40,977 nucleotides of DNA from Mariniphaga sp. (GTDB taxonomy: Bacteria; Bacteroidota; Bacteroidia; Bacteroidales; Prolixibacteraceae), in NCBI GenBank assembly GCA_024636975.1, contig JAGXGA010000049.1, forward strand, positions 1 to 40,977, read 5' to 3'. The stretch's first letter is position 1. Each line of letters starts with the position of its first letter. Of the stretch, positions 1 through 40,977 are shown in pieces. Below the pieces are notes generated by a model that did no database searches, was not told the DNA's origin, and was given only the letters and a program-made list of their open reading frames with translations. A program made the translations under genes and the position numbers.

Positions 1-139
1 AGTAAACCTGTTAATTGGGATGGGACTATGTCCCTCGGTTTCCTGATGACTTGACGAACCGCCGTATACGAGACCCGTACGTACGGTGGTGTGAGAGCTT
101 CTCCCTGTCAGCGTTTGCTGACAGGGCAGGCTACTCGAT
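1..139 (+). mobile_element. Group II intron, 3' end (partial)
   Basis: This is the last part of a group II intron whose 5' end and most of whose body lie before the window. Positions 22-34 form a small hairpin (GGGAC-TAT-GTCCC), probably the end of domain IV. Domains V and VI follow and the intron ends near 139 in CTCGAT, fitting the usual 3'-terminal AY. Frame 1 is open from base 1 to a stop at 52-54, so the very end of the intron-encoded reverse transcriptase might be included, but 17 codons are too few to tell. The intron runs opposite to the next gene and abuts an inverted-repeat box just past that gene's stop codon. The class cannot be assigned firmly from this fragment. A class C, attC-associated intron is suggested by the short domain VI region and the site. 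Confidence 0.85.
58..139 (+). ncRNA. Group II intron domains V and VI
   Basis: Domain V is 58-90. The outer stem 58-66 pairs with 82-90 (one G-U pair), the inner stem TACG 67-70 pairs with CGTA 76-79, the loop is AGACC, and the hallmark two-base bulge CG is at 80-81. Domain VI is 91-139. GAG and AGC (about 93-98) pair with GCT and CTC around an unpaired A at 133, followed by a 10-bp hairpin at 103-112 / 117-126. The bulged A is the expected branch point, 6 nt before the 3' end at 139. These are the catalytic and lariat-forming domains of the ribozyme. Confidence 0.88.
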
Positions 140-151
140 TGTAGGGCGTTA
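140..151. repeat. Inverted 12-mer, left copy (cassette-boundary-like)
   Basis: TGTAGGGCGTTA here is the imperfect inverse (11 of 12) of TAATGCCCTACA at 961-972. The two copies bracket the SGNH-hydrolase gene, and the left copy overlaps that gene's stop codon. In integron cassettes the R' box before a gene and the R'' box after it are inverted copies in just this way. The group II intron ends directly at this box. Confidence 0.6.
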
Positions 152-943
152 TTCTTGTTTTTTTATTTCTTCAACTATGATTTTGCAAAGTTTACCGTTC
201 CCTTTTTTTGATAAATGAGAATGATTACCATATAATTCTTTACAATTTGAATATTCAGCACATACTTTATCAAAATCTATAAATATAATCTCATCGTCTA
301 ATTCTTTTTTTTCTAATTCTACGTTCAGGTTTTCTCTATATGTTTTCGTATTATCAATCTCTCCATTATTATTAAAGTATGCAAAAGTCATATTTCGATA
401 TTTTTTGATAAATCCCATTTGATTTGTTGCTTCTTCAATCCCAACTTCGGGAAGTTCAACTATTATAGGTTTTATTTGGTGATGCAGTAAGGTTTCAATT
501 ATCATAATCATATGGTGAGCATAAAATTCTTTTCCTATTTGCCCTACTTCATCGTTTACTCCCGCAATAACAATACAATAATCAGGGTTACTTTCTATTA
601 TAAATTTTGAAGAATGTTCAATATCTTTATTCTTAAATAGGTTTTGATAAATTAATTTACTTTTCGCACCAGGATGTCCAGATGAAATAATTTTGTTATT
701 AATTCCGTTTTCCAATAATTCTTGATGTAATAAACTATCTAATTTATGACCAGCAACCCAACTGTCTCCAATAATTCCAAAAGTTAAAACAGTATCTTGA
801 TTTATTTCGTTTACTTGATAATCTGTTTGTTTATTTGCATATGAAAACCTATCAATTAGATACCACGCAAAAACAATAAAGAATAGAGATATTATTCCAA
901 TTGCTATTAATTTGATTTTTCTAAATTTCATCTTATTATTCAT
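149..943 (-). CDS. SGNH/GDSL-hydrolase-like membrane-anchored protein
   Basis: A 264-aa protein with an N-terminal basic stretch and one hydrophobic segment (about residues 9-29), so probably a signal anchor with the rest outside the cytoplasm. It has the order of SGNH hydrolase blocks: IIGDSW (block I, with the nucleophile Ser), a Gly-containing HPGAKS stretch (block II), IAGVND (block III GxND) and a late HSHLSKKGN that could supply the block V His. SGNH enzymes act as esterases, lipases or acyl-sugar hydrolases; the substrate here is unknown. The gene stands alone, AT-rich compared with the core genes, between inverted 12-mers and next to a group II intron, which suggests horizontal acquisition as a cassette. 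Confidence 0.7.
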   Translation of the reverse strand: MNNKMKFRKIKLIAIGIISLFFIVFAWYLIDRFSYANKQTDYQVNEINQDTVLTFGIIGDSWVAGHKLDSLLHQELLENGINNKIISSGHPGAKSKLIYQNLFKNKDIEHSSKFIIESNPDYCIVIAGVNDEVGQIGKEFYAHHMIMIIETLLHHQIKPIIVELPEVGIEEATNQMGFIKKYRNMTFAYFNNNGEIDNTKTYRENLNVELEKKELDDEIIFIDFDKVCAEYSNCKELYGNHSHLSKKGNGKLCKIIVEEIKKQE

Positions 944-1337
944 TATTCGGTCTTTCTTTTTAATGCCCTACAACGTATGTGTAAATTCACCTGGTGAATA
1001 TATTTCGCTTTTAGTATTAGTTATTTGTAAACATACACCACCAAATAAGCGGTATAAGTGTATGTTTTTAAAAGTTTCTGAAACTAATTTTTTAATCAGG
1101 AAAGTACAATCCAAAACATTTACATTATTTGCAAATCTATAATGTTGATGAAGTATTATCTGAGTTATGGTTCTCAATTTTCAGCTTTTTAGTGCATTAA
1201 ATATAAACATAATTTTATTAAAGTACACGAAGGAAAAAGGGAAACTCAATAGCTACCCTTTCATTTTACCCCCCCCCGATCTACAATACTTAGTGTATTG
1301 CTGAATATTTCAATGAATTTATGGTTATTAGAAAAAT
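944..1337. other. Gene-free region with inverted repeats
   Basis: No gene is supported here. The region holds the right-hand inverted 12-mer (961-972), a short hairpin ATTCACC-T-GGTGAAT near 983-997, a perfect 10-bp inverted repeat AAACATACAC (1029-1038) / GTGTATGTTT (1058-1067) with a 19-nt loop, and a run of nine C at 1269-1277. The short reading frames here lack any family signal and appear on both strands over the same bases. Confidence 0.6.
961..972. repeat. Inverted 12-mer, right copy (cassette-boundary-like)
   Basis: TAATGCCCTACA lies 18 bp upstream of the start codon of the SGNH-hydrolase gene and is the imperfect inverse of 140-151. Read in the gene's direction it ends in GTTGTAGGGC. 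This is not an exact GTTRRRY integron core, so the cassette reading rests on the arrangement rather than on the consensus. Confidence 0.55.
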
Positions 1338-1601
1338 CTAAAATTCTTCCAATTTCTTTAATGCTTTTTCTTTTGTTTTGCACGTCCAAGCCCAAATCCC
1401 AAACGCTTTTGATGTTGGATAGCTGATACAAGCCCACCTATTATTAATTTTTCGATAAAACACCTCAAAATGGGCAGTAATGCCATCCAGCCTGACTTCA
1501 TAGCAAAAACCCTTATCTGTCTTGCTTATTTGGGCAAAATCATATCCCCGGACTTCTCCAGTTCCTGAGAATTGCAGCGATAGTGGTTTTATTGTTTCCA
1601 T
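1338..1601 (-). CDS. Small hypothetical protein of the mobile element
   Basis: An 87-aa soluble protein that I do not recognise. It is rich in aromatic residues (AFGIWAWTCKTKEK near the C-terminus) and has no signal peptide or membrane segment. It overlaps the upstream gene by 13 bp, so the two are almost certainly co-transcribed and translationally coupled. Its place after a DUF3987 gene and before cargo is typical of small accessory proteins in Bacteroidota integrative elements. No function can be given. Confidence 0.65.
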   Translation of the reverse strand: METIKPLSLQFSGTGEVRGYDFAQISKTDKGFCYEVRLDGITAHFEVFYRKINNRWACISYPTSKAFGIWAWTCKTKEKALKKLEEF

Positions 1602-1984
1602 GGTTGTTGTGTTTTAATGTTTTTACATACTTCTTTCAATTCCTGTAATCGGTTGAGGTACGGCAAAAAAGAATAGTTTCCGTTATTTGCCTTCACAATG
1701 GCAAGGTGGCTATCAATAAATAATGAAACATCTGTTATAGTGCTGCAAGTATTCAATTTTATTGGCTGAATTGGTAATGTTATTTCGGCAAAATATGTTT
1801 CCAATTCTGAAATGGTTTTTGTCCAATTTTCGGCCTGTGGTGTAACGTGCAAAAAATAAGTTTTTTTCGATGGTTCACACTTTTCATCCTGAAGGAGGGC
1901 AGGTTCAGGCTTTTCTTCTTTAGTTGGTTTATCCATTGTCGGATTAATCCTACCTATGCTTTCCAAATATTCCTGTATATCCAT
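1589..1984 (-). CDS. Small mobile-element protein, DUF6965-like C-terminal part
   Basis: A 131-aa protein with a charged, proline-rich N-terminal third and a conserved-looking C-terminal 65 residues (ELETYFAEITLPIQPIKL, then TDVSLFIDSHLAIVKANNG and PYLNRLQELK). That part resembles the short proteins labelled DUF6965 that accompany Bacteroidota mobile elements; this is from memory and should be checked with a profile search. No catalytic residues are evident. The start codon lies 12 bp from two tandem TGGTACACG repeats, so those repeats may be operator sites for this two-gene unit. Confidence 0.65.
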   Translation of the reverse strand: MDIQEYLESIGRINPTMDKPTKEEKPEPALLQDEKCEPSKKTYFLHVTPQAENWTKTISELETYFAEITLPIQPIKLNTCSTITDVSLFIDSHLAIVKANNGNYSFLPYLNRLQELKEVCKNIKTQQPWKQ

Positions 1985-1996
1985 ATTTTAGTTTTT

Positions 1997-2231
1997 TGGT
2001 ACACGTTGGTACACGTTAAAACATTGTCGTACAAACAATTAACCCATATTTTGGTGTACCAACCAGAAACGGCCTCTCTAAATTGTATATTAAGAATATA
2101 TATATAGTTTTCACTTTAGTTATACTTTTTGGACATGGTACATTTTTTAGAGAGTGCCCAAGTGGTTGGTACACGGTTTTTTGACTTAACTTCCTTTTTA
2201 TCAACAAAGTATGACGTACCATCGTGTACCA
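1997..2231. repeat. Iteron-like TGGTACACG repeat cluster
   Basis: This 250-bp gene-free gap between the DUF3987 gene and the small genes holds five copies of a 9-mer. TGGTACACG is direct at 1997-2005, 2007-2015 (10-bp period) and 2167-2175, and inverted at 2053-2061 (GGTGTACCA, one change) and 2223-2231 (CGTGTACCA). A partial inverted copy CGTACCA sits at 2215-2221. The middle is AT-rich (TATATATATAG near 2097). Repeats plus an AT-rich stretch next to a primase-like gene suggest a replication origin, or binding sites for an autoregulator. Confidence 0.65.
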
Positions 2232-2236
2232 CATTT

Positions 2237-3508
2237 TTATTTTTTTATAAGCCTCTCAATTTGTGAACGGCTTGTTCCAAAAAACTCTGCAATTTCCGTC
2301 TTCTGCCTATCCAAGTTTTCAACCGACCAGATAATAGCATTGTTTTTTGTTATCTGCTTGCTATCCATTCCCATTCTGATATAAACTTTAATAGCTGTTT
2401 TCCTGTAATATTCAGTTACACTTAACGCGGCCATCATAGTTTTAGCTGAAACAGTTTCCGAAGCATCACCGCCCAGTATCATTTTCATTCCGTGAAAAAC
2501 AATGACTAACCGAAGTGATATTATATCCAGTTTGCCGAATACACCTTTTAAGTGCTGGCTCGTTTCTCCGTTGATTATATTCACATTGTTATTATACCAC
2601 GTTTCGTATATTGTTAGTGCTTCTGGTGAAAGTTTGATTTTGTAAACTTCAGGCAGATTAACCAGGTCAATGATTAATTGTTCCCATTCGTTATACAACT
2701 GCTTTGGCACCATTGCATCGTTGTAGGGCTGCTTTTCATCTCCATCAGGATAGGCAAAGCACATTCGGGCAACAAATCCGTTTTCGCCTCTGTCATCCAT
2801 TGCAAGTTTTGGCAATAAGTCGGGCTGTATTCCACCAAGTACATTAATGTTTGGTTCGGGTATGTTTAGCGGTTCGCCACCTTTACGATTTATCACATAA
2901 GACAAACCCATCCAAGTAGAAAGAAAAGTTGATTGTTCACCCGATTTGTTATATCGGTTAAAATCACTTATCCATCCAAACAATTCATCACGGTCGAAAA
3001 TAATACCACGTTTGTTTATTTTGCATATTACTGAAAGTGCTTCGGGTGTCGCATCTTTGACTATGAATTGATACCAAAGCGGTATTTCTGGTTCGTTAGG
3101 TTGTCCTTTTTTGTATTGCCTAATCAAACGTTTGTATTCTGCAAATTCAGCCTCATATATTGCAAATGCTTTATTATCCATTGTTCTAAATGGTTTCAAC
3201 ATAAAACTTTGCGGCTCTGTTTTTCCCGATGATACACCTCCAACATTTACCGCCCAAAAAGTTGGTATATTTTCATATTTACCTACCAATCTTAATTTAT
3301 TACCTATTCCAAGTGCCACCGCTGCGATTGCGGAATTTGCCCAATAGTCACGAGGCGTTCTATAAATATCCTGACATGATTTTATTAAATCCTGAACCAT
3401 TTGAGGGAATCCAGTAATAGGCAATAGCGGTGTATTATCGTTAAAAATTTGTATATTTGACTCATCTGTAAGACTGGTGCTGTGGTGGTGGTGCCGGTCT
3501 TCTTTCAT
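2237..3508 (-). CDS. DUF3987 primase/helicase-like protein
   Basis: A 423-aa protein of the DUF3987 type, a P-loop family found with primase or replication modules in phages and Bacteroidota integrative elements. The Walker A-like motif is GGVSSGKT near residue 92, and a Walker B-like acidic stretch is IIFDRDELFGW. The C-terminus (EIAEFFGTSRSQIERLIKK) looks like a helix-turn-helix, which would fit DNA binding at an origin. The N-terminus carries a run of four His. Its start codon overlaps the stop of the upstream HTH gene (TAATG), so the two are coupled. Iteron-like repeats lie directly downstream. The likely role is replication or maintenance of the excised element; that is inferred. Confidence 0.8.
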   Translation of the reverse strand: MKEDRHHHHSTSLTDESNIQIFNDNTPLLPITGFPQMVQDLIKSCQDIYRTPRDYWANSAIAAVALGIGNKLRLVGKYENIPTFWAVNVGGVSSGKTEPQSFMLKPFRTMDNKAFAIYEAEFAEYKRLIRQYKKGQPNEPEIPLWYQFIVKDATPEALSVICKINKRGIIFDRDELFGWISDFNRYNKSGEQSTFLSTWMGLSYVINRKGGEPLNIPEPNINVLGGIQPDLLPKLAMDDRGENGFVARMCFAYPDGDEKQPYNDAMVPKQLYNEWEQLIIDLVNLPEVYKIKLSPEALTIYETWYNNNVNIINGETSQHLKGVFGKLDIISLRLVIVFHGMKMILGGDASETVSAKTMMAALSVTEYYRKTAIKVYIRMGMDSKQITKNNAIIWSVENLDRQKTEIAEFFGTSRSQIERLIKK

Positions 3509-3816
3509 TATGAAAGCCCTCCATTCATAAGAGCTTTAATTTCGCTCATCTTGTACCGGCGACTTCCACCAAATTCAATTGTTTTGAGGTAGCCCTTCTT
3601 ATTCCATCTCCACAATGTACTGGCATCCACATTAAGCATTTCGGAAGCTTGTTTAATAGTTGGATAGCTTTCTGCTTTGTCTGATAAGACGATTTCTTCC
3701 AGTTCCCTTTTTGTTTTTTCGATAAGGTAGTCTCCAAAAACTTTGAGGTCGTTTGTGTTAACGGTGACTGATACGTTCGTGCATTTTTCTACTAATTCTT
3801 GAATGTTAATGTTCAT
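3508..3816 (-). CDS. Helix-turn-helix (excisionase/MerR-like) protein
   Basis: A 102-aa protein whose second half is a winged HTH of the excisionase type: YPTIKQASEMLNV, STLWRWNKKGYL and GGSRRYKMSEIKALM. Such proteins bind DNA near attachment sites to direct excision, or regulate the element. The N-terminal 50 residues are charged and helical, perhaps for dimerisation. It is the first gene of a coupled pair with the DUF3987 gene (1-bp overlap) and sits between integrase and primase, as is common in Bacteroidota elements. Whether it is an excisionase or a regulator cannot be told from sequence. Confidence 0.8.
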   Translation of the reverse strand: MNINIQELVEKCTNVSVTVNTNDLKVFGDYLIEKTKRELEEIVLSDKAESYPTIKQASEMLNVDASTLWRWNKKGYLKTIEFGGSRRYKMSEIKALMNGGLS

Positions 3817-4030
3817 TGTTTTAAATTTAACTTCTTATCTTTCCCCAGTTAGTAGCTACTTTTAACTGGTTGTTTGATGAACGTAAAGTTACTAGGTGGT
3901 CTAGGTAGTATGGTGGTGGTGAATGTCAGTTATTTGCAATAAAAAAGCGAACTAATAAATTGATTATCAATTCGCATTGTAATTTATGCAAAACTTTTTT
4001 GGTGGTAGCCTGGTGGTCGGATATTGTTTT
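3817..4030. other. Intergenic region with TGGTGG-type repeats
   Basis: This gap has two clusters of G/T repeats: 3891-3921 (AGGTGGTC, AGGTAGT, GGTGGTGGTG) and 3999-4020 (TTGGTGGTAGCC, TGGTGGTCGG). Between them is a perfect hairpin AATTGA-TTA-TCAATT inside a longer imperfect inverted repeat closed by GCGAA/TTCGC (3948-3976). It lies upstream of the HTH gene and probably holds its promoter and operators; no clear TAnnTTTG was found. Confidence 0.45.
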
Positions 4031-5062
4031 TTATTCTTTTTTTGGTCTTTTTAGTATCTTATCTATTTTTTTTGTGATTTGATTGGTTTGCAGTTTTTGC
4101 CTTTGTCCGCTACAAATACTTTTTTCCCAGTTCATTTTTTTACAAACATCGCTATACCATTCGTTATCCATAATACCTGAAAGCCTATATGTTAAATCTT
4201 GCACTATATTCTGTTTCTTAATGTCTAAAGGATTAAAGTTTGCAGTTTCAATACTTTCCCGAAAAATAAAAAAGTCACAATTAAAAGCATTTTTACTGAC
4301 TTCATAAACTTGCTGAATTAAGTCAGCTTTCTTAATGATATATCTATTAAGTTTACTTTCTTTATCCGTGTTTTTCTGATCTGATTTTTCAATTTGCTGA
4401 TATGTTAAGTTTTTACTTTCTTTTATTCCAATTTGCTCAAGTGAATAACCAAGCATAAATAAATTGGACATATCTCTGTTAAATACATTAAGCGTATTTT
4501 TAGTCTGAATAGCAATTAAATCTATCTGAAAGTCAAGGCACAAAGCATCTAATCGCATAAAGAAAGACGAATAAGCATGAAAACATAGGATAACATACTT
4601 TTCTGGCATAGTTGCATTATATAAGTCTAAAAATGGCTCAATCTTTTTTCTGTATCTTTCTAATGTTATATGAGTAAAAACGTGGCTTTCTCCGTAGGTT
4701 AATTTTCCCAATCTCAATGCCGGAGCATTCTCTAGTAGATAATATTTTTTATCCCTGCCAATATTTAAATAGGTAGAAATGGATTCAAATTTTCTTAGAA
4801 TACGAACCAAATAACTTTCTTTATCTTGTTGTGAAAAACATCTCAATAGATTTTTTTGAATCTCATCTAACAAATCTTCGTTTGGAAGATCGCCTATATT
4901 AATGTTTCCGACAGTTTGCTCTATATTTAGCAAAGACTGATTTATTTTTTCGGTCTCAGATTCCTCTACAAATACATTCTTTGCGGAACAAAAAATGATT
5001 GTTCCAGCATCAAGCAAATATCTAAAAAGGTCTAAAAATTCCCTATAATGTTTATTTTCCAT
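4031..5062 (-). CDS. Hypothetical protein of the mobile element
   Basis: A 343-aa soluble protein without a recognised domain. It is rich in Lys, Glu, Ile and Asn, largely helical by composition, has no signal peptide or membrane segment, and ends in a strongly basic tail (KKIDKILKRPKKE). It starts 5 bp after the stop of the integrase gene on the same strand, so it is very likely co-expressed with integration. RteC-like regulators occupy this slot in some Bacteroidota elements, but I see no convincing RteC signature. It is AT-rich and looks acquired. Confidence 0.6.
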   Translation of the reverse strand: MENKHYREFLDLFRYLLDAGTIIFCSAKNVFVEESETEKINQSLLNIEQTVGNINIGDLPNEDLLDEIQKNLLRCFSQQDKESYLVRILRKFESISTYLNIGRDKKYYLLENAPALRLGKLTYGESHVFTHITLERYRKKIEPFLDLYNATMPEKYVILCFHAYSSFFMRLDALCLDFQIDLIAIQTKNTLNVFNRDMSNLFMLGYSLEQIGIKESKNLTYQQIEKSDQKNTDKESKLNRYIIKKADLIQQVYEVSKNAFNCDFFIFRESIETANFNPLDIKKQNIVQDLTYRLSGIMDNEWYSDVCKKMNWEKSICSGQRQKLQTNQITKKIDKILKRPKKE

Positions 5063-5067
5063 TTATA

Positions 5068-6387
5068 TTAATCCAATAAATTAACTAAATCAATTTTCAT
5101 TTCTTCATCAATCTCCCGGTAACGTGCAAATGCCCTGCTGCCTTCTTTGTGACCTGATAAGGCACCAACTAAATTTGGATCTTTTACTTTTTTGTATAGG
5201 TTGCCTATGAAAGTCCTCCTGGCAATATGACTGCTGGCTATTTCATTAAGTGGTTGTTTTTCTTCGTTTCCTGTGGTGGGATTAATAATTGTTACCATTC
5301 TGGTCAGTCCTGCTGCTGCAAACATTTCTTTTATTGCAAGATTGTACTTCTGTTCTAAAATAAAAGGTAAAAGATAATCATTATCAATTTTTGAATGTCG
5401 GTTGATTATTTCTTTTGCTGTGGTATTCAATGGCACACGAACAGTAACCGAGCTGCCTTTTTTCGTTTTTTTTGGTACATACTCAATTGCATTATTAATA
5501 ACACTGTTTTTCTTCATTTTAAGCAAGTCACCAACCCTGCACCCAATCACACATTGAAACACAAAAATATCCCTTTGAATTGCTAATTGTGGCCGTTCTG
5601 AAAAGTCAAAATTATAAAGATTGTTTCTTTCTTCAATGCTTATATAAAAAGGAGTTCCATAAATATCTTGAGCAATGTTGAATTTTGGTATTGAATTTAT
5701 AGAAGTATGCTTTTCATCCATCGCCCAACGTATAACCGTACGAAAATATCTAAATATTTTGTTTGTCCGATTTCGGCCTCTTTGTTTTGGTGGTCTGCTA
5801 TCAGGTACTGCAATATAAATATCAGGGTGATTTTCAAACAATGAATGTTCAATATGAATAAATAGTTCAATATCTTTCAACAGCTCTGTATCAATACTTT
5901 CAAATGTAAAAGAAAAGTTAGGAGCAGTCTTTTGTTTAAATAGTTCGTAACGCTGTAAAATTCGCTTAACTGACCTGTAATGTTGCTTCATTCGCTCTGT
6001 GCCTTTGTAGTCGGCAACAAACAAATCGTAAACGTCAAAAAATGTTTTCTGCATGTTTTCCTCAACCTGTTTGTATTTTTCAGGGCGCAAGGATTGATCA
6101 ATTTTCAAATCAAGCGTTTCGGAAGTTAATCCGGGTGATTTGTCATAAATTTTGCGAATCAGCTTTTTGCGGTCCGCAACACCATTATCAAATTCTGAAC
6201 GCTTATCCTTCGGATAAATTACTTTCGCTTTAATCACTTGATTTTTACAATCAAACATTTCTGGTTCTATTTCGATTTCCGATTTGTGGAATAACTGAAC
6301 ATTTCTACCATCGCTTAACCGGAATCGAACTTTTACTTTTTCTACCTTTTTTGCTGATGTTCTAATGAATGCTTTAACTGATGCCAT
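5068..6387 (-). CDS. Tyrosine recombinase / integrase
   Basis: A 439-aa site-specific tyrosine recombinase. The N-terminal Arm-binding-type region begins MASVKAFIRTSAKK. A SAM-like core-binding domain occupies roughly residues 110-220. The catalytic domain shows the Arg in GCRVGDLL, the Lys in the beta-hairpin PKKTKKGSS, HIARRTF (HxxR), LSGHKEG and the nucleophile Tyr in ARYREID near the C-terminus. All catalytic residues are present, so the enzyme may be active. I chose the Met at 6387 over a frame-extension start at 6447 because the extension would run through the promoter and operator repeats. It lies beside a tRNA 3' remnant, as expected for an element that uses a tRNA gene as its target. 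Confidence 0.93.
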   Translation of the reverse strand: MASVKAFIRTSAKKVEKVKVRFRLSDGRNVQLFHKSEIEIEPEMFDCKNQVIKAKVIYPKDKRSEFDNGVADRKKLIRKIYDKSPGLTSETLDLKIDQSLRPEKYKQVEENMQKTFFDVYDLFVADYKGTERMKQHYRSVKRILQRYELFKQKTAPNFSFTFESIDTELLKDIELFIHIEHSLFENHPDIYIAVPDSRPPKQRGRNRTNKIFRYFRTVIRWAMDEKHTSINSIPKFNIAQDIYGTPFYISIEERNNLYNFDFSERPQLAIQRDIFVFQCVIGCRVGDLLKMKKNSVINNAIEYVPKKTKKGSSVTVRVPLNTTAKEIINRHSKIDNDYLLPFILEQKYNLAIKEMFAAAGLTRMVTIINPTTGNEEKQPLNEIASSHIARRTFIGNLYKKVKDPNLVGALSGHKEGSRAFARYREIDEEMKIDLVNLLD

Positions 6388-6409
6388 ATTATTCAAATTA
6401 GTTAATTGG

Positions 6410-6490
6410 TTGCACAAAACCGTTGTGCAAATATACCTAGTTTGCACAACATAACCGCAATTTATTAAAATAATATGAAATATTGTGCAA
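6410..6490. repeat. TTGTGCAA repeats at the integrase promoter (arm or operator sites)
   Basis: An 8-mer TTGTGCAA/TTGCACAA occurs four times: 6410-6417, 6423-6430, 6442-6449 and 6483-6490. The middle two form a perfect 10-bp inverted repeat (6422-6431 and 6441-6450) around a 9-bp spacer, and it overlaps the -7 element of the integrase promoter. The position between integrase and attachment junction fits integrase arm sites or an operator that shuts off the integrase. Confidence 0.65.
6428..6435 (-). promoter_or_regulatory. Integrase promoter, -7 element TATATTTG
   Basis: On the minus strand TATATTTG matches the Bacteroidota -7 consensus TAnnTTTG exactly and lies 40 bp before the chosen integrase start. 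It is embedded in a TTGTGCAAA...TTTGCACAA inverted repeat, so a protein bound there would block transcription. Confidence 0.65.
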
Positions 6491-6585
6491 TAATTATTTG
6501 AGTTGTATAATGTTGCATATCATTGCACTATTGTTATATTTATGCCTATATTGTTGATGTTTTTAAAGATTGGAATATTGCATAT

Positions 6586-6605
6586 TTCGAATCCAGTAGT
6601 TCCCA
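6586..6605 (+). pseudogene. 3' end of a tRNA gene (attachment junction)
   Basis: TTCGAAT is a tRNA T-loop, CCAGT the 3' side of a T-stem, AGTTCCC the 3' side of an acceptor stem, and A the discriminator base. The bases upstream (TTGCATAT) cannot pair with CCAGT, so the tRNA body is absent. A terminator follows at once, as for a native tRNA gene. The simplest reading is that the element integrated into a tRNA 3' end and that this is the duplicated core on one side; the full tRNA should lie at the other, unseen junction. The tRNA identity cannot be told. Confidence 0.6.
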
Positions 6606-6610
6606 CAACG

Positions 6611-6643
6611 GGGAGTCAGATTAATATCTGGCTCCCTTTTTTT
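6611..6643 (+). terminator. Intrinsic terminator after the tRNA remnant
   Basis: An 11-bp stem (6611-6621 with 6626-6636, one G-T pair) with a TAAT loop is followed by seven T. It is read in the direction of the tRNA remnant and was probably its native terminator. Confidence 0.85.
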
Positions 6644-6807
6644 GTTTTTGTAAGGAATATAACTCAGATGCCTGGTATTCGTTAGGCAGGAATGCAGCAA
6701 ATCTCGGTCAAGTGAAAGGGGCACTGATTCGAGACATCATAATTATATGACGATTTCCCATAATTCAATTCTTTGGAAGACAAATCTAATCTTTTGACCT
6801 GATTAGA
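6644..6807. other. Intergenic DNA between element junction and fucosidase promoter
   Basis: With the flanking sites this belongs to a 475-bp stretch without a gene (6448-6922). Nothing specific was found in 6644-6797. An imperfect hairpin starts at 6798 (CCTGATTAG pairing with CTAAATCAGG) and runs into the fucosidase promoter. Confidence 0.5.
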
Positions 6808-6840
6808 TTTGTAAAAAGCTAAATCAGGTGTTTATATTTG
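6808..6840 (+). promoter_or_regulatory. Fucosidase promoter (-33 TTTG, -7 TATATTTG)
   Basis: TTTG at 6808-6811 and TATATTTG at 6833-6840 match the -33 and -7 elements of Bacteroidota housekeeping promoters with a 21-bp spacer. The start codon follows 82 bp later, leaving a leader of about 75 nt. The -33 element falls in the loop of an imperfect inverted repeat (6798-6828), a possible operator. Confidence 0.65.
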
Positions 6841-6922
6841 ATCAAAAAGTTCTTGTTATTTGGAATGAAAATTTTATAGTCCTAAACAAAAAGGAATTAT
6901 TGAAATTAAGTAAAGTAATAAT

Positions 6923-9001
6923 ATGAAAGTTTTTTCTTTGACATTTATATTTCTTACAATTTGTGTATTCATCAGTAGCTGCACCAAAACAGAATCTCCT
7001 GCACCTTATGGTCCGGTTCCCTCAGAGAACCAATTACGCTGGCAGGAGATGGAGTACTATGCTTTTGTTCATTTCTCGTTAAATACCTTCACCGACCAAT
7101 CGTGGGGTTTTGGCGATGAAGACATCAATCTGTTTAATCCTACTGAACTTGATTGCCGGCAGTGGGCGCGTATTTGCAAAGATGCGGGGATGAAAGGTAT
7201 AATTATTACTGCTAAGCACCATAGTGGCTTTTGTTTATGGCCATCGGATTATACTGAGTATTCGGTAAAAAATGCACCATGGAAAGATGGAAAAGGTGAT
7301 GTAGTACGTGAACTGGCCGATGCTTGTGAGGAGTACGGTTTGAAGCTGGGCATCTACGTATCTCCCTGGGACAGAAATCATCCAGATTACGGGAAACCCG
7401 GATATATTACTTATTTCCGGAACCAGATTAAAGAATTACTCTCCAACTATGGGCCAATTTTCGAAATTTGGTTTGATGGTGCGAATGGAGGTTCCGGCTA
7501 CTATGGTGGAGCCTATGAAACAAGGAACATTGATCGTACAACTTATTATGATTGGCAGCCTACCTATAAAATGATCCGTGAATTGCAACCAGATATTGTG
7601 ATATGGAACGATGGTGGCGACAGGGCTGATTTGCGCTGGGTTGGTACCGAAGCAGGTTATGTTGGTGAAACGAACTGGAGCTTACTTGATAGTGCAGGCG
7701 AAGTGACATGGGAAATGTTGCACCATGGACTCGAAACCGGCAATGCATGGGTGCCTGCAGAGGTAAATACATCCATCAGGCCTGAGTGGTTTTACCACCC
7801 AGGGGAAGATGGCAAAGTTAAAACACTTCCTCACCTTATGGATACCTGGTACAAATCGATAGGCAGAAATGGTGCTTTTTTACTCAACTTTCCGATTATG
7901 CCAAATGGGTTGATTCATCCTGGTGATGAAAAGGCTGCTCTTGACCTTGCACATGCCGTTAAAGACGTATTTTCTGTTAACCTGGCGACCAATGCAAAGG
8001 CCGATGCAAACAACATAAGAGGTAAAACCAGTAGATTCGGTGCAAACCAAGCTATCGACAACAATATGGATACCTATTGGGCAACTGATGATAGCATAAC
8101 TACTGCTTCGATGACCATCGATTTTGAAACACCAACTACATTTAACCGTTTTATGGCCCAGGAATACATCCGTTTGGGGCAGCGGGTAAATTCGTTTACA
8201 ATTGAAGCACTTGCAGGCAGTGAATGGATAGAAGTTGCAGGGGCTACCACCATCGGTTATAAACGCATACTCCGTTTCCCAACTGTGGAGGCAACCAAAC
8301 TTCGTTTTAATATTACCGGTTCAAAAGCGTGCCCGGTTATTTCGAATATCGGGGTTTACAATGCGCCGCAAATACTTATACCTCCCACCATTATAAGGAA
8401 CCAGGTTGGTGATGTAATCATTACTCCTGCAGATCGAGAATCGGAAGTTTACTTTACGGTTGATGGCAGTGAACCTGCTACCGACTCCAATAAATACTCT
8501 GGTCCCATTCAAACCGATGGGAAACTGGAAGTTAAAGCAATTGCATATGAGCCCTCTTCAGGAAAAAGCAGTACGGCTAGTCATGAAGAATTTGACCTGC
8601 CCAGGAGGAATTGGAAGATTCTGGGGATCGAAGATGATAAGGCTTATGCAATACTTGATGGCGACCCGTTTACAGCCTGGCACCAAAAAACGAAAGAGCT
8701 GCCCGTCGATTTGGTTATCGACATAGGACAAGAACTTAATATCATTGGTTTTAACTACCATCCCGATATGGGTTTATGGGGGCCTGGAATTATCACAGAT
8801 TACCAGTTTTTTATTTCAGCAGATAATAAAAAATGGAAACTGGTCAGCGAAGGTGAATTCTCCAACATTAAGAATAACCCGCTATGGCAAAACAAAATGT
8901 TCGAGAATCAAGGGGCTCGCTATATTAAGTTTCGCGCTTTAAAAAATACAGAGAACAACAGCAATATCGGATATGCTGAGATTGGTATTATCACGGATTA
9001 A
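6923..9001 (+). CDS. GH29 alpha-L-fucosidase, lipoprotein
   Basis: A 692-aa exo-glycosidase that removes alpha-L-fucose from glycans. The N-terminus is a lipoprotein signal with lipobox ISSC (Cys20), so it is anchored in a membrane, probably the outer membrane or periplasmic face. The GH29 barrel covers about residues 35-345: HFSLNTFTD at the N-terminal side, the paired His of AKHHSGF (99-100), and EIWFDGANG with the catalytic nucleophile Asp185. A discoidin-type (F5/8C, CBM32-like) domain follows at about 360-470, then a chitobiase C-terminal-like beta domain (about 490-545, VYFTVDGSEP) and a second discoidin-like domain to the end. The architecture fits host, algal or plant glycan use; linkage preference is not visible. 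The gene stands alone with its own promoter, without a SusCD pair in the window. Confidence 0.93.
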   Translation: MKVFSLTFIFLTICVFISSCTKTESPAPYGPVPSENQLRWQEMEYYAFVHFSLNTFTDQSWGFGDEDINLFNPTELDCRQWARICKDAGMKGIIITAKHHSGFCLWPSDYTEYSVKNAPWKDGKGDVVRELADACEEYGLKLGIYVSPWDRNHPDYGKPGYITYFRNQIKELLSNYGPIFEIWFDGANGGSGYYGGAYETRNIDRTTYYDWQPTYKMIRELQPDIVIWNDGGDRADLRWVGTEAGYVGETNWSLLDSAGEVTWEMLHHGLETGNAWVPAEVNTSIRPEWFYHPGEDGKVKTLPHLMDTWYKSIGRNGAFLLNFPIMPNGLIHPGDEKAALDLAHAVKDVFSVNLATNAKADANNIRGKTSRFGANQAIDNNMDTYWATDDSITTASMTIDFETPTTFNRFMAQEYIRLGQRVNSFTIEALAGSEWIEVAGATTIGYKRILRFPTVEATKLRFNITGSKACPVISNIGVYNAPQILIPPTIIRNQVGDVIITPADRESEVYFTVDGSEPATDSNKYSGPIQTDGKLEVKAIAYEPSSGKSSTASHEEFDLPRRNWKILGIEDDKAYAILDGDPFTAWHQKTKELPVDLVIDIGQELNIIGFNYHPDMGLWGPGIITDYQFFISADNKKWKLVSEGEFSNIKNNPLWQNKMFENQGARYIKFRALKNTENNSNIGYAEIGIITD

Positions 9002-9129
9002 TTATGACTTAGAGTTGCAAATTGTGAGTCGCTAACAGAGGAATAACAACTTTAACAAGAGAGTATATTTTTTTAATCTCAATTTTGCTTGTTATGTGTA
9101 TTAAGAAAAGTATTTCCGGTGATTATTTT

Positions 9130-9206
9130 GCAAAAAGAAAAAGGGCAGCTCATCAGCTGCCCTCAAATGTTAACCCCCAAACACACAAGCAATACAGAAC
9201 GTATTG
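9130..9206 (-). ncRNA. Possible third small transcript with intrinsic terminator
   Basis: On the minus strand, TAGGTTTG (9212-9219) matches TAnnTTTG. A perfect 7-bp hairpin follows (9189-9195 / 9201-9207), then a G/T-rich stretch, and a perfect 8-bp terminator stem (9143-9150 / 9155-9162) with a T-rich tail TTTTTCTTTTTG. The layout is like that of the twin units at 9702-9967 but the sequence is different. It could be just a terminator for transcripts from the right. Confidence 0.4.
9143..9162 (-). terminator. Intrinsic terminator
   Basis: GGGCAGCT pairs perfectly with AGCTGCCC around a 4-nt loop. The T-rich tail lies on the minus-strand side (complement of 9131-9142), so it stops leftward transcription, facing the 3' end of the fucosidase gene. 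The plus strand has no T-run after it. Confidence 0.75.
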
Positions 9207-9219
9207 CACTACAAACCTA

Positions 9220-9700
9220 ATTAATTATATTAAAAAGTATTCATTCCTGACATAAAAAATACAACATATCCTACTATTTAGATAGGATAAAAATAATAAG
9301 TGTCTTTTTCCAACAATTGCCAAAATAACATTCTGCTTTTAAGTCGCTAATATGCTTCGCAATAAATACACCCAATATGGATAGAGGGATCAAAACTAAA
9401 GAGATTTGGGTTGAAGGGAATACCTGTCAACGCTCATTTACATTGGTCAATATCCATAATTGCTCGATTATATAGAGATATATGACTTAAAACCGTAAGA
9501 ATGCAGCAGTCGTTTTATCAAACCTGCATAGCAACATGGTCCGATATCAATCAGCATTGAGGAGTCAAAGAATTATGATTTTGAAATTACAACAGATTGC
9601 TAAAATTTCTTCTTTCGTTTCGGGTAGAATTTTAATACGTCAGCCTATAGTTCCGGATGACAACTTACAGGTTATGGAATCAGCAGATCATATGTATAGA
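9220..9700. other. Gene-free stretch left of the twin small-RNA units
   Basis: No gene supported. There is an inverted repeat ATCCTA...TAGGAT at about 9267-9287. A 69-codon frame at 9536-9745 runs straight through the small-RNA terminator, which argues that it is not a gene, although a short piece of it is faintly like the end of a GGDEF domain. Confidence 0.5.
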
Positions 9701-9701
9701 C

Positions 9702-9787
9702 AAAAAAAAGGACGAGTCAACACTCATCCTTTTCAATCTAACTAAACCAATAAAACTAATCAAACCTAAACCTATGAACTAAAACTA
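9702..9787 (-). ncRNA. Twin small RNA, copy 1
   Basis: About 86 nt on the minus strand. Transcription would start about 6 nt after TATCTTTG (9793-9800). The first 50 nt are U/G-rich, nearly free of C and unstructured. The 3' part is an intrinsic terminator: a 12-bp stem (9722-9733 with 9706-9717), loop GUUG, then eight U. The stem contains a G-U pair when read on the minus strand but a C-A mismatch on the plus strand, which fixes the direction. No reading frame of note is inside. The function is unknown; I do not recognise a named family. Confidence 0.65.
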
Positions 9788-9792
9788 TGGTA

Positions 9793-9837
9793 CAAAGATA
9801 ATGTCGAATTTGTTTTGGTCGGTTAAGAGAATGTTAA
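9793..9837 (-). promoter_or_regulatory. Promoter of small RNA copy 1 with TTAAC boxes
   Basis: The -7 element TATCTTTG is the complement of 9793-9800. Upstream, after 21 bp, are two direct repeats of TTAAC, 11 bp apart (complements of 9822-9826 and 9833-9837), with a third at 9848-9852. An 11-bp period is typical of tandem sites for OmpR/PhoB-type response regulators and lies where a -33 element would be. Confidence 0.6.
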
Positions 9838-9869
9838 GAAATATGTTGTTAAACATTATTTAATAAAAC

Positions 9870-9954
9870 AAAAAAAGGACGAGTCAACACTCATCCTTTT
9901 CAATCTAACTAAACCAATAAAACTAATCAAACCTAAACCTATGAACTAAAACTA
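9870..9954 (-). ncRNA. Twin small RNA, copy 2
   Basis: About 85 nt, with an 80-bp core identical to copy 1 (9877-9956 versus 9710-9789). The terminator stem is 9889-9900 with 9873-9884, loop GUUG, followed by seven U. It has its own promoter, so both copies can be made independently. It lies between copy 1 and the 3' end of floA on the same strand; floA transcripts may also run into it. Confidence 0.65.
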
Positions 9955-9959
9955 TGCTG

Positions 9960-10004
9960 CAAAGATAAAGCTGATTTTGCTTAATTGCGTTAAGTGAATG
10001 TTAA
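9960..10004 (-). promoter_or_regulatory. Promoter of small RNA copy 2 with TTAAC boxes
   Basis: The -7 element TATCTTTG is the complement of 9960-9967. The TTAAC boxes (complements of 9989-9993 and 10000-10004) are again 11 bp apart and 21 bp from the -7 element. A weaker third box TTAAA sits at 10015-10019. The layout matches copy 1 base for base in spacing. Confidence 0.6.
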
Positions 10005-10040
10005 AAACTATGTTTTTAAACATCTATTAACAATTCCTTT

Positions 10041-11021
10041 TTATTCTTCCTTGTTTTTATTTTCCTCACCTGAAATGGATTCACGCATGGCAGTATCGGC
10101 CATTATGTTTTTGTATTTCATGTAATCCATTATGCCGAGGTTTCCCTTACTGAATGCTTCTGCAATGGCCAGAGGCACTTTGGCTTCTGCCTCAATAACT
10201 TTAGCCTTCATTTCCTGTGCTTTGGCCTTCATTTCCTGTTCAAGGGCAATGGCCATTGCACGGCGTTCTTCTGCTTTTGCCTGCGCAATGTTTTTATCAG
10301 CTTCTGCCTGATCCATTTGCAACCCGGCGCCTATATTTTTACCAATGTCGATATCGGCTATGTCAATCGAAAGGATCTCAAACGCAGTTCCGGCATCTAA
10401 ACCTTTTTCAAGCACAACTCTTGAGATGAAATCGGGATTTTCAAGCACAGCCTTATGCGAGTGGGAAGAACCGATTGACGAAACAATACCTTCTCCTACA
10501 CGGGCTAAAACAGTATCTTCACCTGCACCACCCACAAGTTGTTTAATACTTGCACGCACCGTTACGCGGGCTTTAGCTATGAGCTGTATACCGTCTTTTG
10601 AAACGGCAGTAACAGGTGGTGTATTGATTACCTTGGGGTTTACCGACATCTGCACTGCTTCAAATACATCACGACCGGCCAGATCAATGGCAGTTGCCAC
10701 TTTAAAGGTTAAGTCGATGTTTGCTTTTGAAGCCGACACCAATGCATGAACAACATTAGCTACATGTCCTCCGGCCAGATAATGAGCTTCAAGGTCATTG
10801 CGGTTTAAAGGCACACCGGCCTTTGTTCCTTCAATGAGGGCTCGGACAATAACTCCTGGTGGAACTTTTCTGAAGCGCATAAGGAACAGTTGCAGCAGGG
10901 AAATTTTTACTCCCGATACCAGGGCTGAAAACCACAAACCGATTGGGATGAAATATAAAAGAACAAACAACAATACGATGATACCAATAATCATCCCCCA
11001 AATTCCGATTTCTTCTAACAT
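10041..11021 (-). CDS. floA: Flotillin-like protein FloA
   Basis: A 326-aa flotillin-like membrane scaffold of the FloA (formerly UPF0365/YqfA) family, which organises functional membrane microdomains. The N-terminus has one long hydrophobic segment (about residues 8-35). A SPFH-like region ([16 protein letters not shown], then [21 protein letters not shown]) follows, and an Ala/Glu/Lys-rich coiled coil ([20 protein letters not shown]) near the C-terminus drives oligomerisation. The length is normal for the family. It follows nfeD by 2 bp, the classic FloA-NfeD pairing in which NfeD supports the scaffold. Confidence 0.95.
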
Positions 11022-11023
11022 TT

Positions 11024-11494
11024 TTATTTATTTACAGGTTCTACAATAATTTTATTCGATAATATCTTCAAAACTTTAATTTCGGTATTGTGATCGACAA
11101 AGCCTCCCGTTGATACCGCCTCCACCACTTCCCCGTTAATTTTTGCCTTTCCAGAAGGTGCCAGCCTGCCTATGGTTTTTCCTAAATCACCCACATGTAT
11201 CTTTTCGCTTATATCAGTCTCAACCTTGCTATCGATAAGTGACTCCAGGATCATTCTTTTTCCGGTTTTTGACTGGAAAAGAGAATAAATCAAAATAGGA
11301 GAGGCAATGAGAACAAAGGCAAGGGTGAGAAACCCGATTCCCGTTCCGTATTCAATAAAAGCAATATACACACTAATACCTAATAGTATAAAGCCTCCGA
11401 TACCGGCAATGGTTACTCCCGGTATTACTGCAAATTCAATTAACAGCAGCAGCAACCCCAGGCCGATAAGCAGAATGATGGCAAATACAGTCAT
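11024..11494 (-). CDS. NfeD-family membrane protein
   Basis: A 156-aa short NfeD protein: hydrophobic segments over the first 85 residues (about three or four passes), then a C-terminal OB-fold-like beta domain ([30 protein letters not shown]). It lacks the ClpP-like serine protease domain of long NfeD proteins. It overlaps clpS by 4 bp and is 2 bp from floA, so it belongs to a tight operon. The known role is partner of flotillin-like proteins in membrane microdomains. Confidence 0.92.
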
Positions 11495-11778
11495 GATTTA
11501 AATTCTATTGTGGAATTTAACTCCATAGCCGTTAAGGCATCTTTCATTTGTTTAAGGGGTTCGATATATCCTTTACGCACATCACAACTACCTTTGTGGT
11601 GCGTAATCATAGTACACTGTACCGCCTGTTCAAAGTCATGTTCGCAAATATCCATCAATGCATTAATTACATAATCGAAGCTGTGTACATCGTCGTTGTG
11701 TAACATTAACAAATATTCACCGCTGACTTCTTCGTTTTCCCTGTCTGCCGGTCTCTTTTTTGTTTCTTTAGATGTCAT
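11491..11778 (-). CDS. clpS: ATP-dependent Clp protease adaptor ClpS
   Basis: A 95-aa ClpS adaptor that delivers N-degron substrates to the ClpAP-type protease. The substrate-pocket residues are in LHNDDVHSFDYVI (Asn-Asp-Asp) and THHKG (His). The N-terminal tail is charged and flexible as usual. It overlaps the TPR/SPOR gene by 11 bp and nfeD by 4 bp, so translation is coupled. No clpA is in the window. Confidence 0.93.
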   Translation of the reverse strand: MTSKETKKRPADRENEEVSGEYLLMLHNDDVHSFDYVINALMDICEHDFEQAVQCTMITHHKGSCDVRKGYIEPLKQMKDALTAMELNSTIEFKS

Positions 11779-13213
11779 TGTTTGCTTCCAATTGTTTAGC
11801 TTGCTCCAAAGTTATTCTTTTTCCGTTAAAATATGGCACAACTGATGCATCTTGTATACCTTCCTGTTTTACCTGGCTTTGCATTTTAAGTGCATCCTCA
11901 TAACTGGTTAAATTTCCGGTCGTGTAAACAACCACTCCCTTTTCATCGGTATAGCTGTCAATGGTCCGTATAACTGAGAGTTTATTGTATAAACGCTGCT
12001 TGTAAGCGGGTACTCCCTTACTATAGGCGCCAATTTGTATTTTATATGTTAATTCTGATGGACTTGCTTTGGCAGATGCTTTTTGCACTGGCTCAATGAT
12101 GGTGATAAGATGCTCTTCCTCAGTTGTTCGGGGAGACTTCTTATTTTCTTTTATACCGGAAACTAGATTTTCCTGCTTCATCAGAAAGTTATTTAGTGTA
12201 ACAGGCCCGGCATTCTCCCAATATTCATTTTCTGCAATTCGTGACTGTAAATAGGTATTTTTGATTTCTTCCTCAAGAGGGAAAAATTCATTTTCCAGAC
12301 CAATAATCTTAGTTGCAATTTCCTTCCGTTCTTCTGCTGATTGGGTGTTCTTATAAGCTGCTCTCAATTCTTCTGCTTCTTTTAAATTCTCCTTCTGTTG
12401 CAGTTCTAATTTTTTGGCTTTCTCAAACAGATTTTTACCTTCTTCAGTTTGAAATTGAGAGGTATATAAATAGGTGATGGTATTGTTTATCCGGAACTGA
12501 ACAGGGGCCCCGTCAGGAATTGTAGGTTGAACACCGGGAAGATAAGGAAGGGCTTCACGTGGAGGTATAAATCCATCTTCAATATTTTGCACCTGATTTT
12601 CTATAACTTCAATCAAATTTTCGGTATCTGTTGAGGTAGACAGAGTAACCGGTTCTTCTTCCATTGTAGCCGGAATATCTGATTCCACTGGCTCAGAACG
12701 CACAGGCTCTTCAGGAGTTGCCTCAGTTTTTTCTGAAACAGAGACACCAGATGTTGAATCGAATGGGTTAACCTGATTGTAACACAGCTGAATTTTTTTA
12801 TCAAGGTCAAGTTTTTTCTGTTCCATTTCAGGCACACTTAACCGGAACTGGTTGTATAATTTTAATGCCTGATCCCAGTCTTCAAGTGCATGGTGCTGTA
12901 TTGCCAGATAATAATGCAGACGGTCAGGAGTTATATTTTTCCCTGCCAACCGAAGGTGTTTCACCTCTTTTTCACCGTAATGCCCGTTTTCTGTGCGGGA
13001 AGCTCCGTAATAATAATTCAATATCGGATTACCACCGTTCTGTTTGAGCAATACCTGTAAAAGCTTTTCCGCTTCTTTATAATTCCCTGAATCAAACAGC
13101 TGAATCGCTTTAACCTCCGGGTTTTCCTGTGAATATGAAACAAGTGTAGGAAAAATTCCGGCAAGCAGAACAATGAGTATAAGAAAGCTGGTTCTTTTTA
13201 TTTTATCACACAT
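11768..13213 (-). CDS. Secreted TPR/SPOR-domain protein
   Basis: A 481-aa exported protein. A signal peptide (about residues 1-28, ending near VSYSQ) is followed by TPR-like helices (about 35-130; KAIQLFDSGNYKEAEKLL), an acidic Ser/Thr/Pro/Glu-rich linker, a helical Lys/Glu-rich segment (about 265-330), and a C-terminal SPOR domain (about 395-470; YKIQIGAYSKGVPAY). SPOR domains bind septal peptidoglycan lacking stem peptides, so a cell-envelope or division role is likely. It is the first gene of the clpS-nfeD-floA operon. A near-consensus TATATTTC lies upstream, but I do not rate it strongly. Confidence 0.8.
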   Translation of the reverse strand: MCDKIKRTSFLILIVLLAGIFPTLVSYSQENPEVKAIQLFDSGNYKEAEKLLQVLLKQNGGNPILNYYYGASRTENGHYGEKEVKHLRLAGKNITPDRLHYYLAIQHHALEDWDQALKLYNQFRLSVPEMEQKKLDLDKKIQLCYNQVNPFDSTSGVSVSEKTEATPEEPVRSEPVESDIPATMEEEPVTLSTSTDTENLIEVIENQVQNIEDGFIPPREALPYLPGVQPTIPDGAPVQFRINNTITYLYTSQFQTEEGKNLFEKAKKLELQQKENLKEAEELRAAYKNTQSAEERKEIATKIIGLENEFFPLEEEIKNTYLQSRIAENEYWENAGPVTLNNFLMKQENLVSGIKENKKSPRTTEEEHLITIIEPVQKASAKASPSELTYKIQIGAYSKGVPAYKQRLYNKLSVIRTIDSYTDEKGVVVYTTGNLTSYEDALKMQSQVKQEGIQDASVVPYFNGKRITLEQAKQLEANNDI

Positions 13214-13336
13214 GGCTTAAAGTTGTAAAACTTCATTTACTGTGTAAACTTACAAAAATTGTGCAATCTCTTAAAATTGCATGAAATATAACATGGAAAC
13301 TGTCAAATGTGGTCTGATTTTTATCATTAATTAATT

Positions 13337-13344
13337 TATATTTG
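13337..13344 (+). promoter_or_regulatory. bcp promoter, -7 element TATATTTG
   Basis: An exact TAnnTTTG match 27 bp before the bcp start codon. It probably also serves recA, since no terminator or second clear promoter lies between the genes. Confidence 0.65.
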
Positions 13345-13371
13345 TAGTTCCGGGAATACAAAAAAGAGATT

Positions 13372-13836
13372 ATGACAAATTTAAAAGAAGGAGATAAAGC
13401 TCCCCGTTTCTCAGGTAAGAATCAGGATGGTAAAGAAATAAAGCTGGAAGATTTTTCAGGGAAAAAACTGATCCTTTATTTTTATCCAAAAGATAATACA
13501 CCTGGATGTACGGCTGAGGCGTGTAACCTGAACGATAATTACAACAGCTGGCTCGATAAGGGGTTTGAAGTAATTGGCGTTAGTCCCGACAGCATGGAAT
13601 CACATCAGAAATTCAGGAAGAAATTCGGGCTGAAGTTTGACCTGATTGCCGATACAGAAAAGGAAATATTGCAAGCCTATGAGGCATGGGGCGAAAAGAG
13701 TATGTATGGGAAGAAATACATGGGAGTATTACGAACTACGTTTGTAATTGATGAAAATGGTGTTATACAGAAAATTTTTGAAAAGGTAGAGACAAAAGAT
13801 CACACAAATCAAATTATAAAAAATTTAAATATTTAA
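13372..13836 (+). CDS. bcp: Thioredoxin-dependent thiol peroxidase (peroxiredoxin Q)
   Basis: A 154-aa peroxiredoxin of the BCP/PrxQ group that reduces H2O2 and organic hydroperoxides in the cytoplasm. The peroxidatic Cys46 is in [11 protein letters not shown], and Cys51, five residues later, is the usual resolving Cys of this group. The catalytic Arg is in [10 protein letters not shown]. The length is normal. It lies 13 bp upstream of recA, an oxidative-stress and DNA-repair pairing. Confidence 0.95.
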
Positions 13837-13849
13837 CCTTATTCTAAAC

Positions 13850-14881
13850 ATGACCAAAGAAGAAAAAGCTCAGGTTAACAAGGAAAAGCTGAAAGCGCTT
13901 CAGCTTACTATGGACAAAATTGAAAAAAGTTACGGTAAAGGATCCATTATGCGCATGGGGGACCAGGCGATTGAAAACATTCCTGCAATTTCTTCCGGAT
14001 CCATAGCGCTGGATGTTGCTATGGGAGTCGGAGGGTTCCCAAAAGGAAGGGTAATAGAAATTTATGGTCCTGAATCTTCGGGTAAAACCACCCTTGCCAT
14101 TCATGCAATAGCAGAAGCACAAAAGGCAGGGGGTATTGCTGCCATTGTAGATGCTGAACATGCTTTTGATCCCTATTATGCTAAAAAGCTTGGTGTTGAT
14201 ATAGAAGAACTGCTTATTTCGCAACCCGACAACGGAGAACAGGCACTTGAAATAGTTGATAACCTGGTTCGTTCGGGAGCCATCGACATAATTGTTATCG
14301 ATTCTGTGGCAGCTCTTACACCTAAAGCTGAACTTGAAGGGGAGATGGGCGATTCAAGAATGGGGTTACAGGCCCGGCTCATGTCGCAGGCTTTACGGAA
14401 ATTAACTGCCAATATCAGCAAAACCAAAACTTGTTGCATTTTTATTAACCAGTTACGTGAAAAGATTGGCGTAATGTTTGGTAACCCGGAAACCACAACC
14501 GGTGGAAATGCTCTAAAATTCTACGCTTCAGTACGGCTCGACATCCGCCGTATAGGCCAGATTAAAGATGGTGAGGATGTAAACGGGATTAATGTTCGTG
14601 TGAAGGTGGTAAAAAATAAAGTTGCTCCACCATTCAGGAAAGCGGAATTCGATATCCTTTATGGTGAAGGTATTTCCAAATCGGGTGAAATTATTGACCT
14701 GGGAGTACAATTAAACATCATTAAGAAAAGCGGTTCCTGGTTTAGTTACGGCGATACAAAACTGGGGCAGGGAAGGGAAACGGTTCGCAGTTTAATTCTC
14801 GACAACCCTGAACTTGCCCACGAACTGGAGATGAAAATCCTGGATTCCATTTCAGGAAAAACACCTGTGACTACAGCATAG
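13850..14881 (+). CDS. recA: Recombinase RecA
   Basis: A 343-aa RecA, full length. The Walker A motif [10 protein letters not shown] starts at residue 73, MAW/loop L1 is around [12 protein letters not shown], and the loop L2 region [22 protein letters not shown] is complete. It forms filaments on single-stranded DNA, promotes strand exchange and stimulates LexA-type cleavage. Its own intrinsic terminator follows. No LexA-like box was recognised upstream. Confidence 0.98.
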
Positions 14882-14904
14882 AAATAAATTATATTGACAG
14901 ATAC

Positions 14905-14942
14905 CTGGATGAAATGTTCTGTCGTTTCATCCAGTTTTTTTT
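14905..14942 (+). terminator. recA terminator
   Basis: A perfect 10-bp stem CTGGATGAAA / TTTCATCCAG (14905-14914 with 14925-14934) is followed by eight T. It separates recA from the threonine genes. Confidence 0.92.
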
Positions 14943-14957
14943 AATAAACACAGCATA

Positions 14958-17381
14958 ATGAAGGTCTTAAAATTTGGCGGAACATCGGTAGGCTCTGCCG
15001 CCACCATCCGGAAAGTAAAAGATATTGTTGAGAAGCAAACCACAGATGTTATTGTTGTGGTTTCAGCCCTTGGCGGAGTGACTGATCTTATTTTAAAAGC
15101 AGCACGGGCAGCTGCGACGGGAACTGAAGACTTTCATATTATTCTGTCTGATATAAAGGACCGGCATTCCCAAACCATTTTAGATCTTTTCAATGGCACG
15201 GGGCCTATGATATACATTGCAGAAGAGTTGCTTGATGAACTGGAACAAATTCTTACCGGAATTACCCTGGTGGGAGAACTTACACCAAAAACACTCGACC
15301 GGATAGCCGGAATTGGTGAACGGATTTCTTCTCACATTGTCGCTCAATACATTCCGGGAGCAATTCGTAAAGATGCTGCTGACCTGATTCAAACCGACAG
15401 TAATTTTGGCAGGGCAGTGGTTAATTTTGCTGTTACCAACCAAAAAATAAAAAATGCGTTTGACTCATTTTCTGGCGTAGCTGTTGTGCCGGGGTTCATT
15501 GCTAAAAATTTCAAGGGAGAGTTTACAACCCTGGGGCGCGGTGGGTCCGATTATACAGCAGCAATTCTTGCAGCTGCACTCGAAGTTGAATCACTTGAAA
15601 TCTGGACCGATGTTGACGGATTTATGACCGCCGATCCAAGAGTTATCAGCAAGGCTTATACAATTCCAGAGCTCACTTATTCGGAAGCCATGGAACTGTC
15701 ACATTTTGGAGCCAAAGTAATTTATCCGCCTACAATCCTTCCTGTATATCAAGAAGGGATACCCATACATGTAAAAAACACCTTCAATCCTGAAAGTAAA
15801 GGGACTATTATTCTAAGTGGGGCAAAAACACCTAAAGAAAGACCCATAAAGGGTATATCATCTATTTCAGGCATTTCTCTTCTTACGCTTCAGGGAATAG
15901 GCATGGTGGGCGTTACCGGAATCTCGATGCGTCTGTTTACAGCCCTGGCAAGTGTTAATGTTAACGTTATACTTATTTCCCAGGCTTCTTCCGAGAACTC
16001 CATTAGTGTGGCAATCGATGATCATGTGGTACTCCTGGCAGAGAATGCTATCCGCGATGAGTTCGAAAAGGAAATAAGAACAGGGCAGGTGAGCAGGATT
16101 GATGTCGAAAGGGAATTATCAATAGTGGCTATTGTTGGCGAGAACATGAAGCATACTACCGGTATCGCCGGGAAGTTATTTTCTACCATCGGTAAGAACG
16201 GGATCAATATTATTGCCATTGCACAGGGAGCTTCTGAGTTGAATATTTCATGGGTAGTGAAAAACTCTGAGTTGCGAAAAACACTGAATGTGGTGCATGA
16301 ATCTTTTTTTCTGTCGGAGAACGTGGAGATGAATGTTTTTCTGCTGGGAATTGGTACCGTGGGCAGCAATTTATTGCAGCAGCTGCAAAAGCAACAATCA
16401 AAACTTCTGGAGCAGAAACATTTAAGAATGAAGCTGACCGGAGTAGCCAATTCCAGAAAAATGGCCTTTTCGCGCGATGGCCTTGATATGGCAGACTTTA
16501 AGGGGATTCTTGAAAGTTCAGATAAAAAATCAGAATTAAGAGGCTTTGTTGATGAAATGAAGTCGTTGAATATTTATAATTCAGTGTTTGTTGATTGCAC
16601 TGCTTCGAATGAGGTGTCCACCTTTTATAGGGAAATCCTTGAAGCGAACATTTCTGTTGTAACGGCCAATAAGGTAGCAGCATCTTCAGCTTACGAGAAT
16701 TATATCGGGTTGAAAAATGTTGCTAAAGAGAAGGGGGTGAAATTTCTATTTGAAACTAATGTAGGTGCAGGATTACCTATTATCAGTACATTAAACGACC
16801 TGGTGAATTCAGGCGACAGTATATTGAAAATTGAAGCGGTACTTTCAGGAACCCTTAATTTTATATTTAACACCATTTCTCAGGAAATACCTTTAAGCAA
16901 AACCATCAGGATGGCTAAGGAGCAGGGTTTTTCAGAGCCTGATCCGCGATTGGATCTCAATGGGGTGGACGTAGCCAGAAAAATACTTATACTGGCCAGG
17001 GAATCAGGCTATCCGCTTGAAATGGAAGATATCACCATTGACCGGTTTGTTCCCGATGAATTTTTTGAAGGTTCACTTGATGATTTCTGGAACAACATTT
17101 CAAAGCTTGATGCGGAATTTGAAGAGAAGCGTAAAAAACTGGAAGCAGAAAATAAAAAATGGCGTTTTGTTGCTCAGTATGACGACGGCAAAGCGCACAT
17201 AGGATTGCAGGAGGTGGATGCACGTCACCCTTTTTACGACCTGGAAGGAAGCAATAACCTGGTGATGTATACAACTGAACGGTACCATGAATTCCCTATG
17301 CTGATAAAGGGTTATGGTGCCGGGGCCTCAGTAACAGCTGCCGGAGTTTTTGCTGATTTAATAAAAGTATCGAATATTTAA
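14958..17381 (+). CDS. thrA: Bifunctional aspartokinase / homoserine dehydrogenase
   Basis: An 807-aa fusion catalysing the first and third steps of threonine/methionine synthesis from aspartate. The N-terminal aspartokinase begins with KFGGTSVG (residues 4-11) and contains TTLGRGGSDYTA. Two ACT-type regulatory segments follow (about 310-450; GMVGVTGISMRLF and GENMKHTTGIAGKLF), expected to sense threonine. The homoserine dehydrogenase part starts at about residue 460 with the dinucleotide-binding LGIGTVGSNL and includes TANKVAAS and the catalytic-region Lys/Asp of DPRLDLNG. It heads the thr cluster, 10 bp before the next gene. Confidence 0.97.
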   Translation: MKVLKFGGTSVGSAATIRKVKDIVEKQTTDVIVVVSALGGVTDLILKAARAAATGTEDFHIILSDIKDRHSQTILDLFNGTGPMIYIAEELLDELEQILTGITLVGELTPKTLDRIAGIGERISSHIVAQYIPGAIRKDAADLIQTDSNFGRAVVNFAVTNQKIKNAFDSFSGVAVVPGFIAKNFKGEFTTLGRGGSDYTAAILAAALEVESLEIWTDVDGFMTADPRVISKAYTIPELTYSEAMELSHFGAKVIYPPTILPVYQEGIPIHVKNTFNPESKGTIILSGAKTPKERPIKGISSISGISLLTLQGIGMVGVTGISMRLFTALASVNVNVILISQASSENSISVAIDDHVVLLAENAIRDEFEKEIRTGQVSRIDVERELSIVAIVGENMKHTTGIAGKLFSTIGKNGINIIAIAQGASELNISWVVKNSELRKTLNVVHESFFLSENVEMNVFLLGIGTVGSNLLQQLQKQQSKLLEQKHLRMKLTGVANSRKMAFSRDGLDMADFKGILESSDKKSELRGFVDEMKSLNIYNSVFVDCTASNEVSTFYREILEANISVVTANKVAASSAYENYIGLKNVAKEKGVKFLFETNVGAGLPIISTLNDLVNSGDSILKIEAVLSGTLNFIFNTISQEIPLSKTIRMAKEQGFSEPDPRLDLNGVDVARKILILARESGYPLEMEDITIDRFVPDEFFEGSLDDFWNNISKLDAEFEEKRKKLEAENKKWRFVAQYDDGKAHIGLQEVDARHPFYDLEGSNNLVMYTTERYHEFPMLIKGYGAGASVTAAGVFADLIKVSNI

Positions 17382-17391
17382 TTTAAAACAA

Positions 17392-18600
17392 ATGAAGCAC
17401 ATTATTATACTTGGTGACGGGATGGCAGACGAGCCGTTAGAGGCTTATGGCGGTAAAACTCCGCTGCAAATGGCAAAGAAACCTCATATCGACTGGCTGG
17501 CAAAAAACGGACAAACAGGACGACTTTCAACTGTACCCGAAACAATGCATCCCGGAAGTGAAATTGCCAATATGGCCGTTTTAGGTTATGAAGTTGAAAA
17601 AGTATATGAAGGACGTGGTGTTTTGGAAGCTGCAAGTATGGGCGTTGAACTCCAGCCGGGTGATTTGGCAATGCGCTGTAACCTGCTTACAATCGAAAGC
17701 GGAATCCTTAAAAATCATTCTGCAGGGCATATTTCCAGTGAGGAAGCTGCTGTTTTAATTCAATATTTAAATGAAAAACTTGGAGATGAAAATATAATAT
17801 TTTATCCGGGTGTTTCCTACCGTCACCTGCTGGTAATAAAAAACGGCAACAGTAAGCTGGCTTGCATTCCTCCGCATGATGTGCCGGGTGCACCTTTTCA
17901 GGATGTTTTAGTCAGGCCTTATGAAAAAGCGGCTGAGTCAACTGCAAAACTGCTTAACGATCTTATTTTGAAATCACAGGAATTACTTAACGACCATCCG
18001 GTAAACCGGAAGCGAGAGAAAGAAGGAAAACCTGTTGCCAACAGCATCTGGCCCTGGTCGCCTGGTCATAAACCTCAGATGCCTACCCTAAAAGAGATGT
18101 TCGGCATTGAGAAATCTGCCGTTATCTCGGCTGTCGATCTGGTACAGGGTATTGGGGTATATGCGGGTATGGAAGTAATCAGGGTGGAAGGTGCAACTGG
18201 TTTGTATGATACTAATTATGAAGGAAAAGCACGTGCAGCTGTTGAAGCACTTAAATCGAATGATTTTGTTTATCTGCATATAGAAGCCAGTGATGAAGCC
18301 GGTCATGAAGGAGATGTGGAACTTAAAACTAAAACCATTGAATACCTCGATCAGCGGGTGGTGAAATACATCATAGAGGAATCAAAAAAGATGGACGAGC
18401 CGGTAGCCATCGCTATTTTGCCCGATCATCCAACTCCATGTGCCCTGAAAACCCATACACGTGAACCTATTCCTTTTATTATCTACAAGCCTGGTATAAC
18501 GCCCGATGAGGTGGAGGTGTATGATGAGTTCAGTGTTTTAGAGGGGTCTGCAGGACTGTTGGAGAGGGATCAATTTATAAAAAAGTTTCTAAAACTTTGA
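17392..18600 (+). CDS. ApgM-like protein, probable homoserine kinase of the thr cluster
   Basis: A 402-aa member of the cofactor-independent (archaeal-type) phosphoglycerate mutase branch of the alkaline-phosphatase superfamily. Metal and active-site motifs are visible: ILGDGMADEP at the N-terminus, HPGSEIANMAVLGY, IEASDEAGHEGD and LPDHPTPCALKTHT. It sits 10 bp after thrA and one gene away from thrC, with no GHMP-type thrB in the window. Proteins of this family in Bacteroidota thr clusters have been proposed to replace ThrB as homoserine kinase. That fits the context here, but the sequence alone cannot exclude phosphoglycerate mutase activity. Confidence 0.8.
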   Translation: MKHIIILGDGMADEPLEAYGGKTPLQMAKKPHIDWLAKNGQTGRLSTVPETMHPGSEIANMAVLGYEVEKVYEGRGVLEAASMGVELQPGDLAMRCNLLTIESGILKNHSAGHISSEEAAVLIQYLNEKLGDENIIFYPGVSYRHLLVIKNGNSKLACIPPHDVPGAPFQDVLVRPYEKAAESTAKLLNDLILKSQELLNDHPVNRKREKEGKPVANSIWPWSPGHKPQMPTLKEMFGIEKSAVISAVDLVQGIGVYAGMEVIRVEGATGLYDTNYEGKARAAVEALKSNDFVYLHIEASDEAGHEGDVELKTKTIEYLDQRVVKYIIEESKKMDEPVAIAILPDHPTPCALKTHTREPIPFIIYKPGITPDEVEVYDEFSVLEGSAGLLERDQFIKKFLKL

Positions 18601-18609
18601 AATGTAGAT

Positions 18610-19326
18610 TTATTGTTTTGTGTTGATGTTATAATTCAGTCCCAGACCAACATTAAAATGGGCTATGGGCAATCTTTTATCCTGGTTGGTAAATTTATAT
18701 ATCCATACACTACTAACTTTTAGATTGAATTTCAATTTTTCTCCTCCAATCCTTACAAATACTACAGGTTGAAATAAAAGTCCGTTATCTTTTAATTCAG
18801 GGAAAAGATGACCCTGCAAATTATCACCAGTATAATAAATGTCATAATAATTCCTGTCGGTAAGATCTGTCTGTAAATATCCGGTTTTTAACCCAATGCC
18901 ATAGTCGGTGTTGGCGAAACGGGTATTCACTCTTCCAAAATTAAACTGTGTAAAACCAAGATAATAATTCCCGTCAAGATCCCCCGGATTTGCATCATTA
19001 TATGCATCGCCATAACCATACCCAAATCCGTAGTACCATTCCAAAATATTGTTATTTCCGGCATTTTTATAATAACCAACTGCTCCCTGCATATAATATA
19101 TATCGTCTGAACCGTAACTGCCGAAACCTTGTACCGCAATTTTTTCGGTTAACCCATACGAAACCGTTGCCGTTGCATTCACGGCCGATGAAATCCCCGC
19201 ATCCAAACGTAAATCATTTTTTTCTTTAATCAGCGGGACATCAACTGAATGTGGATAAATAATGCAACTTGTGCAAAGATGCATTACAAGATAAATTAAT
19301 GCCGGGATATTGAACAGCCTGGTCAT
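18610..19326 (-). CDS. Hypothetical outer-membrane beta-barrel-like lipoprotein
   Basis: A 238-aa protein with a signal peptide and a lipobox-like LCTSC (Cys near residue 21). The rest is rich in Tyr, Gly and Asn, with alternating beta-strand patterns (AVQGFGSYGS, YYGFGYGYGD, YLGFTQFNFGRV) ending in GLGLNYNIN, as in small outer-membrane beta-barrels. No family is recognised. It is inserted between the apgM-like gene and thrC on the opposite strand, so it interrupts the thr cluster and is probably unrelated to it. Confidence 0.65.
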   Translation of the reverse strand: MTRLFNIPALIYLVMHLCTSCIIYPHSVDVPLIKEKNDLRLDAGISSAVNATATVSYGLTEKIAVQGFGSYGSDDIYYMQGAVGYYKNAGNNNILEWYYGFGYGYGDAYNDANPGDLDGNYYLGFTQFNFGRVNTRFANTDYGIGLKTGYLQTDLTDRNYYDIYYTGDNLQGHLFPELKDNGLLFQPVVFVRIGGEKLKFNLKVSSVWIYKFTNQDKRLPIAHFNVGLGLNYNINTKQ

Positions 19327-19560
19327 ATTTCACAATAGTTTATGATACTGAAATGCAATTTGCCATACAAAATTTAGAGAAATGGTATACGGGGAAAATA
19401 ATTTTATTCGGATTTCTTTGGTTTTGTTTAAGTTAGAGTTCATCTGTTCCTTTATATTTTTTGAAACCTTTTCAGGTAAAATTATGATATATTTTTTTAA
19501 ATCAGAATATTCCTATCCTTTTCGTTTTAAACATTCTGTTATAGTTTACCGGCACACCTG

Positions 19561-19588
19561 AATAACAAGTCCTGTTTTTGTTATTTTT
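19561..19588 (+). terminator. Weak A/T-rich hairpin before thrC
   Basis: AATAACAA (19561-19568) pairs with TTGTTATT (19578-19585), followed by three T. It could be an attenuator-like structure in the thrC leader or chance in AT-rich DNA. No leader peptide rich in Thr or Ile is seen. The rest of the 305-bp gap (19327-19631) shows no clear promoter. Confidence 0.3.
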
Positions 19589-19631
19589 ACCAATCAATTC
19601 ACTTATAAAATATGTTATTGAAACAATTAAA

Positions 19632-20942
19632 ATGAATTATTACAGCACAAATAAAAATACACCGGACGTAACTTTAAAGGAAGCCGTAATAAAAGGTCTT
19701 GCTGCCGACAATGGGTTGTTTATGCCCGAACGCATCGAAAGATTCGAGCCTGCTTTTTTTGATACCATTCATAACCTTACTTTTCAGGAGATTGCCTTTG
19801 AAGTGGCTAAAAAATTCTTTGGTGAAGATATTGATACTGAAAGCCTGAAAGAAATTGTTTACGATACCTTAAGTTTCGATTGCCCTGTAGTAAAGGTTGC
19901 CGATAATATCTATTCGCTCGAACTGTTTCATGGCCCCACATTGGCTTTTAAAGATGTGGGTGCACGGTTTATGGCACGATTACTTAATCATTTCCTTTCC
20001 GGTAACAAGAAGCTGGTGCATGTGCTGGTAGCCACATCAGGCGATACCGGCAGTGCCGTTGCAAATGGCTTTCTTGGGGTTGAGGGTATACATGTGCATG
20101 TACTTTACCCCAAAGGGAAAGTAAGTAAAATTCAGGAGTCGCAATTTACCACGCTTGGGCAAAATATCACAGCTCTTGAAGTAGAGGGAACCTTCGACGA
20201 TTGCCAGCACCTGGTTAAAACAGCCTTTTTGAACGAAGAGCTGAATAATAAACTTTTATTAACATCGGCCAATTCCATAAACGTGGCGCGCTTTCTGCCG
20301 CAGGCATTCTACTATTTCAATGCGTATGCAAGGTTAAAAGAAAAAGGCATCCTGCAGGGCAATGAACTTGTTGTGTCAGTACCCAGTGGCAATTTCGGTA
20401 ACCTTACAGCCGGTCTTTTTGCCCGGGAGATGGGACTTCCTGTGGCACAGTTTTTGGCCGCAAATAACGAAAACGATGTGGTTCACATGTATCTTCAGAG
20501 TGGGAAGTACAATCCCCGCCCTTCGGTTGAGACGATTGCCAATGCCATGGATGTGGGCACTCCCAGCAATTTTGCAAGGATACTTGATTTGTATAATCAC
20601 TCGCACCAAACTATATCATCTGTAATTAAAGGATACCGGTATTCCGACAGTCAAATCCGTGAAACCATCCGAAAAGTTATAAACAAAAGCGGTTACCTGT
20701 GCGATCCGCATGGAGCCTGCGGATACATGGCTTTGGAGGAATATTTGAAGCAGGGGCAGGCGGGTGTATTTTTGGAAACGGCACACCCGGCAAAATTTAC
20801 CGAAACCGTAGAACAGATCGTTGGAAAAGAGAAGGTTCCGCTGCCTGAAAAGCTGGCTGAATTTATGAAAGGAAAAAAGAAGTCGGTTTCAATGGAAAAC
20901 GATTTTAACCGGTTCAGTGCATACCTGTTTTCCTTCGCCTGA
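19632..20942 (+). CDS. thrC: Threonine synthase
   Basis: A 436-aa PLP enzyme converting O-phosphohomoserine to threonine, the last step of the pathway. The start MNYYSTNK at 19632 was chosen over an upstream frame extension because it matches the normal thrC N-terminus. The PLP-binding Lys is in TLAFKDVGARF (near residue 106). The phosphate-binding region ATSGDTGSAVANGF and the later SVPSGNFGNLTAG are intact. It completes the thr set with thrA and the apgM-like gene but is separated from them by a gene on the other strand, so it needs its own promoter. Confidence 0.96.
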   Translation: MNYYSTNKNTPDVTLKEAVIKGLAADNGLFMPERIERFEPAFFDTIHNLTFQEIAFEVAKKFFGEDIDTESLKEIVYDTLSFDCPVVKVADNIYSLELFHGPTLAFKDVGARFMARLLNHFLSGNKKLVHVLVATSGDTGSAVANGFLGVEGIHVHVLYPKGKVSKIQESQFTTLGQNITALEVEGTFDDCQHLVKTAFLNEELNNKLLLTSANSINVARFLPQAFYYFNAYARLKEKGILQGNELVVSVPSGNFGNLTAGLFAREMGLPVAQFLAANNENDVVHMYLQSGKYNPRPSVETIANAMDVGTPSNFARILDLYNHSHQTISSVIKGYRYSDSQIRETIRKVINKSGYLCDPHGACGYMALEEYLKQGQAGVFLETAHPAKFTETVEQIVGKEKVPLPEKLAEFMKGKKKSVSMENDFNRFSAYLFSFA

Positions 20943-21079
20943 CAGGTGAAATGAACTTTTTATTTTAATTGATGTTTGATCTAACAAGTTACGATATTTT
21001 TTCGTAAAGAAAAAGTTGGGAGATTTTTTGTTCAATTAAAGTTTTTTAAGTTTATTTAAGGCAGTGTAATACCAAATTT

Positions 21080-21946
21080 ATGAGACAGTTAAAAATTACC
21101 AAACAGGTCACTAATCGCGATACCTTGTCTCTTGATAAATATTTGCACGAAATCGGGAAGGTTGAGCTGCTCTCAGCAGATACAGAAGTTGAACTTGCCA
21201 AACGTATCAAAAAAGGTGATCGTGAAGCCCTTGAAACTTTAATCAAAGGTAATCTTCGTTTTGTTGTTTCGGTATCAAAGCAATACCAGAACCAGGGCTT
21301 AAGTTTGCCTGACCTTATCAATGAAGGTAATTTGGGCTTAATAAAAGCTGCTGAACGGTTTGATGAAACCCGTGGTTTTAAATTCATTTCGTATGCTGTG
21401 TGGTGGATTCGCCAGTCAATTCTTCAGGCACTTGCCGAACAATCGAGAATTGTGCGTCTTCCATTGAATAAAATCGGGTCGATTAATAAGATAAACAAAA
21501 CTTTTAATAAGCTGGAGCAGGAATATCAACGTGATCCAACTATTGATGAAGTGGCGGAGCTTATGGAATCAAGGTCGGAAATTATAGAAGATGCCATGAA
21601 TTTTTCAAATGGCCATGTTTCGATGGATGCCCCACTGCGCGATGAAGAAGTAAACAGCATGTACGATGTTATGCTGAACGAAGACTCACCCAGCCCTGAT
21701 TCCGGTTTGCTCGATCATTCGCTCAGGAAGGAAATCGAACGCTCTCTTTCAACACTGGGTGGCCGCGAAGCCGATATCCTTAGATACTATTTCGGACTAA
21801 ACAGCGTGCCCGCACATACACTTGAAGAGATAGGGGATGAATTTGGACTTACCCGTGAACGGGTTCGCCAGATTAAGGAAAAAGCAATAAAAAAATTAAG
21901 AAACCAATATCGGAACCGTCTGTTGAAAGCCTATCTTGGGCAATAA
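21080..21946 (+). CDS. rpoD: Primary RNA polymerase sigma factor (sigma-70, RpoD/SigA)
   Basis: A 288-aa sigma-70 factor of the short Bacteroidota primary type without region 1.1. Region 1.2 is around [20 protein letters not shown]. Region 2 includes [19 protein letters not shown] and [17 protein letters not shown] (2.3/2.4). Regions 3 and 4 follow, with the -33-binding [23 protein letters not shown]. Its unusual DNA contacts recognise the TTTG / TAnnTTTG promoters seen across this window. It lies 9 bp before rpe, so the two are probably co-transcribed. Confidence 0.95.
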
Positions 21947-21955
21947 GCTGTTTGT

Positions 21956-22606
21956 ATGAGACCAAAAATCGCTCCTTCTATACTCGCTGCCAATTTTAAT
22001 CACCTGGAGAACGATATTCAAATGATAAATGAAAGTGTTGCAGAATTTATTCACTGCGACATTATGGATGGAGTTTTTGTTCCCAATATATCATTCGGTA
22101 TTCCGGTAGTTGAACATGTGAAAAAAGTGGCTGGAAAACCGCTCGATGTACATTTAATGATTTCTAATCCCGATAACTTTATCACAGCTTTTGCCAGTGC
22201 CGGGGCTTCATGGCTGACTGTTCATTATGAAACCTGTCCCCATCTTCACCGCACTATCAGCGCCATAAAGGAAAACGGTATGAAGGCCAGTGTCTGTCTT
22301 AACCCGCATACTCCTGTATCTGTTTTATCTGAAATCATTGCTGATCTCGATATGGTCCTGCTTATGTCGGTTAATCCCGGTTTTGGAGGGCAACAATTTA
22401 TAATAAACACCTATAAAAAGGTGAGGGAATTAAAGAGCTTAATCCAGGAAAATAATTCCCTTTGCCTTATTGAAGTAGATGGCGGGGTAAACTTCGATAC
22501 CGGAAAACAACTCATTGAAGCCGGTGCTGATGTACTTGTTGCCGGAAGTTTCGTGTTTAATTCGGAAGACCCAAAAGAAACCATCAGGCAGCTCAGCGAA
22601 CTTTAA
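21956..22606 (+). CDS. rpe: Ribulose-phosphate 3-epimerase
   Basis: A 216-aa TIM-barrel enzyme interconverting ribulose 5-phosphate and xylulose 5-phosphate in the pentose phosphate pathway. Family motifs are present: KIAPSILAANF, HCDIMDGVFVPN (metal ligands and catalytic Asp), VHLMISNP, LLMSVNPGFGGQQF and IEVDGGVN (second catalytic Asp), with phosphate binding at VAGSFVF. The length is normal. It follows the sigma-factor gene by 9 bp. Confidence 0.97.
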   Translation: MRPKIAPSILAANFNHLENDIQMINESVAEFIHCDIMDGVFVPNISFGIPVVEHVKKVAGKPLDVHLMISNPDNFITAFASAGASWLTVHYETCPHLHRTISAIKENGMKASVCLNPHTPVSVLSEIIADLDMVLLMSVNPGFGGQQFIINTYKKVRELKSLIQENNSLCLIEVDGGVNFDTGKQLIEAGADVLVAGSFVFNSEDPKETIRQLSEL

Positions 22607-23049
22607 TGCTTCTCATTCTGTTAACTTTTTCCTCTTGTATATTAAATGATGTTTAATCAAGGTACCAACCTGACTCATTTTACCCATTCACTGCGATAAG
22701 AAGGCTGTAAGTCATTTCGCTCCCGCTGAGAATCATTGTTTAATTTTCTGAATAATACTGCTATTGTATTTTTTTGGTTATTTTAGCTCTATTCCTGGGA
22801 GCTGTTTAATTCGTATAAACTTCAGTTTAAATTCGTAGTATCTTCGTGTTTTATTCGATAAAACGCGAATTTGGTGTGACTTTAATGCGAGTTTGATACG
22901 AAGATAATACGAAGATACCATAGACATGTCAAGTCGGAGAACTAAGTCAGAAGTATAAATGTTCTTGTTCTGAAGAAACAGGAATTGTAATTTGAAGTAA
23001 ATAATTTCAGGAATAAAACCTTCCTAATAATGCCCGGGGTAGAATGATG
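22607..23049. other. Gene-free gap after rpe
   Basis: No gene or clear terminator. The middle (22810-22920) is dense in hairpins and repeats and is listed separately. The rest (22607-22800 and 22920-23049) shows nothing I can name. Confidence 0.55.
22816..22918. repeat. Nested inverted and direct repeats (GTATCTTCGT family)
   Basis: The outer arms GTATCTTCGT (22838-22847) and ACGAAGATAC (22909-22918) are perfect inverses. Inside is a 7-bp hairpin GTTTTAT-TCG-ATAAAAC (22848-22864). The right arm is part of a perfect 11-bp tandem duplication of ATACGAAGATA (22896-22906 and 22907-22917). Upstream is a 6-bp hairpin TAAACT-TC-AGTTTA (22816-22829). It could be a structured RNA or a regulator-binding cluster; the strand is not determined. 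Confidence 0.55.
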
Positions 23050-23301
23050 TCAGGACTGGGGGTTGGGTTTCTTTATTACAGTAGTTTCACAAATTTCCTC
23101 TTTTTCTTGTCGTACTGCAGGGACAGCGTCGCGCAACGAACAATCTGCAATGCAATCGGAACAGTTGTGCGGAGCTGATAAAGTTGTTTTCTTGTGTTGT
23201 TTCGGTTTCTTCTTTTTGCCCGAAAGCTTTTTGTACATTTTCCATACGGCCAGGCTAACAGCAATTGCGATGATTAGATATGTAATTATTTCCTGCAGCA
23301 T
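23050..23301 (-). CDS. FeoB-associated Cys-rich membrane protein
   Basis: An 83-aa protein with one N-terminal membrane helix (MLQEIITYLIIAIAVSLAVW), then a Lys-rich stretch and a small Cys cluster (HNCSDCIADCSLRDA). This is the layout of the short Cys-rich proteins that follow feoB in many bacteria and may act like FeoC in iron handling. I chose the Met at 23301, just past the feoB stop codon, over an in-frame Met at 23325 inside feoB; a short overlap cannot be excluded. It is co-transcribed with feoAB. Confidence 0.8.
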   Translation of the reverse strand: MLQEIITYLIIAIAVSLAVWKMYKKLSGKKKKPKQHKKTTLSAPHNCSDCIADCSLRDAVPAVRQEKEEICETTVIKKPNPQS

Positions 23302-23302
23302 A

Positions 23303-25768
23303 TCAAATAAACAAATTTCCAACATTGTACACTACAAAAGCCATTACCCATGCCAGTGCTGTGGTGTATACAACCACAAATGCCGCCCATTTCCATGATC
23401 CTGACTCATTTTTTATGGTTGCTACCACACCAACACATGGGAAATACAGCAGGATGAAAACAAGAAATGCCAGTGCCACAGGTGTTGTAAATACTGTTTC
23501 TCCAATATTTTCTCCGCGGGTATGCTCTTCATTCTGCAGCCTGTTCTGAAGGTTAACAGTTGATTCATCCGCATTGCTCTGGTAAATAACTCCCATTGTA
23601 CTTACCACAATTTCTTTTGCAGGCAATCCTGCCACCAGGCTGATACTCATTTTCCAGTCGAACCCTAGCGGGCGCATTATCGGTTCAATTCCTTGTCCGA
23701 TTCTGCCCAAATATGAGTTAATAAGCCGGTCGGATTCCATTTCCTGCTGAATCTCAGTCAGCAACTCTTCTTTTTGTTCCGGATTTAAATCTTCACGCTG
23801 ACTTACATTTTCAATTTGTGCCTCAAATTGGCTGGAATCCGAAGTTTCCCGCGGGAAATACTCCAGCGCCCATATGATGATAACCCCCAATAAAATAACT
23901 GTCCCGATCTTTTTTAAATAATGTTGTGTTTTATCCCACATGTGGAATATAATATTCCGGACGGTTGGTAACCTGTACGATGGAAGTTCCATTACAAAAG
24001 GTGTTTCCTTCTTTTTGAAAACAACAAGGTTCAGCACCTGGGCAGTGACAAAAGCAAAGATAATTCCAACAGCATAGATTCCGATTAGAATGAAGGCTTC
24101 ATATTTTTGGAAAAAAGCTGAAATGATTAGTATGTATACAGGTAGCCGGGCACTGCATGACATGAACGGGATAATCATCATGGTAAGCAGACGGTGGCCC
24201 CTGTTACGCATCGAGCGGGTGGCCATTATGGCCGGCACATTGCAGCCAAATCCCATAATAAGCGGAATAAACGATCGGCCATGTAGACCGAAACGGTGCA
24301 TAATGTTATCGGTGATGAAGGCAGCACGTGCCATATAGCCCGATTCTTCGAGCAGAGATATGAAGAAGAACAGGATGAGAATGTTTGGCAGAAATACAAG
24401 CACGCTGCCGGTTCCGTTAATAATACCCTTCACAAGTAAATCCTCCAGCATTCCCTCGGGAATCAGGTTTGAAATGAAATTTCCCAGGGCAACAATCCCT
24501 GCATCAATCCAGTCCATTGGGTATGCACCCAGGTTAAATGTTGCATAAAACATGATAAACAGGATAGCCACAAAAATGGGGAAGCCCAGGTATTTGTTGG
24601 TCACAATGTCATCTATCTTTTCTGAACCCGACCTTTTCTTTCTGAAAGGATTCTTAAATGTCTCCTTTAATGCACCGGTTATGAATCCATATTTGGCATC
24701 GGTAATTATGGTCTCGCTGTTTTCCTTTTTCAGCGACTCTATTTTTTTTACTTCCTGCTCTGTAGTACTTTTAATTTCAGCATAATTGGAATAATCCGAC
24801 AGCAGTTCATGAACATGAGGATCTTTTTCAAGTAACTTAATGGACAGGAAACGTGAAGAAATTTTATCGGTTACCGGTTTATCTTCCCGCACCTTTTGAA
24901 CTATTTTTTGGATTGCACTCTCAATGTCTTTGCCGTAATTAATATGGACATGGCGTGAGACTTTATCTTTCCCTTCAAAAACATCAATTACCTTGTCGAT
25001 CAGATCATCCAGTCCGATCCCTCTTGAGCTGATGGTTGGAACAAATGGTATTCCCAGCAATTTTGACAGTTCCTCAATCCTGAATTCAATTTTTTTTCGT
25101 TCCAGGTCATCATACATGTTCAAGGCTCCTACAATCCTCAAATCCATGTCGATGAGCTGGGTAGTAAGAAAAAGGTTTCTTTCGAGGTTGGTGGAATCAA
25201 TTACATTTATGACGATATCGGGTGTTCGCTCATAAATGAATTTTCTTACAAAAATCTCTTCGTTCGAGTAAGCCGTAAGGCTATAAGTTCCGGGTAAGTC
25301 GTAAAAGTTAAAGGTATATCCTTTTGTTTTAAGCCTGGCTTTTTTTATGTCGACAGTTACTCCACTGTAATTACCTACTTTTTCTTTTGATTTCGAGATG
25401 AAATTAAACAAGGTTGTTTTCCCGCAATTGGGATTGCCTACCAAAGCAATATTAATGATCCGGGATTTTTCAGACTGATTGACAAGATTTATTTTCCGGT
25501 CGATTATGCCCTCATAACTTCCGTTGATTGTCTTATCAAAATCGGTTATAGCAACTACTTCAATTAAATCAGCTTCTGATTTGCGCAGCGAAACATTGTA
25601 ATCCAGTATCTTAAACTCGAATGGCCCATTAAACGGGGCATTTTTTATTACTCTGACTTCCTTCCCCTTTACGAAGCCCATTTCTGATATGCGCCTCCGG
25701 AAAGAGCCGTGGCCCAGTATTTTGGTTATAACAACAGTTTCCTTGTATTTAACTTCACTCAACTTCAC
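23303..25768 (-). CDS. feoB: Ferrous iron transporter, FeoA-FeoB fusion
   Basis: An 821-aa ferrous iron uptake protein. Residues 1-72 are a FeoA (SH3-like) domain (MGFVKGKEVRVIKNAPF). A cytosolic G domain follows with GNPNCGKTTLF (from residue 111) and NMYDDL in the base-recognition region (a variant of NxxD). The membrane part has the two Gate motifs and Cys residues in MGFGCNVPAIMATR and MSCSARLPVYIL. The FeoA-FeoB fusion is usual in Bacteroidota. Translation starts at a GTG: no in-frame ATG exists nearby and the start fits FeoA proteins. A Cys-rich partner gene follows directly. Confidence 0.96.
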   Translation of the reverse strand: MKLSEVKYKETVVITKILGHGSFRRRISEMGFVKGKEVRVIKNAPFNGPFEFKILDYNVSLRKSEADLIEVVAITDFDKTINGSYEGIIDRKINLVNQSEKSRIINIALVGNPNCGKTTLFNFISKSKEKVGNYSGVTVDIKKARLKTKGYTFNFYDLPGTYSLTAYSNEEIFVRKFIYERTPDIVINVIDSTNLERNLFLTTQLIDMDLRIVGALNMYDDLERKKIEFRIEELSKLLGIPFVPTISSRGIGLDDLIDKVIDVFEGKDKVSRHVHINYGKDIESAIQKIVQKVREDKPVTDKISSRFLSIKLLEKDPHVHELLSDYSNYAEIKSTTEQEVKKIESLKKENSETIITDAKYGFITGALKETFKNPFRKKRSGSEKIDDIVTNKYLGFPIFVAILFIMFYATFNLGAYPMDWIDAGIVALGNFISNLIPEGMLEDLLVKGIINGTGSVLVFLPNILILFFFISLLEESGYMARAAFITDNIMHRFGLHGRSFIPLIMGFGCNVPAIMATRSMRNRGHRLLTMMIIPFMSCSARLPVYILIISAFFQKYEAFILIGIYAVGIIFAFVTAQVLNLVVFKKKETPFVMELPSYRLPTVRNIIFHMWDKTQHYLKKIGTVILLGVIIIWALEYFPRETSDSSQFEAQIENVSQREDLNPEQKEELLTEIQQEMESDRLINSYLGRIGQGIEPIMRPLGFDWKMSISLVAGLPAKEIVVSTMGVIYQSNADESTVNLQNRLQNEEHTRGENIGETVFTTPVALAFLVFILLYFPCVGVVATIKNESGSWKWAAFVVVYTTALAWVMAFVVYNVGNLFI

Positions 25769-25821
25769 TTTGGATGTGTCCCTTCTCGTCTGTTAATTTA
25801 AATCAAATAAAAATAACGGTG

Positions 25822-25829
25822 CAAAGATA
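25822..25829 (-). promoter_or_regulatory. feoAB promoter, -7 element TATCTTTG
   Basis: An exact TAnnTTTG match on the minus strand, 53 bp before the GTG start. No Fur-like palindrome was recognised around it, although iron regulation would be expected. Confidence 0.65.
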
Positions 25830-25887
25830 TTTAAATTCCTTTTACTTAATAATAGTTTTAAATTTTCTTAATATGGGAAGTTCTGGT

Positions 25888-25895
25888 TACTTTTG
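25888..25895 (+). promoter_or_regulatory. Promoter, -7 element TACTTTTG
   Basis: An exact TAnnTTTG match 17 bp before the ATG at 25913, giving a leader of only about 10 nt. It is divergent from the feoAB promoter 58 bp away. Confidence 0.6.
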
Positions 25896-25912
25896 TTGCA
25901 TAAATACATTTG

Positions 25913-26680
25913 ATGGAAGACGAAAACATATATAACGACATCCAAAAGATATTTGACGATTTGCCTGAGAATTTCAATATTCTGGAAGAACAGATCGATC
26001 TGGAAGTTCAAATGAAATACTTTGAACGTTCAAAGGAAGTGAAGGAGCAAAGCCCCGCGAAAGATTACCTTGCAGAAGGGGAGAAGTTGTTTTTACGTGA
26101 AACGGATAAGGATACAAGGAAAGAGATATTAATTGGGCTTGCCGGCACCGACGATGTAAAAGCTTACCGGCTTATTGAACGTTTTTTAAAGCATGCAAAG
26201 AAAGATTTGAGAAGTTGGGCGGTACTTGCCTTTCAGGAGAACCGCATGTTGCTTCAAACATCGCTTCTCGATGAAAAGCAATATTTTATTTCCACCGGGC
26301 TTGGGGGGAAAGATAAAAAGCTGCGGTACTATGTCGTATTCATTAATCGTGAGCGGACCAGCATCCTTTCCAACACCCAACAAAAACTTGTAAAAGATGA
26401 GCTGATCTTTAACCTGAAACCCGATGGCGGGGAATTCGAATCGATCGATTTTTCTGAAGGGTTCAGTTCAGCACAGGTGTTATTGCCGGTTACAAGCGAC
26501 ATAAAACAGGTATTTAGCAATGTGGTTGAGGAATGCAATCAGTATGGCGATTTCCTGGAGGAAGATATGATAATTACCAACGTAAAGATTTTATCGCGCA
26601 GCGAAATCCTTGAGATAATTAACAAGCAAAACAGTATTGAATCCGAAGACGATTTTGATGATGGACTGGAAGACGACTAA
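25913..26680 (+). CDS. Conserved hypothetical protein, HEAT-like N-terminal part
   Basis: A 255-aa acidic cytoplasmic protein that I cannot assign. The N-terminal half is helical; residues about 75-110 (RKEILIGLAGTDDVKAYRLI, RSWAVLAFQENR) resemble a HEAT or Armadillo pair. The second half is mixed alpha/beta and ends in an acidic tail (EDDFDDGLEDD). There is no signal peptide or membrane segment. The ATG at 25913 is preferred to a TTG one codon earlier. It overlaps the following thiamine-binding-like gene by about 20 bp, so they are coupled. Confidence 0.7.
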   Translation: MEDENIYNDIQKIFDDLPENFNILEEQIDLEVQMKYFERSKEVKEQSPAKDYLAEGEKLFLRETDKDTRKEILIGLAGTDDVKAYRLIERFLKHAKKDLRSWAVLAFQENRMLLQTSLLDEKQYFISTGLGGKDKKLRYYVVFINRERTSILSNTQQKLVKDELIFNLKPDGGEFESIDFSEGFSSAQVLLPVTSDIKQVFSNVVEECNQYGDFLEEDMIITNVKILSRSEILEIINKQNSIESEDDFDDGLEDD

Positions 26681-26963
26681 AATAAATGTTGCAATACAGG
26701 TACTTCCCCAGGCTGACGGGAAGTTAAGCTATGCGTTGGTTGATAAAGCCATAGAAGCAATAAAAGAAACAGGCTTCACATACCAGGTATGCCCGTTTGA
26801 AACGGTGGTGGAATGCAGCTACAAAGAACTGCCCTCCCTGCTTGAGAAAATTCATGAAGCTGTCCGTGGTGCCGGGGGAGGAAAGATGCTTACCAACCTT
26901 AAAATTCAGGTTGATTTTGAAAATAATGTGACCATTGACGATAAAATGGAAAAGTACCGTTAA
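26661..26963 (+). CDS. Thiamine-binding (MTH1187/YkoF-like, DUF77) protein
   Basis: A roughly 100-aa small alpha/beta protein of the MTH1187/DUF77 family, whose members bind thiamine or related compounds. Family features are VAIQVLPQADGK, a central CPFETVVECSYKEL and RGAGGGKMLTNLKIQV. The start is uncertain: ATG codons at 26658 and 26661 both lie inside the end of the upstream gene. It may act in thiamine salvage or sensing; no thi genes are nearby. Confidence 0.8.
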   Translation: MDWKTTKINVAIQVLPQADGKLSYALVDKAIEAIKETGFTYQVCPFETVVECSYKELPSLLEKIHEAVRGAGGGKMLTNLKIQVDFENNVTIDDKMEKYR

Positions 26964-26990
26964 AAGGTTAGCGTGTTTTGCAAAATATAT

Positions 26991-26998
26991 TATATTTG
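26991..26998 (+). promoter_or_regulatory. tRNA-Arg promoter, -7 element TATATTTG
   Basis: An exact TAnnTTTG match 49 bp before the mature tRNA, with TTTG-like sequence upstream near 26977. Confidence 0.7.
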
Positions 26999-27047
26999 CA
27001 CCGCTTTTTAGGAAAGGCAAACAAAGAAGGTTCTTAAAAATAAACAT

Positions 27048-27121
27048 GGACTTGTAGCTTAATTGGATAGAGCACCTGACTACGGATCAGGAGGTTGGGG
27101 GTTCGAGTCCCTCCAAGTTCA
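27048..27121 (+). tRNA. tRNA-Arg (anticodon ACG)
   Basis: A 74-nt cloverleaf. The acceptor GGACTTG (27048-27054) pairs with CAAGTTC with one G-U pair, the D-arm is GCTTAATTGGATAGAGC, the anticodon stem CCTGA/TCAGG encloses CTACGGA with anticodon ACG, and the T-arm is GGGGGTTCGAGTCCCTC. The discriminator is A and CCA is not encoded. The ACG anticodon is normally edited to ICG and reads CGN Arg codons. It is followed by an accessory region, so the gene may have served as an integration site. Confidence 0.96.
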
Positions 27122-27125
27122 CTGG

Positions 27126-27172
27126 AAAAAAAGAGAGGGTTACAAGCGTTGTTTTGTGATTCTCTTTTTTTT
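27126..27172 (+). terminator. tRNA-Arg terminator
   Basis: AAAAAAAGAGA (27126-27136) pairs with TCTCTTTTTTTT (27161-27172), with a weaker inner GTTACAA / TTGTGAT pairing. The hairpin ends in eight T. Confidence 0.75.
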
Positions 27173-27199
27173 GTCCAATAATTTGTCCAAATTTTTTAA

Positions 27200-27502
27200 A
27201 GTTTCCTCAACAAAAACAAAAGCACTCGTTTCAAAAAATTAATTTTCCTGCCGGATGTCAATATTCCGGATGGTAAAGAATTCCGGTACGTTTATGAACG
27301 TGATTTTAATGGAAGGAATATCAAAAAAAGGCATGTTGGTATAGAGCATATTCCTTGTCAAAAAGATATCCAGCAAAGGTAACGACAGGAGGAAATACAG
27401 GAAATGGAAAAACTAATCGGGATGGGGAAATTGAAAGGGAAGGAATTGAAGGAAGCCAAAAATCAATTACTGGTTCTCACCGTTAAAAAAAATCACTTCT
27501 GA
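27200..27502 (+). pseudogene. Decayed gene fragment with an in-frame stop
   Basis: One frame reads through from 27200 to 27502 with a single TAA at 27380-27382. Before it is a protein-like stretch (PDGKEFRYVYERDFNGRN, then KKRHVGIEHIPCQKDIQQR). After it the same frame goes on as an amphipathic helix (RQEEIQEMEKLIGMGKLKG) to a TGA. There is no start codon and the 5' part is missing. I do not recognise the family. It is probably the remnant of an element inserted at tRNA-Arg. Confidence 0.5.
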
Positions 27503-27655
27503 AATGTTTAGGTTTAAGGATAGCTGAGATGGAAGATAAGAATATTTGGAGAACTAGTCCTCAGTAATTAATAATTCTCATGGAAATATCATATATATTT
27601 GTAAATGGTTTACAAATATTAGAACAAAAATTGCTTTTGAGGTGTTTTTTGTTTG

Positions 27656-27663
27656 TATATTTG
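27656..27663 (+). promoter_or_regulatory. Promoter of the RloAB pair, -7 element TATATTTG
   Basis: An exact TAnnTTTG match 26 bp before the start codon, with TTG at 27631-27633 as a possible -33 element (22-bp spacer). The defence pair therefore has its own promoter. Confidence 0.6.
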
Positions 27664-27689
27664 CTTAACTTTTACAAAGACAACAAAAA

Positions 27690-28985
27690 ATGATAATCAA
27701 TTTTGGTGTTCAAAATTTCGGCTCAATTAAAGATAAACAGGTTTTATCTTTTGAAGCTGATAAATCAACTCACCTAGAAGAATCTTACATTATAAATACG
27801 AAAAGCGGCATTAGGTTGTTAAAACTTGCCTTGATATATGGTGCAAATGCTTCAGGAAAGACAACGGTTTTGGTAGCTTTGGAATTTTTACGAAATCTTG
27901 TTCTTGAGCCAGAAGAAAAGAAGACAAATGAATTAAAATTTAGTCCTTTCTTGTTTGATGAGAATACTCCTAATCAGAATTCAATATTGTCGATTGAATT
28001 CCTGAAAGATGAAATCAGATATAAGTATGAGGTTGAGTTTTATAAAAAAGCAATAGTAAATGAAAAGCTGGATTTTTTCAATCCTACAAAAGCAAATATT
28101 TTTAAAAGGAAAACAGATTTAAAAAATCAGCTTACACAAATTACTTTTGGAAGTACAATAAAGACTGACAAAGCTTCGGAAAGAAATCTTGTTGCCAATA
28201 CTCTATGGAACAATACAGTTTTAGGAGGGTTTTTGAAGACAAATATCAACATTAAGGAACTTAAGAAAGCCACTGATTGGTTTAGAATATGTCTGGACTC
28301 ATTAATCTTTTCAAGAACATCATTGGAAGGTTTTGTAACCAAAAAGATCGAGAATGGAGAAATATCCAAAGTAAATGTTATTAATATTCTAAAAAAAGCA
28401 GACTTTAATATTTCAGATCTTACTATAAATAAAGAGGTTAAATTACCTGAAGGGATGGGTAATTTTTTAAAGGCTTTAGAATTATCTGATGATTTAGTTG
28501 AAAAAATTAAAAATAATCATCCTGGAGAGATTGTTTTTGAGCATAAAATAAATAATAAAAAATACCCATTGCCTATAGACCAGGAATCAGAAGGAACAAG
28601 AAGATATTACGGATTTGCTGGTTTGTTAGCATTATTAATAAAAAGCTCGATAGCAATACCAATTGACGAACTTGAAGCTTCTTTACATCCTGATTTATAT
28701 ATTCATTTTATCCTCTCATTTTTACTGAATTCAGAAAAATCGCAGATCATTGCAACAACTCATAACAGAGAGATTTTGAATAATAAAGATATTTTTCGGA
28801 ATGATTCCATTTGGTTTACTGATAAATCTGAAAATTGTTCTACTGAGTTGTATTCATTGATAGATTTTGATACCTCAGTAATAAGAGATACAAGTAATAT
28901 TTTTAATGCATATAAAAGCGGGAAGTTAAAAGGAACTCCTAATTTAGGTGATTACTTTATCACCTTGAATAATGAGAAAAACTAG
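27690..28985 (+). CDS. AAA15-type ATPase of an RloAB/AbiL-like defence pair
   Basis: A 431-aa ABC/SMC-like ATPase of the AAA15 (OLD-like) group. It begins with the usual FGVQNFGSIKDKQVLSFE. The Walker A motif is GANASGKT (residues 51-58), Walker B lies in IPIDELEASLHPDL near the C-terminal third, and the following ATTHNREIL supplies the switch His. It overlaps the rloB-like gene by 14 bp. In AbiL, RloAB and PARIS systems such an ATPase senses infection and controls a TOPRIM-like effector. Gene order and size fit AbiLi/AbiLii best. The AT-rich composition and the tRNA-adjacent site suggest transfer. Confidence 0.88.
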   Translation: MIINFGVQNFGSIKDKQVLSFEADKSTHLEESYIINTKSGIRLLKLALIYGANASGKTTVLVALEFLRNLVLEPEEKKTNELKFSPFLFDENTPNQNSILSIEFLKDEIRYKYEVEFYKKAIVNEKLDFFNPTKANIFKRKTDLKNQLTQITFGSTIKTDKASERNLVANTLWNNTVLGGFLKTNINIKELKKATDWFRICLDSLIFSRTSLEGFVTKKIENGEISKVNVINILKKADFNISDLTINKEVKLPEGMGNFLKALELSDDLVEKIKNNHPGEIVFEHKINNKKYPLPIDQESEGTRRYYGFAGLLALLIKSSIAIPIDELEASLHPDLYIHFILSFLLNSEKSQIIATTHNREILNNKDIFRNDSIWFTDKSENCSTELYSLIDFDTSVIRDTSNIFNAYKSGKLKGTPNLGDYFITLNNEKN

Positions 28986-29610
28986 AGAAATAAAAATAAA
29001 GGCACATCCTAACTTTGCAGTGTTAGTAGATGGAGATACTGAAGTTTGGTATTTTCAAATGCTGAAAAGGAATGAACGAAAAATAAATGTAAATATCGAA
29101 CCTAAAATTCCTCAAAGGAAAAGGCTTTCTGAGCAATTTGAAATGGTCAGCAATCTTTCTGAAGATTATACAAAAGTATTTTGGATTGTAGATTTGGATG
29201 CTGTTATAAAAGAGACTAGAGAAGCCAAAAAAGGAAAGGAAACGCCACTTCAGGCATTTAGGAGATATCGTAATATACTAAGTGATTCAGGTAATAATGT
29301 TGTCATCATTGTAAACAATCCTTGTCTTGAATTCTGGATATTATTGCACTTCGAGAAAACCTCAAGATCTTTTGAAGGTTGTCCATCTGTTGAAAAGCAG
29401 TTAAAGAATTACCTCAAGGATTATGAAAAAAGCAAGAAATACTATACCAAAGAGGACCATGATATTTACTTAAAACTAAAACCCTTTTTGAATACAGCAA
29501 TAGGGAATGCTGCTTCTCTTGGTTCATTTAACGAATATAAACCAGATGGTGCAATATGTGAAATGAATCTTTTCTTTAGTTCCAGTGAAATTGAAGATCA
29601 TTTTATTTAA
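28972..29610 (+). CDS. RloB-like effector of the defence pair
   Basis: A 212-aa RloB-family protein. It shows the family's conserved acidic blocks: LVDGDTEVWYF (Asp20, Asp22, Glu24), IVDLDAVI (Asp74, Asp76) and NNPCLEFWILLHFE (Glu120), a TOPRIM-like arrangement of metal-binding residues, followed by a helical C-terminus. RloB proteins are the toxic or nuclease partner in RloAB/AbiL abortive-infection systems. All the acidic residues are present, so the protein should be functional. Its reading frame overlaps the ATPase gene by 14 bp, implying tight coupling. Confidence 0.85.
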   Translation: MRKTREIKIKAHPNFAVLVDGDTEVWYFQMLKRNERKINVNIEPKIPQRKRLSEQFEMVSNLSEDYTKVFWIVDLDAVIKETREAKKGKETPLQAFRRYRNILSDSGNNVVIIVNNPCLEFWILLHFEKTSRSFEGCPSVEKQLKNYLKDYEKSKKYYTKEDHDIYLKLKPFLNTAIGNAASLGSFNEYKPDGAICEMNLFFSSSEIEDHFI

Positions 29611-29661
29611 ATATTATCACCCATAGTGGATAATAAAACATAAAATAACATAAATAAGAAT

Positions 29662-30114
29662 ATGAAAAAATTGGCCCTTTTATCATTAATGTTTTTATTA
29701 AGCTGTGCAAGTTCCACAAAACTTTTTACATCAATTCAGAGTTCTGATGATGACACTTATGGTTACAACGTAAACAATCCTATTTTAATCGGGCAATATT
29801 CAAGTTGGCAAAAGAATACTGAATTAGCATATATTTATTTATCAAAACTGAATAAGATTGGTCACCCGCTTAAAATGATCTTACATGCAACTGTTGAAAA
29901 ACCAGAAGATCAACCAAGAAAAAGAAAATCTATCCCAATACTAAATGGTACACCAACAAGCATGGGAGGGATATTTTTAGACAAATGGATTATGGTGCCT
30001 CAAGGAACAACCGATACCCTTGCATTATTCTTTGACGTTGAAATAAATGGAGAGTTGAAAGTACCAGTTGATCTAACATTTGACATTAATCAAAAAAACA
30101 ATATTTATAAATGA
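29662..30114 (+). CDS. Small hypothetical lipoprotein
   Basis: A 150-aa protein with a short signal peptide and lipobox (LLSCASS, Cys at residue 14), so it is probably a lipid-anchored envelope protein. The rest has no recognised domain; a beta-rich C-terminus (DTLALFFDVEINGELKVPV) is likely. It lies 51 bp after the rloB-like gene on the same strand and 14 bp before an attC-like arm. It may be an independent cassette gene rather than part of the defence pair. Confidence 0.6.
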   Translation: MKKLALLSLMFLLSCASSTKLFTSIQSSDDDTYGYNVNNPILIGQYSSWQKNTELAYIYLSKLNKIGHPLKMILHATVEKPEDQPRKRKSIPILNGTPTSMGGIFLDKWIMVPQGTTDTLALFFDVEINGELKVPVDLTFDINQKNNIYK

Positions 30115-30470
30115 ATGAAATGATCATGGGTGCTAACAGCACCTATGCGCAATGCTTGCAAATTGCTAAATAATGGACAATTGCATTTAATAAATACGAA
30201 AATGATTTAACAAAAACCTTACTGCGCTTAGCTGTCAAACTATTAAACAAGGTCAATCACCTTCCGTTAGGCACCATCCATCCGTAACTATGCAAAGTAA
30301 CTGAAATGCAGCTGTTGAAAAATTAATATGAAGCGGACCGCAGAATTATTATGATTTAAGGAACATTTTTGTTAATTTTTGACCCTTGATTCACATGCCT
30401 TGTGCAGCTAATTTTTGCCGCTGCCGGTAATCACTTATTTCTTGATGACAACTATAGAGGAACCAGATAT
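30115..30470. other. Gene-free gap before sbcD
   Basis: No gene. It holds attC-like arms (30129-30275), a perfect 6-bp hairpin GGTGCT-AAC-AGCACC at 30129-30143, and a TAATTTTTG near 30409 that misses the promoter consensus by one inserted base. Confidence 0.5.
30129..30275 (+). repeat. attC-like arms downstream of the lipoprotein gene
   Basis: GTTAGGC at 30266-30272 matches the integron R' core GTTRRRY exactly and extends to GTTAGGCACC. The inverse arm GGTGCTAAC at 30129-30137 pairs with it, with one extra base on the right, and lies 15 bp after the gene's stop. The 147-bp span is in the range of long attC sites. I could not find a clear inner L''/L' pair, so the call is tentative. Confidence 0.35.
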
Positions 30471-31715
30471 ATGATTAGATTTTTACATACCTCCGATTGG
30501 CATATAGGCCAGTTTTTTCATGAATACGATCGTACGTACGAGCACCGGCAATTTTTAAACTGGCTGTTGGATACGCTGATAAATGAGCAGATAGATGTTT
30601 TGCTGATTAGTGGTGATTTATTTGATTTATCCAATCCTTCTGCGGCATCCGTTAAATTGTTTTATTCGTTTCTGAATAAGGCTGTAAAGCAAAACCGGGA
30701 TCTGCAAATTATTGTTACTGCCGGTAATCACGATTCTGCATCACGTCTTGAATCACCCAAGCCACTTTTGGAATCATCAAATATCCACATCGTTGGGTTG
30801 GTGGAAAAGGACGAAAACGGAGGGATTGACTACAGCAAAATAATAATTCCGTTGAAAGGTAAAGATGGTGGCATTAAAGCCTGGTGCATAGCTGCTCCTT
30901 TTCTGCGAATGGGTGATTATATTTCGATACCTGATTGTGGTAATCCATACACGGAAGGTGTTGCGGCATTTTATAAAAAGGCTTATGAATACGCAATGTC
31001 GCTAAAGCAGGAGGGGCAAGCTATAATTGCTATGGGACATTTGCATGCCCACCAGGCAGAAGTGGGGGATCTCGACAAATTGGAAAGATTAATCATGGGT
31101 GGTGTAGAATGTATTTCAGCAGAGGCATTTGATGAAAATATTTCCTACGTGGCTTTGGGGCATATACATAAAGCCCAGCGTATTGGAGGGAAAGAACATA
31201 TACGCTATTGTGGAAGTCCGTTACCAATGTCTTTCTCTGAGGTTAATTATAAGCATCAGGTTATTGTGTTTGATATTGAAGGGCAACGATCAGAAAATCT
31301 TAAGGCAATTGAAATTCCGGTTGCGGTACCACTTATACGCATTCCTGCTGTGCACAGTTCGCTGACCGAAGTACTGATAGCATTGGCTCAAACAGCTCCA
31401 TTTGAAGGAACCGGTAATGCAGCACCGTATCTGGAAGTCCGCGTACTGATGGATGGCCCTGAGCCCGGTCTCCGGCACAAAATAGAAACAGCACTTGTGG
31501 GAAAAAATCTAAGGCTTGCCAAAATCGATGTACGCTATAAAAAAAATCCAACCGAACCTGAAAAAGCTTCAATAGCTAAACCTGCCCAACTTAACGAACT
31601 GAAACCTTTGGACGTGTTGCATAAAGTATATCAAACCAAATATAGTAACCTTGTTCCCGATGACCTTCTGACGCTGTTTCACCGGGTTACACAGGAAGTA
31701 AATGAATCTGAATAG
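30471..31715 (+). CDS. sbcD: Exonuclease subunit SbcD
   Basis: A 414-aa calcineurin-like metallophosphoesterase, the nuclease half of SbcCD (Mre11 homologue) that cleaves DNA hairpins and protein-blocked ends. The metal-binding motifs are complete: HTSDWHIG at the start, SGDLFD, AGNHDSASR, MGHLHAHQ and LGHIHKAQ. I chose the ATG at 30471 because the protein then begins MIRFLHTSDWHIG as in the family; an upstream GTG extension adds 23 unrelated residues. It is 5 bp before sbcC. Confidence 0.96.
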   Translation: MIRFLHTSDWHIGQFFHEYDRTYEHRQFLNWLLDTLINEQIDVLLISGDLFDLSNPSAASVKLFYSFLNKAVKQNRDLQIIVTAGNHDSASRLESPKPLLESSNIHIVGLVEKDENGGIDYSKIIIPLKGKDGGIKAWCIAAPFLRMGDYISIPDCGNPYTEGVAAFYKKAYEYAMSLKQEGQAIIAMGHLHAHQAEVGDLDKLERLIMGGVECISAEAFDENISYVALGHIHKAQRIGGKEHIRYCGSPLPMSFSEVNYKHQVIVFDIEGQRSENLKAIEIPVAVPLIRIPAVHSSLTEVLIALAQTAPFEGTGNAAPYLEVRVLMDGPEPGLRHKIETALVGKNLRLAKIDVRYKKNPTEPEKASIAKPAQLNELKPLDVLHKVYQTKYSNLVPDDLLTLFHRVTQEVNESE

Positions 31716-31720
31716 AAACA

Positions 31721-34700
31721 ATGAAAATACTGGCCATACGAATTAACAACCTTGCTTCTCTTGATGGTGCAACAGAGATAAATTTTGCTCAGGAACCACT
31801 ACGCTCTGCCGGTATATTTGCCATAACCGGCCCTACAGGAGCAGGAAAATCAACAATACTTGATGCACTTTGTCTTGCGCTTTATGCCAGGGCACCCAGA
31901 TATCGCTTTGCTGAAAATGGAATTGATATAACAGACGTTAAAGGCAGCACAATTAAACAGGACGATGTACGAGGCATTTTAAGGGATGGAACATCCAACG
32001 GTTATGCGGAGGTAGAATTTGTTGGTATCGATGATCAACATTACAGGTCGGTCTGGAGTGTAAAAAGAGCCTACAATAAAGCTGACGGAAATTTGCAGCC
32101 TTATGAAATGTCTTTGACAAATATGTCTGCGAATCAGGTTATTTCCGGAAGAAAAACTGAGCTGTTGTTGGAAACCGAGCGATTGGTTGGATTGAATTTT
32201 GAACAATTTACCCGTTCGGTATTACTGGCACAAGGAGATTTTACTGCTTTTCTGAAAGCCGGTAAAGATGAGAAATCTTCATTGCTGGAAAAACTCACGG
32301 GTACACATATATATTCAGAAATCTCAAAAAAGGTCTTTGAAAATTACCGCGGGCAACAGCAAAAGCTTCGGGAACTGAATTTGCAGTGTGAAGGAATCGC
32401 AACGCTTACAGTTGAAGAATTAAGCGCTTTACAGGAACGGAAAATAGAACTTGAAACTACGATAAAATCATATGAGCAACAAATATCCGATTTAGGTAAG
32501 GAAATCACCTGGCACGGGCAATGGCTGAAATTGCAGGAAGGAGTAGAGTCAGCCCGGGTACGATATGGGCGTGCCAGTACCACCAAAACAGAAGCAAAGG
32601 TCCGTGAGCAGAAATTGCAGCAAATTAATCGCATACAACCTGTAAGACCTGTTATTGACAGGTTACAAAACGTAAAGGAACAGATTGCATCAAAATCGAA
32701 GCAGTCTGAAGAGCTTATTTCTAATTTATCAGTCCTGCAATGGCAGAAAGAAGTACTGGATGTTGCTATCGGAAAACTAACAATCGACCTGAACACAAAA
32801 ACACAGGAAGCAGAGAATGCAAAGCCTTTACTCGATGAAGCCAAAACATTAGATGTACAACTATCAGAAAAAGCAGAACAGATAAAACTGGCTGAGGAGG
32901 AAGCAACCAGTGCGTTCATCAAAGAAAAGCAGCAAAACGAACTGTTATATAAAACGGAAAAGGAATCAGGTCATTTGCAGGAGGAGATATCAAAACTCAA
33001 TCGGTGGAAATCGGATAATGAAGTGCGCCAACCGGTTGCCGAACAGGAAAGCATTATCCTGTCTAAGCTTGGAGATGCGGAAGGTATGCTGGAAAGCCTG
33101 CAAAATTACGACGACCGCATCATTAAAACTGAAAATGAAATCGAAAAAAGTCAACAGGAAAAACAAGGGCTGGAAAGGGTACGGGTTTCTGTTCAAAATT
33201 TATTGCAACAAAAACAAAGCGATTACCTGGAACTGCAAACGGCTTTATCTGATATTTCCATTCAGGATATGGAAAAGGATAAGCGATTATTGGATGCCTC
33301 AGTGGAAGATCTTGTTGCTGCGGAAGCACATTGGAAATTATTATACAATGTATTAAAAGAAAAAAATGATCTGCAGGAATCGTTGGAAAGCAATAAAAGA
33401 GATCTGGATCAATACACAGATAATTTTAAAGAAGCTGAACTACTTCTTGGAGTAAAGAAATCAGAAAGAGATACTTCCCTTAAATTGTTGGATAAAGCAA
33501 GGTTGGTTGCGACTGAAAATGTGGAAAACCTTCGTAAGAAGCTTGAGCCGGCAGAGCCTTGCCCTGTCTGTGGCAGTACCTCCCATCCATATGTCGTTCA
33601 TCACCCCGGGCTTGAACGTGTACTTTCTGAATTGGAATCAAATTACATGCAAACCGAGGCAGACTATACGAAGCACCTGGCCTCGCATAGCAGCTTAAAT
33701 CAGGCCTGCATCCATACCAGTAAGTTAATAGCAGCACAGGAAACAGAGATTGCCCGGAAGCAAACTTCACTCAAGGAGTTAGAAAAAACCTGGTTGGAAT
33801 TTCATGTTTATGAGAAATGTAAAGAACTGTGTGCAGAGGAAAGAGCAAACTGGCTGAAACAACAATTACTGGAACTAAAAAATAAGCAGCAGCAATTGCA
33901 GGAACAAATCAAGTCGTATGGAAAGAAAAGGGATCAATTGGAAATTTATAAAACGAACCTGGCAGAGCTTGAAAAACAGTTAAATGCTGCTGAAAACAAA
34001 ATTAAGGATATTGACAGAACGCTGAAATCTTTGCACGAACAAAAAACTAACGATTTCGGTGAACAGCAGAAAATCAGGAGCAGGCTGGATAATGTGAAGC
34101 AAGCTTTGACTGCATATTTCCCTTCCGAACAATGGTTTCAGAACTGGCAGGCCGGCCCGGAAGCATTTGCAAAACGTATCATAAAGTTTGCAGGTGAATG
34201 GAGAACCAATTTGACGAAATTGGAAGAAGCTAAACGGCAGCAAAGTGTATTGGCCGAAAAATTGAAAGGAATGAAGGAAAAGGCTATGAGTATCAGAGAA
34301 GAAGTGAAGTTGAAAGAACAAAAACTTTCCGGATTGCAACTACAAGGCAAAGACTTATCCGATAAACGAAAACTCATATTCAATGGAGATCCTGTTCAGG
34401 AAGTGGAAACAAAATTTAAAGAAGCAGTAAATGCGGCAAAATTGAAATTGGAACAACAAAGAAAAGAAGCAGAAATAGTACTGGGCAACATCACCCGGAA
34501 TATTGCCCAAAACGAACAGTTGGGGAAAGATTTGCTTGCCTTTTCATCGAAGGAATCTGAATTGAAAAAGCAACTCAAAGAATGGCTGGATAGCTACACC
34601 CAGCAATATGGAATTGCACTCACCGAAGCAGAATTATCAAATTTATTGGCGTTTACCCAGGATTGGATTGAAACGGAAAGTAACAATTTACGTGCAATAG

Positions 34701-35452
34701 ATGATGCGGTGATGCAGGCAAAATCGGTTTTGGATGAGCGCACTAAATCTTTGGAAATACATACCGGACAACGCCTGTCGGATAAGACACTGAAGGAATT
34801 GACAGCCATTAAAACGGAAGCACAGGTTTTATTAAATCAAAACATCCAGGCGGCTAATGAGATTGATTTTAGAATAAAAGAGGATGTGTCGAATAAAAAA
34901 CGCATTGGGAATCTTTTGCAGGAAATAGAAAAGCAGGGATTGGTAATGGACAACTGGGCCAAACTTAATGATTTAATCGGATCTGCCGATGGAAAGAAGT
35001 TCCGGCAAATCGCCCAGGAATATACTTTGGATGTATTGCTAAGCTATGCCAACGTACATTTGGAAGTGCTGAGCAAGCGATATGTGTTACAGCGAATCCC
35101 CAATTCATTAGGACTGCAGGTGATTGACCAGGATATGGGAGATGAAGTGCGAACAGTATATTCCCTTTCAGGAGGAGAATCTTTTTTGGTAGCACTGGCA
35201 CTGGCCTTGGGGTTAGCCTCCCTTTCCTCCAGCCGTATGAAAGTTGAATCATTGTTCATTGATGAAGGGTTTGGCTCACTTGACCCGGCTACACTCAATA
35301 TTGCCATGGATGCGTTGGAGCGGTTGTACAACCAGGGACGAAAAGTTGGCGTGATTTCTCATGTCCAGGAAATGACAGAGCGAATACCTGTGCAGATCAA
35401 AGTAAGCAAGCAGCAAAGCGGACGAAGTAAAGTGGAGGTAATGGGGTATTAA
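31721..35452 (+). CDS. sbcC: Exonuclease subunit SbcC
   Basis: A 1243-aa SMC/Rad50-like ATPase, partner of SbcD. The N-terminal Walker A is GPTGAGKST (residues 37-45). Long coiled coils flank a zinc hook CPVCGSTSHP near residue 613, which joins two molecules. The C-terminal ABC signature LSGGESFLVALALALG (about residue 1148) and Walker B SLFIDEGFGSLDP complete the ATPase head. Length and layout are normal. It is co-transcribed with sbcD and followed by a bidirectional terminator. Confidence 0.96.
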   Translation: MKILAIRINNLASLDGATEINFAQEPLRSAGIFAITGPTGAGKSTILDALCLALYARAPRYRFAENGIDITDVKGSTIKQDDVRGILRDGTSNGYAEVEFVGIDDQHYRSVWSVKRAYNKADGNLQPYEMSLTNMSANQVISGRKTELLLETERLVGLNFEQFTRSVLLAQGDFTAFLKAGKDEKSSLLEKLTGTHIYSEISKKVFENYRGQQQKLRELNLQCEGIATLTVEELSALQERKIELETTIKSYEQQISDLGKEITWHGQWLKLQEGVESARVRYGRASTTKTEAKVREQKLQQINRIQPVRPVIDRLQNVKEQIASKSKQSEELISNLSVLQWQKEVLDVAIGKLTIDLNTKTQEAENAKPLLDEAKTLDVQLSEKAEQIKLAEEEATSAFIKEKQQNELLYKTEKESGHLQEEISKLNRWKSDNEVRQPVAEQESIILSKLGDAEGMLESLQNYDDRIIKTENEIEKSQQEKQGLERVRVSVQNLLQQKQSDYLELQTALSDISIQDMEKDKRLLDASVEDLVAAEAHWKLLYNVLKEKNDLQESLESNKRDLDQYTDNFKEAELLLGVKKSERDTSLKLLDKARLVATENVENLRKKLEPAEPCPVCGSTSHPYVVHHPGLERVLSELESNYMQTEADYTKHLASHSSLNQACIHTSKLIAAQETEIARKQTSLKELEKTWLEFHVYEKCKELCAEERANWLKQQLLELKNKQQQLQEQIKSYGKKRDQLEIYKTNLAELEKQLNAAENKIKDIDRTLKSLHEQKTNDFGEQQKIRSRLDNVKQALTAYFPSEQWFQNWQAGPEAFAKRIIKFAGEWRTNLTKLEEAKRQQSVLAEKLKGMKEKAMSIREEVKLKEQKLSGLQLQGKDLSDKRKLIFNGDPVQEVETKFKEAVNAAKLKLEQQRKEAEIVLGNITRNIAQNEQLGKDLLAFSSKESELKKQLKEWLDSYTQQYGIALTEAELSNLLAFTQDWIETESNNLRAIDDAVMQAKSVLDERTKSLEIHTGQRLSDKTLKELTAIKTEAQVLLNQNIQAANEIDFRIKEDVSNKKRIGNLLQEIEKQGLVMDNWAKLNDLIGSADGKKFRQIAQEYTLDVLLSYANVHLEVLSKRYVLQRIPNSLGLQVIDQDMGDEVRTVYSLSGGESFLVALALALGLASLSSSRMKVESLFIDEGFGSLDPATLNIAMDALERLYNQGRKVGVISHVQEMTERIPVQIKVSKQQSGRSKVEVMGY

Positions 35453-35555
35453 AATTCAAAATACAATAAAAGAAAATTTCAAAGCAGATTGAAAGGATAC
35501 AGAAATTTCAATATGAAATGCTTATTTAGCCAGATGTTTAGGGTATTATGTATTA

Positions 35556-35585
35556 AAAAACCTCGCACAAATGTACGAGGTTTTT
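35556..35585. terminator. Bidirectional terminator between sbcC and the PRC-barrel gene
   Basis: AAAAACCTCG (35556-35565) pairs with CGAGGTTTTT (35576-35585). T-runs flank the stem on both strands, so it can stop both converging genes. Confidence 0.88.
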
Positions 35586-35615
35586 ATATCCATACCTTAG
35601 TGTCATGTTACGTAT

Positions 35616-35993
35616 TTAATATGTTTTTGGTGGATACCTGTCTGAATAGGAATCGTATCCATAATGCGTGTGCACTGAATCGATAAAAGTATAATCTGCA
35701 TTCTGAGGCCAGTTATCTTTATCAAAACCAGGCGCATTTTCCAGCTGCTCCTTGCTTACATTTAACACAGCGTAATCCTTTCCGTCGTCGTACTCGAAGC
35801 TAAATGCGTCAAGTGGGATGGCAAAATATTTATCACCAATTCCCAGAAATCCTCCGAAAGACATCACTGCATAAGCAACATTTCCGTTCTTCCAATCGAT
35901 CATCAAATCCTTTAGTTTTCCAACGTCCTCATGTGATTTATTAATGACCTTCATGCCATCAATTGTTGAGGATGATAGTAATTTGGGTGCCAT
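35616..35993 (-). CDS. PRC-barrel domain protein
   Basis: A 125-aa soluble protein with one PRC-barrel (about residues 5-90): STIDGMKVINKSHEDVGKLK, DWKNGNVAYAVMSFGGFLG and KYFAIPLDAFSFEYD. Such stand-alone proteins are common, often stress-linked, and of unknown biochemical role. The C-terminal tail is Tyr- and Asp-rich (HTHYGYDSYSDRYPPKTY). The gene is monocistronic and converges on sbcC. Confidence 0.88.
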   Translation of the reverse strand: MAPKLLSSSTIDGMKVINKSHEDVGKLKDLMIDWKNGNVAYAVMSFGGFLGIGDKYFAIPLDAFSFEYDDGKDYAVLNVSKEQLENAPGFDKDNWPQNADYTFIDSVHTHYGYDSYSDRYPPKTY

Positions 35994-36285
35994 AACATTT
36001 TAATTTAAAATTAATATTACCGGTCATCACCCAAAGGTGTGCCAACTTCTTTTCAACACCAGTTTTGGTAAAAAATCATAAGACACAAGTTGCGAGACAA
36101 TAGCAAGAGTGTAAAACAATTAAGGCAAAAAATAATGGTTTTGGTGGTGCAATTACCAAGAGAGGATATTGATTTTAATAATTTTTCTTATAAAATATTG
36201 TAGTGGAATTCCACATTTATTGCGAAAAGTGGGTAAAACGGTACTATTAGACTGTTCCATAATATTGAAATTGCTTTTTATACTC

Positions 36286-36540
36286 TCAGCACTTATTACG
36301 TGCACATGGACTGTTGGTTACAAACAAACCAAATAAACCGCCGAGCATCACGCTTTGCAATATATCGGTCCCGGAAAGCGAATCCATGTACATTCCTTCA
36401 GTTAAATAAAAGAAAGCAAACCCAGCCACAGCTCCAATAATTATTCCGATTACAGTTTTTCTGAATTGTTTTGATTTAAAGATGCCCGGTAATCCTTTAT
36501 TTTCCTGCTTAAGTTCCAGTTTCTTTGTTTCTATTTTCAT
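36286..36540 (-). CDS. Small membrane protein, DUF6132-like
   Basis: An 84-aa protein with a charged N-terminus and two hydrophobic segments (about residues 28-48 and 60-76), ending in CARNKC. The two Gly-rich helices with a short link resemble small Bacteroidota proteins such as DUF6132, but the characteristic Cys placement is not clear, so this is a weak call. It has no close neighbours on its strand. Confidence 0.5.
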   Translation of the reverse strand: MKIETKKLELKQENKGLPGIFKSKQFRKTVIGIIIGAVAGFAFFYLTEGMYMDSLSGTDILQSVMLGGLFGLFVTNSPCARNKC

Positions 36541-37027
36541 GTTTTTTGTAATAAAGTATGCAAATATATAGATATATTATTAAGAAATGAATGTAAAGTT
36601 GTGAAATGGTGGAAGAATTCGATAAATTGACAAATTACGAAATTGTGGAAGACGAGGGTACGCAGATTTTTATGAGGGGTTATGACAAAATGATTTTCAA
36701 AAAACTAATAAATTGACAATTTGTAAAATTGCCAAATTGCGAAAGGACTGGCAGTGTTTAAGAATGTGGGGTGCTCCCCATGGGGGTTCGGGGTGCGAGT
36801 GGGAAGTAACTTACGGACACTTCTCCAGATGAATGAGGGGAAGTTGTGAAATTGTAATGGTATTGCCGTTCGGCTTTAGCCAACGGATCAATGATAAATT
36901 TTGGACCTCTTTCCCTGGCTTTAGCCACATTATCGGTTGGTTGAGATTATTAGTTAAAAATGAAAGCTATGAAAAGAAGCTGTGTAATAATAAACTTTTT
37001 TTATCTTTCGCCCACAAAACGAAGCCA
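36541..37027. other. Gene-free gap before the C39 exporter
   Basis: It contains AAATTGACAAATT-type low-complexity repeats (36624-36645 and 36707-36742) and a G/C-rich hairpin CCCC-AT-GGGG within 36768-36800. A near-promoter TATCTTTC (last base differs from consensus) lies at 37002-37009, 18 bp before the exporter start. A reading frame in phase with the exporter extends back to 36833 but shows no protein-like signal. Confidence 0.5.
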
Positions 37028-39226
37028 ATGCCAAAGTTTCCTCACTATCTCCAACCCGATGCAATGGACTGCGGCCCAACGTGCCTGCGCATTGTAGCAA
37101 AATACTTTGGAAAGCATTACAATCTCGAAACCCTTCGGGAGCTGACTTGGAAAACCCGTGAGGGTGTGTCGTTGCTTACAATCAGCGATGCCGCTGAAAA
37201 AATAGGTTTTCGTTCGCAGGGTGTACGCATTACCATCGACCAAATGGTAGATATTCCGCTTCCTGCCATTATCCACTGGACACAGAATCATTTTGTGGTT
37301 CTCTATAAAATCAAGAGAAAAGGGAATAGCCATGAATTTTACGTGTCTGATCCTGCACATGGCTTAATAAAATACAGCAAGGAGGAGTTTGTAAAATTCT
37401 GGGCATCAACCCAGCAAAATGGCGAGCCGGCAGGAATTGCCCTGTTACTGGAACCCACTTCCGATTTTTATGTTGAAGAAGGGGAGAAGGTGAACAAGAC
37501 CGGATTCCGTTACCTGTTTTCCTATTTAAAACCTTATAAAAAACTCATTACCCAATTACTGCTGGGATTCCTGGTAGGAAGTATCCTTAGCCTTATTCTG
37601 CCGTTTCTGATGCAGGCGATTGTGGATGTGGGTATTGCTACCAACAACCTGAATTTTATTATATTGGTTCTGGTCGCCCAGTTGATACTAACTGCCAGTC
37701 AAACAGCTGTAGGGTTTATACGAAGCTGGATCATGCTCCATACCAGCGCACGGGTGAGCATTTCCCTTATTTCCGATTTTCTTATCAAACTGATGAGGCT
37801 ACCAATCCGTTTTTTCGATACCAAACTTATTGGCGATTTGAGGCAACGCATTGAAGATAATCAGCGCATACAGAATTTCCTTACCGGAAACCTGATCAGC
37901 ATGTCGTTCGGCATATTCATGTTCATTATCTACAGTTTTGTTCTGGCTTATTATGACTGGAACATACTGTTTGTTTTTTATGCCGGCAGCACGCTCTATG
38001 TATTGTGGATTTTAATGTTTCTCAAGAAGCGGAAAGAGATAGATTACAAACGGTTTAATGTGGCATCAGCCAATCAGAGTAATGTTTATCAGCTGATAAC
38101 CGGAATGCAGGAAATCAAGCTGAACAACTGCGAAAAGCAAAAGCGATGGGAATGGGAACGGATTCAGGCTAAGCTGTTCAAGGTGAGCGTAAAGGGAATG
38201 ATGCTCAATCAGAATCAGCAGGCAGGCTCTGTTTTTATCAACCAGATAAAGAATATTCTAATTTCATTCATTGCAGCCAAAGCTGTTGTGGATGGAAACA
38301 TGACACTTGGTATGATGGTGGCCATACAATATATAATAGGCCAGTTGAATATCCCTATAAATGAATTTATTGGTTTTATCCAGGCGGGGCAGGATGCCAA
38401 AATAAGTCTTGAAAGGTTAGGTGAAATTCACCAGCGCGATAATGAGGAACTGCTGGAAGAACAAAAAAACTATGAACTGCCGGCACGAAAAGATCTCACC
38501 CTCAGGAACCTCTCATTTCATTATGAAGGACCAAAATCACCGCGGGTACTTGATGATATTAATATTATAATACCTGAAAACAAGGTAACTGCAATAGTTG
38601 GCGCCAGCGGCAGTGGCAAAACAACACTCATTAAAATGTTGCTGGGGTTTTATCCTCCTTATGAAGGCCGGATAGAAATAGGGGGTATCGGGTTACAGCA
38701 GTTCAGCATGGAAATGTGGCGCAGCAACTGTGGCGTAGTTATGCAGGATGGGTTTATTTTTTCCGATACAATTGCCCGGAATATTGCTGTTGCTGAAGAT
38801 TTTCCCGATCGCGAAAAACTGCAACGAGCGGTGGAAATTGCAAACATAGGGGAATACATCGAAAGCCTGCCACTAAGGTACAATACCAAAATAGGTCAGG
38901 AGGGGACAGGCCTGAGCCAGGGGCAACGGCAACGCATCCTTATTGCCCGGGCTGTTTATAAGGATCCGCATTACCTGTTTTTCGATGAGGCTACCAATGC
39001 ACTTGATGCCAATAATGAAAAGGTCATTATGGAAAAACTGGCATCATTCTATGAAGGCCGCACTGTAATAACAGTTGCGCACAGGCTCAGCACAGTCAGG
39101 AATGCCGACTTGATTATAGTCCTTGATAAGGGCCGGATTATAGAAACCGGAACGCATGAAGAGCTGGCTGCACGGCAGGAAGCCTATTATGGGCTGGTTA
39201 AGAATCAACTTGAACTGGGATCGTAG
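37028..39226 (+). CDS. Peptidase-C39 ABC transporter (peptide exporter)
   Basis: A 732-aa ABC exporter with an N-terminal C39 cysteine protease that cuts leader peptides, usually after Gly-Gly, during export. In the protease, Cys15 is in DAMDCGPTCL, the His in IIHWTQNHFVVLY and the Asp in VSDPAHG. The membrane domain spans about residues 165-450. The ATPase has GASGSGKTT (about residue 525), LSQGQRQRILIARA and LFFDEATNALD. I chose the Met at 37028 because C39 exporters start just before the YLQPDAMDCGP motif; an upstream extension to 36833 adds 65 unlike residues. It is 11 bp before the HlyD gene, so a type I secretion pair. Confidence 0.94.
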   Translation: MPKFPHYLQPDAMDCGPTCLRIVAKYFGKHYNLETLRELTWKTREGVSLLTISDAAEKIGFRSQGVRITIDQMVDIPLPAIIHWTQNHFVVLYKIKRKGNSHEFYVSDPAHGLIKYSKEEFVKFWASTQQNGEPAGIALLLEPTSDFYVEEGEKVNKTGFRYLFSYLKPYKKLITQLLLGFLVGSILSLILPFLMQAIVDVGIATNNLNFIILVLVAQLILTASQTAVGFIRSWIMLHTSARVSISLISDFLIKLMRLPIRFFDTKLIGDLRQRIEDNQRIQNFLTGNLISMSFGIFMFIIYSFVLAYYDWNILFVFYAGSTLYVLWILMFLKKRKEIDYKRFNVASANQSNVYQLITGMQEIKLNNCEKQKRWEWERIQAKLFKVSVKGMMLNQNQQAGSVFINQIKNILISFIAAKAVVDGNMTLGMMVAIQYIIGQLNIPINEFIGFIQAGQDAKISLERLGEIHQRDNEELLEEQKNYELPARKDLTLRNLSFHYEGPKSPRVLDDINIIIPENKVTAIVGASGSGKTTLIKMLLGFYPPYEGRIEIGGIGLQQFSMEMWRSNCGVVMQDGFIFSDTIARNIAVAEDFPDREKLQRAVEIANIGEYIESLPLRYNTKIGQEGTGLSQGQRQRILIARAVYKDPHYLFFDEATNALDANNEKVIMEKLASFYEGRTVITVAHRLSTVRNADLIIVLDKGRIIETGTHEELAARQEAYYGLVKNQLELGS

Positions 39227-39237
39227 ACTTAAATATA

Positions 39238-40548
39238 ATGAGCAATAGCAATAAAATCGAAATTCGCTCCGATGAAGTACAGGAGATATTAGGAACGCCG
39301 CCACGATGGATTATTCGCTGGGGAATAACCATCATGTTGCTTGTTGTGGTTATTTTACTGAGCGGCAGTTATTATTATAAATATCCGGATATGATAGCAG
39401 CCCGGGTTACGATTCTTTCTGAAAACCCCCCTGTTCAAATTGTAGCAAAATCGGATGGTAAGCTTGACCGGCTTTTTATAGCAAACAACCAGCAGGTTAA
39501 GCCTGGAGATGTACTTGCAGTAATTGAAAATTCAGCAAACTACAGCGATGCTTATCAACTGCTTGCCAATCTCGATTCAATGAAAAACTGGTTTACTACA
39601 CCGGACCGTTTCAGCGAAATCACCTTTTCTGAAAATTATAGCCTCGGACAGTACCATTCATATCTTTCCTCATTTATTAGCCAGCTTAGGAGTTATCAAA
39701 CATTTTTGAATTACAATCCATACGATCAGAGGATTGAATCACTTCAGAAGCAGGTAAGCGATTACCGGAACTTTTTTGATCGTTCAAGGGAGCAAATATC
39801 GGTTTTACGGGAGGATTATGAGCTGGCCTTTAATCAGTATTACCGCGATTCAACTTTGTACAGGCAAAGCATTATGTCGGAAGTTGACTATGAAAAGTCG
39901 AAAGCATCCATGCTAAAACAAAAATATGTCTGGCAGAATTCCATGTCAGAACTGGCAGGTACACAAATTACAATGAATAACCTGACGCAACAGATTCAGG
40001 AGCAGGAAGTTATGAAAGCTGAAGCCGGTAGCCAGCTGATAGCAGTGCTGAAGGAACGGTTCGATAACCTTGTGAATCAGCTCGTATCGTGGGAACAATT
40101 ATTTGTTCTGAAAACGCCCATCGAAGGAGAGGTGACTTTTACTAATTTTTGGAGCGTTAATCAGTTTGTTAATACGGGTGATGTTGTTTTCACTATTGTT
40201 CCTCAAAAAGAACAGGAGATTGTGGGGCGGGCAACAATTCCAATTGCAGGGGCAGGAAAAATTGAGGAGGGGCAGCGCGTAAACATAAAACTCGATAATT
40301 ACCCTCACATGGAATTTGGCATAGTGGAAGGAAAAGTTTCGAATATATCACAAGTACCTGTAATCACTGAACGTGGGGCTTTTTACACAGCAGAAATATC
40401 ACTCCAGAATAATCTTACTACCAATTATAACCGCGATCTTCCCTTTAATCAGGAAATGCAGGGGGCAGCCGAGATCGTTACCAAAGACCGCCGGCTAATT
40501 GAACGGCTTGTTGAACCCCTGGTTTCAATCGTAAAGGAAGGTATATAA
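39238..40548 (+). CDS. HlyD-family membrane fusion protein
   Basis: A 436-aa periplasmic adaptor for the adjacent C39 exporter. It has an N-terminal cytoplasmic tail, one membrane helix (about residues 30-48, ITIMLLVVVILLSG), a split biotinyl-lipoyl domain (IVAKSDGKLDRLFIANNQ, then LKTPIEGEVTF), a long helical hairpin between them (about 100-285), and a beta-barrel domain (INIKLDNYPHMEFGIVEGKV-like). It would link the inner-membrane exporter to an outer-membrane TolC-type channel, which is not in the window. Confidence 0.92.
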   Translation: MSNSNKIEIRSDEVQEILGTPPRWIIRWGITIMLLVVVILLSGSYYYKYPDMIAARVTILSENPPVQIVAKSDGKLDRLFIANNQQVKPGDVLAVIENSANYSDAYQLLANLDSMKNWFTTPDRFSEITFSENYSLGQYHSYLSSFISQLRSYQTFLNYNPYDQRIESLQKQVSDYRNFFDRSREQISVLREDYELAFNQYYRDSTLYRQSIMSEVDYEKSKASMLKQKYVWQNSMSELAGTQITMNNLTQQIQEQEVMKAEAGSQLIAVLKERFDNLVNQLVSWEQLFVLKTPIEGEVTFTNFWSVNQFVNTGDVVFTIVPQKEQEIVGRATIPIAGAGKIEEGQRVNIKLDNYPHMEFGIVEGKVSNISQVPVITERGAFYTAEISLQNNLTTNYNRDLPFNQEMQGAAEIVTKDRRLIERLVEPLVSIVKEGI

Positions 40549-40977
40549 ACGAGGTACAAAAATTTGTCTTTATCTTTTATTGTATAGATGCAATGATTTT
40601 TTTTCTCGAATGATATATAATTCCCAGTTATAATCCTTTATTGCTCAGATTATTGATCGATTTCTGATGAAATTACTGTACAAATGTTTCTCTATGCATT
40701 CATCTCAAAACGATTCATGGAGTGAAACGGTATAAGTACGGTATACATACAAGACCTTCCCCTTAGTAAAATGAATTTAATAATGCCGATGTATGATGCA
40801 TGTTACTTCTTTTAAAAGCATTTAATAGGATTTATAACCTATTTATGCGAATTAAGAGTTGAATTTAAATTGTTATACACAAATGATTGTCAATAATTTA
40901 TAATTAAAGTAATTAAATATAACCTTAGAAACCAATACTTTAAGATTTTTTTAGTAACCACACTATAAGTCTTATTG
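40549..40977. other. Gene-free end of window
   Basis: AT-rich. Only very short frames occur (for example 22 codons at 40667-40735), none with a Gly-Gly leader. No terminator is obvious after the HlyD gene, so the operon may continue to the right. Confidence 0.5.

Follow-up and report, generated by a model that had tools for sequence, protein, structure and literature searches.

Twin copies of a conserved gene downstream of floA in Mariniphaga sp. probably encode a short regulatory RNA of a widespread family in one Bacteroidota group

Gene anatomy of the tandem repeat

A repeat search of the analysed stretch of Mariniphaga sp. DNA (here called the window, 40,977 nucleotides in full) revealed a single direct-repeat family, consisting of two adjoining units of 167 bp at positions 9696-9862 and 9863-10029 that are 87% identical without gaps. 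Read on the minus strand, an imperfect palindrome comes first in each unit, and after it the TTAAC-N6-TTAAC box, a spacer of 21 bp, the element TATCTTTG and a block that ends in a terminator. The original prediction had placed two minus-strand units in a tandem 167-bp repeat here, and the search bears this out, with TATCTTTG found in both copies. The block has the same letters in both, as had been claimed, and its length is 87 bp with the T-run included rather than the 80 bp first given. A spacer diverged to about half with the remainder kept had also been described; our comparison of the two copies gave 52% identity for the 21-bp spacer, 94% for the box and 100% for a 41-nt core. The features are collected in Table 1, in which the 5' ends of both small-RNA (sRNA) genes are placed from the -7 element.

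Table 1. Features of the repeat and genes of the window
Feature	Position	Strand	Basis
Distal small-RNA gene	9703..9789	-	Inferred transcript of ~87 nt; covariance model R1 at 9703-9792, 101.5 bits (model includes this copy)
Proximal small-RNA gene	9870..9956	-	Inferred transcript of ~87 nt; covariance model R1 at 9870-9959, 102.5 bits (model includes this copy)
Terminator, distal copy	9705..9734	-	Intrinsic; terminator search and covarying stem in 39 homologues
Terminator, proximal copy	9872..9901	-	Intrinsic; terminator search and covarying stem in 39 homologues
-7 element TATCTTTG, distal copy	9793..9800	-	Motif search
-7 element TATCTTTG, proximal copy	9960..9967	-	Motif search
TTAAC-N6-TTAAC direct-repeat box, distal copy	9822..9837	-	Pattern search; 21 nt before the -7 element
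TTAAC-N6-TTAAC direct-repeat box, proximal copy	9989..10004	-	Pattern search; same placing as in family copies
Imperfect palindrome TGTTTAACAACA, about -55, distal copy	9844..9855	-	Read from the sequence
Imperfect palindrome TGTTTAAAAACA, about -55, proximal copy	10011..10022	-	Read from the sequence
floA, flotillin-like protein	10041..11021	-	NCBIfam FloA, 531.7 bits (cut-off 393); directly upstream of the repeat
nfeD-like gene	11024..11494	-	Pfam NfeD, 40.3 bits (cut-off 29.1); upstream of floA
GH29-type alpha-L-fucosidase with F5/8 type C domains	6923-9001	+	Domain search
Tyrosine-recombinase-type integrase	5068-6447	-	Pfam Phage_integrase and SAM-like domain

Four terminator-like sites were found between 9000 and 10100, against 0.6 expected in shuffled sequence, and two of them are the repeat's own stems. 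The stem carries one pair that is U-G on the minus strand and C-A on the plus strand, in agreement with the earlier reading of a G-U pair on the minus strand only. The other two sites are hairpins on the minus strand at 9141-9207, GGGCAGCTGATGAGCTGCCC with a T-rich tail and GCAATACGTTCTGTATTGC. Lying between the fucosidase gene and the repeat, they may belong to a further small RNA or close an undetected unit. (PDB 3eyp is presumably of B. thetaiotaomicron origin.) A riboswitch or leader was ruled out, since the terminators are followed by no minus-strand gene and the next gene, the fucosidase, lies on the plus strand.

The 5' part of the RNA had been described as unstructured. In the RNAalifold consensus of 39 sequences it is indeed open and the terminator stem alone pairs, but the minimum-energy fold of the single sequence forms a helix between the two halves of this part. 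As for the promoter, TANNTTTG taken alone occurs 59 times in the AT-rich window against 54 expected, which is not significant; the weight of the promoter case lies in the combination of elements and its conservation.

Spread and conservation of the family

With one copy as the query, BLASTN at E ≤ 0.1 matched 124 of the 140 genomes from the same bacterial family, distributed over 22 of 23 genera and with copies often in tandem; at E ≤ 1e-5, the number was 91 of 140 (counted from the table, with one genome at the edge). Copy numbers from this survey are lower bounds, the best six candidates per genome having been scored, and the genome G074 has at least six copies within 2 kb. Twenty genomes from 16 genera, chosen for having matched in the survey, were searched again for diverse copies. 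At the level of the class, a search with strict filters and the best 10 candidates per genome found at least 9 of 396.

A covariance search with the block in relatives had been suggested as a check, and a model (covariance model R1) was built on 39 copies. The block recurs as a multicopy family. In the organism's own genome, the model identified a third member at C35:23747-23833 (E 3e-8), giving three matches at E ≤ 1e-7; the genome thus shows the presence of many paralogues that is also typical of FopS, a Bacteroides sRNA treated below. Five more matches are doubtful (E 0.018 to 0.076), and TTCATA is absent from four of these five on inspection, two of the four being cut by the stretch. Each of the four named Prolixibacteraceae/Mariniphaga genomes had four or five matches at E ≤ 1e-7, and seven other Bacteroidota genomes gave no match below E 0.4. 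Judged by these matches, the home of this multicopy sRNA family is probably the Prolixibacteraceae, to which Mariniphaga belongs; we call this probable rather than certain because the copies read in the named genomes are of a shorter class. This shorter class, which includes the third copy of the own genome, lies downstream of a TonB-like gene (named by eye, with no Pfam match) in 7 of the 15 loci that hold its motif. A distant look-alike, in which TTCATAGTTGTAGTTTTAGTTTTATAGTTTTAGCATGGTTTAG is followed by a GAGGAACAA terminator, occurs in five genomes of one genus (L094-L097 and L099; genus g53, family f26). Spread by phages or plasmids was considered and rejected: four phage records gave alignments of 31-36 nt (E 0.1-0.5), and plasmids gave no match.

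The 41-nt core, TTCATARGTTTAGGTTTGATTAGTTTTATTGGTTTAGTTAG, is unchanged in 89 of 104 copies, has A replaced by G at one site (R) in 14 and is otherwise changed in a single copy. These copies come from 30 loci, one locus per genome, and the count describes the near part of the family because the loci were picked by similarity to the window copy. In more distant genera, the core varies at purines, gains UUUAGUUAG units or, in L065 and L070, is interrupted midway by an extra hairpin while otherwise conserved; the position of this hairpin suggests two separable modules. Among 63 boxed copies, mean pairwise identity was 0.43 for the spacer, 0.84 for the box (raised, as the copies were picked for having a box) and 0.994 for the core (a value that the search pattern inflates).

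The terminator stem is paired in 97.2% of cells in 39 homologues and in 38-71% when the partner is slid; 50 cells are doubly changed, against 14.9 in shuffles. G-U cells number 46 and A-C cells 4, and from this excess the minus strand is taken as the RNA strand. A hidden peptide was ruled out, since in 31 of 109 copies the length of the linker between core and stem breaks the shared reading frame.

That selection or gene conversion keeps the block uniform had been proposed. With a core nearly invariant over 104 copies, comparison points to selection as what accounts for the uniformity of the core. The two window copies have identical tails, which are 3-5 changes away from the tails of congeners; the two window promoters are 72% identical to each other and 67-77% identical to the promoters of congeners. 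It is plausible from these comparisons that local gene conversion keeps the window tails alike, and such conversion would not be general because the two tails in G003 differ (by 2). Comparison between genomes establishes the gene anatomy, the strand, the conservation, the covarying stem, the fixed spacing of the box and the floA neighbourhood, and on these comparative grounds the conserved sRNA family is real and well supported.

Promoter and TTAAC box

The motif TAnnTT(T/C)G lies 12-15 nt before the core in 103 of 104 copies, and we take TAnnTTTG to be the -7 element of the Bacteroidetes primary sigma factor. Exactly 21 nt before this element, TTAAC-N6-TTAAC is present in 83 of the 103 copies (54 perfect, 29 with one mismatch); the other 20, with two or more mismatches, were counted as lacking the box. 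Pattern matching gave a second set of 121 copies, of which 69 had a slightly relaxed box; in 68 of these it stood at exactly 21 nt. The commonest place of the imperfect palindrome is -55 (59 of 109 copies). Five loci (L016, L017, L024, L030 and L036) have a floA-adjacent copy without the box, in which a palindrome, TGTTTTTCAGCA, abuts the -7 element as judged by eye. The Bacteroidetes primary-sigma promoter is described in words in the consulted part of one study (PMC7366714).

Searching four genomes for the box, spacer and -7 element as one pattern yielded 14 matches, against 3 in the reversed control, and all 14 were spaced by 21-23 nt although 16-30 was permitted. Five matches are sRNA copies and nine lie elsewhere. 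Eight of these nine form, by eye, four orthologous pairs between G040 and G071: two pairs lie between a histidine-kinase gene (Pfam HisKA, L048 and L050) and an apparent signal-peptide gene, one adjoins a flavodoxin gene, and the last, which also has a counterpart in G001, is flanked by genes for an M49 peptidase and a receptor. A strict search of the own genome for this pattern returned the two sRNA genes only, so that a wider box regulon is seen in the relatives alone.

Response regulators of the OmpR type bind direct repeats one helical turn apart at a fixed distance from the core promoter. The TTAAC box consists of direct repeats with an 11-bp period, occupies the -33 position and has this spacing, and from its sequence and placement it is probably a site for such a regulator. 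Because the box stands in place of a -33 element, the putative OmpR-type regulator probably switches the gene on. A reading as a Pho box found no backing: no pst genes were seen near the other box sites in loci of 3 kb (by eye, with Pfam for eight proteins), and none of the papers listed, judged by title, dealt with a Pho box of this form in Bacteroidota. RprY was rejected as regulator of the box, the motif terms being absent from the text of the one RprY paper that was checked.

Relatives, targets and possible function

Rfam at its own cut-offs found only a tRNA in the whole window, and the repeat reached no family cut-off, in line with the earlier statement that no named RNA family was recognised. 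A permissive scan of 9690-10040 up to E 10 gave ten matches far below the cut-offs, with FopS not among them. The best, MicX (E 0.0095; 21.6 bits against a cut-off of 75), spans both copies and was taken as chance. Literature searches and Rfam 15 yielded no description of this sRNA family.

The closest known relative is FopS (Rfam RF04319, gathering score 56 bits), a multicopy sRNA of Bacteroides. The consulted parts of the FopS study (PMC11697453) describe a family of 14 members in Bacteroides thetaiotaomicron, highly conserved within the Bacteroidaceae, with a single-stranded 5' part followed by a terminator and two size clusters of ~65 and ~70 nt. There, FopS is bound by the RRM protein RbpB and represses SusC-type transporters, RbpB counteracts this repression, and for the control of FopS the paper speaks of an unknown transcriptional regulator (PMC11697453). 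Our RNA shares with FopS the multicopy state, a U-rich single-stranded 5' part before an intrinsic terminator, TAnnTTTG before the gene, the start motif TTCATAAG, an RRM protein in the genome and a weak recovery by covariance model R1. TTCATARG and a TTTAG-rich stretch are likewise common to it and to FopS, and it may carry a seed of the R1/R1' kind. In contrast to FopS, it is longer (~87 nt, against the two clusters given in PMC11697453) with an extra core, TTAGTTTTATTGGTTTAGTTAG, forms tandem arrays after floA and has the TTAAC box: compared with the sigma-ABfr promoter of FopS, the -7 element TATCTTTG is present and the -33 position is taken by the box.

RF04319 exceeded its cut-off in none of 41 genomes of the same bacterial family (best score 41.7 bits, in G114), and the RNA was therefore not filed as a FopS member. 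Sub-threshold FopS-like matches of up to 41.7 bits do occur in this bacterial family (L224-L233; G107:C1:2455428-2457278), with at least five within 2 kb in G107. Such matches mean little, because in 14 control genomes five matched at E ≤ 10 (one over the cut-off), namely Bacteroides ihuae and four outside the Bacteroidota. In the opposite direction, covariance model R1 gave 16 weak matches at E ≤ 10 in four Bacteroides genomes (E 0.27-8.7). Rfam places FopS at the match in five of these 16 loci and BTnc231 in one; model E-values at the FopS loci are 4-8.7, and their starts share with our RNA TTTTTTCATARG or a close form and the UUUAG-rich stretch that follows. At L214, L215, L217 and L220, also in Bacteroides, the model matched a repeated element made of GATTTTTTCATAGTTAAGGTTTAGGTTAAAAAAATT and a GGGGAGCTGTGAAGCTGCCC hairpin that belongs to no Rfam family at gathering.

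GibS of B. thetaiotaomicron, likened by description only, also has an unstructured 5' seed aimed at start-codon regions. According to the consulted parts of two papers, its seed R1 is common to FopS (PMC7366714, PMC11697453), and it is set apart from our RNA, again by description, by the promoter PM2 and a second seed, R2 (PMC7366714). BTnc231 (RF04180) starts with CGTTTTTTTCATAGAGATTTAGATTTAAGGTTAG, read in L211, which resembles the start of this RNA, but its model has 154 positions. The family seems to be a sister to the FopS/GibS group of Bacteroides, and by analogy the RNA, which looks like FopS, may also work like it.

The 5' part had been expected to be a base-pairing region, an expectation that our target tests did not sustain. 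Exact antisense of this part with at most one mismatch occurred at 10 sites in the whole genome, two of which are the sRNA genes, compared with 14 in the reversed control. Complements of 7-mers of the twin RNA at gene starts (620 genes from 0.82 Mb of the own genome) numbered 340, against 419.5 in shuffles, with 789 of 1000 shuffles at least as high; for the short class and for FopS, 76 and 37 of 1000 shuffles were as high. Conserved pairing at starts in 173 ortholog pairs with G040 was found 14 times, against 15.2 in shuffles. In another start test the twin RNA outdid 12 shuffles by 1.5 SD, which we counted as nothing. With antisense sites, 7-mers and ortholog pairing all negative, a general antisense action on start codons is unsupported.

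SusC-like genes stood out to some degree. For the duplex energies at 12 SusC-like starts, shuffles were as good in 5 of 100 cases for the long class, 1 of 100 for the short class and 2 of 100 for FopS. Six further TonB-type receptors showed no preference (31, 33 and 82 of 100, respectively), and the 18 receptors combined gave 5, 1 and 5 of 100. The excess of SusC over other genes was matched, for the long class, by 5 of 40 shuffles and, in a second test, by 8 of 60. We regard SusC pairing as a hint worth testing.

The own genome encodes exactly one RRM protein, of 111 amino acids with a Gly-rich tail. Taking these observations together with the comparisons, we infer transcription, a regulator, an RRM partner, targets and a sign of regulation, and the product of the two nearly identical genes is probably a small regulator RNA whose family is widespread in one Bacteroidota group and resembles RNAs known from gut bacteria to govern the uptake of nutrients. 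In our preferred reading, to which as a whole we assign a probability of about 0.6, they are paralogous sRNA genes of ~87 nt under two-component control, whose trans-acting, RRM-bound product lowers the translation of a few mRNAs. Each gene would begin at the Bacteroidota -7 element and be turned on by an OmpR-type response regulator at the TTAAC box. The RNA would consist of the nearly invariant U/G-rich 5' part with UUCAUARGUUU and the intrinsic terminator, and the single RRM protein, as an RbpB-like partner, would hold the 5' part. This part would act in trans by pairing near the start codons of a limited set of mRNAs, with outer-membrane SusC-type transporters as the best candidate targets, and pairing would lower their translation; several gene copies would raise the RNA dose. 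Besides the negative target tests and the RF04319 scores, it counts against this reading that the invariant stretch of 41 nt exceeds the need of a pairing seed and that 20 of 103 copies are without the box.

The same 41 nt, kept in full rather than as a short seed, would suit a protein decoy, in which the U/G-rich core binds the RRM protein or another RNA-binding protein, arrays titrate it and pairing is secondary, much as CsrB-type RNAs titrate CsrA. The addition of copies in tandem and the lack of a general pairing signal in the antisense, 7-mer and ortholog tests point the same way. UUAG is slightly over-represented in the RNA (5 against 3.0 in shuffles), but this enrichment is weak, 145 of 2000 shuffles being as high. 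The consulted parts of the FopS study cut both ways, as RbpB binds FopS and counteracts repression, but FopS itself pairs in the tested case (PMC11697453). We consider a decoy the most serious competitor, though a rather unlikely one.

Next to the preferred trans-acting RNA, an action on the neighbour is improbable. Here the RNA, whether processed from the nfeD-floA operon or made independently, would be a 3' element of that operon and would adjust floA expression or mRNA stability. In 29 of the 30 genomes behind L008-L037, floA precedes the copies on their strand, and in all 53 overlapping loci with floA a core follows in the same orientation, 98-436 nt after the estimated floA end. The proximal terminator could end floA transcription, and perhaps it does also stop floA read-through. 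However, floA was within the 1.5-kb flanks of only 5 of the 20 re-searched genomes (nine genera in all when both sets are taken together), the -7 element kept in 103 of 104 copies would be needless for a cis element, and arrays reach the size seen in G074. Finally, an untranscribed mobile or structural DNA repeat, which would fit the tandem copies and the scatter of members among several contigs of G107, G109 and G115, is very improbable given the compensatory stem changes with G-U cells far above A-C cells, the -7 element at a narrow distance and floA synteny in nine genera.

A wider reading, which we offer as speculation and hold to be unlikely, would see an ancient Bacteroidota sRNA superfamily starting with UUUUUCAUARG, with FopS, GibS and BTnc231 as its Bacteroides branch and the long class as a member that gave up pairing to become an amplified protein-binding RNA, tied to an envelope two-component system and the flotillin locus. 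If this were true, UUUUUCAUARG would be the mirror of a start codon in an A-rich setting. To our knowledge, only a small number of Bacteroidota sRNAs have been studied, and the phylum is without the Hfq-centred sRNA biology of enterobacteria. The near-invariant 41-nt core, together with a definable box and a fixed neighbour, gives a handle on such RNAs outside the gut Bacteroides, and the TTAAC box may point to a two-component input for FopS-type RNAs.
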